Virus record (IMG/VR): IMGVR_UViG_3300027573_000078
Span: 1-36,515 of that record
Length of the DNA: 36,515 nucleotides
Strand: one strand, 5' to 3'
Origin: a virus
Below are positions 1 through 36,515 of the stretch, one piece after another. Both the position numbers and the translations under genes were made by a program. The notes under the pieces were generated by a model. The model was not told the DNA's origin. It did no database searches and saw only the letters and a list, made by a program, of their open reading frames with translations. Position 1 is the first letter of the stretch. Every line of letters starts with the position of its first letter.

Positions 1-42
1 GTCTCCTGGCCAGGGCCTCGACTTTCGATCCCCCCCTACCCC
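1..42. other. left end; possible half of the cos/packaging region
   Basis: No gene is visible here. The first bases are GTCTC and the last bases of the window are GAGAC, so joining the ends gives the 10-bp palindrome GAGACGTCTC. The C-rich stretch at 30-41 ends next to the stop codon of the first minus-strand gene. If the ends are joined, about 138 bp of non-coding DNA separate that gene from terS, which is where cos usually lies in HNH/TerS phages. That the ends are real cohesive ends is inference. Confidence 0.35.
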
Positions 43-255
43 TCAAGCGTGCGGCTCGGCCGTCGCGCGCGTCTCCTCCTCGATCACGACGCGCGTGCTC
101 GCGGTGAGATAGATCGGCTCGGCCGTCGAGCGCGGGGCGACGACGATCGGCGCGCCGTCGCGCAGCCACGAGCCGTCCTCTTGGCGCTGCTCGACGTAGA
201 TCAGCGCGTCATGGATCGAGTTGTCGGGGGCGGCAATCACCAGCTTGGTCGTCAT
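43..255 (-). CDS. small hypothetical phage protein (70 aa)
   Basis: I do not recognise this family. The start at 255 is chosen because a strong ribosome-binding site (AAGGAGAG) lies about 8 nt upstream. The frame stays open to an ATG at 363 that overlaps the HNH stop codon (ATGA), giving a possible 106-aa version. The 36 extra codons, however, have clearly lower third-position GC than the rest of the genome and include AGA, CTA and ATT, so the short form is preferred. The protein is mostly beta-prone with an acidic C-terminus and no membrane segment. It is the last gene of the leftward early operon before the window end, directly ahead of the terminase genes if the ends are joined. Confidence 0.6.
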   Translation of the reverse strand: MTTKLVIAAPDNSIHDALIYVEQRQEDGSWLRDGAPIVVAPRSTAEPIYLTASTRVVIEEETRATAEPHA

Positions 256-359
256 CGCTAGTCTCTCCTTCAACAGAAGCTTGCAATGCTTAATTTGATC
301 GGCGAGCGGGTTTGGGCGGTTGAGTTGTTCAGAGGTGAAAATCATCTCATCGGTCCAGA

Positions 360-680
360 TCATCGCGCGTTCCAATGGTGCTTGGGGTCGAGCGGGCGGC
401 CGTTGCGATCGAAGCCGCCGCGCTTGACCGGGCGGCCGAAGCCGCCGTCGCGCTGCACGGTCTTGCGATTGTGGCAAGGCGCGCAACGCGGGCGCCAGTT
501 GCGCCGGTTCCAGAACAGCGAGAGGTCGCCCTTGTGCGGCACATGGTGGTCGACGACCGTCGCGATGTTGGGACAGCCCGGCGTCGAGCAGCGCGGATAT
601 GCGTCGAGGAACTCACGCCGCGCGCGCTGCCACTTCTTGCCGTAGCCCCGCGTGGCTGCACTGAGGCGCGTGCCGCTCAT
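360..680 (-). CDS. HNH endonuclease
   Basis: A 106-aa protein with a clear HNH nuclease core. A first CxxC-like zinc pair (CSTPGC) is followed by VVDHHVPHKG, holding the catalytic histidines, and then NWRPRCAPCHNRKT, holding the second cysteine pair and the Asn/His of the motif. In HK97-like and other cos phages, small HNH proteins encoded beside terS and terL help the terminase cut cos and are needed for packaging. Here the gene lies at the far left and the terminase genes at the far right on the same strand, so the usual HNH-TerS-TerL order appears once the ends are joined. The start at 680 gives an ATGA overlap with the upstream gene; an ATG three codons earlier is an alternative. Confidence 0.88.
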   Translation of the reverse strand: MSGTRLSAATRGYGKKWQRARREFLDAYPRCSTPGCPNIATVVDHHVPHKGDLSLFWNRRNWRPRCAPCHNRKTVQRDGGFGRPVKRGGFDRNGRPLDPKHHWNAR

Positions 681-847
681 AGCACCCACGGACGCACGAG
701 GGGCACGCGCGGCTCGCCGAACAGGCCGAGCAGCACCGCCACCACGAACACCGCGATGAGCAGCGCCACAACCCAGTCGTCGCGGATCATCGGGGCGCTA
801 TCCGATAGCGCCGGCTCGACCGCTGCCGATGCGCGGTGTAGGATCAT
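677..847 (-). CDS. small single-pass membrane protein (56 aa)
   Basis: A 56-aa protein with one strongly hydrophobic helix (WVVALLIAVFVVAVLLGLF, residues 26-44) preceded by an acidic stretch (residues ~12-25) and followed by a short basic tail. No family is recognised. The ATG at 847 overlaps the stop of the upstream DUF6362-like gene and its own stop overlaps the HNH start, so it appears translationally coupled on both sides. A perfect 19-bp inverted repeat (794-812) lies inside the coding region. A holin-like or other membrane role is conceivable because no lysis gene is recognised elsewhere, but the sequence shows only the membrane helix. Confidence 0.6.
   Translation of the reverse strand: MILHRASAAVEPALSDSAPMIRDDWVVALLIAVFVVAVLLGLFGEPRVPLVRPWVL
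794..812. repeat. 19-bp perfect inverted repeat, copy 1
   Basis: GGCGCTATC, one central C, GATAGCGCC: a perfect 9-bp inverted repeat with a single-base centre. The same element, differing only in the central base, occurs at 1801-1819. Both copies are in the leftward operon and both happen to be translated as Ala-Leu-Ser-Asp-Ser-Ala. The half-site length and odd centre fit a dimeric DNA-binding protein, for example one of the phage's ParB-like or HTH proteins; this is inference. Confidence 0.7.
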
Positions 848-1386
848 GTTTCGGGGTTCGAAGGCGTGGCGCCATTCGCGCGCCCTGCCGATCGTGTCAC
901 AGATGATGCCCTTTTTCCGTCGATCTGTTGCGTGGTTTTTTGTTGCGCCATCACGCGCGCATAAGCCTTTGATTGGGCGTAAGAACACATGCGGTGCAGC
1001 GCAATGATCCATTGCCGCCACAGCGCATGCCTGCCGCGGCCGAGCTGGTGCTCGATGCGTTTCCAGCGCACGCCATAGGCGCGCATCCACACCAGCAAGC
1101 GGTTATCGGGATCGAGGGCGGCAGCCACGCAGCGCAGCACCAGGTCGAGCCGATCGATCGCGGCCGCACTCGGCGGCGCCACCGAGGGCCGCGCGCGATG
1201 CCAGCCATAGCCCTCGTGGACCTGGCGCAGCGGGATCGGCATGGCCGAGCGGAACGCGCTCGGCCCTTCCTCGGGCTGCGTGCACTGGATGCGCCATAGC
1301 GTGTCGACGGCTTCCTCGAGCAGCTCGGCCATGCGCACCTCGGTCAGGCCGAAGCGCGCGCGCCTATCGTGGATCATCGCGCGCAC
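844..1386 (-). CDS. DUF6362-like phage protein
   Basis: A 180-aa protein matching the pattern I know from DUF6362 proteins of alphaproteobacterial phages: an N-terminal LTEVRMAELLEEAVDTLWRI helix, a middle RSAMPIPLRQVHEGYG segment, then SAAAIDRLDLVL and a C-terminal block LLVWMRAYGVRWKRIEHQLG followed by a WRQW motif. The last part resembles a helix-turn-helix, so DNA binding is plausible, but the function is unknown. The GTG start at 1386 has GGAGGG about 9 nt upstream and overlaps the previous gene by 23 nt; an ATG at 1377 is an alternative. The C-terminal 40 residues are polar and probably disordered. Confidence 0.72.
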   Translation of the reverse strand: MRAMIHDRRARFGLTEVRMAELLEEAVDTLWRIQCTQPEEGPSAFRSAMPIPLRQVHEGYGWHRARPSVAPPSAAAIDRLDLVLRCVAAALDPDNRLLVWMRAYGVRWKRIEHQLGRGRHALWRQWIIALHRMCSYAQSKAYARVMAQQKTTQQIDGKRASSVTRSAGRANGATPSNPET

Positions 1387-1786
1387 CGAGCGGTTCCCTC
1401 CAGGAGCGCGCTTGAGGCATCGCCCCTACCCCGGAAGCCCCCTCGGGCTCAGACCCCCCCTTATCAGCCTTTTGCGCTCTGGAAAGTGGCGGAAAACTGC
1501 GGGTGTCGAACCAGGCATTCAGCCGGGCAGCCCACATCGAGAAGTACCGGTCCCACCCGCGGATGGTGGCCAGGGCTTCCGGCCGACATTGGGGGGCCAG
1601 AGCGGCGATGCGCGCGAGCAGGTAATCGCGCTCGACGTGGAACTCGCGCTCATGCCACCGGTGACCCTCGCGACGCTCCAGGATCCACTGCCGGGCGTCG
1701 TTCGTGAGGCGCCAGCGGTCGTCGAGCCGGATGTCGAGCGGCGGATCGATCGTGGCGCTGTCGTAGCCATAGGGTCTGGTGATCAC
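1364..1786 (-). CDS. hypothetical early phage protein (140 aa)
   Basis: Family not recognised. The first ~95 residues look folded and are rich in Trp, Arg and His (WRLTNDARQWILERREGHRW and a later GWDRYFSMWAARLNAWFD). The last 45 residues are polar and low in complexity. The start overlaps the stop of the preceding zinc-binding gene (ATGA at 1783-1786), and the end overlaps the start of the DUF6362-like gene by 23 nt, so it sits in a coupled operon. No membrane segment or signal peptide is visible. Confidence 0.6.
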   Translation of the reverse strand: MITRPYGYDSATIDPPLDIRLDDRWRLTNDARQWILERREGHRWHEREFHVERDYLLARIAALAPQCRPEALATIRGWDRYFSMWAARLNAWFDTRSFPPLSRAQKADKGGSEPEGASGVGAMPQARSWREPLGARDDPR

Positions 1787-2001
1787 GGCACAGCCTCCTG
1801 GGCGCTATCGGATAGCGCCTGGTCGGCGCGCCGCCGCTGGCGCACGATCACGACGCACTCGCGGTGCACGTAGCTGCCGGTGTCACCAGAGGCCGGCTCG
1901 GGCATGCCGCCCACCCAGCGCACCGGCCCGCCGCCGCGGCCGCCGCAGATCGCGCAGAAGCGCGCGAGCTCGCGCTTGGCGTGCGGGTCGTCGTACTTCA
2001 C
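1783..2001 (-). CDS. small Cys/His zinc-binding protein (72 aa)
   Basis: A 72-aa protein with a CAICGG motif (a CxxC pair) near residue 16 and a YVHREC motif near residue 45, which together could form a four-ligand zinc site as in HNH-like or treble-clef folds. The GTG start at 2001 forms a GTGA overlap with the stop of the upstream gene, as elsewhere in this operon. Its C-terminus is encoded by the second copy of the 19-bp palindrome (1801-1819). A zinc-finger role in DNA or protein binding is likely; nothing more specific can be read. Confidence 0.6.
   Translation of the reverse strand: MKYDDPHAKRELARFCAICGGRGGGPVRWVGGMPEPASGDTGSYVHRECVVIVRQRRRADQALSDSAQEAVP
1801..1819. repeat. 19-bp perfect inverted repeat, copy 2
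   Basis: GGCGCTATC, one central G, GATAGCGCC. It is identical in both arms to the element at 794-812 and lies about 1.0 kb from it in the same operon. This copy sits 16 nt upstream of the start codon of the next gene (1786), where a bound protein or an RNA hairpin could affect translation or transcription. Confidence 0.7.
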
Positions 2002-2615
2002 GCGCGCGCCTCCTCGGGCTGGGGCTCGAGCGTCGCGGCGCGGTGCTCGTCGGCGAGGTGGCGGAGCTTGTCGCTCATGCCGGCGCTGGGCTGGTGCGTC
2101 ATGCCGCGCAATACAGCCCCCTTGCGCGCGAAGGCTTCGAGATTGGCGCGGATCTCGACCATCGCCTGCGCCTGCAGGACATCGTCGCGCGGCGGCTCGC
2201 GCTTCGGGTCGAACGGCTCGCCGTGCTTCCATTGGTCGTAAAGCCGGTAAACCCCGTCCTCGTTCTGCGCCTGCTTGAGTACAGCCGCGGCCTCGTCGTC
2301 GCCCATCCAGACGCGCATGCGCCTCCACCACCCGAGACGAGTAAGGAACAACTGGCCGTTGCATGGATCGCTCGCGTCGTAGAGCGCATGGCGAGTGCCG
2401 GTCGTTTCCCGGTTCGCGGGCTGCAGAGCGATCTCGGCCGGCTTGGGTGGAACCGCGTGCGTCCAGCGCACCAAGGTCGCGCGCAGCGTCGCCTCGAGCT
2501 GCTCGCTCGAGAGGCCCACCAACACGTAGCGGTACTCGGGCTCCCACGCGAGGATTTGCTCGGCATGGCGAGGGAAGCGGCGAGCGAGCCCGCCCACGAA
2601 CTCGGCGGTGTTCAT
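1998..2615 (-). CDS. putative replication protein / helicase loader-like
   Basis: A 205-aa protein directly downstream of the replication-initiator-like gene, with an ATGA overlap. Its N-terminal half (FPRHAEQILAWEPEYRYVL, then LSSEQLEATLRATLVRW and PPKPAEIAL) follows the pattern of phage proteins annotated as replication protein P or helicase loader: an alpha-helical region ending in a PxPAEI motif. No ATPase Walker motif is visible, so a DnaC-type AAA+ loader is unlikely and a lambda P-like adaptor is the better guess. The gene order initiator-then-loader parallels lambda O-P. Assignment rests on position and weak pattern only. Confidence 0.5.
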   Translation of the reverse strand: MNTAEFVGGLARRFPRHAEQILAWEPEYRYVLVGLSSEQLEATLRATLVRWTHAVPPKPAEIALQPANRETTGTRHALYDASDPCNGQLFLTRLGWWRRMRVWMGDDEAAAVLKQAQNEDGVYRLYDQWKHGEPFDPKREPPRDDVLQAQAMVEIRANLEAFARKGAVLRGMTHQPSAGMSDKLRHLADEHRAATLEPQPEEARA

Positions 2616-3448
2616 GCGCGGCCCTCGATCTCGCGCGCGATGCGCTCGGCGTCGCTGAGCTTCGGCGGCGGCGCCTCGTCGTTCCAGCAGTCGCCCTCGA
2701 GCCAGCGCTGCGCGGACTTCGTGAACTTGGGATCTTGGTCTTCGCGGCTCAACGCATAGCGCTGAGCGCCGGCGAGAATCACCTCGTGCGAGGCGCGATT
2801 GCAGGCGTCGGCATAGGCACGCAGCCCGTCTTTTCGTCCGGTTTTCAGCGGGTAAGCGGTCCAGAACTCCCAGAAACCGCCGGCGCTCGGGTTCGGGTTC
2901 GGGTTCGGGGGCGAGCTCTCGCGCGGCAGCGAATCATGTGTCTCACCATTGAGACTTACTTCTCCCTGTCCCTTCAATTCTCCCTGTCCCTGTCTATTAA
3001 GAGGGTTTTCTCGGGGGACATGGTCATTTGTCCCCGGGGACAAATCTCGTTGTCCCTTCTTTTTCTCGCGCCACTTCTCGCGCCGTTCCTCGCTCTCCCG
3101 CTTCGATGTCCACTGAGACAGAACTACCTCGGCTACCACCTTGTGGTAGAGACGCCCATCGTTGCACTTGAACCATCCCCTAAGCGCCCCTTCCCTGATC
3201 TTCTGCCACGTCTTCACGTCGCGCCCGAGTTCGGCGAGCCGGCAAAGGTCGATGTCGTCGTCGGGCAGGCTGCCGGCGGGCACCTGGTCCTGGCTCCTGA
3301 GCCACAGCGTGACGCCGGCGCGCCATTCGGCGTCGGTCGCGCGCGAGTGGAAGGCCGAGCCGAACAGCCGCGCGCGATAGATTGGCGTGAAGGCGAAGTC
3401 CTTCAGGTCGGCGTCGGCAGGGACCAGCGGCGCGGGAAGATCGGTCAT
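2612..3448 (-). CDS. DUF1376-type phage replication initiator protein
   Basis: A 278-aa protein in three parts. The N-terminal ~115 residues resemble DUF1376/YdaU proteins: a block around WRAGVTLWLRSQ, then GSLPDDDIDLCRLAEL, then WFKCNDGRLYHKVVAEVV. These are winged-helix-like domains typical of phage replication proteins. Residues ~115-190 form a polar linker, with a short NP repeat encoded by three GGGTTC units (2889-2906). The C-terminal part (FWEFWTAYPLKTGRKDGLRAY to the RWLEGDCWND motif) is the usual tail of such proteins. DNA encoding the linker holds TGTCCCY repeats and a 20-bp palindrome, so the origin probably lies inside the gene as in lambda O. ATG at 3448 overlaps the upstream stop. 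Confidence 0.72.
   Translation of the reverse strand: MTDLPAPLVPADADLKDFAFTPIYRARLFGSAFHSRATDAEWRAGVTLWLRSQDQVPAGSLPDDDIDLCRLAELGRDVKTWQKIREGALRGWFKCNDGRLYHKVVAEVVLSQWTSKRESEERREKWREKKKGQRDLSPGTNDHVPRENPLNRQGQGELKGQGEVSLNGETHDSLPRESSPPNPNPNPSAGGFWEFWTAYPLKTGRKDGLRAYADACNRASHEVILAGAQRYALSREDQDPKFTKSAQRWLEGDCWNDEAPPPKLSDAERIAREIEGRA
2967..3057. other. candidate replication origin (iterons within the replication gene)
   Basis: Six copies of TGTCCCY lie within 91 bp: forward at 2967, 2985, 3029 and 3051, reverse at 3014-3020 and 3036-3042. The copies at 3029 and 3036 form a perfect 20-bp palindrome at 3026-3045 (arm ATTTGTCCCC). The block is visibly richer in A/T than its surroundings, with CAATTC, TCTATTAAG and CTTTTTCTC tracts. 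It encodes the linker of the DUF1376-type replication protein, the same position as the iterons in lambda gene O. Origin function is inferred from this arrangement. Confidence 0.5.
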
Positions 3449-3669
3449 GAGCCGGCCACCTTCCTGTTCTCGTTAGCCGCGGCTGCCACCATGCGATCGT
3501 GCGCCTCGATCGCATATTCCATGAGCCCGACCTCGACGGCATCGGCGACGGTCGGTCTTGAGCGGTCGCGGTTGGCGAAAACGGCGGCGGCCATATCGCG
3601 ATAGCGCCGCTGATAGTCGAGCCATAGGGACCAGAAGTCCGGCTGCTGGCGCAGTTGAACCACGCTCAT
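3445..3669 (-). CDS. small hypothetical protein between rusA and the replication gene (74 aa)
   Basis: A 74-aa, mainly alpha-helical protein (QQPDFWSLWLDYQRRYRDM, then AVEVGLMEYAIEAHDRM). It has ATGA overlaps with the RusA-like gene upstream (3666-3669) and with the replication gene downstream (3445-3448). No known family is recognised. The Trp/Tyr-rich first helix and lack of membrane segments suggest a small soluble accessory protein of the replication operon. Confidence 0.62.
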   Translation of the reverse strand: MSVVQLRQQPDFWSLWLDYQRRYRDMAAAVFANRDRSRPTVADAVEVGLMEYAIEAHDRMVAAAANENRKVAGS

Positions 3670-4067
3670 GCTGCGGCGACCCTCTCCTGCCCGCGCGCGA
3701 CCTCGAGCAGCGGCGCGCCGATCTCTTCGATCAGGACCACGGCGCGCGGGTTGCGGCGGTCGATGGCGTGCACGACGTGGAGCTCGCGACACTGCCGGTC
3801 GTTCCGATAGACGCGACCGGCCAGGCAATCGAGGATCAGCGACGGGTCAAGGTCGGGTCGCTCGCTCGCATAGAAGATCTGCATGTGCACGCGCAGCCGG
3901 CCGCCGAGCAGCGGCGAGAGGATAGGCACCTGCTTGGCGACGGCCTTCACGTAGGCGCGCGCCTCGGGCGACTTGATGAGCGAGTAGCGCCCGCCGATCT
4001 TGACGATCTGCGAGCGGTTGGACTTGCTCACCGTCTGCCCGAGGATTGTTCCCGCCCAGAATCGCAT
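3666..4067 (-). CDS. RusA-like Holliday junction resolvase
   Basis: A 133-aa protein matching the RusA family, which cuts Holliday junctions and branched DNA during phage recombination and packaging. The first half carries the basic substrate-binding strand region (residues ~11-47). The acidic core is RPDLDPSLILDCLAG followed by VYRNDRQ, giving Asp72, Asp74, Asp80 and Asp90 as metal-ligand candidates. The family usually has DLDN and a DD pair where this protein has DLDP and ND, so it is a divergent member. The gene starts 3 nt after the preceding stop. Length is close to the family norm of about 120 residues. Confidence 0.78.
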   Translation of the reverse strand: MRFWAGTILGQTVSKSNRSQIVKIGGRYSLIKSPEARAYVKAVAKQVPILSPLLGGRLRVHMQIFYASERPDLDPSLILDCLAGRVYRNDRQCRELHVVHAIDRRNPRAVVLIEEIGAPLLEVARGQERVAAA

Positions 4068-4070
4068 GGC

Positions 4071-4682
4071 TCAGTCGCCTGCGTGCGCCGGCGCGGTCTC
4101 CGTCGAGCCGGCCATCTTGGCGACGTTGTGGCGCTGTCCGCCCACCCAACCGCTATCCCATTTCAGGTTCTCGGGGCTGCCCTCGCCATAGGGGTTCGCC
4201 TCGCGGTTCCTGCCGGCGAGGCCTGCGTCGAGCCCCTCCTGGTTGGCCTGCGCGAGCGACTCCGGCGTCGCGATCGGCCCCTTCGCGGCGGCGCGCACGC
4301 TCGCCTCGCTGGCGTCGCGCTCGTTCGCCTGACGCGCGGCCTCGACCGCGTCCGCCATGCCGAGCAGGTTGCGATAGGTAAGGTAGTCCTCGAGGTCCAT
4401 CTGGGCGTCGAGCGGGTCCTCGCGCAGGTCCTTGCGCGCGCGCTTGAGAGCGGCGCAGTTGAAGCCCTCTTCCTTGAGCTTCTTCCACTCGGCGCGCAGC
4501 TTGCCGCGCGCGGTCTCGAGCGTGCCCTCGATGCGGTTGAGGCGCTCGTGCGCCGCGGCGACCTCTTTGCCTGTCCGGCGCCGATTGTCGCCTACCGCCT
4601 CACGCCGCTCCTCGCGCGCTTCTTCGGCGGCCACCTGATCGCCCGCTTCGGCGCGTCCGATCGCATTCCGCTTCTTTGCCAT
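4071..4682 (-). CDS. coiled-coil protein with a C-terminal ribosome modulation factor (RMF/CrpP)-like domain
   Basis: A 203-aa protein with two recognisable parts. Residues ~40-110 form a charged coiled coil (EVAAAHERLNRIEGTLETAR, then WKKLKEEGFNCAALKRARKD), similar in pattern to GapR/DUF2312 proteins that bind overtwisted DNA. Residues ~147-190 (EGLDAGLAGRNREANPY, later KWDSGWVGGQ) match the ribosome modulation factor/CrpP pattern GYxAGxxGRxxxxxPY followed by a WxxGW-type helix. RMF dimerises 70S ribosomes in stationary phase. The joined architecture suggests a nucleic-acid-binding regulator, but which target applies cannot be told from sequence. It lies immediately upstream of the RusA gene in the early operon. 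Confidence 0.65.
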   Translation of the reverse strand: MAKKRNAIGRAEAGDQVAAEEAREERREAVGDNRRRTGKEVAAAHERLNRIEGTLETARGKLRAEWKKLKEEGFNCAALKRARKDLREDPLDAQMDLEDYLTYRNLLGMADAVEAARQANERDASEASVRAAAKGPIATPESLAQANQEGLDAGLAGRNREANPYGEGSPENLKWDSGWVGGQRHNVAKMAGSTETAPAHAGD

Positions 4683-4685
4683 GGG

Positions 4686-4928
4686 TCAGCCTCCTGTCGT
4701 CTGTGCGGGCTTGCGGCGCGCGAGGCCGCGGCACTCGCCGCGCGCAATGCGCAGCAGCGCGAGCACCATCAGGAAGTCGCGCTGTACCTCGACCGACTTG
4801 CCGAGCACTTCCTGCGGATAGCGGCCAGCCTCGACCATCAGCTCGTGTTCGATGCGCTGGCACGCGGCGATCTCGTCGGACGTGAGGGAAAACCGCCGCC
4901 CGGCAGTCCGGCCTGCGCCTTCCACCAT
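4686..4928 (-). CDS. small hypothetical helical protein (about 80 aa)
   Basis: The credible part of this frame is FSLTSDEIAACQRIEHELMV to KSVEVQRDFLMVLALLRIAR, a helical segment that looks like real protein. The frame is open up to an ATG at 5039 (117 aa), but the extra N-terminal part is low-complexity Ala/Gly/Pro/Arg. It also overlaps a better-looking gene in another frame (4838-5044), so the internal ATG at 4928 is preferred. No strong ribosome-binding site helps decide. The gene ends 3 nt before the start of the RMF-like gene. Function unknown. Confidence 0.5.
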   Translation of the reverse strand: MVEGAGRTAGRRFSLTSDEIAACQRIEHELMVEAGRYPQEVLGKSVEVQRDFLMVLALLRIARGECRGLARRKPAQTTGG

Positions 4929-5044
4929 TGGGCGCGGTCCTGCAGCCGCGCCGCCTTGTGCAGGCAGCGCCACATCCTCCACCGCGCGAACCGCTGCCAC
5001 AGGGGCAGCAAGAGTGCTTTCATCCGGGCGCGCCCCCATTTCAC
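4838..5044 (-). CDS. small basic Trp-rich protein (68 aa), overlapping the next gene
   Basis: The GTG at 5044 overlaps the upstream stop codon (GTGA), the coupling style used throughout this operon. The product has an amphipathic basic/aromatic helix (LLLPLWQRFARWRMWRCLHK) followed by a helical segment and a polar tail. It shares about 90 nt with the following gene in a different frame, so one of the two could be wrong or both could be real overlapping genes. An internal ATG at 5023 is an alternative start. Family not recognised. Confidence 0.42.
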   Translation of the reverse strand: MKWGRARMKALLLPLWQRFARWRMWRCLHKAARLQDRAQWWKAQAGLPGGGFPSRPTRSPRASASNTS

Positions 5045-5370
5045 TCCCCTGCGTTTTCGAGATCGCGCTGATCGCGGCGCAAGACGGCCTGCACCAGGTT
5101 CACGAGCGCCGCTTCGGTGCTGGGATCGAGCGCCGCGTCCATCTGGACGAACCGCCGCCACTCGGCGGCGAGCTCGGGCTTGATCGCGCAGAGCTTCGCG
5201 AAGTAGGTCAGCGACAGCGCGTTCTTGCCCTGAAGCCAGTTCCGGGCCGCGTCGGTGTTGGAGCCGGCATCCTTGGCCAGTCGCTTCGCGTCGCCGCCGT
5301 AGAGATGGCGCAGCGTCGACGCACACCACGACGTGACGCCCTCGGTGCTATAGGCGGCTGCGGCGCTCAC
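5041..5370 (-). CDS. HTH-type DNA-binding protein (109 aa)
   Basis: A 109-aa protein with a segment resembling a helix-turn-helix: AKRLAKDAGSNTDAARNWLQ followed by NALSLTYFAKLC (residues ~28-65). This is the pattern of small phage/prophage regulators in which the second helix reads DNA. The GTG start at 5370 overlaps the previous stop (GTGA) and has GGGAG about 7 nt upstream; the frame is open further, but that extension is unconvincing. The C-terminal half is helical and acidic. It probably regulates transcription in the early operon. Confidence 0.6.
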   Translation of the reverse strand: MSAAAAYSTEGVTSWCASTLRHLYGGDAKRLAKDAGSNTDAARNWLQGKNALSLTYFAKLCAIKPELAAEWRRFVQMDAALDPSTEAALVNLVQAVLRRDQRDLENAGE

Positions 5371-5714
5371 GGGTTTTCTCCCGGCCGCGCCATGAAGTTT
5401 TCGCCGCCCTTCGTCTGTGTCATCGCGCATCGCTGCACCCCAATGTGGTTGGGATGCAGCGAGACCCGATGACGAAGAACAGCAATGGCCATACTGAGCA
5501 GCCTCCGGGCGTTCCCAGCGATCGCGGTGCTTTCCAGGGCGATGCGATCGAGGGAAGCCCGAGTGCTGCGGAGAGCGAACTCGTCGGACGAAAGGATGCG
5601 GCCCGGCACCGCCCAGAGCGGATCGGCCGGGTACTGCGGCGCGTGCTGGCGCGGCTCCAGCCGCGTGACTAGCGCCATCATGGGCACGAGACGGAGGGGC
5701 GCGGCGGCGGGCAT
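5367..5714 (-). CDS. hypothetical early protein (115 aa)
   Basis: A 115-aa protein with a helical centre (SSDEFALRSTRASLDRIALE, then NARRLLSMAIAVLRHRV) and a polar C-terminus. No family recognised. Its ATG at 5714 shares one base with the stop of the preceding gene (TGATG), and its stop overlaps the GTG of the next gene, so it is firmly embedded in the operon. The helix around LLSMAIAVL is only moderately hydrophobic, so membrane insertion is unlikely. Confidence 0.55.
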   Translation of the reverse strand: MPAAAPLRLVPMMALVTRLEPRQHAPQYPADPLWAVPGRILSSDEFALRSTRASLDRIALESTAIAGNARRLLSMAIAVLRHRVSLHPNHIGVQRCAMTQTKGGENFMARPGENP

Positions 5715-6226
5715 CAGGCGGCGTCCCGCTCCGCACGCTGCAGCGCTTCGGCCAGCGTCATCTCCGGATGCCGGCGCATGATCGGGCGCACGAAGTTGAG
5801 CAGCACCTGCTGCGCGTCGGCGCTCGCGATGTCCGCCTCGATTTGCCGCCGCAGCATCGCAAGGTGCGCTTCGAGGTCCGCGAGTGTCGCGAAGCGCAGC
5901 GCTACCCATTCAACCCGCTCGTCATCACTATCGGCGACCGGCACGGTGATTGCCGATGGCAGCTTCAGATGCCGGATCGGCAGCGGCAGATCCGGGAGCC
6001 TGAGCTGGCGCTCATCGTCCGGCGTCCACCCTCTCCCCATCATCTTTCGCGCCCAGGCGCCAATGGCCTCGCGCATCATCGCGCTGGCGGCGGCGGCGCA
6101 GAGGTCCGGGAAGCGCGCCATCACGCACTCGGTCACGACCTCCCTGTCGGCCCGACCACGCTCGAGCTGTTCGCCGAGACAGACGCGGACCGCGTCAACG
6201 AGCTGCGCGCGCGCGCTCTTTTCCAT
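5714..6226 (-). CDS. hypothetical early protein downstream of ParB-like gene (170 aa)
   Basis: A 170-aa protein, mainly helical, with a cysteine-containing centre (VVTECVMARFPDLCAAAASA) and an acidic C-terminal half (IEADIASADAQQVLLNFVRP). The start at 6226 has AAGGA about 10 nt upstream and overlaps the ParB-like gene by 32 nt. I do not recognise the family. Tight linkage suggests it acts with the ParB-like protein or the replication genes, but nothing in the sequence proves it. Confidence 0.6.
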   Translation of the reverse strand: MEKSARAQLVDAVRVCLGEQLERGRADREVVTECVMARFPDLCAAAASAMMREAIGAWARKMMGRGWTPDDERQLRLPDLPLPIRHLKLPSAITVPVADSDDERVEWVALRFATLADLEAHLAMLRRQIEADIASADAQQVLLNFVRPIMRRHPEMTLAEALQRAERDAA

Positions 6227-7049
6227 GGTGCCATTCCTTGGCGAAGTCGTTGAGCCACGCGAACGCGGCGGCGAGGTGCTGCTCGACGGTCTCGCGCTCG
6301 AAATCAGGGATCGCGCCGACATAGGCGGCGGGGGCAGTGGGCATCTCGGCAAGGGTCTGGAGCGCGCGCTCGAATTGCAGGCGCACGCGATCGGCTTCTT
6401 GCCGGCGCCTCTGCTCGGCGGGATCGATGTCGGTGTAGAACTTGCCGTCCGACGCGGCGACCGCGACGCCCTCGGCTTTCGCGCGCGCCCTGGCGACGGC
6501 CGGCGTCGGCAACTGGATGACCTTGCGCTGCTCCTCGTGCGGCTTCCGCGCGATCTTGGCGGCGGCATTGAGCGACAGCTCGCCGTCGATGACCTTGCTG
6601 ATCAGCTGGGCGACGCCGCGCTTTGCTACGGTGGCGGCGCGGTCGACGGACCGCTCGCTGACATTCAGAAGCTGCGCTGCCTGCGCCTGAGAAATAGCGC
6701 CAATTGGCGCCTTTTCAGATGGCCGTCCGACCTTCAGCGTCGCAATCTTCGCCGCGACCATGGCGCGCTGGCTCTCATCGAGATGCCGGCGGCGGAGGTT
6801 CATCGACACCACGAACGCCGGCAGCTCGGCATCGTCGCCATCGAAGATGCGCGTCGGCGGATCGTCGATCTCGAGCAGCCGACACGCGCGATAGCGGTTG
6901 CGGCCGTCGACGATGCGGCCGTCCCGATGCACGACGATCGGCTCGCGCAGCCCATTCGCCTCAATGTCGCGCGCGAGATCCGCCAACTCATGTGCGCCCA
7001 TCAGCGGAAATATCTCCGCCAAAGGATGCGCCGTTCCGGCGGCGCTCAC
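6195..7049 (-). CDS. ParB/sulfiredoxin-fold nuclease-like DNA-binding protein
   Basis: A 284-aa ParB-superfamily protein. The N-terminal ParB domain (residues ~8-100) shows the ANGLREPIVV motif and GRIVDGRNRYRA at residues 45-54, matching the GxxRxxA nucleotide-binding box, and later FVVSMNLRRRHLDESQRA, matching the ENLxRxxLxxxE region. A helix-turn-helix follows (ISQAQAAQLLNVSERSVDRA). The C-terminal 130 residues are helical and variable. Phage proteins of this form act as CTP-dependent DNA-binding or regulatory proteins, sometimes with nuclease activity. There is no ParA partner, so plasmid-type partition is unlikely. Coupled by ATGA to the preceding small gene. A second ParB-like gene lies at 11554. 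Confidence 0.8.
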   Translation of the reverse strand: MSAAGTAHPLAEIFPLMGAHELADLARDIEANGLREPIVVHRDGRIVDGRNRYRACRLLEIDDPPTRIFDGDDAELPAFVVSMNLRRRHLDESQRAMVAAKIATLKVGRPSEKAPIGAISQAQAAQLLNVSERSVDRAATVAKRGVAQLISKVIDGELSLNAAAKIARKPHEEQRKVIQLPTPAVARARAKAEGVAVAASDGKFYTDIDPAEQRRRQEADRVRLQFERALQTLAEMPTAPAAYVGAIPDFERETVEQHLAAAFAWLNDFAKEWHHGKERARAAR

Positions 7050-7306
7050 GGCTCGTCGTCCGCGAAATCGCTGAGCTTCGGAATGGCGCTCTCGCGGAAC
7101 CGAATCGAGGTGCCGACCTGGCTGAGCATCGCGTGCGGCAGGCGGCCGTCCGCGTCGCGAGCGGCGTCGTCGCGGGCGATGAGCGCAGCGCGCTCGGCGG
7201 CGGTGGTCGTGCGCGGCACGCCGCCGCAGCGGATGGGGCGGTCGGGCACGCTCGGGCCGAGGCGCCGCCAGGTGGCGCGGATCTTCGCGCGGGCGACGTC
7301 GCGCAT
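7046..7306 (-). CDS. small hypothetical protein, head of the replication operon (86 aa)
   Basis: An 86-aa protein with a basic N-terminus (RDVARAKIRATWRRLG) and an acidic C-terminus (AIPKLSDFADDEP). Family not recognised. A GGAG motif lies about 11 nt before the ATG. Its stop overlaps the ParB-like start (ATGA), so the two are co-translated. It is the first confidently called leftward gene after the cro region, with only the doubtful frame at 7415-7750 between. Confidence 0.55.
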   Translation of the reverse strand: MRDVARAKIRATWRRLGPSVPDRPIRCGGVPRTTTAAERAALIARDDAARDADGRLPHAMLSQVGTSIRFRESAIPKLSDFADDEP

Positions 7307-7389
7307 GTCAGCGCAGCTCCATGAGCGCCCGGCCGGACTCGCGCCCGACCGGGCCCGCCCCTACCATCGGCAGTTTCAAGGCTGCACCA

Positions 7390-7638
7390 ATGGAGAGCGG
7401 AGTGGACAAAGAGATCAAGCTGAACCCCCTCGTCGGCTGGGAGATCGGGTCGCTCCCCGGCGCGAACGTGATGGTGGCCCTGCAGTACGTGACGTCGGAG
7501 GGGGAGCTGTTGGCGAAGACCCCGCACTCACTGCGGCTCGCGATGAGCGCCGCTCAGTGCGACCAGCTTGCCGAAACGCTACGGCGGAAAGCGGTAGAAG
7601 CTCGCGAACGCGAAAAGCGCGAGTCCGGACATGCTTGA
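7390..7638 (+). CDS. BssS-like small protein, on the strand opposite to its neighbours
   Basis: An 82-aa protein whose first half (LNPLVGWEIGSLPGANVMVA) strongly recalls the BssS family, where E. coli BssS has a PLVGWDIS motif. The rest also aligns in pattern: a beta strand ending in LQYVT, a SLRLAMSAAQ segment, then a helix. BssS affects biofilm and signalling in E. coli, and homologues occur in phages; its molecular activity is not settled. The ATG at 7390 is used, but a GTG at 7402 with GGAG at 7392-7395 could be the true start. It is the only rightward gene between the cro-like gene and the leftward replication operon, hence antisense to any cro read-through transcript. Confidence 0.65.
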   Translation: MESGVDKEIKLNPLVGWEIGSLPGANVMVALQYVTSEGELLAKTPHSLRLAMSAAQCDQLAETLRRKAVEAREREKRESGHA

Positions 7639-7750
7639 TCGCGCTGGGCGCAACTAAGAACACCCGCGCCACCTCGGCCAGGCGGAAGCGGCGCTTGTCT
7701 CGCGGCGGCGGCGGCGCCGGCGGCTCGGCCCAGAGGATGCGCGCGCTCAT
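7415..7750 (-). CDS. possible small protein coupled to cro-like gene (doubtful)
   Basis: The ATG at 7750 overlaps the cro-like stop codon (ATGA), and the first ~40 residues (RRFRLAEVARVFLVAPSAIK among them) look like genuine protein. Beyond about residue 60 the translation turns into Arg/Ser/Ala/Pro low complexity where it runs antisense to the BssS-like gene. Either this is a real leftward gene with a disordered tail overlapping its antisense neighbour, or only a remnant. Low confidence. Confidence 0.3.
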   Translation of the reverse strand: MSARILWAEPPAPPPPRDKRRFRLAEVARVFLVAPSAIKHVRTRAFRVRELLPLSAVAFRQAGRTERRSSRAAVSAGSSPTAPPPTSRTAGPPSRSRRGATRSPSRRGGSA

Positions 7751-8007
7751 GCGGCGGCGTCCGCCGGCTGCGCGGCCGCAGGGTCGGGCGGGGGGTCGAA
7801 GAAATCGGCGGGGGTGAGATCGATGCCGCGCTCGCGGGCGGCGCTGAGAAGGGCCCGCTGATGTCGCGTCGGAATCTGCCCGTCGCTGCCGCCGCGCTCG
7901 CGTGGGTAGCCCCAACGGTGAACGGTGCTGACATCGAGCCCCAAGAGCCCCGCGACGGCCCTAGGGCCGCCGAATTTCGAGACGATGCGTTCGGCGCTGG
8001 TATTCAT
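7747..8007 (-). CDS. Cro/YdaS-like HTH transcription regulator
   Basis: An 86-aa protein beginning with a compact helix-turn-helix: ERIVSKFGGPRAVAGLLGLD then VSTVHRWGYPRERGG, followed by IPTRHQRALLSAARERGIDL. This matches Cro/YdaS-type phage regulators, in which a VSxVxxW recognition helix is followed by a helix with an IPxxHQ start. It is divergent from the cI-type gene and heads the leftward operon, the position of cro in lambda. A good leftward promoter (8044 to 8016) overlaps its operator. Predicted transcription starts only 1-2 nt before the ATG, so the mRNA may be nearly leaderless. The Pro/Ala/Asp tail (residues 72-86) is probably disordered. Confidence 0.8.
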   Translation of the reverse strand: MNTSAERIVSKFGGPRAVAGLLGLDVSTVHRWGYPRERGGSDGQIPTRHQRALLSAARERGIDLTPADFFDPPPDPAAAQPADAAA

Positions 8008-8015
8008 GGCTGCGG

Positions 8016-8044
8016 ATATTGCGATATCCGCAATTTAAACGCAA
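8016..8044 (-). promoter_or_regulatory. leftward (cro) promoter
   Basis: Reading the minus strand: -35 TTGCGT (8044-8039), a 17-nt spacer, and -10 CAATAT (8021-8016). The expected start of transcription is near 8009, immediately before the cro ATG (8007). The operator at 8019-8033 lies between and over these boxes, so bound repressor would block the promoter. Confidence 0.55.
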
Positions 8045-8092
8045 GGCCGCGATTGCGTTCTTATCAATGGCCGGTCGTTGCGGTTTCCGCAA
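8019..8092. promoter_or_regulatory. cI/cro operator region (TTGCG-N5-CGCAA sites)
   Basis: The 96-bp gap between the divergent cro-like and cI-like genes holds two perfect 15-bp inverted repeats, TTGCG-N5-CGCAA, at 8019-8033 (centre ATATC) and 8078-8092 (centre GTTTC). A half-conserved site, TTGCG-TTCTT-ATCAA, lies between them at 8053-8067. Three spaced operators between divergent repressor genes is the classic lambdoid switch layout. Related sites recur at 9700-9738. Confidence 0.72.
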
Positions 8093-8103
8093 ATCTCCGG
8101 GGC

Positions 8104-8772
8104 ATGAGTGTTGATTGGATAAAGCAGGGCCTGGAGCGAACCGGCAGAAACCAGGTGCAGCTCGCCGAGCTCCTCGGGCTTGACCCTGCGGCCGTGTCAC
8201 GCCTGCTCAAGGGGCGGCGGCAACTCAAGGCCACCGAGGCCGACACGATTCGAAAATGGCTCGAGACGGCCACCGAGCCAGAGCCCGCCGGCCCGCCGGC
8301 CGGGATGAAGCCGGCGCCCCCCCGCCTTCCCGACAACCCGCCCCCTGACGCGGTGATCCCCGGCGCCCGCCCACTGCGCGGTGGCCCGCGGTCCCTGCCC
8401 ATCTACGGTGCCGGCCAATCCGGCCCCGAGGGCTTCCTCAACATCGAGCCCCAGGACGCGATCGACTGGACCTGGATGCCGGCCGAGCTGCAGGACGTGC
8501 GCGGCGCGTTCGCGCTCTACGTCGACGGCGACAGCATGACCGACGCCGGGCTGCCCGCAGGCACGCTGGTCCACGTCCATCCGCACCGCCGGCCCAGGAC
8601 CGGCCAGAACTGCGTCATCGTCCTGCGCTCGAGCGGCGTGTTCATCAAGCGCTACGTCGGCCAGCGTGGCGGCAAGCTCGTCTACGAGCAATCGAACCCC
8701 AAGAAAGAGGGCGACTTCCCCCTGGCGGACGTTGCCGCCCTCTACCTGATCACGTCCGCGGTGTTCCCGTGA
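8104..8772 (+). CDS. cI-type prophage repressor (HTH + S24/LexA-like peptidase)
   Basis: A 222-aa repressor. Residues 1-57 hold an HTH (GRNQVQLAELLGLDPAAVSR). A proline-rich hinge (57-95) leads to a C-terminal S24 peptidase fold. The likely self-cleavage site is Ala103-Gly104 in PIYGAGQSG, the catalytic serine is Ser144 in VDGDSMTDAG, and the lysine is Lys182 in VFIKRYVG. All LexA-type catalytic elements are present, so induction by RecA/SOS is expected. The ATG at 8104 is chosen because it follows GGGG and starts the HTH; the frame is open further upstream, but that would run through the operators. It should keep the lysogen by binding the TTGCG-N5-CGCAA sites. Confidence 0.9.
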   Translation: MSVDWIKQGLERTGRNQVQLAELLGLDPAAVSRLLKGRRQLKATEADTIRKWLETATEPEPAGPPAGMKPAPPRLPDNPPPDAVIPGARPLRGGPRSLPIYGAGQSGPEGFLNIEPQDAIDWTWMPAELQDVRGAFALYVDGDSMTDAGLPAGTLVHVHPHRRPRTGQNCVIVLRSSGVFIKRYVGQRGGKLVYEQSNPKKEGDFPLADVAALYLITSAVFP

Positions 8773-8842
8773 TCTGGCTCGGCCGCCGCACCTGAGGCGG
8801 GGTGTCAATATGTGCCTTACGCTCGCACCGCGTATCACGCGG

Positions 8843-9061
8843 TCATCGCGGCGACACGCCGTGGCCGAGCATGCAGATCTCCCGGCGCTCGTTGCGAAAC
8901 TTGACCGGGAACAATTCTTCCGGCCGAGCCGCGCGTAGCGCGACGGCGTCGCATTCGTCGTACACCGCGCGCGCCGCCAGATCGGCGGGCGGCGGCGTCA
9001 AGCTGCGGCTGTCGCAGCCAGCGAGCGCGAGCAGCGCTAGGAGGGCGAGAGGGCGGATCAC
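8843..9061 (-). CDS. small predicted lipoprotein (72 aa)
   Basis: A 72-aa protein starting at GTG 9061, which overlaps the preceding stop (GTGA). Its N-terminus is a lipoprotein signal peptide: a short basic start, a hydrophobic run and the lipobox LAGC ending at residue 16, so the mature protein would be lipid-anchored at Cys16 and about 57 residues long. Two more cysteines (DECDA and REICM) could form a disulfide in the periplasm. Coupling to the membrane protein upstream suggests the two work together in the envelope. Possible roles are superinfection exclusion or lysogenic conversion; an outer-membrane spanin is less likely because the partner lacks a spanin-like coiled coil. Confidence 0.65.
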   Translation of the reverse strand: MIRPLALLALLALAGCDSRSLTPPPADLAARAVYDECDAVALRAARPEELFPVKFRNERREICMLGHGVSPR

Positions 9062-9546
9062 AGAGCGGCGGCCTGGGTTGGCCGGCGCGAGCACTCGGGA
9101 GGCAGTCGGCGCGGGTTGAGCGCGCCCTCAGGCTCGTTCCCGATCATGGAAATCCAGACGTAGAACGGCTGCGCGCCGGCATAGCCGCCGAAGCGGTTGC
9201 GGCCGTTGACCATGCCGCACACCAGCCACAAGGAATAGCCGTTGAAATCGACGCGCCGCGAGACGACGTCGTCGAAACGCGCGCTGTCCGGGTCGAGCAG
9301 GCGACCGGCGATCCAGCTGCGTGCCGCAGCCGTGCCAGTAATGCCATCGTCCCGCGCTGCGGGCGGGGGAATGAGCTTGGCGCCGATGGCGCCGACGGCG
9401 ACGAGCGCGAGCAGGCCGGCGATCCTGCCGAAGCGGCGCGGCCGCAGCGGCGTAAGCGCTGGTGTCGTGCGCGGGAATGGCGGCGGGATGGGCGGCGGGG
9501 CCAGTGTTGGCGGGTGCAATCCGTTGATCCGTTCTCCGCCGGTCAC
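9058..9546 (-). CDS. membrane-anchored periplasmic protein (162 aa) next to the repressor
   Basis: A proline-rich N-terminus precedes a single transmembrane helix (RIAGLLALVAVGAIGAKLI) and a C-terminal domain of about 95 residues. That domain contains LLDPDSARFDDV and LVCGMVNGRNRFGGYAGAQP, matching a widespread family of small bacterial envelope proteins of unknown function with the consensus DPDSAxF...CGxVNxxNxFGGYxG. The start is uncertain: GTG at 9546 (used here), TTG at 9519, or upstream starts up to 9738 that add an unconvincing Arg-rich stretch. With the coupled lipoprotein it forms a leftward two-gene unit between cI and the 9.7-kb promoter, a typical place for genes expressed in the lysogen. 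Confidence 0.6.
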   Translation of the reverse strand: MTGGERINGLHPPTLAPPPIPPPFPRTTPALTPLRPRRFGRIAGLLALVAVGAIGAKLIPPPAARDDGITGTAAARSWIAGRLLDPDSARFDDVVSRRVDFNGYSLWLVCGMVNGRNRFGGYAGAQPFYVWISMIGNEPEGALNPRRLPPECSRRPTQAAAL

Positions 9547-9699
9547 AGCGGCGGTCGGGAAGTAGGTACCCTGAACGCGGCCGGATGCGTGCCGCACTTG
9601 GCTGCAGGTGCGGCTTCGACGGCGTGCAGGTATCGGGCAGCGCCCGGCATAGCCCGGCCCAGCAGAAATTGCGGGCCGCCTGCTGTCGCACGAGAGCGA

Positions 9700-9742
9700 T
9701 TGCGTTTTTCGCATTGACATAGATTGAGCTTTCCGCAATTCT
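9700..9742 (+). promoter_or_regulatory. rightward promoter with two repressor-type operators
   Basis: A perfect -35 TTGACA (9714-9719), a 17-nt spacer and a weak -10 AATTCT (9737-9742) precede the zinc-ribbon gene. Two sites like those at the cI/cro switch overlap it: TTGCG-TTTTT-CGCAT (9700-9714) and TTGAG-CTTTC-CGCAA (9724-9738), 24 bp apart. The same repressor probably shuts off this promoter, and with it the recombination/integration operon, in the lysogen. Confidence 0.6.
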
Positions 9743-9773
9743 CACCTCCGCCGCACAGCCGGAGGCCCGCCCG

Positions 9774-9941
9774 ATGCCCGACCCCGCCGCCAAGTCCGAA
9801 ACTGACGAGGCGCCCGAGCGCGAAGAGCGCCGGGTCCCGCGCGGCACGCGTGCTTGCCGCAAGTGCGGGGGAACGAACCTCGTCATCCGGCGCGGCGTCC
9901 TGCACTGCCCGCACTGCGGGCCGCAGAAGGGAACGCGCTGA
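9774..9941 (+). CDS. zinc-ribbon protein (55 aa)
   Basis: A 55-aa protein with a charged, disordered first half and a zinc ribbon formed by CRKCGG (residues 28-33) and CPHCGP. These are two CxxC pairs separated by about 14 residues, the usual zinc-ribbon spacing. GGAGG lies 9 nt before the ATG. It is the first gene behind the repressor-controlled rightward promoter, a place often occupied by small regulators. Its stop codon overlaps a possible start at 9941 (TGATG). Likely DNA or RNA polymerase contact, but the target is unknown. Confidence 0.62.
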   Translation: MPDPAAKSETDEAPEREERRVPRGTRACRKCGGTNLVIRRGVLHCPHCGPQKGTR

Positions 9942-10051
9942 TGGCCGTCGAGCGCAGCCGGCTGCGCGACGGGACGGTCCAACGCGGCGTGCCATCTCGC
10001 GGCGATGCTCGACGGGCGCGCGCCGACGCTCGGCCAGCCGGAGACCGCGTG

Positions 10052-10300
10052 ATGATCGCCGTCGAGCAGGGCGGCGCGCGCACCTACGCCGTGACCGCAG
10101 CCGGCCGCGATGCCGGCGAGCTGGAGCACGACATGGGCGCCCCCTTCCACCGGCGCTGGCGCTGGGTCTCCGCGAGCGGCGCGGTCGAGGAGTTCTTCGA
10201 GACGAAGACTGAGGCGAAGGACCACCTCGCCTGGCTCAACCGGTGCCGCGCCGTGGACGTGCTGCTGGTCGAGCGGCGGCAGGAAGGGGAGGCGGCGTGA
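10052..10300 (+). CDS. hypothetical protein (82 aa)
   Basis: An 82-aa protein with alternating strand-like segments (GARTYAVTAAG, RWRWVSASGAVEEFFETKTE) and a C-terminal helix/strand (VDVLLVERRQ). It looks like a small alpha/beta domain with no recognised family. The start at 10052 has GGAG about 9 nt upstream. The same frame is open to an ATG at 9941 overlapping the zinc-ribbon stop, but the 37 added residues are Arg-rich and look non-coding. The stop overlaps the ATG of the following 29-aa membrane peptide. Confidence 0.55.
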   Translation: MIAVEQGGARTYAVTAAGRDAGELEHDMGAPFHRRWRWVSASGAVEEFFETKTEAKDHLAWLNRCRAVDVLLVERRQEGEAA

Positions 10301-10389
10301 TGAGCGACGAGACCTTCGAGATCGCGTGCGGCGTGGTCGCGCTGCTGTCGGTCGGCATCGCGGCCGCGGTCTTCTTCTGGAGCGTGTAG
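10300..10389 (+). CDS. tiny single-pass membrane peptide (29 aa)
   Basis: The ATG shares its first base with the preceding stop codon and follows a strong purine-rich ribosome-binding site (AGGAAGGGGAGG). The product is an acidic N-terminus (MSDETFE) followed by one hydrophobic helix of about 20 residues ending in FFWSV. Short coupled membrane peptides of this kind are common in phage operons and easily missed. No function can be assigned. Confidence 0.5.
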   Translation: MSDETFEIACGVVALLSVGIAAAVFFWSV

Positions 10390-10439
10390 CGCCGCCTCCG
10401 CCTCGCCAGAGACGGAGCCGGGGCTTCATGCCCGCATAC

Positions 10440-10467
10440 AAAAAGCCCTCCCCGCGGTGGGGAGGGC
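10440..10467 (-). terminator. intrinsic terminator oriented leftward
   Basis: A perfect 9-bp stem GCCCTCCCC/GGGGAGGGC (10445-10453 and 10459-10467) with loop GCGGT. The run of five A at 10440-10444 becomes a T-run after the stem on the minus strand, so it terminates leftward transcription. On the plus strand there is no T-run, so it would not stop the rightward operon. No leftward gene ending here was found. Confidence 0.65.
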
Positions 10468-10490
10468 GAGAAGCAAAGGAATAGTCAGCA

Positions 10491-11549
10491 ATGAGTACCG
10501 TAGTGAAGCGCCGGGTCGCCGGCAAGACCCTGATCGGCATGGCCATCAGCGAGACCGCCTTTATCGGCGTATCCACGCTCAACCAGCTCATCACCTTCGG
10601 CCTGGTGCAGCCGAGCTATAACGAGCACGCGAAGGCGAAGGAGCTGCGCCGCGATCCCACGCTCTCCAAGGCGCATAGCTTGCGCGAGACGGTGCAGCGC
10701 CGCTTCGACACCCCGCGCATGAACCGGGCGCACCACTACTCGGACTATATCGAGCGGCTCAACAAGGGCGAAGCACTGGGCGGCACGCCACCGATCACGC
10801 TCTATTGCTACATCGCGGGGCACCTCAGCGAGGATGAAGCGTCGCTGACGCTGTCGGCATCCGCACCGCTGGTGAACCTCGACGGCGAGACGCAGACCGA
10901 GGCGCGCTTCCTGCTGCGGGAGCGCGACGAAGCAACCGGCGACGATGCCCTCCCCTTCGTGCTCTACCACGGCATCGACGCCAATCACGCCGGCACGATC
11001 ATGCACGACTTCAACAAGTACGCGCATCCGGTCAAGGAGCGCGCGGTTGCAGTGCTCAACTCCAACGGTCCGCTTACCAAGGCGATCAACACAAGCCTTG
11101 CCGTGACCGAGATCAATCCGATCTACGTCAACCGGTTCGGGCTCACGCCGGGCAAGAGCCAGATGGTTGCTTATCAATCGCTGCTCGCAGGAGCGGCGGG
11201 GGCTGCGGTCGGGTTCAAGGCGCTCCCGCAACTGGGAACGCAGATCGCACGGCTCAACAATGGCGCGGGTCTGAATGCCGAGGATGTGCAGCGCTTCCTG
11301 GTGCCGGCGCTCGAGCTCGCCAAGGCGCATCCCGACATCGGTCGCAGTCGCGCCGCGGTTTGGGCGTTGATGGGCGCCGTCGCGAAGGATCACGGCAAGC
11401 TGCCGACCGAGACGGAGTGGATGGCGGCGGCTGCCGCCTACGCTGTGAAGATTGAAGGGATGCGCGGTCCCAAAGCGTCGCGCCTGAAGGAACAGGCCGC
11501 GTTGAAGGTGATGGGCATCGCCATCGCCGCCACCGCGGATGCGAGCTGA
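10491..11549 (+). CDS. DndB/DGQHR-like protein
   Basis: A 352-aa protein that I assign to the DndB-like (DGQHR) group by pattern. The core is APLVNLDGETQTEARFLL (DGETQTEAR at residues 131-139, where DndB has DGQHRxxA), followed by LPFVLYHGIDANHAG and MHDFNKYAHPV (171-181), the DndB-type FxxxNxxxxPV helix. DndB regulates phosphorothioate (dnd) modification genes, and the DGQHR fold is distantly related to ParB nucleases. The key His-Arg of DGQHR is not conserved, so activity may differ. AAGGA lies ~10 nt before the ATG. It is followed after 4 nt by a ParB-like gene. No dndA/C/D/E genes are in the window. Confidence 0.6.
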   Translation: MSTVVKRRVAGKTLIGMAISETAFIGVSTLNQLITFGLVQPSYNEHAKAKELRRDPTLSKAHSLRETVQRRFDTPRMNRAHHYSDYIERLNKGEALGGTPPITLYCYIAGHLSEDEASLTLSASAPLVNLDGETQTEARFLLRERDEATGDDALPFVLYHGIDANHAGTIMHDFNKYAHPVKERAVAVLNSNGPLTKAINTSLAVTEINPIYVNRFGLTPGKSQMVAYQSLLAGAAGAAVGFKALPQLGTQIARLNNGAGLNAEDVQRFLVPALELAKAHPDIGRSRAAVWALMGAVAKDHGKLPTETEWMAAAAAYAVKIEGMRGPKASRLKEQAALKVMGIAIAATADAS

Positions 11550-11553
11550 TCCG

Positions 11554-12564
11554 ATGCAGTCTCTCACATTGACGCCAGTTCCGAACGTGGCTGGCATGTC
11601 GGGCGCAGGACCGGACGACATGAACCGCCGCGCACGTGACATCAGGTCGGTCCCGCTCACGACGATCGACATGGACGAGGGGGCGCGGTTGCGCCCGCTC
11701 GATCCTGCGAAGGTCGCCGAGCTCGCCGCCAGCATCAAGACGCACGGCCTGCTCCAGCCGATCGGCGTGCAGATCATCAAGAGCGGCCGGTTCACGAGCC
11801 GCTACAGGCTGATCTACGGCGCGCATCGCCTGGCGGCGGCAATCCTGTTGAACGAAGAAAACCCGCGGCACGAAGTCATCGCTTGCATGATCTATCCCGC
11901 GAACATGCCAGCCACGTCCATCCAGATGGACGAGATGGTGGAGAACCTGCACCGCAAGGAGCTGACGCCCCCGGAACGTGCCAGCCACACCGCGCGCTAC
12001 GCCGGCCTGCTCAAGAAGGCCGGGCTAGTTGACAACGCCAAGCGTAAGGGAGGCGTCGCCAAAGCTGCATTGCACAGTGACAGGGCAATGCAGCCCGCGC
12101 CGGGCGCAGCGTCCAAACCCTCGGTTACGGAAAAGATCAGCCGCGAGCTTGGCATACATCGCAACGCGGTGCAGGGCCGCGTGGCGCTCGCAACGAAGCT
12201 CGCAGCGCGCCAGGGCGTCGTGGCGACGCACAAGACTATCGAGAGCATGAGCGGCGACGAGCTGATCGCGATCGGCGACGCCGCGATCCTCGAAGCCCAG
12301 CGCAAGCGCGAGAAGGCGGTGGCCACCGGCAAGTCGGACCGCAACACCGACCCGATCCAGCCGGCAAAGCCGACCGAGAGCACCGTGCGGCTCGACGTCG
12401 TCGACCTGCCGGCCAAGATCGGGCCCTGGGTGCGACGGCGGTTCAACGACAAAACCAAGCATCTGTCGATCGCGGTGATCAAGGCAACGCGCGATGTCTT
12501 CAACGCGATCATTACCGAGATCGAGACGACCGGCACCTGCCGGCTGGAGGACACGAATGGCTGA
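11554..12564 (+). CDS. second ParB-like protein, paired with the DndB-like gene
   Basis: A 336-aa ParB-superfamily protein. The N-terminal ParB domain (residues ~30-140) shows IKTHGLLQPIGVQI, then YRLIYGAHRLAAAILL (GAHR at 89-92, the GxxR nucleotide-binding box), and MVENLHRKELTPPERASHT, the standard ENxxRxxLxxxE helix. A helix-turn-helix follows (SVTEKISRELGIHRNAVQGR). The C-terminal third is helical with a conserved-looking end (IGPWVRRRFNDKTKHLSIAV). Phage and plasmid proteins of this form bind DNA, some with CTP-switch or nuclease activity. ATG at 11554 is used; an ATG at 11539 would overlap the previous gene. Linkage suggests the pair acts as a unit. Confidence 0.78.
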   Translation: MQSLTLTPVPNVAGMSGAGPDDMNRRARDIRSVPLTTIDMDEGARLRPLDPAKVAELAASIKTHGLLQPIGVQIIKSGRFTSRYRLIYGAHRLAAAILLNEENPRHEVIACMIYPANMPATSIQMDEMVENLHRKELTPPERASHTARYAGLLKKAGLVDNAKRKGGVAKAALHSDRAMQPAPGAASKPSVTEKISRELGIHRNAVQGRVALATKLAARQGVVATHKTIESMSGDELIAIGDAAILEAQRKREKAVATGKSDRNTDPIQPAKPTESTVRLDVVDLPAKIGPWVRRRFNDKTKHLSIAVIKATRDVFNAIITEIETTGTCRLEDTNG

Positions 12565-12597
12565 TCTTCCTGCGTGCCAGCCGAGCAAGGAAGCGCC

Positions 12598-12801
12598 ATG
12601 AAGCCGCGCCTCACGCCCGTTCCGCCGGCCGCGCTGCAGGTGCGCCCGCCGCCGCTGTTCGCCGTGCATCACGTCGCGTGCGCGCTCCAGGTCGCGATCG
12701 CCCGCGCGCGCGCCGACCAGGCGTCGGCAGACCTGAGAGCGCGCGAGGCCAGGGAAAGGGAGAGAGCCCTTCGCTACCTGATCGGGAGGGCGGGTGCCTG
12801 A
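12598..12801 (+). CDS. small helical hypothetical protein (67 aa)
   Basis: A 67-aa protein with a proline-rich start and one long charged helix (QVAIARARADQASADLRARE onward), probably a coiled coil. AAGGAAG lies 6-8 nt before the ATG at 12598. A 14-codon reading frame starting at 12557 ends exactly on this ATG (ATGA), so translation may be coupled through a mini-leader. The stop overlaps the ATG of the next gene. Function unknown. Confidence 0.5.
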   Translation: MKPRLTPVPPAALQVRPPPLFAVHHVACALQVAIARARADQASADLRAREARERERALRYLIGRAGA

Positions 12802-13094
12802 TGCCTGACGGCTCCCGCGTCCTCCTGCCGCTCGACGAGCTTCTCGAGCGCGCGGCCTCGCGCAATTGGACCGAGGCGAAAGCCCGCGTCGCGCTGCGCA
12901 AGTGCGGCGGCTGCGACCACTACCACGGCGGCGCCATCCCCTATTGCGAGGCCTTCATGCTCGCCGTGCGCGTCAACACGCCCGCGGCGACGTGCCCGCA
13001 GTTCAAGCCGGCGCTCGACGATGACGGAGACGACGGCGACGAGATCGGCGAGGGCGACGTTGGGAGCGCCGGCATGACGGGAGAGACGGAATGA
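12801..13094 (+). CDS. four-cysteine small protein upstream of the exonuclease (97 aa)
   Basis: A 97-aa protein with LRKCGGCDHYHGG, IPYCEAF and ATCPQFKP: four cysteines and two histidines placed as a likely zinc (or Fe-S) site. The acidic C-terminus (DDDGDDGDEIGEGD) suggests a protein- or DNA-mimic-like tail. It begins with a TGATG overlap with the previous gene and ends overlapping the YqaJ-type exonuclease start by 4 nt. An accessory role in the recombination module is inferred from linkage. Confidence 0.58.
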   Translation: MPDGSRVLLPLDELLERAASRNWTEAKARVALRKCGGCDHYHGGAIPYCEAFMLAVRVNTPAATCPQFKPALDDDGDDGDEIGEGDVGSAGMTGETE

Positions 13095-13996
13095 GCGACC
13101 GCATGAATTTCATCGGCGGGTCGGAGGTGGCCGCGCTGTTCGGCCTGCATCCGCACCTCACGCCCTTCGAGCTCTGGCACCGCAAGGCCGGCTCGCTCCC
13201 CGAAGCCGACCTGTCGGATAACGCGGCGGTGCAGGCCGGCATCTTCCTCGAGCCCGCGGTCGCGGCCTGGGTCGCCGACCGCACCGGCTGGAAGATCCAG
13301 AAGGTGCGCCGCCAGGTCGTGCATCGGGACCTGCCGTTCCTGCGCGGCTCGCTCGATTACGAGATCGTGGCGCACGAGCGCGGCGCTGGCGTGCTCGAGA
13401 TCAAGACCACGGACAGCTTCGTGGCGCGCCTGTGGGACGACGGCGAGCCGCCGATCCACTACGAGCTGCAGCTGCAGGCCTATCTCGGCATGACCATGCG
13501 CGACTGGGGCGCGATCGCGGTGCTCGTCGGGGGCAACGATCTGCGCGTCTTCGAGCGCGAGCGCCGCCCGCTCGCCATGGCGAAGATCGAGCACGCCGCC
13601 GCGGGATTCTGGGCTTCCGTCCAGGAAGGGCGCGCGCCGACGCCGGACTTCCGCGTTGACGCCGATGTCATCGCGGCACTCTACCGCTCTGCGCAGAAGG
13701 GCAAGCTGGTCGACCTCACGGGCGACAATTACCTCGTCGACCTCTGCGCGCGATGGATCGAGAGCGGCGAGCGCATGCGCGCAGCGGATGACGAGCGCGA
13801 CGCGATCAAGGCCGAGCTGCTGACCAAGATCGGCGATGCCGCCGTGGCGCTGTGCGGCGACTACAAGATCAGCGCCGCCGAGATCGCGGCGCAGCCCGAT
13901 CGCGTCATCACCGCCGAGATGCTCGGGACCACAATCAAGGGTCGTTCTGGCTATCGCCGCTTCACAATTTCCACCTCAAAGAAGGATGCCGCCTGA
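13091..13996 (+). CDS. YqaJ-type viral recombinase/exonuclease
   Basis: A 301-aa member of the YqaJ/lambda-exonuclease group. It starts with the family's FIGGSEVAALFGL motif and then shows the nuclease residues in order: Glu54 in FLEPAV, Asp89 in RGSLDYEI, Glu103 and Lys105 in VLEIKTTD, and Gln127/Gln129 in YELQLQAYLG. The enzyme digests one strand of double-stranded DNA to give 3' tails for annealing. It is directly coupled to the RecT gene (TGATG), forming the usual exonuclease plus annealing-protein pair for phage recombination. Confidence 0.88.
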   Translation: MSDRMNFIGGSEVAALFGLHPHLTPFELWHRKAGSLPEADLSDNAAVQAGIFLEPAVAAWVADRTGWKIQKVRRQVVHRDLPFLRGSLDYEIVAHERGAGVLEIKTTDSFVARLWDDGEPPIHYELQLQAYLGMTMRDWGAIAVLVGGNDLRVFERERRPLAMAKIEHAAAGFWASVQEGRAPTPDFRVDADVIAALYRSAQKGKLVDLTGDNYLVDLCARWIESGERMRAADDERDAIKAELLTKIGDAAVALCGDYKISAAEIAAQPDRVITAEMLGTTIKGRSGYRRFTISTSKKDAA

Positions 13997-15285
13997 TGGC
14001 CACCGCCCCGAAGGATGCCGCCCAGGCGCCGGCCGCACAGCTGCCCACGCAGCGCCGGCCGAGCGAGATCGACACCGTGCGCATGGCGCTCGAAAAGCTG
14101 CGCCCTCAGCTGCAGATGGCACTGCCCAAGCACCTGACCGTTGACCGACTGCTGCGTGTCGCTATCACCGCGGTGCAGACCACACCGAAGCTGCTCGAGT
14201 GCGATCGCAAGTCGCTGTTCGGCGCGATCATGACCTGCGCCCAGCTCGGGCTCGAGCCCGACGGCGTGCTCGGCCAGGCGTACCTGGTGCCGTTCGGCAA
14301 TCGGGTGCAGTTCATCCCCGGCTACAAGGGGCTGATCGCGCTCGCGCGCAACTCGGGCGATCTCTCGTCGGTGATCGCCCACGAGGTGCGCGAGAACGAC
14401 GATTTCGGGCATTGGGACGAGCGCACGAAGGCCTACCGGCTCGACTTCGCCCACTCCGAGCCACCGACGCACAGTTTCGATTTCCGCAAGCTCCGCGGCG
14501 ACGTGATGGCCTTCTATGCCGTCGCGCGCTTCAAGGACGGCGGCGTGCACTGGGACGCGATGGCGCGCGCTGAGGTCGAGATGATCCGCGACCGCTCGCA
14601 GGGCTACAAGGCGTTCAAGGCCGGCAAGACCAAGGACAACCCCTGGCACACCGACTTCATCGAGATGGGCAAGAAGACGATGATCCGCCGCATCTCGAAG
14701 TATTTGCCGATGTCGGTGCAGAAAGCCGCCGCGATAGCCGATGCCTACGACACGGGTCGGCACGCGCAGCTCGGGCCGGCTGGCGAGGTGGTGATCGACG
14801 CTGCCGCGATCGACGCCGGTAGCGATCAGCAGCAGATCGAGAAGCCGAAGGGCTCGAAGCTCGATCGCTTCGAGAAGAGCGGTGTCGATCGGGAGACCGG
14901 CGAGGTGCTCGACGGGGCGCTGGCCGCCAGCGACGGGAAGCCCGCCGCGGAGAGCGAGCAGGGCGGCGCAGCGCCGCCCCACCCGACGCAGGAAGCGGCG
15001 GCCGACCAGGGCACCGCCAGCGCCGGCCACGATGCCGACGGCGTCGTGCACGAGCCGCCGGTGCCGACGCTCGCGGCACCTCCCGAGGACGCCTCGGTGA
15101 AGGCATGGACCACCTATCGCGGCCTGCTAATCGAGGCGGTCGCCAAAGCGCCGTCGCGGATCTGGCTGATGGCTTTCGAGTTGGGCAACGAGGATGGTCT
15201 CAAGGTGCTCGAGCGCGATTTCCCGTCGCAGCACGCGATGGTGAGGAAGGCCATCGCCGCGCGCGCGGCCGAGCTGGCGGATTAG
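13996..15285 (+). CDS. recT: RecT-family single-strand annealing protein
   Basis: A 429-aa protein. Its first ~280 residues match RecT: LTVDRLLRVAITAVQTTPKL, then SLFGAIMTCAQLGLEPDG, AYLVPFGNRVQFIPGYKGLI and KKTMIRRISKYLP, all signature segments. RecT binds ssDNA made by the partner exonuclease and pairs complementary strands. It is longer than E. coli RecT (~270 aa): a Glu/Ala/Pro-rich linker (about 290-375) connects to a C-terminal helical domain (KAWTTYRGLLIEAVAKAPSR onward). This is an unusual extra module that may recruit SSB or replication proteins. The ATG shares a base with the exonuclease stop. Confidence 0.9.
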   Translation: MATAPKDAAQAPAAQLPTQRRPSEIDTVRMALEKLRPQLQMALPKHLTVDRLLRVAITAVQTTPKLLECDRKSLFGAIMTCAQLGLEPDGVLGQAYLVPFGNRVQFIPGYKGLIALARNSGDLSSVIAHEVRENDDFGHWDERTKAYRLDFAHSEPPTHSFDFRKLRGDVMAFYAVARFKDGGVHWDAMARAEVEMIRDRSQGYKAFKAGKTKDNPWHTDFIEMGKKTMIRRISKYLPMSVQKAAAIADAYDTGRHAQLGPAGEVVIDAAAIDAGSDQQQIEKPKGSKLDRFEKSGVDRETGEVLDGALAASDGKPAAESEQGGAAPPHPTQEAAADQGTASAGHDADGVVHEPPVPTLAAPPEDASVKAWTTYRGLLIEAVAKAPSRIWLMAFELGNEDGLKVLERDFPSQHAMVRKAIAARAAELAD

Positions 15286-15295
15286 GGGCAGGCGA

Positions 15296-15490
15296 ATGAC
15301 CGACGACCAGAAGCCGGCCGTGCCGCTCGAGCTGCAGATCAAGGCGGTAGGCCGGGAGATCGGCATGCGCCGCGGCGCCTATCCGAAATTCGTGGCGTCG
15401 GGACGGATGAAGCAGGAAGCCGCCGACGCGGAGCTCGCCGCGATGGAGGCGGTCTACCAGACGCTCAAGGATCTGCAGCGGCAGCAGTAA
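15296..15490 (+). CDS. small conserved-type phage protein (64 aa)
   Basis: A 64-aa helical protein (LELQIKAVGREIGMRRGAYP, then ASGRMKQEAADAELAAMEAV). This pattern, a helix with REIxMR, a YPKxVASGRM turn and a second helix AxxELxAMxAV, is one I recognise as recurring in alphaproteobacterial phages and prophages, without known function. It lies 10 nt after recT and 10 nt before the excisionase-like gene. Confidence 0.65.
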   Translation: MTDDQKPAVPLELQIKAVGREIGMRRGAYPKFVASGRMKQEAADAELAAMEAVYQTLKDLQRQQ

Positions 15491-15500
15491 GGAAGGGTCC

Positions 15501-15794
15501 GTGCCACGCCGCCATCACCTACCACCCAACATCCCGCCGCGCGGCCTGGCGCGCGACCAGGCGGCAGCGTACTGCGGCGTGTCCGGACCCACCTTCGACA
15601 TCGCCGTGGACGCGGGCGTGATGCCGCCAGCGGCGAGGTGCTTCGGCTCTCGCCTGGTGTGGGATCGCAAGGCCCTCGATCTTGCCTGGGACCGGCTCAG
15701 CGGGCTTGATAAGCCCCCGGCCGACGATGCCGAGTCGGCCCTGCGGAGGGCCATTGATGCTCGAAAGAATGCGGTACGTCACGAAGCGGCATAA
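15501..15794 (+). CDS. AlpA/excisionase-like HTH protein
   Basis: A 97-aa protein with RGLARDQAAAYCGVSGPTFD followed by a wing-like SRLVWDRKALDLAWD, the MerR/AlpA-type winged helix found in small excisionase-like proteins encoded just before integrases. Such proteins bend DNA at att sites to direct excision and may regulate int. The start is GTG with GGAAGGG about 5 nt upstream. It overlaps the integrase start by 38 nt, which suggests coordinated synthesis of Xis-like protein and integrase. Confidence 0.7.
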   Translation: MPRRHHLPPNIPPRGLARDQAAAYCGVSGPTFDIAVDAGVMPPAARCFGSRLVWDRKALDLAWDRLSGLDKPPADDAESALRRAIDARKNAVRHEAA

Positions 15795-16776
15795 CCGGGG
15801 CGGCGGCGAGCGCCATTACTGGCAGCGCCCCGGTCAACCGCTCACCCGCCTCCCCGACGATCCGGTGGCGCGGTTCACGCTGCAGAAGAAGCTCAACGAG
15901 GCAGCCGATCGCAAGGACGGAGACGTCCTCATCGAGGGCTCGATCGGCTGGGTGATCCAGCGCTACCGGGCGACCGACCGCTTCAAGAAACTCGCGCGCG
16001 GCACGCTCAAGTACTACGGCCGCTATCTGCGCGAGGTCGAGGATCTGGGAAAGATGCTGCCGTTCCGGGCGTTCGATCGCCGCATGGTGGTGGATTTCGT
16101 CGAGACCTTCACGAAGAAGGGCGAGCAGCGGAAAGTCGCTGCGGTGCTGCGCAACCTGTTCGACGTCGCGCTCTACGAAGGCGTCGCCGTCGAGAACCAC
16201 GCGACGAAGCTTCGGCTCACCACGAACCAATCGCGCGAGGCGATGTGGAGCGACGGCGCGATCAAGGCGTGGCTCGCCGCCGCCGAGGGGCATGCGATGG
16301 GCGCCGCGATGACACTGGCTTTCCGGCTGTTGCAATTCACCGCGCAGCGCCCTGGCGACGTGCTCGCGATGACGTGGTCGGCCTGGAATGGCGACCTGAT
16401 CCGCGTGCGCCAGCAGAAGACCAAGAAGCTGCTCGACGTGCCGGCGCACTCGGAGCTTAGGGCGATCCTCGAGGAGGCGCGCCGCGGCGCCGACAGCCTG
16501 ATGATCGTGAGCTATCGCGGCCGCGCTGTGAGCTATGCCGCGATGAACCGCGCGTGGCAGTCGATCGGGCTGGCATCAGACACGGCGGAGCTGCAGGCGC
16601 GCGACCTGCGCCGCACCGCATGCGTCCGCATGTGTGAGGCGGGCGCGACGGAGAAGCAGATCGCCGCCGTCACCGGACATTCGATCGATGAGACCCGGCA
16701 CATTTTGGAGACGTACCTGCCGACGACCACGGCCATGGCGCGCGCCGCAATCGAGCGGCTGGAGACGAAACGATGA
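15757..16776 (+). CDS. int: tyrosine integrase
   Basis: A 339-aa tyrosine recombinase. Residues ~55-150 form the SAM-like core-binding domain. The catalytic domain has Arg198 in AQRPGDVLAM, a lysine in QQKTKK (221-224), Arg285 in ARDLRRTACV, His308 in VTGHSIDET and the nucleophile Tyr320 in ILETYLP. The usual HxxR His is Arg282 here, as in many alphaproteobacterial integrases with RDLRRT. The N-terminal ~50 residues could be the arm-binding domain reading the TCTAACGCG repeats downstream. The ATG at 15757 follows GGAGGG; an in-frame ATG lies four codons later. It would recombine attP with a host attB. Confidence 0.92.
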   Translation: MLERMRYVTKRHNRGGGERHYWQRPGQPLTRLPDDPVARFTLQKKLNEAADRKDGDVLIEGSIGWVIQRYRATDRFKKLARGTLKYYGRYLREVEDLGKMLPFRAFDRRMVVDFVETFTKKGEQRKVAAVLRNLFDVALYEGVAVENHATKLRLTTNQSREAMWSDGAIKAWLAAAEGHAMGAAMTLAFRLLQFTAQRPGDVLAMTWSAWNGDLIRVRQQKTKKLLDVPAHSELRAILEEARRGADSLMIVSYRGRAVSYAAMNRAWQSIGLASDTAELQARDLRRTACVRMCEAGATEKQIAAVTGHSIDETRHILETYLPTTTAMARAAIERLETKR

Positions 16777-16794
16777 CGGGCCGTACCCCCTTTT

Positions 16795-17078
16795 GTCTAA
16801 CGCGGGGAAACGCGCGATGAACGGCAAAAGTCTAACGCGCGGCGACGAGAGTCTAACTTCTGGGCCTATGTCCCATTGAAACAACAGCATTTTTTGTGCT
16901 CGCCGAGTACCAGATGTATTACTCCGTGTGAGCTAAGTATTTGAAACTATGTGGGCGCGTTAGAGAAGACCGCGTAAAACTGCAGAATCCCTGCCAAGGA
17001 AAATCAGTGGCTTAGCCGGACCACTCTAACGCGCCGCCGCCTTCATCGTAGGCGCCGAGTCTAACGCGGTCTAACGCG
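16795..17078. other. putative attP with integrase arm-type repeats (gene-free block 16777-17094)
   Basis: Seven copies of the 10-mer [G/C]TCTAACGCG surround an A/T-richer core. Direct copies are at 16795-16804, 16830-16839, 17024-17033, 17059-17068 and 17069-17078 (the last two abutting). One inverted copy is at 16956-16965, and one partial copy (TCTAAC only) is at 16852-16857. The A/T-richer DNA at about 16870-16955 is the best place for the crossover core. Position just after int, spacing and mixed orientation fit arm-type sites of lambda-like integrases. The exact core cannot be fixed without a host attB. No gene is seen here. Confidence 0.65.
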
Positions 17079-17094
17079 CCCCCCAGAAACGCAA

Positions 17095-17128
17095 AAGGCG
17101 CCCGCCGGGTTTCCCCGGCGGGCGCCTT
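17095..17128. terminator. strong bidirectional intrinsic terminator
   Basis: A perfect 15-bp stem, AAGGCGCCCGCCGGG (17095-17109) and its complement (17114-17128), with a TTTC loop. On the minus strand the stem is followed by TTTT, making a good terminator for the leftward late (tail) operon. On the plus strand the T-run is short, but the stem could still stop transcripts coming from int. It lies exactly where the two transcription domains converge. Confidence 0.8.
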
Positions 17129-17137
17129 GCGTTCTGC

Positions 17138-17359
17138 TCAGGACGACCGGCTTCCCAGCGCCTTGAGCAGCTGGTCCACCTTCGCCTCGAACCGATCGAC
17201 CACCCTCAGGAAATCATCGCGGCGCACATAGTTGGCGCGCACCTCGTTGAGGTCGCGCGCGCGCTGCTCGATGCGGTTGGACAGCAGCCCGTAGACCGCC
17301 CACAGCCCGGCGATGCCGGCCACGACCAGGCCGACGAGCGTCACCTGGTCGGCGCTCAC
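17138..17359 (-). CDS. small membrane protein at the end of the tail operon (73 aa)
   Basis: A 73-aa protein with one N-terminal transmembrane helix (VTLVGLVVAGIAGLWAVYGLL) followed by a charged coiled-coil-like segment (LNEVRANYVRRDDFLRVVDR, then KVDQLLKAL). This N-in hydrophobic helix plus coiled coil resembles small phage lysis-accessory proteins (pinholin- or spanin-like). It is the last gene before the terminator, the place where lysis genes often sit. No endolysin is adjacent, so a lysis role is only a suggestion. Confidence 0.6.
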   Translation of the reverse strand: MSADQVTLVGLVVAGIAGLWAVYGLLSNRIEQRARDLNEVRANYVRRDDFLRVVDRFEAKVDQLLKALGSRSS

Positions 17360-17369
17360 GGCTCACGGC

Positions 17370-17807
17370 TCACGGGCGCGCCAGGATCGCGGCCGGATCG
17401 GCACCGGCATTGCGGATCAAGGAGACGATTGCCGCATCGTCGTTGCGGATGTCGGCGCGCGCATACCAAAGCTCGCGCATCTCGCGCGATGCGTTGTCGA
17501 TCTCGGCGGCGAACTCGGACAGCTTGCCGGCGGCGACGAGGCGGCGGATCACCCGCTCGCGCGGGACCGACCATTGCGCTGGTTGCTGCGCCGGCAGGCC
17601 GGGCGGATAGGGCACGGTCGGTGGATCGGTTTGCGCCGCCGGATCGTGCGCGGCGTAGACCGCCGCGACTTGATCGCGCACCGCCTGCGGCACTGCGGCA
17701 CTGAATGTGAATTCGCCGGTCATGATGTTCCAGCTGTAGCCGTCGAGCGTAGCGCTCGCGGCTTGCAGCTCGGCCGCGAACGTCGGGCCGATCTTCCAAT
17801 CAACCAT
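17370..17807 (-). CDS. hypothetical late protein (145 aa)
   Basis: A 145-aa protein: an N-terminal strand-rich part (TLDGYSWNIMTGEFTFSAAV), a proline-rich linker (PPTVPYPPGLPAQQPAQW) and a C-terminal helical domain (ERVIRRLVAAGKLSEFAAEI onward). It lies directly downstream of the putative fibre gene, so it may be a tail-fibre accessory or chaperone protein. No family is recognised. Confidence 0.58.
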   Translation of the reverse strand: MVDWKIGPTFAAELQAASATLDGYSWNIMTGEFTFSAAVPQAVRDQVAAVYAAHDPAAQTDPPTVPYPPGLPAQQPAQWSVPRERVIRRLVAAGKLSEFAAEIDNASREMRELWYARADIRNDDAAIVSLIRNAGADPAAILARP

Positions 17808-17808
17808 G

Positions 17809-18825
17809 TCAGCCTCGCGTGCTCAATGTCAGGCGGCCGGTCCACGTGCCAACTCCGACGTTGACGTATCCCGTCGTCGAGAACCTATGAAATCCGACGC
17901 TATCCCTGATCGCCACGCCTTGCGTCGTCGGTATGCCGTGGTTTGCGCCGGCAGAGAATCCAGTCGTGCCGGCGCCCATCGTCGCGCCGTCCCGTTGGAT
18001 ATCGGTCACGCACGCGCCGCCGGCTGTGTTGTTGGACGCGGAGCCCGAGTTCACGATAGTCACGGTCTCGTCGCCCAAGACCAGACACTGCAACGGCCCG
18101 GCGATCGGGGCGGGGGCCGTGGCGCCCGTCGCCACGCCGGTATAGCTGGCCGAGGCGCCAAAGCCGAGACGGTTCCAGACCGACAGCACGCCAATAGAGC
18201 TTGCGTCCTGAATGAAGCTCCCAAGGCCCATGACGATCGCGCCGACCAGCGTGGTCGCGGCGTTGGTGGAGCTCACGCGGTTGCCATCGCGCGGATCGGT
18301 AGCGGGAACGCTGGTGCTGAGTACCAGCGTCATCACGTCGGCGGTCATCGCGGCATAGACATAGCCGACGCCGTTGACCGGCCCCCAAGCGCCACTGAAC
18401 GCCAGATCGACGCCGGCCACCGGGATCTCGCGCAGCACCCCGTCGATGGTGATCAGCCTGCCGCCGTAACGCGACAGCCGGCATACCGTAGGGCTGACAT
18501 AATCGAAGCGGCAATCGTGGCGCGTGCTCGTAACCGTTTTGAGCCCGGCCGACGTGATCGCCTTCGTCGCCTCGACGCCCGCGGCAATGTCCGCCGCGCT
18601 CGCCTTCAGCAGCGCTTCGTCGATCGGCGAGACGTCGAGCCAGGCCGTGTTGTCCTTGCGCCGACGGCGCAGCATGTTCGCCGTCCAGTCGGCGAACCAC
18701 ATCGACGGGAAGGCGGGCACGGGCTCGACGGTGCCGCCGTTGTTGGTGGCGAGCGCCTCGATGATCTGGTTCAGCTCGGCGCGGAACGAGGCGCCGGGCT
18801 GGTTGTCGAGATAGAGATCAGCCAT
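17809..18825 (-). CDS. putative tail fibre / receptor-binding protein
   Basis: A 338-aa protein, mostly beta-prone and rich in Gly, Thr, Ser and Val after residue ~100 (VMTLVLSTSVPATDPRDGNR, ATGATAPAPIAGPLQCL, GAGTTGFSAGANHG), as in phage fibre and depolymerase-like tips. The first ~40 residues (DLYLDNQPGASFRAELNQII) look like an attachment domain. Its position just after the tip protein J and one small gene supports a receptor-binding role. The ATG at 18825 with GGGGGCA upstream is used; it overlaps the previous gene by 8 nt. No catalytic motif was identified. Confidence 0.6.
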   Translation of the reverse strand: MADLYLDNQPGASFRAELNQIIEALATNNGGTVEPVPAFPSMWFADWTANMLRRRRKDNTAWLDVSPIDEALLKASAADIAAGVEATKAITSAGLKTVTSTRHDCRFDYVSPTVCRLSRYGGRLITIDGVLREIPVAGVDLAFSGAWGPVNGVGYVYAAMTADVMTLVLSTSVPATDPRDGNRVSSTNAATTLVGAIVMGLGSFIQDASSIGVLSVWNRLGFGASASYTGVATGATAPAPIAGPLQCLVLGDETVTIVNSGSASNNTAGGACVTDIQRDGATMGAGTTGFSAGANHGIPTTQGVAIRDSVGFHRFSTTGYVNVGVGTWTGRLTLSTRG

Positions 18826-19381
18826 TGCTGCCCCCGCGGCGATCACGGCTCAGGTCTTGCGGCGCGCCCTGGGCGACGCCGCCCGCGTCGATCGTCCGCT
18901 CCCACTCGATGAGCCAGTCGAGCGTGTAGCGCGGCAAGGGCTGGCCGTCGCGGATCGCGCGCAAGCCGAGCGCGAAGGCCTTGGTCGCGAGCATCTCGAG
19001 CGCGATCTGGTCGCGTGGGCGCCCGCGCAGCACCTTGGGCAACGGCCTGAACTGCCCGGCGTCGGCATGCCATCGCCAATCGCCGGGCTTCAGGTCGCAC
19101 GCCGCCGGCACGACGACGGAACGCTCGCCGGGCCGGCTATCGAAGCGCTCCAGCGTGCCCTCGGCGTCAAGGTGGGCGTACATGATCGCCTCGAAGTAGC
19201 TGTAATCGGCGTGATAGCGCACCGTGCCGATCGCGGGCGCGTCGCCTTCGAGGATGCCGGGCACGCCCGCGATCGGTTCGCGCGACCAGCCGGCCACGAC
19301 GCGATCGGCGTCGAGCTGCGGCCAGACATAGACCGGCGCCGCCGGAGCTTCCGCCGCCGGCGCTTCATTCGGATCGCTCAT
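18818..19381 (-). CDS. hypothetical tail-tip accessory protein (187 aa)
   Basis: A 187-aa protein starting 1 nt beyond the tip-protein stop. It has an Ala/Pro/Glu N-terminus, a middle region with PGDWRWHADAGQFRPLPKVL and a helical C-terminus (YTLDWLIEWERTIDAGG). The arrangement resembles tail-fibre assembly or tip-associated proteins, which often have a short C-terminal helical part. No family is confidently recognised. It sits between protein J and the putative fibre. Confidence 0.58.
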   Translation of the reverse strand: MSDPNEAPAAEAPAAPVYVWPQLDADRVVAGWSREPIAGVPGILEGDAPAIGTVRYHADYSYFEAIMYAHLDAEGTLERFDSRPGERSVVVPAACDLKPGDWRWHADAGQFRPLPKVLRGRPRDQIALEMLATKAFALGLRAIRDGQPLPRYTLDWLIEWERTIDAGGVAQGAPQDLSRDRRGGSNG

Positions 19382-22300
19382 TCAAAAACCCCCGTAGCCT
19401 TGGCCCGCCGCCTGCCAGTCGACGGTGCGGACCTGGCGCGCGCCGGCTGCGTTGACGACCTTGAAGACGAAGCCGAGCGCGGTCTTGGCGACCATGACGA
19501 ACTGATCGTCCGCCGCCGCGCCCTGCACCTGGCCGCCGATGCGCGGCGTGCTGAAGAAGCGGTGGGCGAAGGTCACCGTCGTGTCGATGCTCGCGCTCGA
19601 CACCGTTTCCCCGCTCTCGGTGCGATCCGCCATGTCGAGCGTGACGCGCGCCTGCTCGACGCGCGGCGTGTATTGCGGATCGATCGTGTCCAGCGCGACC
19701 TGGAACTCGAGGCCGCGCGCCTTGCAATCGAGCGCCAGGAACGAGGTCCACGGCCGCCACAGCGGATCGGCGCCGAAGGGGTCGTCCTCGGTGACGCGCA
19801 CCTGCATGTAGGTGTTCGCCAGCGCGCCCACCGGCACGCCGTCGAAGTCGTCCCATTCGTCGATATTGGTGCTGCGCGCGTCGATCAGGTCGGCGACGTT
19901 GACGATCACGGCGCGCAGCACCGCGGTCAGCGTCACGCCAAAGACCGCGCCGAGATCGAGCGTCTCGCCATAGCGCCAGGTGCCCGAGAGCGCGACGCCC
20001 GTGCTGCCGGCATCCCACAGCGGCACGTCGTCGACCAGGCCCAGGTCGTCCACGAGCGTCGCGCTGTCGAGCATCAGCGCGCCATCGGGCGCCGAGGTGT
20101 TGACGAATGTTCCGTCCCACATGGGATCGAAGATCAGCGTGTCGATCGACGGGCTATCGAACAGGTCGGCCGGCGTGAAGTTGATGATGCGAACGGCATT
20201 GGGCGAGAGGTTGCCGCTGCTGTCGACCGCCTTGGCGAAATAGGTGCCGATCAAGAGCGGCACTGTCGCCTCGGAAGCACTGCCCGCGACGCCGGTGGGC
20301 TCGCCCGGCAGCAGCGGCACGGTTTCCTCCCACGCCGCGCCCTCGGTGTCGGGCGACCAGCGCAGGCGGATGCGCCCGCCGATCCGCACGTCGAGCGCCG
20401 GGTGGAGATCCCAGCGCAGGTGCCCTTGGCGACCGCGCGGCTGGAGCATGAAGCCGGTAATGTCCTCGGGCGGCGCCGTCAGGCCGATCACCTCGCAGAA
20501 GGCGATCGGCGACCAGGCCGAGGTGACGCCGAGCGAGTTGGCGGCGCGCACGCGGAATTCGTAGGGGCCGGCCGGGATGTCGACGATGGTGTGTTGCAGG
20601 CCGCCGACGCGCGGCAGCGGGCGCCAGTCGGTCTGCGGCACCGGCCGGTATTGCAGATCGTAGGCGACCACGAAGGCGTCGTTCGCCGCCGCCCAGAAGA
20701 CGGTGAGCGCCGCGGCGACGCCGGCCCCGGCGCGGGTCTCGACGAGCTCCTCGCGGAAGCCGGTGATCGCGGTCGCCGCCACCATCCACGGCCTGGGCAG
20801 GATGGTGTCGGGCGCCGGATCGCGGGTCGTCTGCTCGCCCTTGTTCCACGCATAGATGGTGTCGGCATACTCGCGCAGATCGAGATCGAAGCCGGCATCG
20901 TCGGAGAAGCGCCAGCCGACGCACTGGAACAGCTTGCCGTCATAGCCGAGCATCGGGATGTAGATTTGCCCGACGTCCCAGATCGAGATGCCGAGCCCGA
21001 TGGTCTTGGCCGGGAAGGTGAGTTGCGCGCCCTGGCGCGTCGCCTCGAGGTGGACCTTGGCGATGCGCCGCGCCGCGACGCCGTCGGTGGTGTAGCCAAG
21101 CTCGATGTCGCGGCGGATCGGCTCGTCGAGATCCTCGGCGAGATAGAGCGCGTTGGTGACGCCGTCGAAATCGGCGGGCTGCCAGTTGTCGACCGGGCTC
21201 ACATAGGTGCCGAAGACCTGGTTGCACAGCCGCTGCTTGTCCACCGTTGGCGCGACGGTGAGCGGGCCGCGCAGATCGCTTTGCGTGAGCACGAAGGTCG
21301 AGGGCCGCGCCGTACCGGCGAAGTGGCGATAGAGCCCGGCCTCCCAGACGCAGATGCCGGCATCGGCCGACATGAGATCGTCGATGATCGCCTTCGGCGT
21401 CTTGCCGCAATCGATCACCCCATTGGCCGTGTAGCGCACCTGATGCGTGCGATAGAGATTGAAATCGCCTGCCGAAGTAAACGTGATCGGTTGACGGATT
21501 TGCGCCAGCGCCAGCGACGATGCGAGCAAAATCCCGTTGGACCATGTTGCGTCGCTCGGGTTGTTCTCGGTCGTATGGCGGTTCTCGGTCGGGATGGCGA
21601 AATAAATGCCGCCGTCCACGAGCGGCGCCGGGAACGCCCGGCCGGCGATGGCTTGCACGCGCACCCGGTCGCCAATGCCCAAGCCCAGCCGCGGGTTCCA
21701 CAGGTAAGCCAATTGATCCGGCGCACTCGGCACGCTGGTCGTGCGCCCTTCCTCGACAAGCTCGATCTCCTCGTCGCAGATATTCGCCGATGGAATGAAC
21801 GAGCCCAGATCGTCGACCTCGTCCTGGGCGGCATGCAGGCCCCAATCCTGGTTGCGCAGATAGGCGCGCGTAACGAGCGCCACGTTGTTGCTGAATTTCG
21901 TCGCGCCATCGCGCGGGTCGTAGCATTCGAGGCCCCAGACCTCGGCCTTGATGTTGGGGATGCCGGTCGGGAAAATCTCCGGGTTCCACACCAGCTCGAC
22001 CACGATATAGGCGAGGCCCTGGAGACGGTGCGCCTCGGTCCATCCGACATCGGCCGCGATCAGCCGTGCATCGGCGCTTTGATCGTCCGTGCCCAGATAG
22101 CGCCGGATCACATGATGGCCGGCGAAGCGGGCATCGCTGACCGGCGTGTCGTTGAAGAAGATTTCACCGATCCAGGCGACCTTGTGCGCCGCGAGCACGA
22201 TGACGAGCGAGAGATGGTGGTTGGGATACGTTGTGCCGCCTTCGGCAACATCGAACTCGGGATGCGTCGCCGCGAAGACCATCGGCCCCGAGACGACGGC

Positions 22301-22594
22301 GCGGCCGATCACGATGCGCCGGTTCATGATCGGCGAGCGCACCATCTGGGTGCGCGCCTGCGCCTCGCCAGACGGCGACATCAGGCTCGGCTGCTTGGGC
22401 TTGCCGGCGAGCGCCTGCGACAGGAAGCCAAGCGCCAGCGTGCCGACCAGCGAGATGCCGAACATGATGCCGAAGCCGGCCAAACTCGCCACCGCGACGC
22501 CGAAAATCGTGGCGGTGGCGGCGGCCGTCGCGACGCTGATACCGGCCGAGATCGCCGCAGTGGCGACCGCGCCGAGGAGGATGGCCGGCGGCAT
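19382..22594 (-). CDS. host specificity / tail tip protein J-like
   Basis: The largest protein (1070 aa). It begins with a hydrophobic Ala/Gly-rich stretch (residues ~1-65) like many central tip proteins. A conserved SPIMNRRIVIGRAVVSGPMV segment follows, then hub-like domains with a DDLMSADAGICVWEAGLYRH motif, and fibronectin III-like repeats around residues 600-800 (TIVDIPAGPYEFRVRAANSL). It ends in a C-terminal beta-rich region. Gene order (tape measure, distal tail, hub, peptidase, J) is the same as in lambda-like phages and gene transfer agents. It forms the tail tip and contacts the host receptor. Confidence 0.85.
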   Translation of the reverse strand: MPPAILLGAVATAAISAGISVATAAATATIFGVAVASLAGFGIMFGISLVGTLALGFLSQALAGKPKQPSLMSPSGEAQARTQMVRSPIMNRRIVIGRAVVSGPMVFAATHPEFDVAEGGTTYPNHHLSLVIVLAAHKVAWIGEIFFNDTPVSDARFAGHHVIRRYLGTDDQSADARLIAADVGWTEAHRLQGLAYIVVELVWNPEIFPTGIPNIKAEVWGLECYDPRDGATKFSNNVALVTRAYLRNQDWGLHAAQDEVDDLGSFIPSANICDEEIELVEEGRTTSVPSAPDQLAYLWNPRLGLGIGDRVRVQAIAGRAFPAPLVDGGIYFAIPTENRHTTENNPSDATWSNGILLASSLALAQIRQPITFTSAGDFNLYRTHQVRYTANGVIDCGKTPKAIIDDLMSADAGICVWEAGLYRHFAGTARPSTFVLTQSDLRGPLTVAPTVDKQRLCNQVFGTYVSPVDNWQPADFDGVTNALYLAEDLDEPIRRDIELGYTTDGVAARRIAKVHLEATRQGAQLTFPAKTIGLGISIWDVGQIYIPMLGYDGKLFQCVGWRFSDDAGFDLDLREYADTIYAWNKGEQTTRDPAPDTILPRPWMVAATAITGFREELVETRAGAGVAAALTVFWAAANDAFVVAYDLQYRPVPQTDWRPLPRVGGLQHTIVDIPAGPYEFRVRAANSLGVTSAWSPIAFCEVIGLTAPPEDITGFMLQPRGRQGHLRWDLHPALDVRIGGRIRLRWSPDTEGAAWEETVPLLPGEPTGVAGSASEATVPLLIGTYFAKAVDSSGNLSPNAVRIINFTPADLFDSPSIDTLIFDPMWDGTFVNTSAPDGALMLDSATLVDDLGLVDDVPLWDAGSTGVALSGTWRYGETLDLGAVFGVTLTAVLRAVIVNVADLIDARSTNIDEWDDFDGVPVGALANTYMQVRVTEDDPFGADPLWRPWTSFLALDCKARGLEFQVALDTIDPQYTPRVEQARVTLDMADRTESGETVSSASIDTTVTFAHRFFSTPRIGGQVQGAAADDQFVMVAKTALGFVFKVVNAAGARQVRTVDWQAAGQGYGGF

Positions 22595-22597
22595 CGA

Positions 22598-23098
22598 TCA
22601 GCCCACGCGCCAGGCGCGGCGGCACTGCGCGAGCGCCGCCCAGCGCGCGCCCTTGAGCGCGGCGAAGACGGCGCGCTGGCCGGTGTGGTCGACCAGGCCC
22701 CAGGTCGGGCCGTCCTGGCTGTCGCCCATCACGACATCGCCGCGGCCGACGTAGGGGAGCGGCGTCTCGATCAGGCCGTGATAGCGCAGCTCGGTCGCGA
22801 CCGCTTCCTCGTACCAGGGCACGCCGGTCAGCCGCATCACCACCTTGGCGGCGCCGAGCCCGTCGTCGTATTGCCGGCGCACGCGGCAACCCGGATCGAC
22901 GTTCGAGATCGTGGCGACGCCATCGCACATCGCCATGCAGCAGTCCCACTCGCCCCAGACGAAGCGCCGCGATTGCGCGCGATCGATCCAATGGCGCAGC
23001 AGCCTGTCCCATTCCGGCTTGCGCACCACCACCGGCGGCGTGCGCGCGCGCTCGCCGGGGGCCACCGGGGCCGCGACGATCGTTCCACCCTGGATCAT
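22598..23098 (-). CDS. DUF6950 / NlpC-like tail protein
   Basis: A 166-aa protein with RRFVWGEWDCCMAMCDGVAT, the WGxxDCxxxxxD motif of DUF6950 tail proteins, whose Cys corresponds to the NlpC/P60 nucleophile. It ends with RGDVVMGDSQDGPTWGLVDH (the GD and possible His) and a final AWRVG. Proteins in this slot (lambda K, GTA gp14) sit at the tail tip and may cleave peptidoglycan on entry. The ATG at 23098 overlaps the hub gene stop (ATGA). The catalytic His is not certain, so the activity may be lost. This is the only peptidoglycan-hydrolase-like protein I see. Confidence 0.7.
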   Translation of the reverse strand: MIQGGTIVAAPVAPGERARTPPVVVRKPEWDRLLRHWIDRAQSRRFVWGEWDCCMAMCDGVATISNVDPGCRVRRQYDDGLGAAKVVMRLTGVPWYEEAVATELRYHGLIETPLPYVGRGDVVMGDSQDGPTWGLVDHTGQRAVFAALKGARWAALAQCRRAWRVG

Positions 23099-23709
23099 TT
23101 CTTGCCTCCGCCGCCGCCCTGCACGATCACGGGGGCCGCCGGCACGGGCGCGCCAACGCCCCATGTGAGATCCTGCTCGACGGTGCGCGGGACGAACTCG
23201 AGCCCGCGGTCGCCGGGAAAGCGGCGCTGCTGCTCCTCGTTGGTGTAGCGCCCGCCGCGGATGCGATCGAAATCGGCGAAGCGGCCTTCGGCCGTGATGC
23301 GGATCGTCGCGGTCGCGCCAAGCTCGATCCGCATGGTGTTGATGCGGCCCGCGAACAGGGGCTTGCCGGCGCCCAACGGAACGCGCCAGTCGCGATCGAG
23401 ATAGACCACCCCCAGGGTACAGGGCCGGCCCTGATATTTTTCCTGCAACGCCAGCGAGATCAACTCGCGCGGGATGCCGGATAGCTCCAGCGCCAGGTTG
23501 TGCGCCTGGGTTTCGGTCGTCTCCTCGACCGCGCTGATCTTGCCGAGCAGGCCGACGCCGATATAGACGTCGTTGCCGATCCGAATATCGATCGGCGAGG
23601 TGTTGGCGCGCACCACGCCGCTGGCGAAATCGAGGCTGACGATGATCGCCGGCCGCACCACGTCATCCGCGATCAGCGTGCGGACAGCATCGCTCAATTC
23701 GCGGGGCAT
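23095..23709 (-). CDS. tail hub-type protein
   Basis: A 204-aa beta-rich protein. It has an N-terminal AIIVSLDFASGVVRANTSPI strand pair, ALELSGIPRELISLALQEKY, and the typical end TNEEQQRRFPGDRGLEFV with a closing WG, as in small hub proteins encoded between distal-tail and peptidase genes in alphaproteobacterial phages and gene transfer agents (the DUF2163 slot). The Gly-rich C-terminal tail is a short linker. It overlaps the next gene by 4 nt. It likely links the tail tube to the tip. Confidence 0.72.
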   Translation of the reverse strand: MPRELSDAVRTLIADDVVRPAIIVSLDFASGVVRANTSPIDIRIGNDVYIGVGLLGKISAVEETTETQAHNLALELSGIPRELISLALQEKYQGRPCTLGVVYLDRDWRVPLGAGKPLFAGRINTMRIELGATATIRITAEGRFADFDRIRGGRYTNEEQQRRFPGDRGLEFVPRTVEQDLTWGVGAPVPAAPVIVQGGGGGKK

Positions 23710-23712
23710 GGC

Positions 23713-24339
23713 CTAGAAGACCTCGACCAATTGCAGCGAGACGCTGGCGAAGCCGCCTTCCTCGTGGTCGAAGGCGCCCTGGTCGTCGCTCGCGAGGCGC
23801 ATGATCGTCGACGGCCGGTCGAGCATGATCGGCGCGCCATCGTTCGGCGAGCGCCGCAGCGGCGGGTCAAATATCAGCGCGGCCCTGCCGGTCGGATCGC
23901 TGTAGACATCCTCGCGAATGATTTTCAACTCGCGCCCGCCGAGCGCGTTGTCGACGGCGAAGTAATCGCCAACTTTCAATTGAAGCGAGCTTGCCGGATG
24001 CCAGTTCGCGGTTATCAAAGAGGCGCCGCTTTGACTGGCGCCGAAGACGGTAGGCGCGCCCAACCACGGGCCGCGAGCGGCCCAGGCGTGCGGCGGCCAG
24101 AAGTAGAAGCGCCCGGCAGCGCCGCGCAGCTGCGCCAGGAAGCTCTCGAAGGCGCGCCACTCGGCGGGATTGAGCCCTGCCCAGGTCGCGTCGCACATCC
24201 AGCGCGCACCGGGAAGCTCGATGGTCTGCACCGTCTGATCGAGCGGCGAGATGTGCGTCTGGGTGTTCGCGGCCATGCGCCAGGTCGCGCTCTTGGGCGG
24301 CGGCACCGCCGGCCGCGGGAAGGTCAGAACTTGCACCAT
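23713..24339 (-). CDS. distal tail protein-like
   Basis: A 208-aa protein with an N-terminal AANTQTHISPLDQTVQTIEL strand segment and WAGLNPAEWRAFESFLAQL. The pattern GRFYFWPPHAW, followed by strand-rich segments, resembles phage distal tail proteins, where a GxFxxxDP-like loop meets barrel strands. It lies directly after the tape measure, the usual place for the distal-tail gene. It would cap the tube and bind the hub. Confidence 0.68.
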   Translation of the reverse strand: MVQVLTFPRPAVPPPKSATWRMAANTQTHISPLDQTVQTIELPGARWMCDATWAGLNPAEWRAFESFLAQLRGAAGRFYFWPPHAWAARGPWLGAPTVFGASQSGASLITANWHPASSLQLKVGDYFAVDNALGGRELKIIREDVYSDPTGRAALIFDPPLRRSPNDGAPIMLDRPSTIMRLASDDQGAFDHEEGGFASVSLQLVEVF

Positions 24340-24345
24340 GGGCGA

Positions 24346-26235
24346 TCACGCGCGGCCGAAGGCCTTGGCGAAGGCGCCGCCGCGCTTGGCCTGGTCCATC
24401 AGGCGCGCGATCAGGCCCGGCTCGTAGGCCCGCAGCGCCGCCATGATGCGGCGCTCGACGCCGACCTCGGCGTTGCGCGCGTCGATATGGAAGGCCGCGC
24501 TCACGTTGGCGGCCGTGCCGCCTTTCAGCGAAACCGGGATCGAGCGCCCGTTGGGCATCGGCACGATCGCCTCGGTGTGCGCGCCCTCGCCGACCTGCAT
24601 GAGCGTCGGCGCGCTGACGATCGCGCCAGCCTGCGCGCCTGGGACCGCGGAGCCGAAGCCACTGAGCGAGGTGCCGCCCGCGGCCGGCGCCGCCGTCGTG
24701 CTGCCGAAGGCGAAGGTTCCGAGCGACTGCAAGCCGCCGCTGATCGCGCGGCGCAGCGGGGCGAGCAGCATTTCCTGAAGCAAGACTTTCTGGATTTCCT
24801 GTACCAGTCCTTTCAGCACGTCGCGGAAGCTCTCGGCTCTGAGGATCGCCGCCTCCAGCGCGCCCGTGACGGCCGACGCGAAGCCCTCGGTGGCGCGCGT
24901 GAAGTCCTTCCAGCCCTCGGCGCCGAGCGACGCCTCGGCCCGCGCGCGGCGCATCAGGGTGGCGTATTGCTCGGCGGTGATGGTGTTCACCCGAAGCATC
25001 TGGTCGAGCGCCTCGATGCGGTCGCGCAGCTGCTCGGCCGAGGCGCTCTCGTTCGCGTAGGCATCGGTCAGATCGACCGCGGCGAGCGTCGCATCGCGAT
25101 ACTGCTCCGTCGCGCGGACCATGAGCTGCTGGCGCTCGGCCTCGGTGCCGAAGTTGTTCTGTTGCGCGATGGCGATCTCGCGCAAAGTGTCGCGATACTG
25201 GATTTGTGCGCCGCTGGCCCTGTCGAGGCTGCTGACGAGCGTGTCGTAGTTCTTGATGAGGCGTTCTTGCTCGCGCCGCGCCTGCTCGGCCTCACGCGCG
25301 GCGCCGCGCGCGCCAGCCTGATCGATGACGCGCGGCGCCGCCGCCGCGGGCGGCACGGCAGGCGGGCGCGGCGGGATCGGCACGCCCACCGGGCCGGTGC
25401 TGCCGGTGACGAGATTGCGCAGCGCCGCGGCGACACGGCCGATGGCGTTTATCATGCGCTCGGCTTCCTCGACGCTTTCGCGGATGTAGTCGCCGATCCG
25501 CAGGAACGCCGGCACGATCGCCACTTGCAGCCGCGTTGACATCAATTCCCATTGCCGATTTAGCGCGTCGGCGCGGCGCGTCAGATCCTCGGGGAGTATC
25601 GCCCCCATGCTTTCGGCTTCGCTTTTCAAGCGCTGCAACGCATCGATGCCGCTGTTGATCAGCGGCGCGAGCCGTTGATAGCCGCGGCCCATCAAAGCGA
25701 CGCCGCGCTCCGCGCGCTCGGCGGAGCTTGGGATTTGCGACAATTGGCGGACGATATCCTCGAACACCGGCCCAGCCGTGCGCGCGTTGCCTTGAATGTC
25801 GCGGAACGCGACGCCAGCGCGCGCGAAGGCGTTAACCGCCTCAACGTTGCCGGATGCCGCCTCGCCGATCATCTGGTTGAGCTTGGCGAAGCTGGAGCTC
25901 AGTTCCTCGTTGGTCGCGCCGGCATCGTTCGCGGCAAAGCGGTACTCCTGAAGCTCGCGCGTCGTCAGCCCGACTTGCTCGGCGGCTTCGTCCAGATCGG
26001 CCGCCATATCGACCGCGCTACGGCCGAATTGCACGATCGCGTCGAGGCTGAACGCGCCCGCCAGCCCGCCCGCGAAATTGCGGACGAAGCCCATGGCGCT
26101 GGTGCGCATCGCGGCGAAGCTGGTCTCGAGCGACCGGCGTGTGCTCTCGACCTCGCGGGTCATGCGCTGCGTCGCCGCCGTGAAGGCTGCGGTGTCCGCG
26201 GTGAACTTCACGCTCAGGTCGGGGAGGGCGGCCAT
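24346..26235 (-). CDS. tape measure protein
   Basis: A 629-aa, mostly helical protein: LSVKFTADTAAFTAATQRMT at the start (the usual tape-measure N-terminus), a hydrophobic segment (FVRNFAGGLAGAFSLDAIVQ), coiled-coil blocks, then a Gly/Ala-rich C-terminal region. By the rule of about 0.15 nm tail per residue, the length suggests a tail near 90-95 nm. It follows the G-T chaperone gene by 3 nt, the canonical order. The tape measure fixes tail length and is ejected with DNA. Confidence 0.9.
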   Translation of the reverse strand: MAALPDLSVKFTADTAAFTAATQRMTREVESTRRSLETSFAAMRTSAMGFVRNFAGGLAGAFSLDAIVQFGRSAVDMAADLDEAAEQVGLTTRELQEYRFAANDAGATNEELSSSFAKLNQMIGEAASGNVEAVNAFARAGVAFRDIQGNARTAGPVFEDIVRQLSQIPSSAERAERGVALMGRGYQRLAPLINSGIDALQRLKSEAESMGAILPEDLTRRADALNRQWELMSTRLQVAIVPAFLRIGDYIRESVEEAERMINAIGRVAAALRNLVTGSTGPVGVPIPPRPPAVPPAAAAPRVIDQAGARGAAREAEQARREQERLIKNYDTLVSSLDRASGAQIQYRDTLREIAIAQQNNFGTEAERQQLMVRATEQYRDATLAAVDLTDAYANESASAEQLRDRIEALDQMLRVNTITAEQYATLMRRARAEASLGAEGWKDFTRATEGFASAVTGALEAAILRAESFRDVLKGLVQEIQKVLLQEMLLAPLRRAISGGLQSLGTFAFGSTTAAPAAGGTSLSGFGSAVPGAQAGAIVSAPTLMQVGEGAHTEAIVPMPNGRSIPVSLKGGTAANVSAAFHIDARNAEVGVERRIMAALRAYEPGLIARLMDQAKRGGAFAKAFGRA

Positions 26236-26238
26236 GGC

Positions 26239-26957
26239 TCACGCGGCCCGCGTGCGAAAGAAGGATTTCATCTCGGCTTCCATGGTCTGCTGTTCGGGCG
26301 GGACGGCTGGCGCTGCCGACGGCGGCTCGCGCTGCGGCGGTGCCAGCGGCCCCGCGGCGTAGGGCATGAACTCGAACGGCGACTTCTTGGCCTCGAAGTT
26401 CGCGTTCCACAGCACCGCGGCGACGATGCCGGCGCGCAAGTCGGCGCGCGGCTCGCCGATCGGCTCGACCAGGTCGAACGCCCGCCACTCGGCAAGCTCG
26501 CGCGCCGACATGCGCGCGAGCATTTCGGCGACCGGCATCCCGAGCGCCAGCGCCAGGCGGAAATGAAAGCGGCGCTCGGGCCGCTCGATCAGTTTTTTTC
26601 CGCGTCCTCGGAGGCCATGCCCGAGAGGCGCTCGATCGCGCGGAACACGCGCGAGATCGACGGGGCACTCTTGCGCGCGAGCGCGGCCACGTCGGCGGCG
26701 GTGAACAGCGGCGCGCCGCTCGCGTCGCAGACGCACGCGGCGACCGCGCGCACCATGACAAGCTCGGCGATCTCGTTGCCCTCGCGCCGCGCCGCCAGCG
26801 TGTCGCGCGCGTTGGCCTCGGCCTCGGCGGCGGTGAGGCCGCGCACGTAGACGGTGCCGCCCCACTCGGGCACCGCGAGCGCCACCGGCTTGAGATCGGG
26901 CGCCGCCAGCACCGCGGCGCGATCGAGCACGCGCGCGCCGTTCATCGCATCGTTCAT
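26239..26957 (-). CDS. tail assembly chaperone G-T (made by -1 frameshift)
   Basis: The gpG frame (26957 to 26589) ends just after a slippery A AAA AAC (26598-26592). In the -1 frame the ribosome can continue from LIERPERRFHFRLALALGMP through SARELAEWRAFDLVEPIGEP to the stop at 26239, giving about 239 aa. The extension carries the T-domain pattern (DUF4035-like: RFxLAxxLGM, ELAEW, GEPRADLRAGI). As in lambda, the minor GT product would bind the tape measure while G coats it. The C-terminal part has no good start of its own, which supports the frameshift. Confidence 0.75.
26589..26957 (-). CDS. tail assembly chaperone G
   Basis: A 122-aa protein (KPVALAVPEWGGTVYVRGLT, then helices around AEAEANARDTLAARREGNE) with the fold pattern of gpG-type tail chaperones. 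It is followed in the same transcript by the T domain in the -1 frame and then by the tape measure. The stop codon comes immediately after the slippery heptamer, so most ribosomes release G and a fraction makes G-T. The start at 26957 is 4 nt after the tail-tube gene. Confidence 0.8.
   Translation of the reverse strand: MNDAMNGARVLDRAAVLAAPDLKPVALAVPEWGGTVYVRGLTAAEAEANARDTLAARREGNEIAELVMVRAVAACVCDASGAPLFTAADVAALARKSAPSISRVFRAIERLSGMASEDAEKN
26592..26598 (-). promoter_or_regulatory. -1 ribosomal frameshift site A AAA AAC
   Basis: On the minus strand, codons GAA AAA AAC TGA end the G gene. The heptamer A AAA AAC is a canonical XXXYYYZ slippery site in the correct register, just before the stop. 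Slipping one base back puts the ribosome in the frame that encodes the T domain (CTG ATC GAG...). Confidence 0.8.
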
Positions 26958-26961
26958 CGGC

Positions 26962-27426
26962 TCACGCCGCCGCCTTGCGCCGCGCGCCCGCGGCCGTCAC
27001 CGCCACGACCGCGTCGGTCCACGTCACGGGGCCGCTGATCTCGACGGTGATCTTGCCTTTGACGATATCGTCGACCGCGCCGTTGACGCTGAACTCGAGC
27101 ACGAAGCCGGTGAACGCGGCCGAGCTGCCATCCGAGAACTCGACCTTGAAGTTCGCCAGCCGCTGCGCCGAGCGGGCGTCGCGCGCCGCCTTCTGTCCCG
27201 CGTCGTCGGCATAGGCGATGTCCATCGCGAACTGGCCCTCGTCCATGAGGCCCATCCGCTTTTCCTTGGCGGTGCTTTCGAGGTGCGTCGAGTCGATCAC
27301 CTTGGCGCTGCCGCCCGGCCCCTGGAAGCCCATCACGTCACCGATCTTGGTGAACACCTCGGGCTCGGCGCCGTCGCCGATGTCGATCATCGTCGGGTGG
27401 CTGCTGATCGCCTTCGAAGCCGTCAT
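26962..27426 (-). CDS. major tail tube protein
   Basis: A 154-aa protein beginning SSHPTMIDIGDGAEPEVFTK and containing KVIDSTHLESTAKEKRMGLM and FSDGSSAAFTGFVLEFSVNG. This is the pattern of lambda V-like tail tube proteins, with the IDxTHL loop and a beta-sandwich. It lies between the tail terminator and the G-T chaperone genes, the conserved position. Many copies stack into the tube around the tape measure. Confidence 0.85.
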   Translation of the reverse strand: MTASKAISSHPTMIDIGDGAEPEVFTKIGDVMGFQGPGGSAKVIDSTHLESTAKEKRMGLMDEGQFAMDIAYADDAGQKAARDARSAQRLANFKVEFSDGSSAAFTGFVLEFSVNGAVDDIVKGKITVEISGPVTWTDAVVAVTAAGARRKAAA

Positions 27427-27450
27427 GGTGAAGCCTCCTCGGAAAAGGGC

Positions 27451-27855
27451 TCAGGTCGCGGGGATCGGGATCTCGTCGATGAACAGCACGACGTCGAGCG
27501 TGGTGCGATACTCGTCCCAGGCGTCGTCGCGCTCGTCGACGTCGTTGTCGACGGCCGCGTTGTGCACCGTGGTCGTGCCCATGGTGCCGGCGAAGCCGTC
27601 GAGCGTCTGGCGCAGCCGGTCGGCGATATCGCGCGAGGTGGCGAGCGGGCCGCCCCAGCAATCGAACTGCATGCGCACCAAGGTCGGCTTGGCCGGGCCG
27701 TCGAGCGTGCGGAACGGCTCGCGCCCGACGCGGCGGTAAACCAGCAGCGGCCGCGGGCTCTCGGCGCTCGCCGCCTGCGGGTGGATGCGATCGCCGATCA
27801 CCGGCGCGATCAGCGGCTGCGCGATCAGCCATTGCACCAGGTCGGGCTCCAGCAC
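27451..27855 (-). CDS. tail terminator / completion protein (DUF3168-like)
   Basis: A 134-aa protein with LVQWLIAQPLIAPVIGDRIH at the start, then PLLVYRRVGREPFRTLDGPA and MQFDCWGGPLATSRDIADRL. This follows DUF3168/lambda U-like tail completion proteins: N-terminal helix and DRIxP loop, then strands. Such proteins cap the tail tube and join it to the head. It lies between the gp10-like and tail tube genes as expected. Confidence 0.8.
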   Translation of the reverse strand: MLEPDLVQWLIAQPLIAPVIGDRIHPQAASAESPRPLLVYRRVGREPFRTLDGPAKPTLVRMQFDCWGGPLATSRDIADRLRQTLDGFAGTMGTTTVHNAAVDNDVDERDDAWDEYRTTLDVVLFIDEIPIPAT

Positions 27856-27859
27856 GGGA

Positions 27860-28306
27860 TCAGCTCTCGCGCGCCGCGCGCTCGATGCCGCGCGCGATCA
27901 CCTCGCGCAGGCGATCGAAGGCGGCCATGGCGGCGCCCTCGATGGCGCTGCGGAAGAACGGGCGCGCGCCCATGCGGCGGGTGCCGAACTCGAGGAACTT
28001 GCCGTAGAACGCGCGCCGGCCGCTCAGGCGAATGGACAGCTTGCCGGCGCGATCGGCGAACGGCTTGGAGGCGCCGACGGTTCGGCGCAGGAAGCCGCGC
28101 GGCTGCATGATCGTCTTGGACTTGCCGAGCCGCTTGGGCTTCGAGCCGCGCGCGCGCACCGGTGCGGCGCGCTTGAGCGCGCGCGAGAACACCGCGCCCG
28201 ACGCGCGCAGGCCGTTGACCACGGCGCGCCGCGCGACCTTTTCCGGCAGCTGGCGCAGGGCCGCGTCGAGCTCGCGGAAGCCCGAAAGCTGGTAGCGCGC
28301 ATTCAT
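27860..28306 (-). CDS. HK97 gp10-like head-tail protein
   Basis: A 148-aa basic protein with SGFRELDAALRQLPEKVARR at the N-terminus and a YGKFLEFGTRRMGARPFFRS motif, the EFGTxxxxARPFxxxA signature of the HK97 gp10 family. The middle is rich in Arg/Lys. It helps complete the neck between head and tail, and the neighbours (head closure and tail terminator) agree with this role. Confidence 0.88.
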   Translation of the reverse strand: MNARYQLSGFRELDAALRQLPEKVARRAVVNGLRASGAVFSRALKRAAPVRARGSKPKRLGKSKTIMQPRGFLRRTVGASKPFADRAGKLSIRLSGRRAFYGKFLEFGTRRMGARPFFRSAIEGAAMAAFDRLREVIARGIERAARES

Positions 28307-28309
28307 GGC

Positions 28310-28636
28310 TTAGGTCCGTAGGTTGCAGCCGAGCACGCGGCCCTCGGCGCGGTTGAGCCCGCCGATCGAGCGGATCTCGTAGACGGCGCCGCTCTCGCTC
28401 ACCAGGCGCCAGGTCGGCTTGATGTCGTCGCGCCAGCGGATCGCGATGCGGTGATCGGTGATCATGCCGTCGATGCCGGCGATCACGCCCTCGGTGCCGC
28501 GCAGATCCTCGACCGTCGCCCAGACGGTCGCGATGTCGCGCCAGGCCGGCACGCGCTGGCCGTAGGCGTCGGCGGTGGCGTTGGGCTCTTGCAGGACGAG
28601 CCGCTGGTCCATGGCGCCAGCGAACAGCCGCGGCAT
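28310..28636 (-). CDS. head closure / head-tail adaptor protein
   Basis: A 108-aa protein: MDQRLVLQEPNATADAYGQR, AWRDIATVWATVEDLRGTEG, then HRIAIRWRDDIKPTWRLV and a final YEIRSIGGL. It follows the SPP1 gp16-like head-tail adaptor pattern (DxxGxxxxxWxxxxxxWAxVxxL). The start at 28636 is chosen because upstream codons are Arg/Ser-rich noise, and it lies 4 nt after the connector gene. Confidence 0.82.
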   Translation of the reverse strand: MPRLFAGAMDQRLVLQEPNATADAYGQRVPAWRDIATVWATVEDLRGTEGVIAGIDGMITDHRIAIRWRDDIKPTWRLVSESGAVYEIRSIGGLNRAEGRVLGCNLRT

Positions 28637-28640
28637 GGCG

Positions 28641-29228
28641 CTAGACGATCCACGGATTGCGGTAGCGCGACAGCGTGCCCTCGGGGCCGCTGCCGACCAT
28701 GGCGACGGCGCCCTGGCCGACCGCGGCATCGCCGCGCGCCTGGTAGTTGAACGCGACGCGCTCCAGGATGCCTTGCCGGATGCCCTCGGGCACGTCGGCG
28801 GCGGCCGGGCCGTAGCCGGCCTCGTAGTAGACCTGGAACGCGCCGAGGCCGGCGCGCACCGCCGGCCAGGCCGCGCCATGAGCGGGCGCCACCATCGGCG
28901 CCGCCGCGAGGCTGGTGCTCGCGACGTAGCCGCCGGGTGCGAGCGTCTGCAACGCGCCGGTGCCGTCGACATACTTGATCGACGTCACCGCGATCAGCGG
29001 CGGGCGCGCGACGTAGAACGCGCCGGCCGGGGCGTTCTGCCGGATCATCGCGCGATCCTGCTTGACGAAGGCGCGCGCGGTGAACGCCTCGGCCCACTCG
29101 CGCGCCTCGACGATCAGCCGCGTGACAAGATCGTCGTCGGCGTCGGTGTCGATCCGGCAGTGCTTCTTGGCCTCGGCGAGCGTGACCGGCTCGACGCTCG
29201 GCGGCGCGACTTGGGCGATCTCCCACAT
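28641..29228 (-). CDS. head-tail connector (gp6/gp15-like)
   Basis: A 195-aa protein beginning PSVEPVTLAEAKKHCRID and DDDLVTRLIVEAREWAEAFT, the typical start of phage head-tail connector (gp6-like) proteins, where VTLxEAKxHLR is the hallmark. It ends with EGIRQGILERVAFNYQARGD and a C-terminal RNPWIV. It forms the ring below the portal. The gene lies between a small gene pair and the adaptor gene in the neck module. Confidence 0.85.
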   Translation of the reverse strand: MWEIAQVAPPSVEPVTLAEAKKHCRIDTDADDDLVTRLIVEAREWAEAFTARAFVKQDRAMIRQNAPAGAFYVARPPLIAVTSIKYVDGTGALQTLAPGGYVASTSLAAAPMVAPAHGAAWPAVRAGLGAFQVYYEAGYGPAAADVPEGIRQGILERVAFNYQARGDAAVGQGAVAMVGSGPEGTLSRYRNPWIV

Positions 29229-29232
29229 GGCG

Positions 29233-29460
29233 CTACTCGCGGCGGCGGCGCGGCCGCGCGCTCTCGTCGGGCGGGGCGAGCATGCCCGTCTCGCGCGCCT
29301 CGGCCGTCGCCGCCTCGGGCACGTACTCGTCGGGATCGACCAGGACGGCCGCGTGCGCCGCGATCGCAGCGCGCGCCGCCGCCGGGGACAGGTCGAGCGT
29401 GGCCCCGGCGGCGATCACGCCGTCGGGGCCTGCCTGCGTCTTGACGTAGCGCACGCGCAT
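29233..29460 (-). CDS. small protein, paralogue of its neighbour (75 aa)
   Basis: A 75-aa protein starting RVRYVKTQAGPDGVIAAGAT, nearly parallel to the start of the upstream gene (WVRFLKTFAGPGGAGSAGAS), so the two appear to be tandem paralogues. The rest is a helix and an acidic region ending in Arg-rich residues. The ATG shares a base with the previous stop. Small proteins with this VRYxKxxxG start are frequent between capsid and connector genes in alphaproteobacterial phages; function unknown. Confidence 0.6.
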   Translation of the reverse strand: MRVRYVKTQAGPDGVIAAGATLDLSPAAARAAIAAHAAVLVDPDEYVPEAATAEARETGMLAPPDESARPRRRRE

Positions 29461-29756
29461 CAGCGCGCCCGGCGTGTTGCGTCGGCGGCCGGCGGCGGCG
29501 GCGGCGAGACGGGCGGGTCGAGCGCATCGTGAACCTCCGCCTGCACCGCCGTCGGCCGGAAGCCGCTGCGCATGACCGTGCCGGCGGGCGGCCCGTCGAT
29601 CTGCTCCGCATCGGACAGGTGCTGCTGGTCCGGTGCCTCCTCGGCGAGGCCATCGGCGATCAGCCGCGCCCCGATGTCGTCGCGCACCTTGCGGCTGGCG
29701 CCTGCGCTGCCGGCGCCACCCGGCCCGGCGAAGGTCTTGAGAAAACGAACCCACAT
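29460..29756 (-). CDS. small protein downstream of the capsid gene (98 aa)
   Basis: A 98-aa protein with a WVRFLKTFAGPGG start, a helical middle (KVRDDIGARLIADGLAEEAP) and a Pro-rich end. GGAG lies 7-8 nt before the ATG at 29756. It shares its N-terminal motif with the following gene, suggesting duplication. The KVRDDIGARLIADGLA segment resembles capsid-associated small proteins in which a xxGxxxxVxxxxAxxLIxxGxA motif recurs. A head decoration or neck role is possible but unproven. Confidence 0.58.
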   Translation of the reverse strand: MWVRFLKTFAGPGGAGSAGASRKVRDDIGARLIADGLAEEAPDQQHLSDAEQIDGPPAGTVMRSGFRPTAVQAEVHDALDPPVSPPPPPAADATRRAR

Positions 29757-29779
29757 GGACTGATCTCCTTTCACTTTCC

Positions 29780-29809
29780 GGCGCCTGGGCGCTCTGGCCG
29801 CCCAGCGCC
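29780..29809 (-). other. hairpin after the capsid gene
   Basis: An imperfect inverted repeat (GGCGC and TGGGCG pairing with CGCCCA and GCGCC, one bulged base, 7-nt loop) lies in the gap after the capsid stop (29818). No T-run follows on the minus strand. It could slow polymerase or protect the capsid mRNA 3' end, giving more capsid than downstream product; this is inference. Confidence 0.4.
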
Positions 29810-29817
29810 TGACCGGC

Positions 29818-31068
29818 TTAGGCCGCGCCGAGCTTGACGCGCGCGAAGGCCTCGCCGAGCACCGGCGCGCCGTCCGAGAACAGCCGGCCGATGAAGCCGA
29901 CCTGGTTGGTCGCGGCATAGAGCTCGTTCAGCCGCTCGAGCAGGAACTCCATGCTGTCGGCGATCCAATAGAACGAGTAATCGCCGATCATGCCGACGTA
30001 GAGATCGGCGCCGATCGTGTTCGGCACGTACTCGGACATCAGCACCGGGCGCCCGAGGATGGTGTCGGGCTGGCCGGCGATCACCGACGGCTGCCAGACG
30101 TAGCGCAGCTCCTGGTCCTTGAGCTTGGCGATCGTCGCGACGATATCGCGGTGGAACAGCCACGAGGACCGCGCCTGATAGCCCGACTTGAGCGAGTACT
30201 TCGCCGAGATCAGCCCGTCGAAGGTGACGCCGGCCGCGGTGTTGCCGGTCGCCACGTCGCGCGTGGTGGGAACGCCGTTGGCGCTGGCGATGAACAGCCC
30301 GAGCGGCTGGCCCACGCCGGTGCCGGTCATGTAGGCCTTCTCCAGCGTGATCGCGAACTTGTAGGCGAGCCGCTCGCGGATCAGGGCCTCGATCGGCAGC
30401 GCCGAGAACCGCAGCAGGTCCTTGCTGACCTTCAGCTGCTTCGCCAGCGGGTTGGGCTGCATGACGCGCTTGCCGAACGCCATCGCGGTGTCGAGCGCGC
30501 CGGTGAGCAGCTCGGTCGTCCAGTCGGCATCGGCCGGGTCGGCGTCGAGCGAGGGGATGCCGAGCGTCTTGGAGCCGTCGCTCTGCAAGTGCGTCGCGAG
30601 CCCGCGGATCACGACGTCGTTGTCGAGCTTGCGGATCAGGTCGGCGATGAACTGCTCGGGCGCGCGGGTGTTCTCGCCGGTGCCAGGTGCGGTGAATTGC
30701 AGGTTGCGCACCTCGTCGGCCGTCAGGCCGTGCGCGCCGGTGCGCATCCAGCTTTCCCAGCCGGCGCGATACTCGGGCGTGTTGTAGGGCTTGACCGGCG
30801 CCGCGCGCTCGCCCGCCGCCGCCGCCTGGCGCGCGCGCTCGGCGCCAGCGCCCGCCGCCGCCGCCATCTGGCGCTCGGCCTCGACGGTCTGCTCCTCGGT
30901 CTCGATCTCGGCGCGCACCTTGTCCTGGGCGGCGAAGATCTCGCGGTGCTTGACGAGCTCCTCCGCCGACATGTCGCGCTTCTCGTTCTGCGCCGTCTCG
31001 ATGATCGTGCGCAGATCGCTCACCAGCCGCCCGCGCTTTTCGCGGAGCGCCTTCACCTTGTCGGACAT
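29818..31068 (-). CDS. HK97-fold major capsid protein
   Basis: A 416-aa major capsid protein of the HK97 family. The first ~100 residues are charged coiled coil (RTIIETAQNEKRDMSAEELV), the delta domain removed by the prohead protease. The capsid core shows MQPNPLAKQLKVSKDLLRFS, MTGTGVGQPLGLF, SSWLFHRDIVATIAKLKD, TILGRPVLMSEYVPN and IGDYSFYWIADSMEF, all typical. It lies downstream of portal and protease genes as usual. Confidence 0.95.
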   Translation of the reverse strand: MSDKVKALREKRGRLVSDLRTIIETAQNEKRDMSAEELVKHREIFAAQDKVRAEIETEEQTVEAERQMAAAAGAGAERARQAAAAGERAAPVKPYNTPEYRAGWESWMRTGAHGLTADEVRNLQFTAPGTGENTRAPEQFIADLIRKLDNDVVIRGLATHLQSDGSKTLGIPSLDADPADADWTTELLTGALDTAMAFGKRVMQPNPLAKQLKVSKDLLRFSALPIEALIRERLAYKFAITLEKAYMTGTGVGQPLGLFIASANGVPTTRDVATGNTAAGVTFDGLISAKYSLKSGYQARSSWLFHRDIVATIAKLKDQELRYVWQPSVIAGQPDTILGRPVLMSEYVPNTIGADLYVGMIGDYSFYWIADSMEFLLERLNELYAATNQVGFIGRLFSDGAPVLGEAFARVKLGAA

Positions 31069-31087
31069 TACGCTCTCCCAAAGAACA

Positions 31088-31132
31088 GGGCCGCTATCCG
31101 GCGGCCCCTCGCGGTCCCACGCGGGCGCGTGG
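31088..31132. repeat. two inverted repeats upstream of the capsid gene
   Basis: GGGCCGC/GCGGCCC (31088-31094 and 31101-31107, 6-nt loop) and CCACGCG/CGCGTGG (31117-31123 and 31126-31132, 2-nt centre) lie in the 94-nt gap before the capsid start. They may be an mRNA structure in the 5' leader or a protein-binding site. No consensus promoter is seen. Confidence 0.4.
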
Positions 31133-31162
31133 AAAGATCAGGAAAAATCAGCCGGCAATCAG

Positions 31163-31360
31163 TCAGTCCGCAGTCCTGACGGTATCCAGCAGGCGCGCCT
31201 TGGACGCGCGCACGCAGCGCGGCGAGCGCTTGTCGTGGTCCGCCGCCAGCGCCTGCTTGGCGTCCCGCGCCCAGGCAGTCACGTCCTCGTAGTTCTGCCG
31301 GTCGCGGATCTCCACGCCGACCTCGGTCGACATGCAGTCGCAGCGGTAAAAGATACGCAT
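31163..31360 (-). CDS. small cysteine-containing protein (65 aa)
   Basis: A 65-aa protein starting RIFYRCDCMSTEVGVEIRDR, with a CxC pair, a middle acidic helix, and a further cysteine in HDKRSPRCVRAS. It resembles small conserved proteins of alphaproteobacterial phages in which CxC and RSPRC recur, which suggests a metal site. It lies between the three tiny membrane genes and the capsid gene. Function unknown. Confidence 0.55.
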   Translation of the reverse strand: MRIFYRCDCMSTEVGVEIRDRQNYEDVTAWARDAKQALAADHDKRSPRCVRASKARLLDTVRTAD

Positions 31361-31367
31361 GGCGCAC

Positions 31368-31451
31368 CTACATCATCACCGCGACGAGGAAGGCGAGCAC
31401 GCACACGACCACCACAACGATGCAGCCTGCGATCCACAGCAGATCGCTCAC
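31368..31451 (-). CDS. tiny membrane peptide (27 aa)
   Basis: GTG at 31451 overlaps the stop of the preceding gene (GTGA). The product is a short start followed by one hydrophobic helix (CIVVVVVCVLAFLVAVMM). Its coupling to an upstream membrane protein supports it being real, despite its length of 27 residues. No function is assigned. Confidence 0.45.
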   Translation of the reverse strand: MSDLLWIAGCIVVVVVCVLAFLVAVMM

Positions 31452-31609
31452 CAGCGATAGAGTCGAAAGCCGGATAGCGGCGGCAGCAAGTACAGCACCA
31501 GGATCACGACCAGCAGAACCCACAGGATGTTCGGCGCGGCATACGGGACGCCACGGCCGAAGGCGCCGAGCAGCAGCAGCACCACGACGATGATCAGCAG
31601 CAGTTCCAT
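31448..31609 (-). CDS. small two-helix membrane protein, DUF3309-like (53 aa)
   Basis: A 53-aa protein with two hydrophobic helices (LLLIIVVVLLLLGAF and NILWVLLVVILVLYLLPPL) separated by a GRGVPYAAP turn. The shape LLIIxxxLLLLGxxP...ILxVLLxxILxLL recalls DUF3309-type small membrane proteins. It is the middle of three tandem small membrane genes between the prohead protease and the capsid. No function is known; a holin-like role is possible. Confidence 0.55.
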   Translation of the reverse strand: MELLLIIVVVLLLLGAFGRGVPYAAPNILWVLLVVILVLYLLPPLSGFRLYRW

Positions 31610-31618
31610 GGGCGGGCC

Positions 31619-31789
31619 TCAGCCTGTTATCGGCCACCCAAACACCCGCCACCCAAGCAGGAACAGCAGGATAAACATCAACAGGTTGCCGCCCCAGACC
31701 CAGGGTAGGTTGAGCGAGGCCCTGTTGGTATAGGCGCCGAACAGCAGCCACAGCAGCATCAGCAGCCAGAAGATGAAACCGATGGTCAT
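31619..31789 (-). CDS. small two-helix membrane protein (56 aa)
   Basis: A 56-aa, Trp- and Leu-rich protein with two transmembrane helices (FIFWLLMLLWLLFGAY and NLLMFILLFLLGWRVFGW) joined by a short polar turn. It lies 12 nt after the protease stop and leads the trio of tiny membrane genes. Small two-helix membrane proteins of this type can act as holins, but they also occur as unexplained genes in head modules. I do not recognise a family. Confidence 0.55.
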   Translation of the reverse strand: MTIGFIFWLLMLLWLLFGAYTNRASLNLPWVWGGNLLMFILLFLLGWRVFGWPITG

Positions 31790-31801
31790 GGCGAACCTCG
31801 C

Positions 31802-32473
31802 TCAGGTGAGGGCGCGCGCCTCGATCGCCAGCGCCTCGGCCAGATGCGGCAGCACATGGCGAGCCTGCGCCTGCCAGTCGCGCCAGCAGCGCATGGCGAC
31901 GTCGGTCTGCGCGTAGGCCGGGAACACCACCGGCGAGACGTCGAACAGGCGCACGCGCTTCAAGGTGCGGATGGTGCGGCCGTCGTCGTCCTTGGCCCAA
32001 TCCTGGCCGCCGGGCCGCACCGTGAAGCCGAACGACATCTGCGAGACGTCGCCGCGCTCGATCGGCGCCACCACCAGGTCGGCGATCGTCTGATTGGCCG
32101 GCGGCGTGATCGCGACCGCGAGGCCGCGCGCGTCCTCGACGAGCTTGAGCGTGCCCGAGCGGTTGCGGCCGATGATGAGGTTCGGATCGTGGTTGAACAG
32201 CGCGCGCACGTCGTCTTTCTCGATCGCCTCCATGAAGGCGCCGGGCGAGATGCGCTCGAAGAAGCCGCCGAGGTTCTCGGACAGCTGGTCGAACACCGCG
32301 GCGTGGCCGACGATCTGCGGCGGCTCGTCCTTCTTGCGCTCGATGCGGAGCGCGTCGAACGTCGCGACGCGGCGCTCGAAATCAGGCAGCGCGCCCGCGA
32401 TCGGGTCGAGGCCGCGCACCGCGAGCTTGCCGTCGCGCTCCTCGATCAGCACATCGGTTCTAGTCGGCGGCAT
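31802..32473 (-). CDS. HK97-type prohead protease
   Basis: A 223-aa serine protease of the HK97 prohead family (U35). Motifs: PPQIVGHAAVFDQLSE, GGFFERISPGAF, the catalytic His95 in ALFNHDPNLIIG and the catalytic Ser147 in GDVSQMSFGF, followed by LFDVSPVVFPAY. It cuts the N-terminal delta domain from the capsid protein during maturation. It overlaps the portal gene by 14 nt. Confidence 0.93.
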   Translation of the reverse strand: MPPTRTDVLIEERDGKLAVRGLDPIAGALPDFERRVATFDALRIERKKDEPPQIVGHAAVFDQLSENLGGFFERISPGAFMEAIEKDDVRALFNHDPNLIIGRNRSGTLKLVEDARGLAVAITPPANQTIADLVVAPIERGDVSQMSFGFTVRPGGQDWAKDDDGRTIRTLKRVRLFDVSPVVFPAYAQTDVAMRCWRDWQAQARHVLPHLAEALAIEARALT

Positions 32474-33779
32474 GGCGATCCTCCTGGATCAGCGCGGGAC
32501 TGTGGATCACGCGCAGCGCATTGGCGGCGACGGCCGGGTCGGGCGACAGCACGTCCATCGCCTGGGTCGCCGGCACCATGTTGAGCGGCTGGAGCCGGTC
32601 GTCGCCGCCGGCCAGCGCCGGCATGTTGAGCATGCGGCGGATCTCGTTCGGCGTCGCCAGCGCCCACTGGATCATCAGCGCGAAGCCTTCCATGCGCGTC
32701 TTGAAGTCGCCGCGCAGCAGGCCGTCGGCGTTGAACTCGAAATAGTATCGGCTGCGGCCCTCGTCGCTGAGGAGCGCGCGATTGAGCGCCTGCTCCCAGA
32801 CCACCAGCCAGGGGCGCAGCGAGTAGATCAGGAAGCCCAGCGATTGCTGCTCAATGCCCGTGCCCCAGGATGTGTTTTTCTCGGTCTCGCCGATCATGTG
32901 CAGCGGAATGCCGTAGACCCGCGCGATGTCGGCGACCGCGGCGCGGTAGATCGCGACGATCTCGGCCTGCTCGTTGGTCATGCCGACCGCGTGCAGCTTC
33001 ATGCCGGCCTCGGCGATCGCGAGCTTGTGCGCGTTGACCAGGCCCTGGTGCTGCTCGCTCCACTTCTTGCGCACGACCTCCTTAGTGCCGTCCTCGAGAA
33101 TGCCGGGCACCTCCAGCACCATCTGCGGCGTCGCGTTGTTGCCGAAGAAGCGGCCGATATACTCGATCGCCGCCATGGCGACCGCGATCGAGTCGCGGTG
33201 CTGGTCGAGCAGGCTCTTGCCGGTCAGCCGGTCGCGCGACCATGGCGCGCGCTTCAGATGCAGCACCTCGGTCGGCATCAGCGTCGTCGTCTCGCCGCCG
33301 TCGGGCGTCCAGCGGTAGGCCAGCCGGCCGTCCTCCCCGTAGCGATAGGGATAGATCGCGCCGGGCGCGATCGGCTCCAGCGCCACCGCCTCGCCGTCGC
33401 CGCGCGTGCGGATGCGCGCATAGGCGTTGTTCCACTGGCACAGGTCGGTGTGCATCATCGAGCGGAACTCGGCCGAGGTCTGGTACTCGTTCGGCGCGTC
33501 GTGCAGCAGCGTATGCAGCGGGTGCGCCGTCGCGCGCTCGCGCTCGCCCTCGGCGACGCGCTCGAACAGGTCGAGCGGCAAGGTCGCGACGGTGTTCGAG
33601 AGCAGGCCGATGCACGCCTGCACCGCCGGGCATTCCATCGCGCTCTCGGGTGTCACGCGCAGGCCGGTCGGCGTGTTGCCGCCGAAATTCCAGAACTCGG
33701 CGAGCGCCGCGTCGCCGGGGTGATACTGGCGCTGCTGGAAGCCCAGCGCGCGCAGCACCCAGCGCTGCAACCTGTTCAT
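32460..33779 (-). CDS. HK97-type portal protein
   Basis: A 439-aa portal protein: TPESAMECPAVQACIGLLSN, ATLPLDLFER and HPLHTLLHDAPNEYQTSAEF near the start, then VLHLKRAPWSRDRLTGKSLL, the RVYGIPLHMIGETEKNTSWG segment and a C-terminal LATPNEIRRMLNMPAL, all standard for HK97 portals. Twelve copies form the DNA entry ring. The ATG at 33779 (GAGGGCGAG upstream) is preferred to a TTG at 33815. The gene lies between TerL and the protease. Confidence 0.93.
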   Translation of the reverse strand: MNRLQRWVLRALGFQQRQYHPGDAALAEFWNFGGNTPTGLRVTPESAMECPAVQACIGLLSNTVATLPLDLFERVAEGERERATAHPLHTLLHDAPNEYQTSAEFRSMMHTDLCQWNNAYARIRTRGDGEAVALEPIAPGAIYPYRYGEDGRLAYRWTPDGGETTTLMPTEVLHLKRAPWSRDRLTGKSLLDQHRDSIAVAMAAIEYIGRFFGNNATPQMVLEVPGILEDGTKEVVRKKWSEQHQGLVNAHKLAIAEAGMKLHAVGMTNEQAEIVAIYRAAVADIARVYGIPLHMIGETEKNTSWGTGIEQQSLGFLIYSLRPWLVVWEQALNRALLSDEGRSRYYFEFNADGLLRGDFKTRMEGFALMIQWALATPNEIRRMLNMPALAGGDDRLQPLNMVPATQAMDVLSPDPAVAANALRVIHSPALIQEDRHAAD

Positions 33780-33819
33780 TTTCTCGCCCTCATTTGAGGC
33801 GGCAAAACGGGACAAGCCC

Positions 33820-35565
33820 CTACAGGAGCCCGCCGCGGCGCTTCAGCAGCGCGTTCAAGTCGAGCGGCACCTCGGACGACTGGGCGCGGCGCACCGCCAT
33901 CGCCAGCGCCACCACGCCGTCGATGCGCCCATAGGACTTGCCCGGCCGCTTGTCGAACTTGCGGTTGCCGGCGGCGTCCTGGGTCAGCACCGCGTTGGCC
34001 GAGCACATCGAAAGCACCGGGTTCGGGTGCGCGCGCAGCCGGCCGTTCAGCACCGCGGTCTCCAGCGCGTCGACGGTCGCCCCCATGGTGATGAAACCCT
34101 GGTGGTGCGGCACCAACCGGATGCCCGTGCCCCGCACCTCGGCCGTCTTGGCGACGTAGGCGGCGACGCCGGCATCGGCGAGCGCGCGCTCGAGATCGTC
34201 GATGCGATACGGGTCGTAGGCGATCTCCGCGATATCGAACTCCGCCGCGAGCTCGCCCAGGCGCCGCGCCACGAAGCCGTAGTCGATCGAGCGGCCGGGC
34301 GGCGCCTCGAGGTGGTGCTGGTCGCGCCACAGCTGATAGGGCGCCTGGTCGCGCTCGGCGCGCTCGCGCAAGGTATCGCCCGGCGTCCAGAACCACGACA
34401 GGCACTCGACCGGATCTCCCTCGGCACCGGGAAAGGCGAGCACCAGCGCGGTCAAGTCGTTCTTGCCCGAGAGGTCGAGCCCGCCATAGCAGCGCCGCGC
34501 CTTGAGCGCCGCGCGATCGACCGGCACCTCGCACGCCCGCCAGCGCTCGCCCTCGATCCATGGGTTCTCGGCGTCCACCCACACACAGAAGTTCAAGCGC
34601 AGCACCAGCGATTGCTTCGCCGGCATGCCGATCGCCTCGCGCACCTGCTCGCGCAGGTACTTCGGCGAAATCGATACCCCGAGGTTGGGGTTGGCCTTGG
34701 GCCACACCAGCTCGTCGCGCCAGTCGTCGCCCTCGTCGAGGCCGCAGACAAACGCGAACCACCCGTCGTCATCGACCAGGCCGCCGACCACCCGCTCGCT
34801 GTACTGGTGGTGCTGCCAGCAGATCGAGTTGCGGTCGACGCCGGCGTTGGTGATCTCGACGATCAGCGCCTGCCGCCGCCCCTTCGTGCCGGCACGCATC
34901 TTCTCGACCACGATCGGCGACGGGTGCTCGTGCAGCTCGTCGATCAGCGCGCAGTGCACCCGCTTGCCGTCGAGGCCGCGCTTCTCCGACGAGATCGGCC
35001 GGAAGAACGAACGCTTCGACGTGTACGCGAGATTGTTGAGCGTGCGCGTGATGCGCCGCGACAGCGCGGGCGACTTCTCGACCATGCCGTCCGCATCGAG
35101 GAAGCAGATCTTGGCCTGCTCCTTGACCGTCGCGGCGCTGTAGATCTCCGCGGCGGCCTCGCCGTCGCTGGTCAGCATGTAAAGCCCGATGCCGGCGGCC
35201 ATCGGCGTTTTGCCCCCGCCCTTGGCCACCTCCAGGTAGGCGTTGCGGAAGCGCCGCGTGCCGTCCCCGGCCTTCCAGCCGAACAGCGCGCCGACGCAAA
35301 ACTGCTGCCAGGGCTGCAGCGCGAACGGCTGCCCTTCGAACTCGCCCTCCGCCAGGCGCAGCACGTCCGGGAAGAACCGGATCGCGCGCAGCGCCGCCTC
35401 GAGATCCCACACCAGCCCGCGCTTGCCGCCCTCCTCCAGGTCGCGCAGGTGCCGCGCAGCTGCCGCGCGCACCAGCGCGCCCGCGATGATCTGGCCCGCC
35501 GCCACGCCCTCGGCATAGCGCGCCACCGGATCGCCAGCAGTTGGCGCCGCCCGCCGTGGCTTCAT
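33820..35565 (-). CDS. terL: terminase large subunit
   Basis: A 581-aa terminase. ATPase: Walker A-like EVAKGGGKTPMAAG (around residues 112-125) and Walker B ALIDE (206-210). The C-terminal nuclease has CYGGLDLSGKNDLTALVL, a second acidic cluster IAEIAYDPYRIDDL and a final KSYGRIDGVVALAMA. It belongs to the HK97/phi-C31-like group that works with P27-type TerS. It pumps DNA into the prohead and cuts the genome ends. ATG at 35565 is chosen; upstream residues are noise, and it overlaps the preceding gene by 4 nt. Confidence 0.95.
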   Translation of the reverse strand: MKPRRAAPTAGDPVARYAEGVAAGQIIAGALVRAAAARHLRDLEEGGKRGLVWDLEAALRAIRFFPDVLRLAEGEFEGQPFALQPWQQFCVGALFGWKAGDGTRRFRNAYLEVAKGGGKTPMAAGIGLYMLTSDGEAAAEIYSAATVKEQAKICFLDADGMVEKSPALSRRITRTLNNLAYTSKRSFFRPISSEKRGLDGKRVHCALIDELHEHPSPIVVEKMRAGTKGRRQALIVEITNAGVDRNSICWQHHQYSERVVGGLVDDDGWFAFVCGLDEGDDWRDELVWPKANPNLGVSISPKYLREQVREAIGMPAKQSLVLRLNFCVWVDAENPWIEGERWRACEVPVDRAALKARRCYGGLDLSGKNDLTALVLAFPGAEGDPVECLSWFWTPGDTLRERAERDQAPYQLWRDQHHLEAPPGRSIDYGFVARRLGELAAEFDIAEIAYDPYRIDDLERALADAGVAAYVAKTAEVRGTGIRLVPHHQGFITMGATVDALETAVLNGRLRAHPNPVLSMCSANAVLTQDAAGNRKFDKRPGKSYGRIDGVVALAMAVRRAQSSEVPLDLNALLKRRGGLL

Positions 35566-35783
35566 CGCAGCCGATGATCCCTGAGCGCACCCTGCCAGAA
35601 GCGCGGCGCCACGGCCGCCGGCACGACCTGGTCGTAGGGCACCAGCATCGCCATCAGCGGCAGCGGCGAGCCGGCGAGCGGGCGGCCGACGACGGCGCCG
35701 AGAACCGGGAGCAGGCCGACGAGGCGGAACGTCTCGCCGTTGCGGCGATCGATGAACTGCCGGCCGAGGACGAGGCCCCTCAC
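35562..35783 (-). CDS. small hydrophobic protein between TerS and TerL (73 aa)
   Basis: GTG at 35783 overlaps the upstream stop (GTGA), and the stop overlaps the terL start. The product has a moderately hydrophobic stretch (LVGLLPVLGAVVGRPLAGSP, then LPLMAMLVP) and a polar end. It could be a membrane protein with one or two short helices. No family recognised. Insertion of such small genes between the terminase subunits is uncommon, so it is worth noting. Confidence 0.5.
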   Translation of the reverse strand: MRGLVLGRQFIDRRNGETFRLVGLLPVLGAVVGRPLAGSPLPLMAMLVPYDQVVPAAVAPRFWQGALRDHRLR

Positions 35784-35953
35784 AGCACGCCCGCCAGGCG
35801 CAGCAGCAGCTGCACCAGCGCCGAGCCGGCGAGGCCGAGCACCGCGCCGACCAGGAATTGCCGGCCCCACAGCGCCGCGCCGGAAGGCGGGTCGAGCGGC
35901 GTGACTTCATGGACGACGGGCGGGCGACGGCGCGGGGCGGGAAGCTCGGCCAT
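35780..35953 (-). CDS. small single-pass membrane protein after TerS (57 aa)
   Basis: A 57-aa protein with a proline-rich N-terminus and a hydrophobic C-terminal helix (FLVGAVLGLAGSALVQLLLR). The start at 35953 is 4 nt after the terS stop; an in-frame ATG at 35968 is possible. It is coupled to the next small gene. Function unknown. Confidence 0.5.
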   Translation of the reverse strand: MAELPAPRRRPPVVHEVTPLDPPSGAALWGRQFLVGAVLGLAGSALVQLLLRLAGVL

Positions 35954-35957
35954 GGGC

Positions 35958-36419
35958 CTACCGATCATCGAAATACGTCTCAGCCGGATCGCCCGGCACC
36001 CGGTGCTTCACGCCGAGCCCCGAGAGCACCCGCGCCCGCGCCGTCGGTGGCAGCCCGAGCTCGGCCGCCAGCTTGCGCGCCAGGTCGACCTGCCGATTGA
36101 GGATCGACAGGTAGGGCGACGGCATCGCGCGCACGAGGAGCTTTCCCTTCTGCAGCTGCTCGGTCGCCTCGTCGGCGATCGCCAGCGCGACGCAGTAGCG
36201 CGCGAGCAGCGGCCCGTCGATCGGTGCGAGATGTTCCTCGTGCACGTTCGCCAGCGCGTGGTCCCAATAGGCCAGCGCGCGCTCGTTGTCGGTCACCGAT
36301 TTCGGGCAGAGCAACTCGCCGCGCTTCGGCTCGGGGATCATCGAGCTGAGGCTGCGCCTGCCGGGGTTGCCGAGCAGGCGTCGGGTGGCGATGGTCTGCG
36401 GCTTGCGGCCTCGGTGCAT
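35958..36419 (-). CDS. terS: terminase small subunit (P27 family)
   Basis: A 153-aa P27-type TerS. The N-terminus RGRKPQTIATRRLLGNPGRR is the family hallmark (GRKP...LxGNPGxR), followed by PKSVTDNERALAYWDHALAN, PIDGPLLARYCVALAIADEA and a C-terminal ARKLAAELGLPPTARARV that matches the LxxExGLxPxxRxR motif. It recognises the packaging site and directs TerL. A GGGAGG motif lies well upstream of the ATG. With HNH at the other end of the window, it points to cos packaging. Confidence 0.92.
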   Translation of the reverse strand: MHRGRKPQTIATRRLLGNPGRRSLSSMIPEPKRGELLCPKSVTDNERALAYWDHALANVHEEHLAPIDGPLLARYCVALAIADEATEQLQKGKLLVRAMPSPYLSILNRQVDLARKLAAELGLPPTARARVLSGLGVKHRVPGDPAETYFDDR

Positions 36420-36515
36420 TGATCACGCGGATGAGACGGCGCGCCTCCCTTGTAGCAGCCGCCGTAATTTTTCCGGCACTCCCCAGAGTTTTATTTGCGA
36501 CCAGCTACGCGAGAC
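36420..36515. other. right end, non-coding; candidate cos/packaging region
   Basis: These 96 nt upstream of terS have no gene. They contain a GC-rich start, then an A/T-richer part (GTAATTTTTCCGG and GTTTTATTTGCG) and end in GAGAC, which makes a palindrome with the window start if joined. An A/T-rich stretch beside terS is the usual place for TerS binding and the cos cut. Function is inferred from position. Confidence 0.4.

Follow-up and report, generated by a model that had tools for sequence, protein, structure and literature searches.

A DndB-superfamily protein encoded directly ahead of a ParA-less ParB in a phage operon points to an uncharacterised DNA-handling unit

The record is a 36.5-kb virus with the gene layout of a temperate siphophage, and it was analysed over its whole length (36,515 nt, hereafter the window). 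Genes for the terminase, portal, head protease, major head protein, tail and tail fibres are all encoded leftward. A rightward operon holds two genes, here termed P1 and P2, and ends with genes for a YqaJ/RecE exonuclease, a RecT annealing protein and an integrase. A very strong terminator-like hairpin was identified on the minus strand (17095-17128), between the integrase gene and the structural genes, which run leftward. The features of the early region are the following.

6195-7049, minus strand: second ParB-like protein, in the leftward (cro-side) operon (phrog_21315, 1e-26; ParB_N, 23.0 bits)
7747-8007, minus strand: Cro-like protein (P22_Cro, 20.0 bits, under the cut-off)
8019-8092, no strand assigned: putative cI/cro operators, two exact TTGCG-N5-CGCAA sites (palindrome search)
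8104-8772, plus strand: CI-like repressor (HTH_3 and Peptidase_S24)
9700-9738, no strand assigned: putative P_L-side repressor operators, two sites with one mismatch each (palindrome search)
10440-10467, plus strand: leader hairpin with a 9-bp stem, directly 5' of P1 (conserved in a relative)
10491-11549, plus strand: P1, DndB/DGQHR-superfamily protein of the DGETQ clade, 352 aa (ORF and homology)
11554-12564, plus strand: P2, ParA-less ParB-type protein with Box I, GAHR, ENLHR and HTH (PF02195, phrog_3264)
13091-13996, plus strand: YqaJ/RecE-like exonuclease, in the same operon as P1 and P2 (PF09588, 1.5e-20; phrog_434, 7e-66)
13852-15285, plus strand: RecT-like annealing protein (phrog_148, 3.7e-74)
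15682-16776, plus strand: integrase (phrog_1, 5e-28)

The ORFs of P1 and P2 are consecutive and show a strong coding GC3 signal (0.84). That of P2 spans 11539-12564 (341 aa), and its upstream ATG at 11539 would give an 11-nt overlap with P1; the second ATG, at 11554, leaves a gap of 4 nt and agrees with the N-terminus of the relative in phage contig L002. Thus, the 4-nt gap given in an earlier note on this DNA holds if P2 starts at 11554. That note had also placed the pair in an early operon, which fits a repressor-controlled operon ahead of RecE, RecT and the integrase, and it had reported a second, leftward ParB-like gene, which the phrog_21315 match bears out; the ParB_N score of this product is just under the cut-off. 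The family phrog_21315 is itself annotated as of unknown function.

Between cro and cI lie two exact copies of the palindrome TTGCG-N5-CGCAA (at 8019 and 8078); two more copies, each with a single mismatch, precede the rightward operon (at 9700 and 9724). Both site pairs are also present in the relatives L006 and L007, and in L006 the second pair lies about 110 bp 5' of P1, which is the first gene of the operon there. Shuffled sequences gave a mean of 3.3 such sites for the window and about one per relative; against these counts, the weight lies in where the sites fall, namely in both promoter regions and in two lineages. We infer that the rightward operon resembles the P_L operon of lambda and is repressed in lysogens. 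The leader hairpin lies between the operators and P1, is preceded by AAAAA and is terminator-like on the minus strand. It is kept in a relative (L007, 2170-2198) with one compensatory base pair. The conserved hairpin and the place of P1 directly after the operators in L006 would suit a protein that controls its own operon, as DndB represses dnd (PMC4507180), with P2 functionally separate and its adjacency simply operonic. We regard such autoregulation as quite unlikely, as the operon is already under a CI-type repressor that has operators of its own, and the order of a ParB-fold protein followed by a ParB recurs in many phages.

P2 is readily placed, and the earlier reading of it as a ParB-type protein stands. 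It exceeds the PF02195 ParB_N cut-off (30.0 bits versus 26.3), matches phrog_3264 (1e-28) and carries all three CTPase boxes, namely Box I, GAHR (the GxxR box) and ENLHR, as well as an HTH. Its best PDB matches are Noc, a CTP-type ParB and KorB. On these matches P2 is a ParB_N protein of the ParB CTPase family, and it is predicted to bind CTP and to undergo the sliding-clamp switch. Like the orphan ParBs (Noc, KorB and phage phrog_3264), it has a ParB_N domain and complete CTPase boxes followed by an HTH; unlike them, it is encoded directly after a second predicted ParB-fold protein, and its C-terminal region is its own. A search for inverted repeats in the GC-rich DNA around the pair turned up no convincing candidate for a parS site. 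As the earlier note had stated, the window lacks ParA and dnd modification genes: profiles for ParA (PF13614), DndC and DndD had no match anywhere in the record. The ParABS partition reading was dropped because there is no ParA.

P1 is far more divergent. A direct family search gave no match in Pfam, PHROGs, NCBIfam, PADLOC or PDB, so that its assignment to DndB lies beyond a standard search; PF14072 had no match in the window even at an E-value of 10, and a search of genome contigs with P1 alone found nothing. The best matches in a plasmid collection are actinobacterial proteins, one of them annotated as DndB, and these score above the PF14072 threshold (29.1), at 50.9 and 41.4 bits. A profile built from the actinobacterial relatives, with P1 left out, gives P1 50.0 bits versus at most 4.8 bits across 2000 shuffles. 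An independent route began with PF14072 matches collected from 61 genomes of a single family. A profile started from a canonical DGQHR protein, then widened to take in those matches, gives P1 28.2 bits, with DGETQ (residues 131-135) under DGQHR and HDFN (ending at N175) under the FxxxN motif. P1 also has a QR pair at residues 69-70; a QR pair and an FxxxN motif have been described for DGQHR domains (PMC4619093). In alignment A4, Q69-R70 and N175 are invariant, and the F of FxxxN is M in the phages. The intermediate-profile scores, the motif alignment and the QR pair place P1 in the DndB/DGQHR superfamily, as a divergent protein of a clade that has D[GA]ETQ as its signature.

The DGQHR pentapeptide is absent from P1, with DGETQ in its place. 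The earlier note had called P1 DndB-like with a degenerate DGQHR motif. Profiles uphold the DndB call at the level of the superfamily, but not the word degenerate, since DGETQ is common to the clade and also occurs in its actinobacterial members, and thus is a shared variant and not decay. That DGETQ is invariant in alignment A4 is due in part to the search pattern; independent support comes from an unbiased PF14072 sample, in which the actinobacterial clade has the motif, and from two plasmid proteins that were found without the pattern. Nucleotide binding by ParB-fold proteins requires the arginine of the GxxR P-motif, and its replacement by alanine abolishes binding, according to a survey of ParB-fold NTPases (PMC12704722). 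The corresponding residue of P1 is Gln, and we predict that P1 has lost nucleotide binding. Compared with DndB (PF14072, TIGR03233) and the DGQHR domain (TIGR03187), P1 shares an alignable core with DGETQ at the position of DGQHR, the QR pair, an FxxxN equivalent and, probably, membership of the ParB/Srx superfamily; unlike them, it falls under every family threshold, lacks the GxxR arginine and is partnered with a ParB, with no dnd genes. The AlphaFold model of P1 is weak (pLDDT 49) and gave no significant structural match, the best Foldseek probability being 0.35, to the ParB-like protein PadC. Values of dN/dS against the L002 relatives are 0.28 for P1 and 0.38 for P2; both genes are under purifying selection.

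The cellular relatives of P1 bear on the question of defence. A gene of the type I methyltransferase family is near the DGETQ-type DndB-like gene in 30 of 38 actinobacterial loci; typically it lies beside a gene for an N6 methyltransferase that carries a helix-turn-helix at its N-terminus, and this gene is divergent from the DndB-like one. A DrmD-like helicase is encoded in five of the 38 loci, and a GmrSD_N protein in one. From their gene content, these look like restriction or defence loci. The actinobacterial contigs L010-L046 (for example, L031 at 1404-7200) may hold an uncharacterised defence or modification locus. The earlier note had suggested that the pair interferes with phosphorothioate-based defence. 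This was rejected: DndC and DndD are absent, nothing ties the pair to dnd genes, and the cellular relatives instead adjoin adenine-methyltransferase genes, sometimes with DrmD. A broader form of counter-defence would have the pair neutralise a restriction- or methylation-based host defence early in infection, with P1 mimicking or competing with a DndB-like component. The methyltransferase-linked relatives are the only thread that sustains it, and no phosphorothioation is involved. Lambdoid phages keep counter-defence genes in the P_L-type operon, and the position of P1 and P2 is in keeping with this. Neither protein has a PADLOC match, however; the phage has no DndC or DndD, and ParBs of the P2 type occur in many unrelated phages. 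We consider counter-defence unlikely.

The earlier note proposed a search for the pair in other phages and plasmids. Close copies of P1-P2 occur in only one further phage lineage (L002 and L003, 99.9% identical in P1), and an analogous DGQHR-ParB pair occurs in many phages. Sampling from the P2 side gave 62 viral ParB loci, a subset of which have a DGQHR protein immediately upstream; in Microcystis phage Mvi-Yong1342-1, a DGQHR protein likewise lies directly 5' of the ParB. These DGQHR proteins belong to phrog_5931, a family annotated as of unknown function. A ParB directly adjoins phrog_5931 on the same strand in 29 of 80 loci, a proportion that is inflated because the queries were originally chosen beside a ParB and some contigs are duplicates. 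The ParB is downstream in 28 of the 29, usually with a spacing of 4 nt or less or an overlap. The gene order and spacing are strikingly regular. ParA was found on none of 14 contigs with the phrog_5931-ParB pair. In one phage contig (L086, 2900-6495), a DGQHR protein, a ParB and a second DGQHR/ParB-like protein are encoded within 3.6 kb.

An AlphaFold model of phrog_5931 from 50 sequences has a mean pLDDT of 93. Noc and ParB account for all nine top-ranked PDB matches (probability 0.51-0.99, E-values from 0.0066, none below 0.001), and sulfiredoxin, SbnI and Osa rank lower. Matches in viral libraries include ParB/Sulfiredoxin proteins, and in profile comparison the GQHR of phrog_5931 aligns with the ParB GAHR box (E 0.0016, with low probability). 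From the model, the library matches and this alignment, phrog_5931 is assigned to the ParB/Srx fold. The phrog_5931-ParB pair therefore resembles P1-P2 in gene order, tight spacing and a probable ParB-fold first protein. It differs in that phrog_5931 keeps DGQHR, the other neighbouring genes are not the same and there is no profile similarity to P1. Profile comparison gave no signal between the P1 family and either phrog_5931 or ParB. Homology of P1 and phrog_5931 is not demonstrable at this level, and the shared slot may be a coincidence of two ParB-fold families.

In other phages, a pair of this kind precedes replication-initiation proteins; in this phage, it shares an operon with RecE, RecT and the integrase. 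Both settings would suit a role in DNA processing, in which one or both ParB/Srx proteins nick DNA and aid replication or recombination with RecE and RecT, and DNase activity has been described for the ParB/Srx proteins Osa and GmrS (PMC5512222, PMC4619093). We think this improbable, as the operon neighbours are not constant among phages (replication initiators, a methyltransferase, recombinases) and P1 does not have the active-site arginine of the superfamily.

The analysis points to P1-P2 as an uncharacterised phage DNA-handling unit, not a DNA-sulfur counter-defence, and a regulatory or recombination role, as earlier proposed, is possible. The reading that we favour, tentatively and at somewhat short of an even chance, is an early lytic, ParA-less ParB-fold module in which a CTP clamp and a nucleotide-blind partner act on phage DNA. 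It draws on the firm identities of both proteins and on observed homologies, motifs, operon position, selection and recurring pairing, and extends to a presumed physical interaction of P1 with P2 and a presumed target. Once the repressor is relieved, the P1-P2 operon would be switched on in early lytic growth. P2 would load at a site on the phage DNA and become a sliding clamp held by CTP, and P1, without the arginine that grips nucleotide, may partner P2 as a loader, lock or anchor. As a pair they would govern how transcription, replication or recombination gains access to the phage DNA, much as plasmid KorB does with KorA. The analogy has a limit, in that KorA is not known to be a ParB-fold protein, which is the fold predicted for P1. 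By analogy with the KorB-KorA mechanism of plasmid RK2 (PMC11790492), the pair would combine a ParB-type clamp with a second DNA-binding protein, outside partition. That phages in general carry a heteromeric clamp, in which a ParB-fold protein (DGQHR or nucleotide-dead DGETQ) serves a ParA-less ParB CTPase as loader, lock or anchor on phage DNA, is a wider and doubtful proposition.

The ParB-fold NTPase survey deals with fusions, with orphans and with a DndB-like protein that binds ATP and GTP, and describes orphan ParB-fold proteins as common in phages, with roles open (PMC12704722). No mention of a tandem pair occurs in the passages of the survey that were consulted, nor was a description found in the other literature searched; this is weak evidence of novelty, since subscription papers lay outside the search. 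Tandem ParB-fold modules appear to be undescribed in the literature searched; their parts are of known kinds. The recurring gene pair provides a candidate partner for many orphan ParBs, phrog_5931 is assigned a ParB/Srx fold, and a DndB clade is identified in which nucleotide binding is predicted to be lost. If the wider proposition holds, a two-protein ParB-fold machine of this kind would be a heteromeric clamp system not described before.
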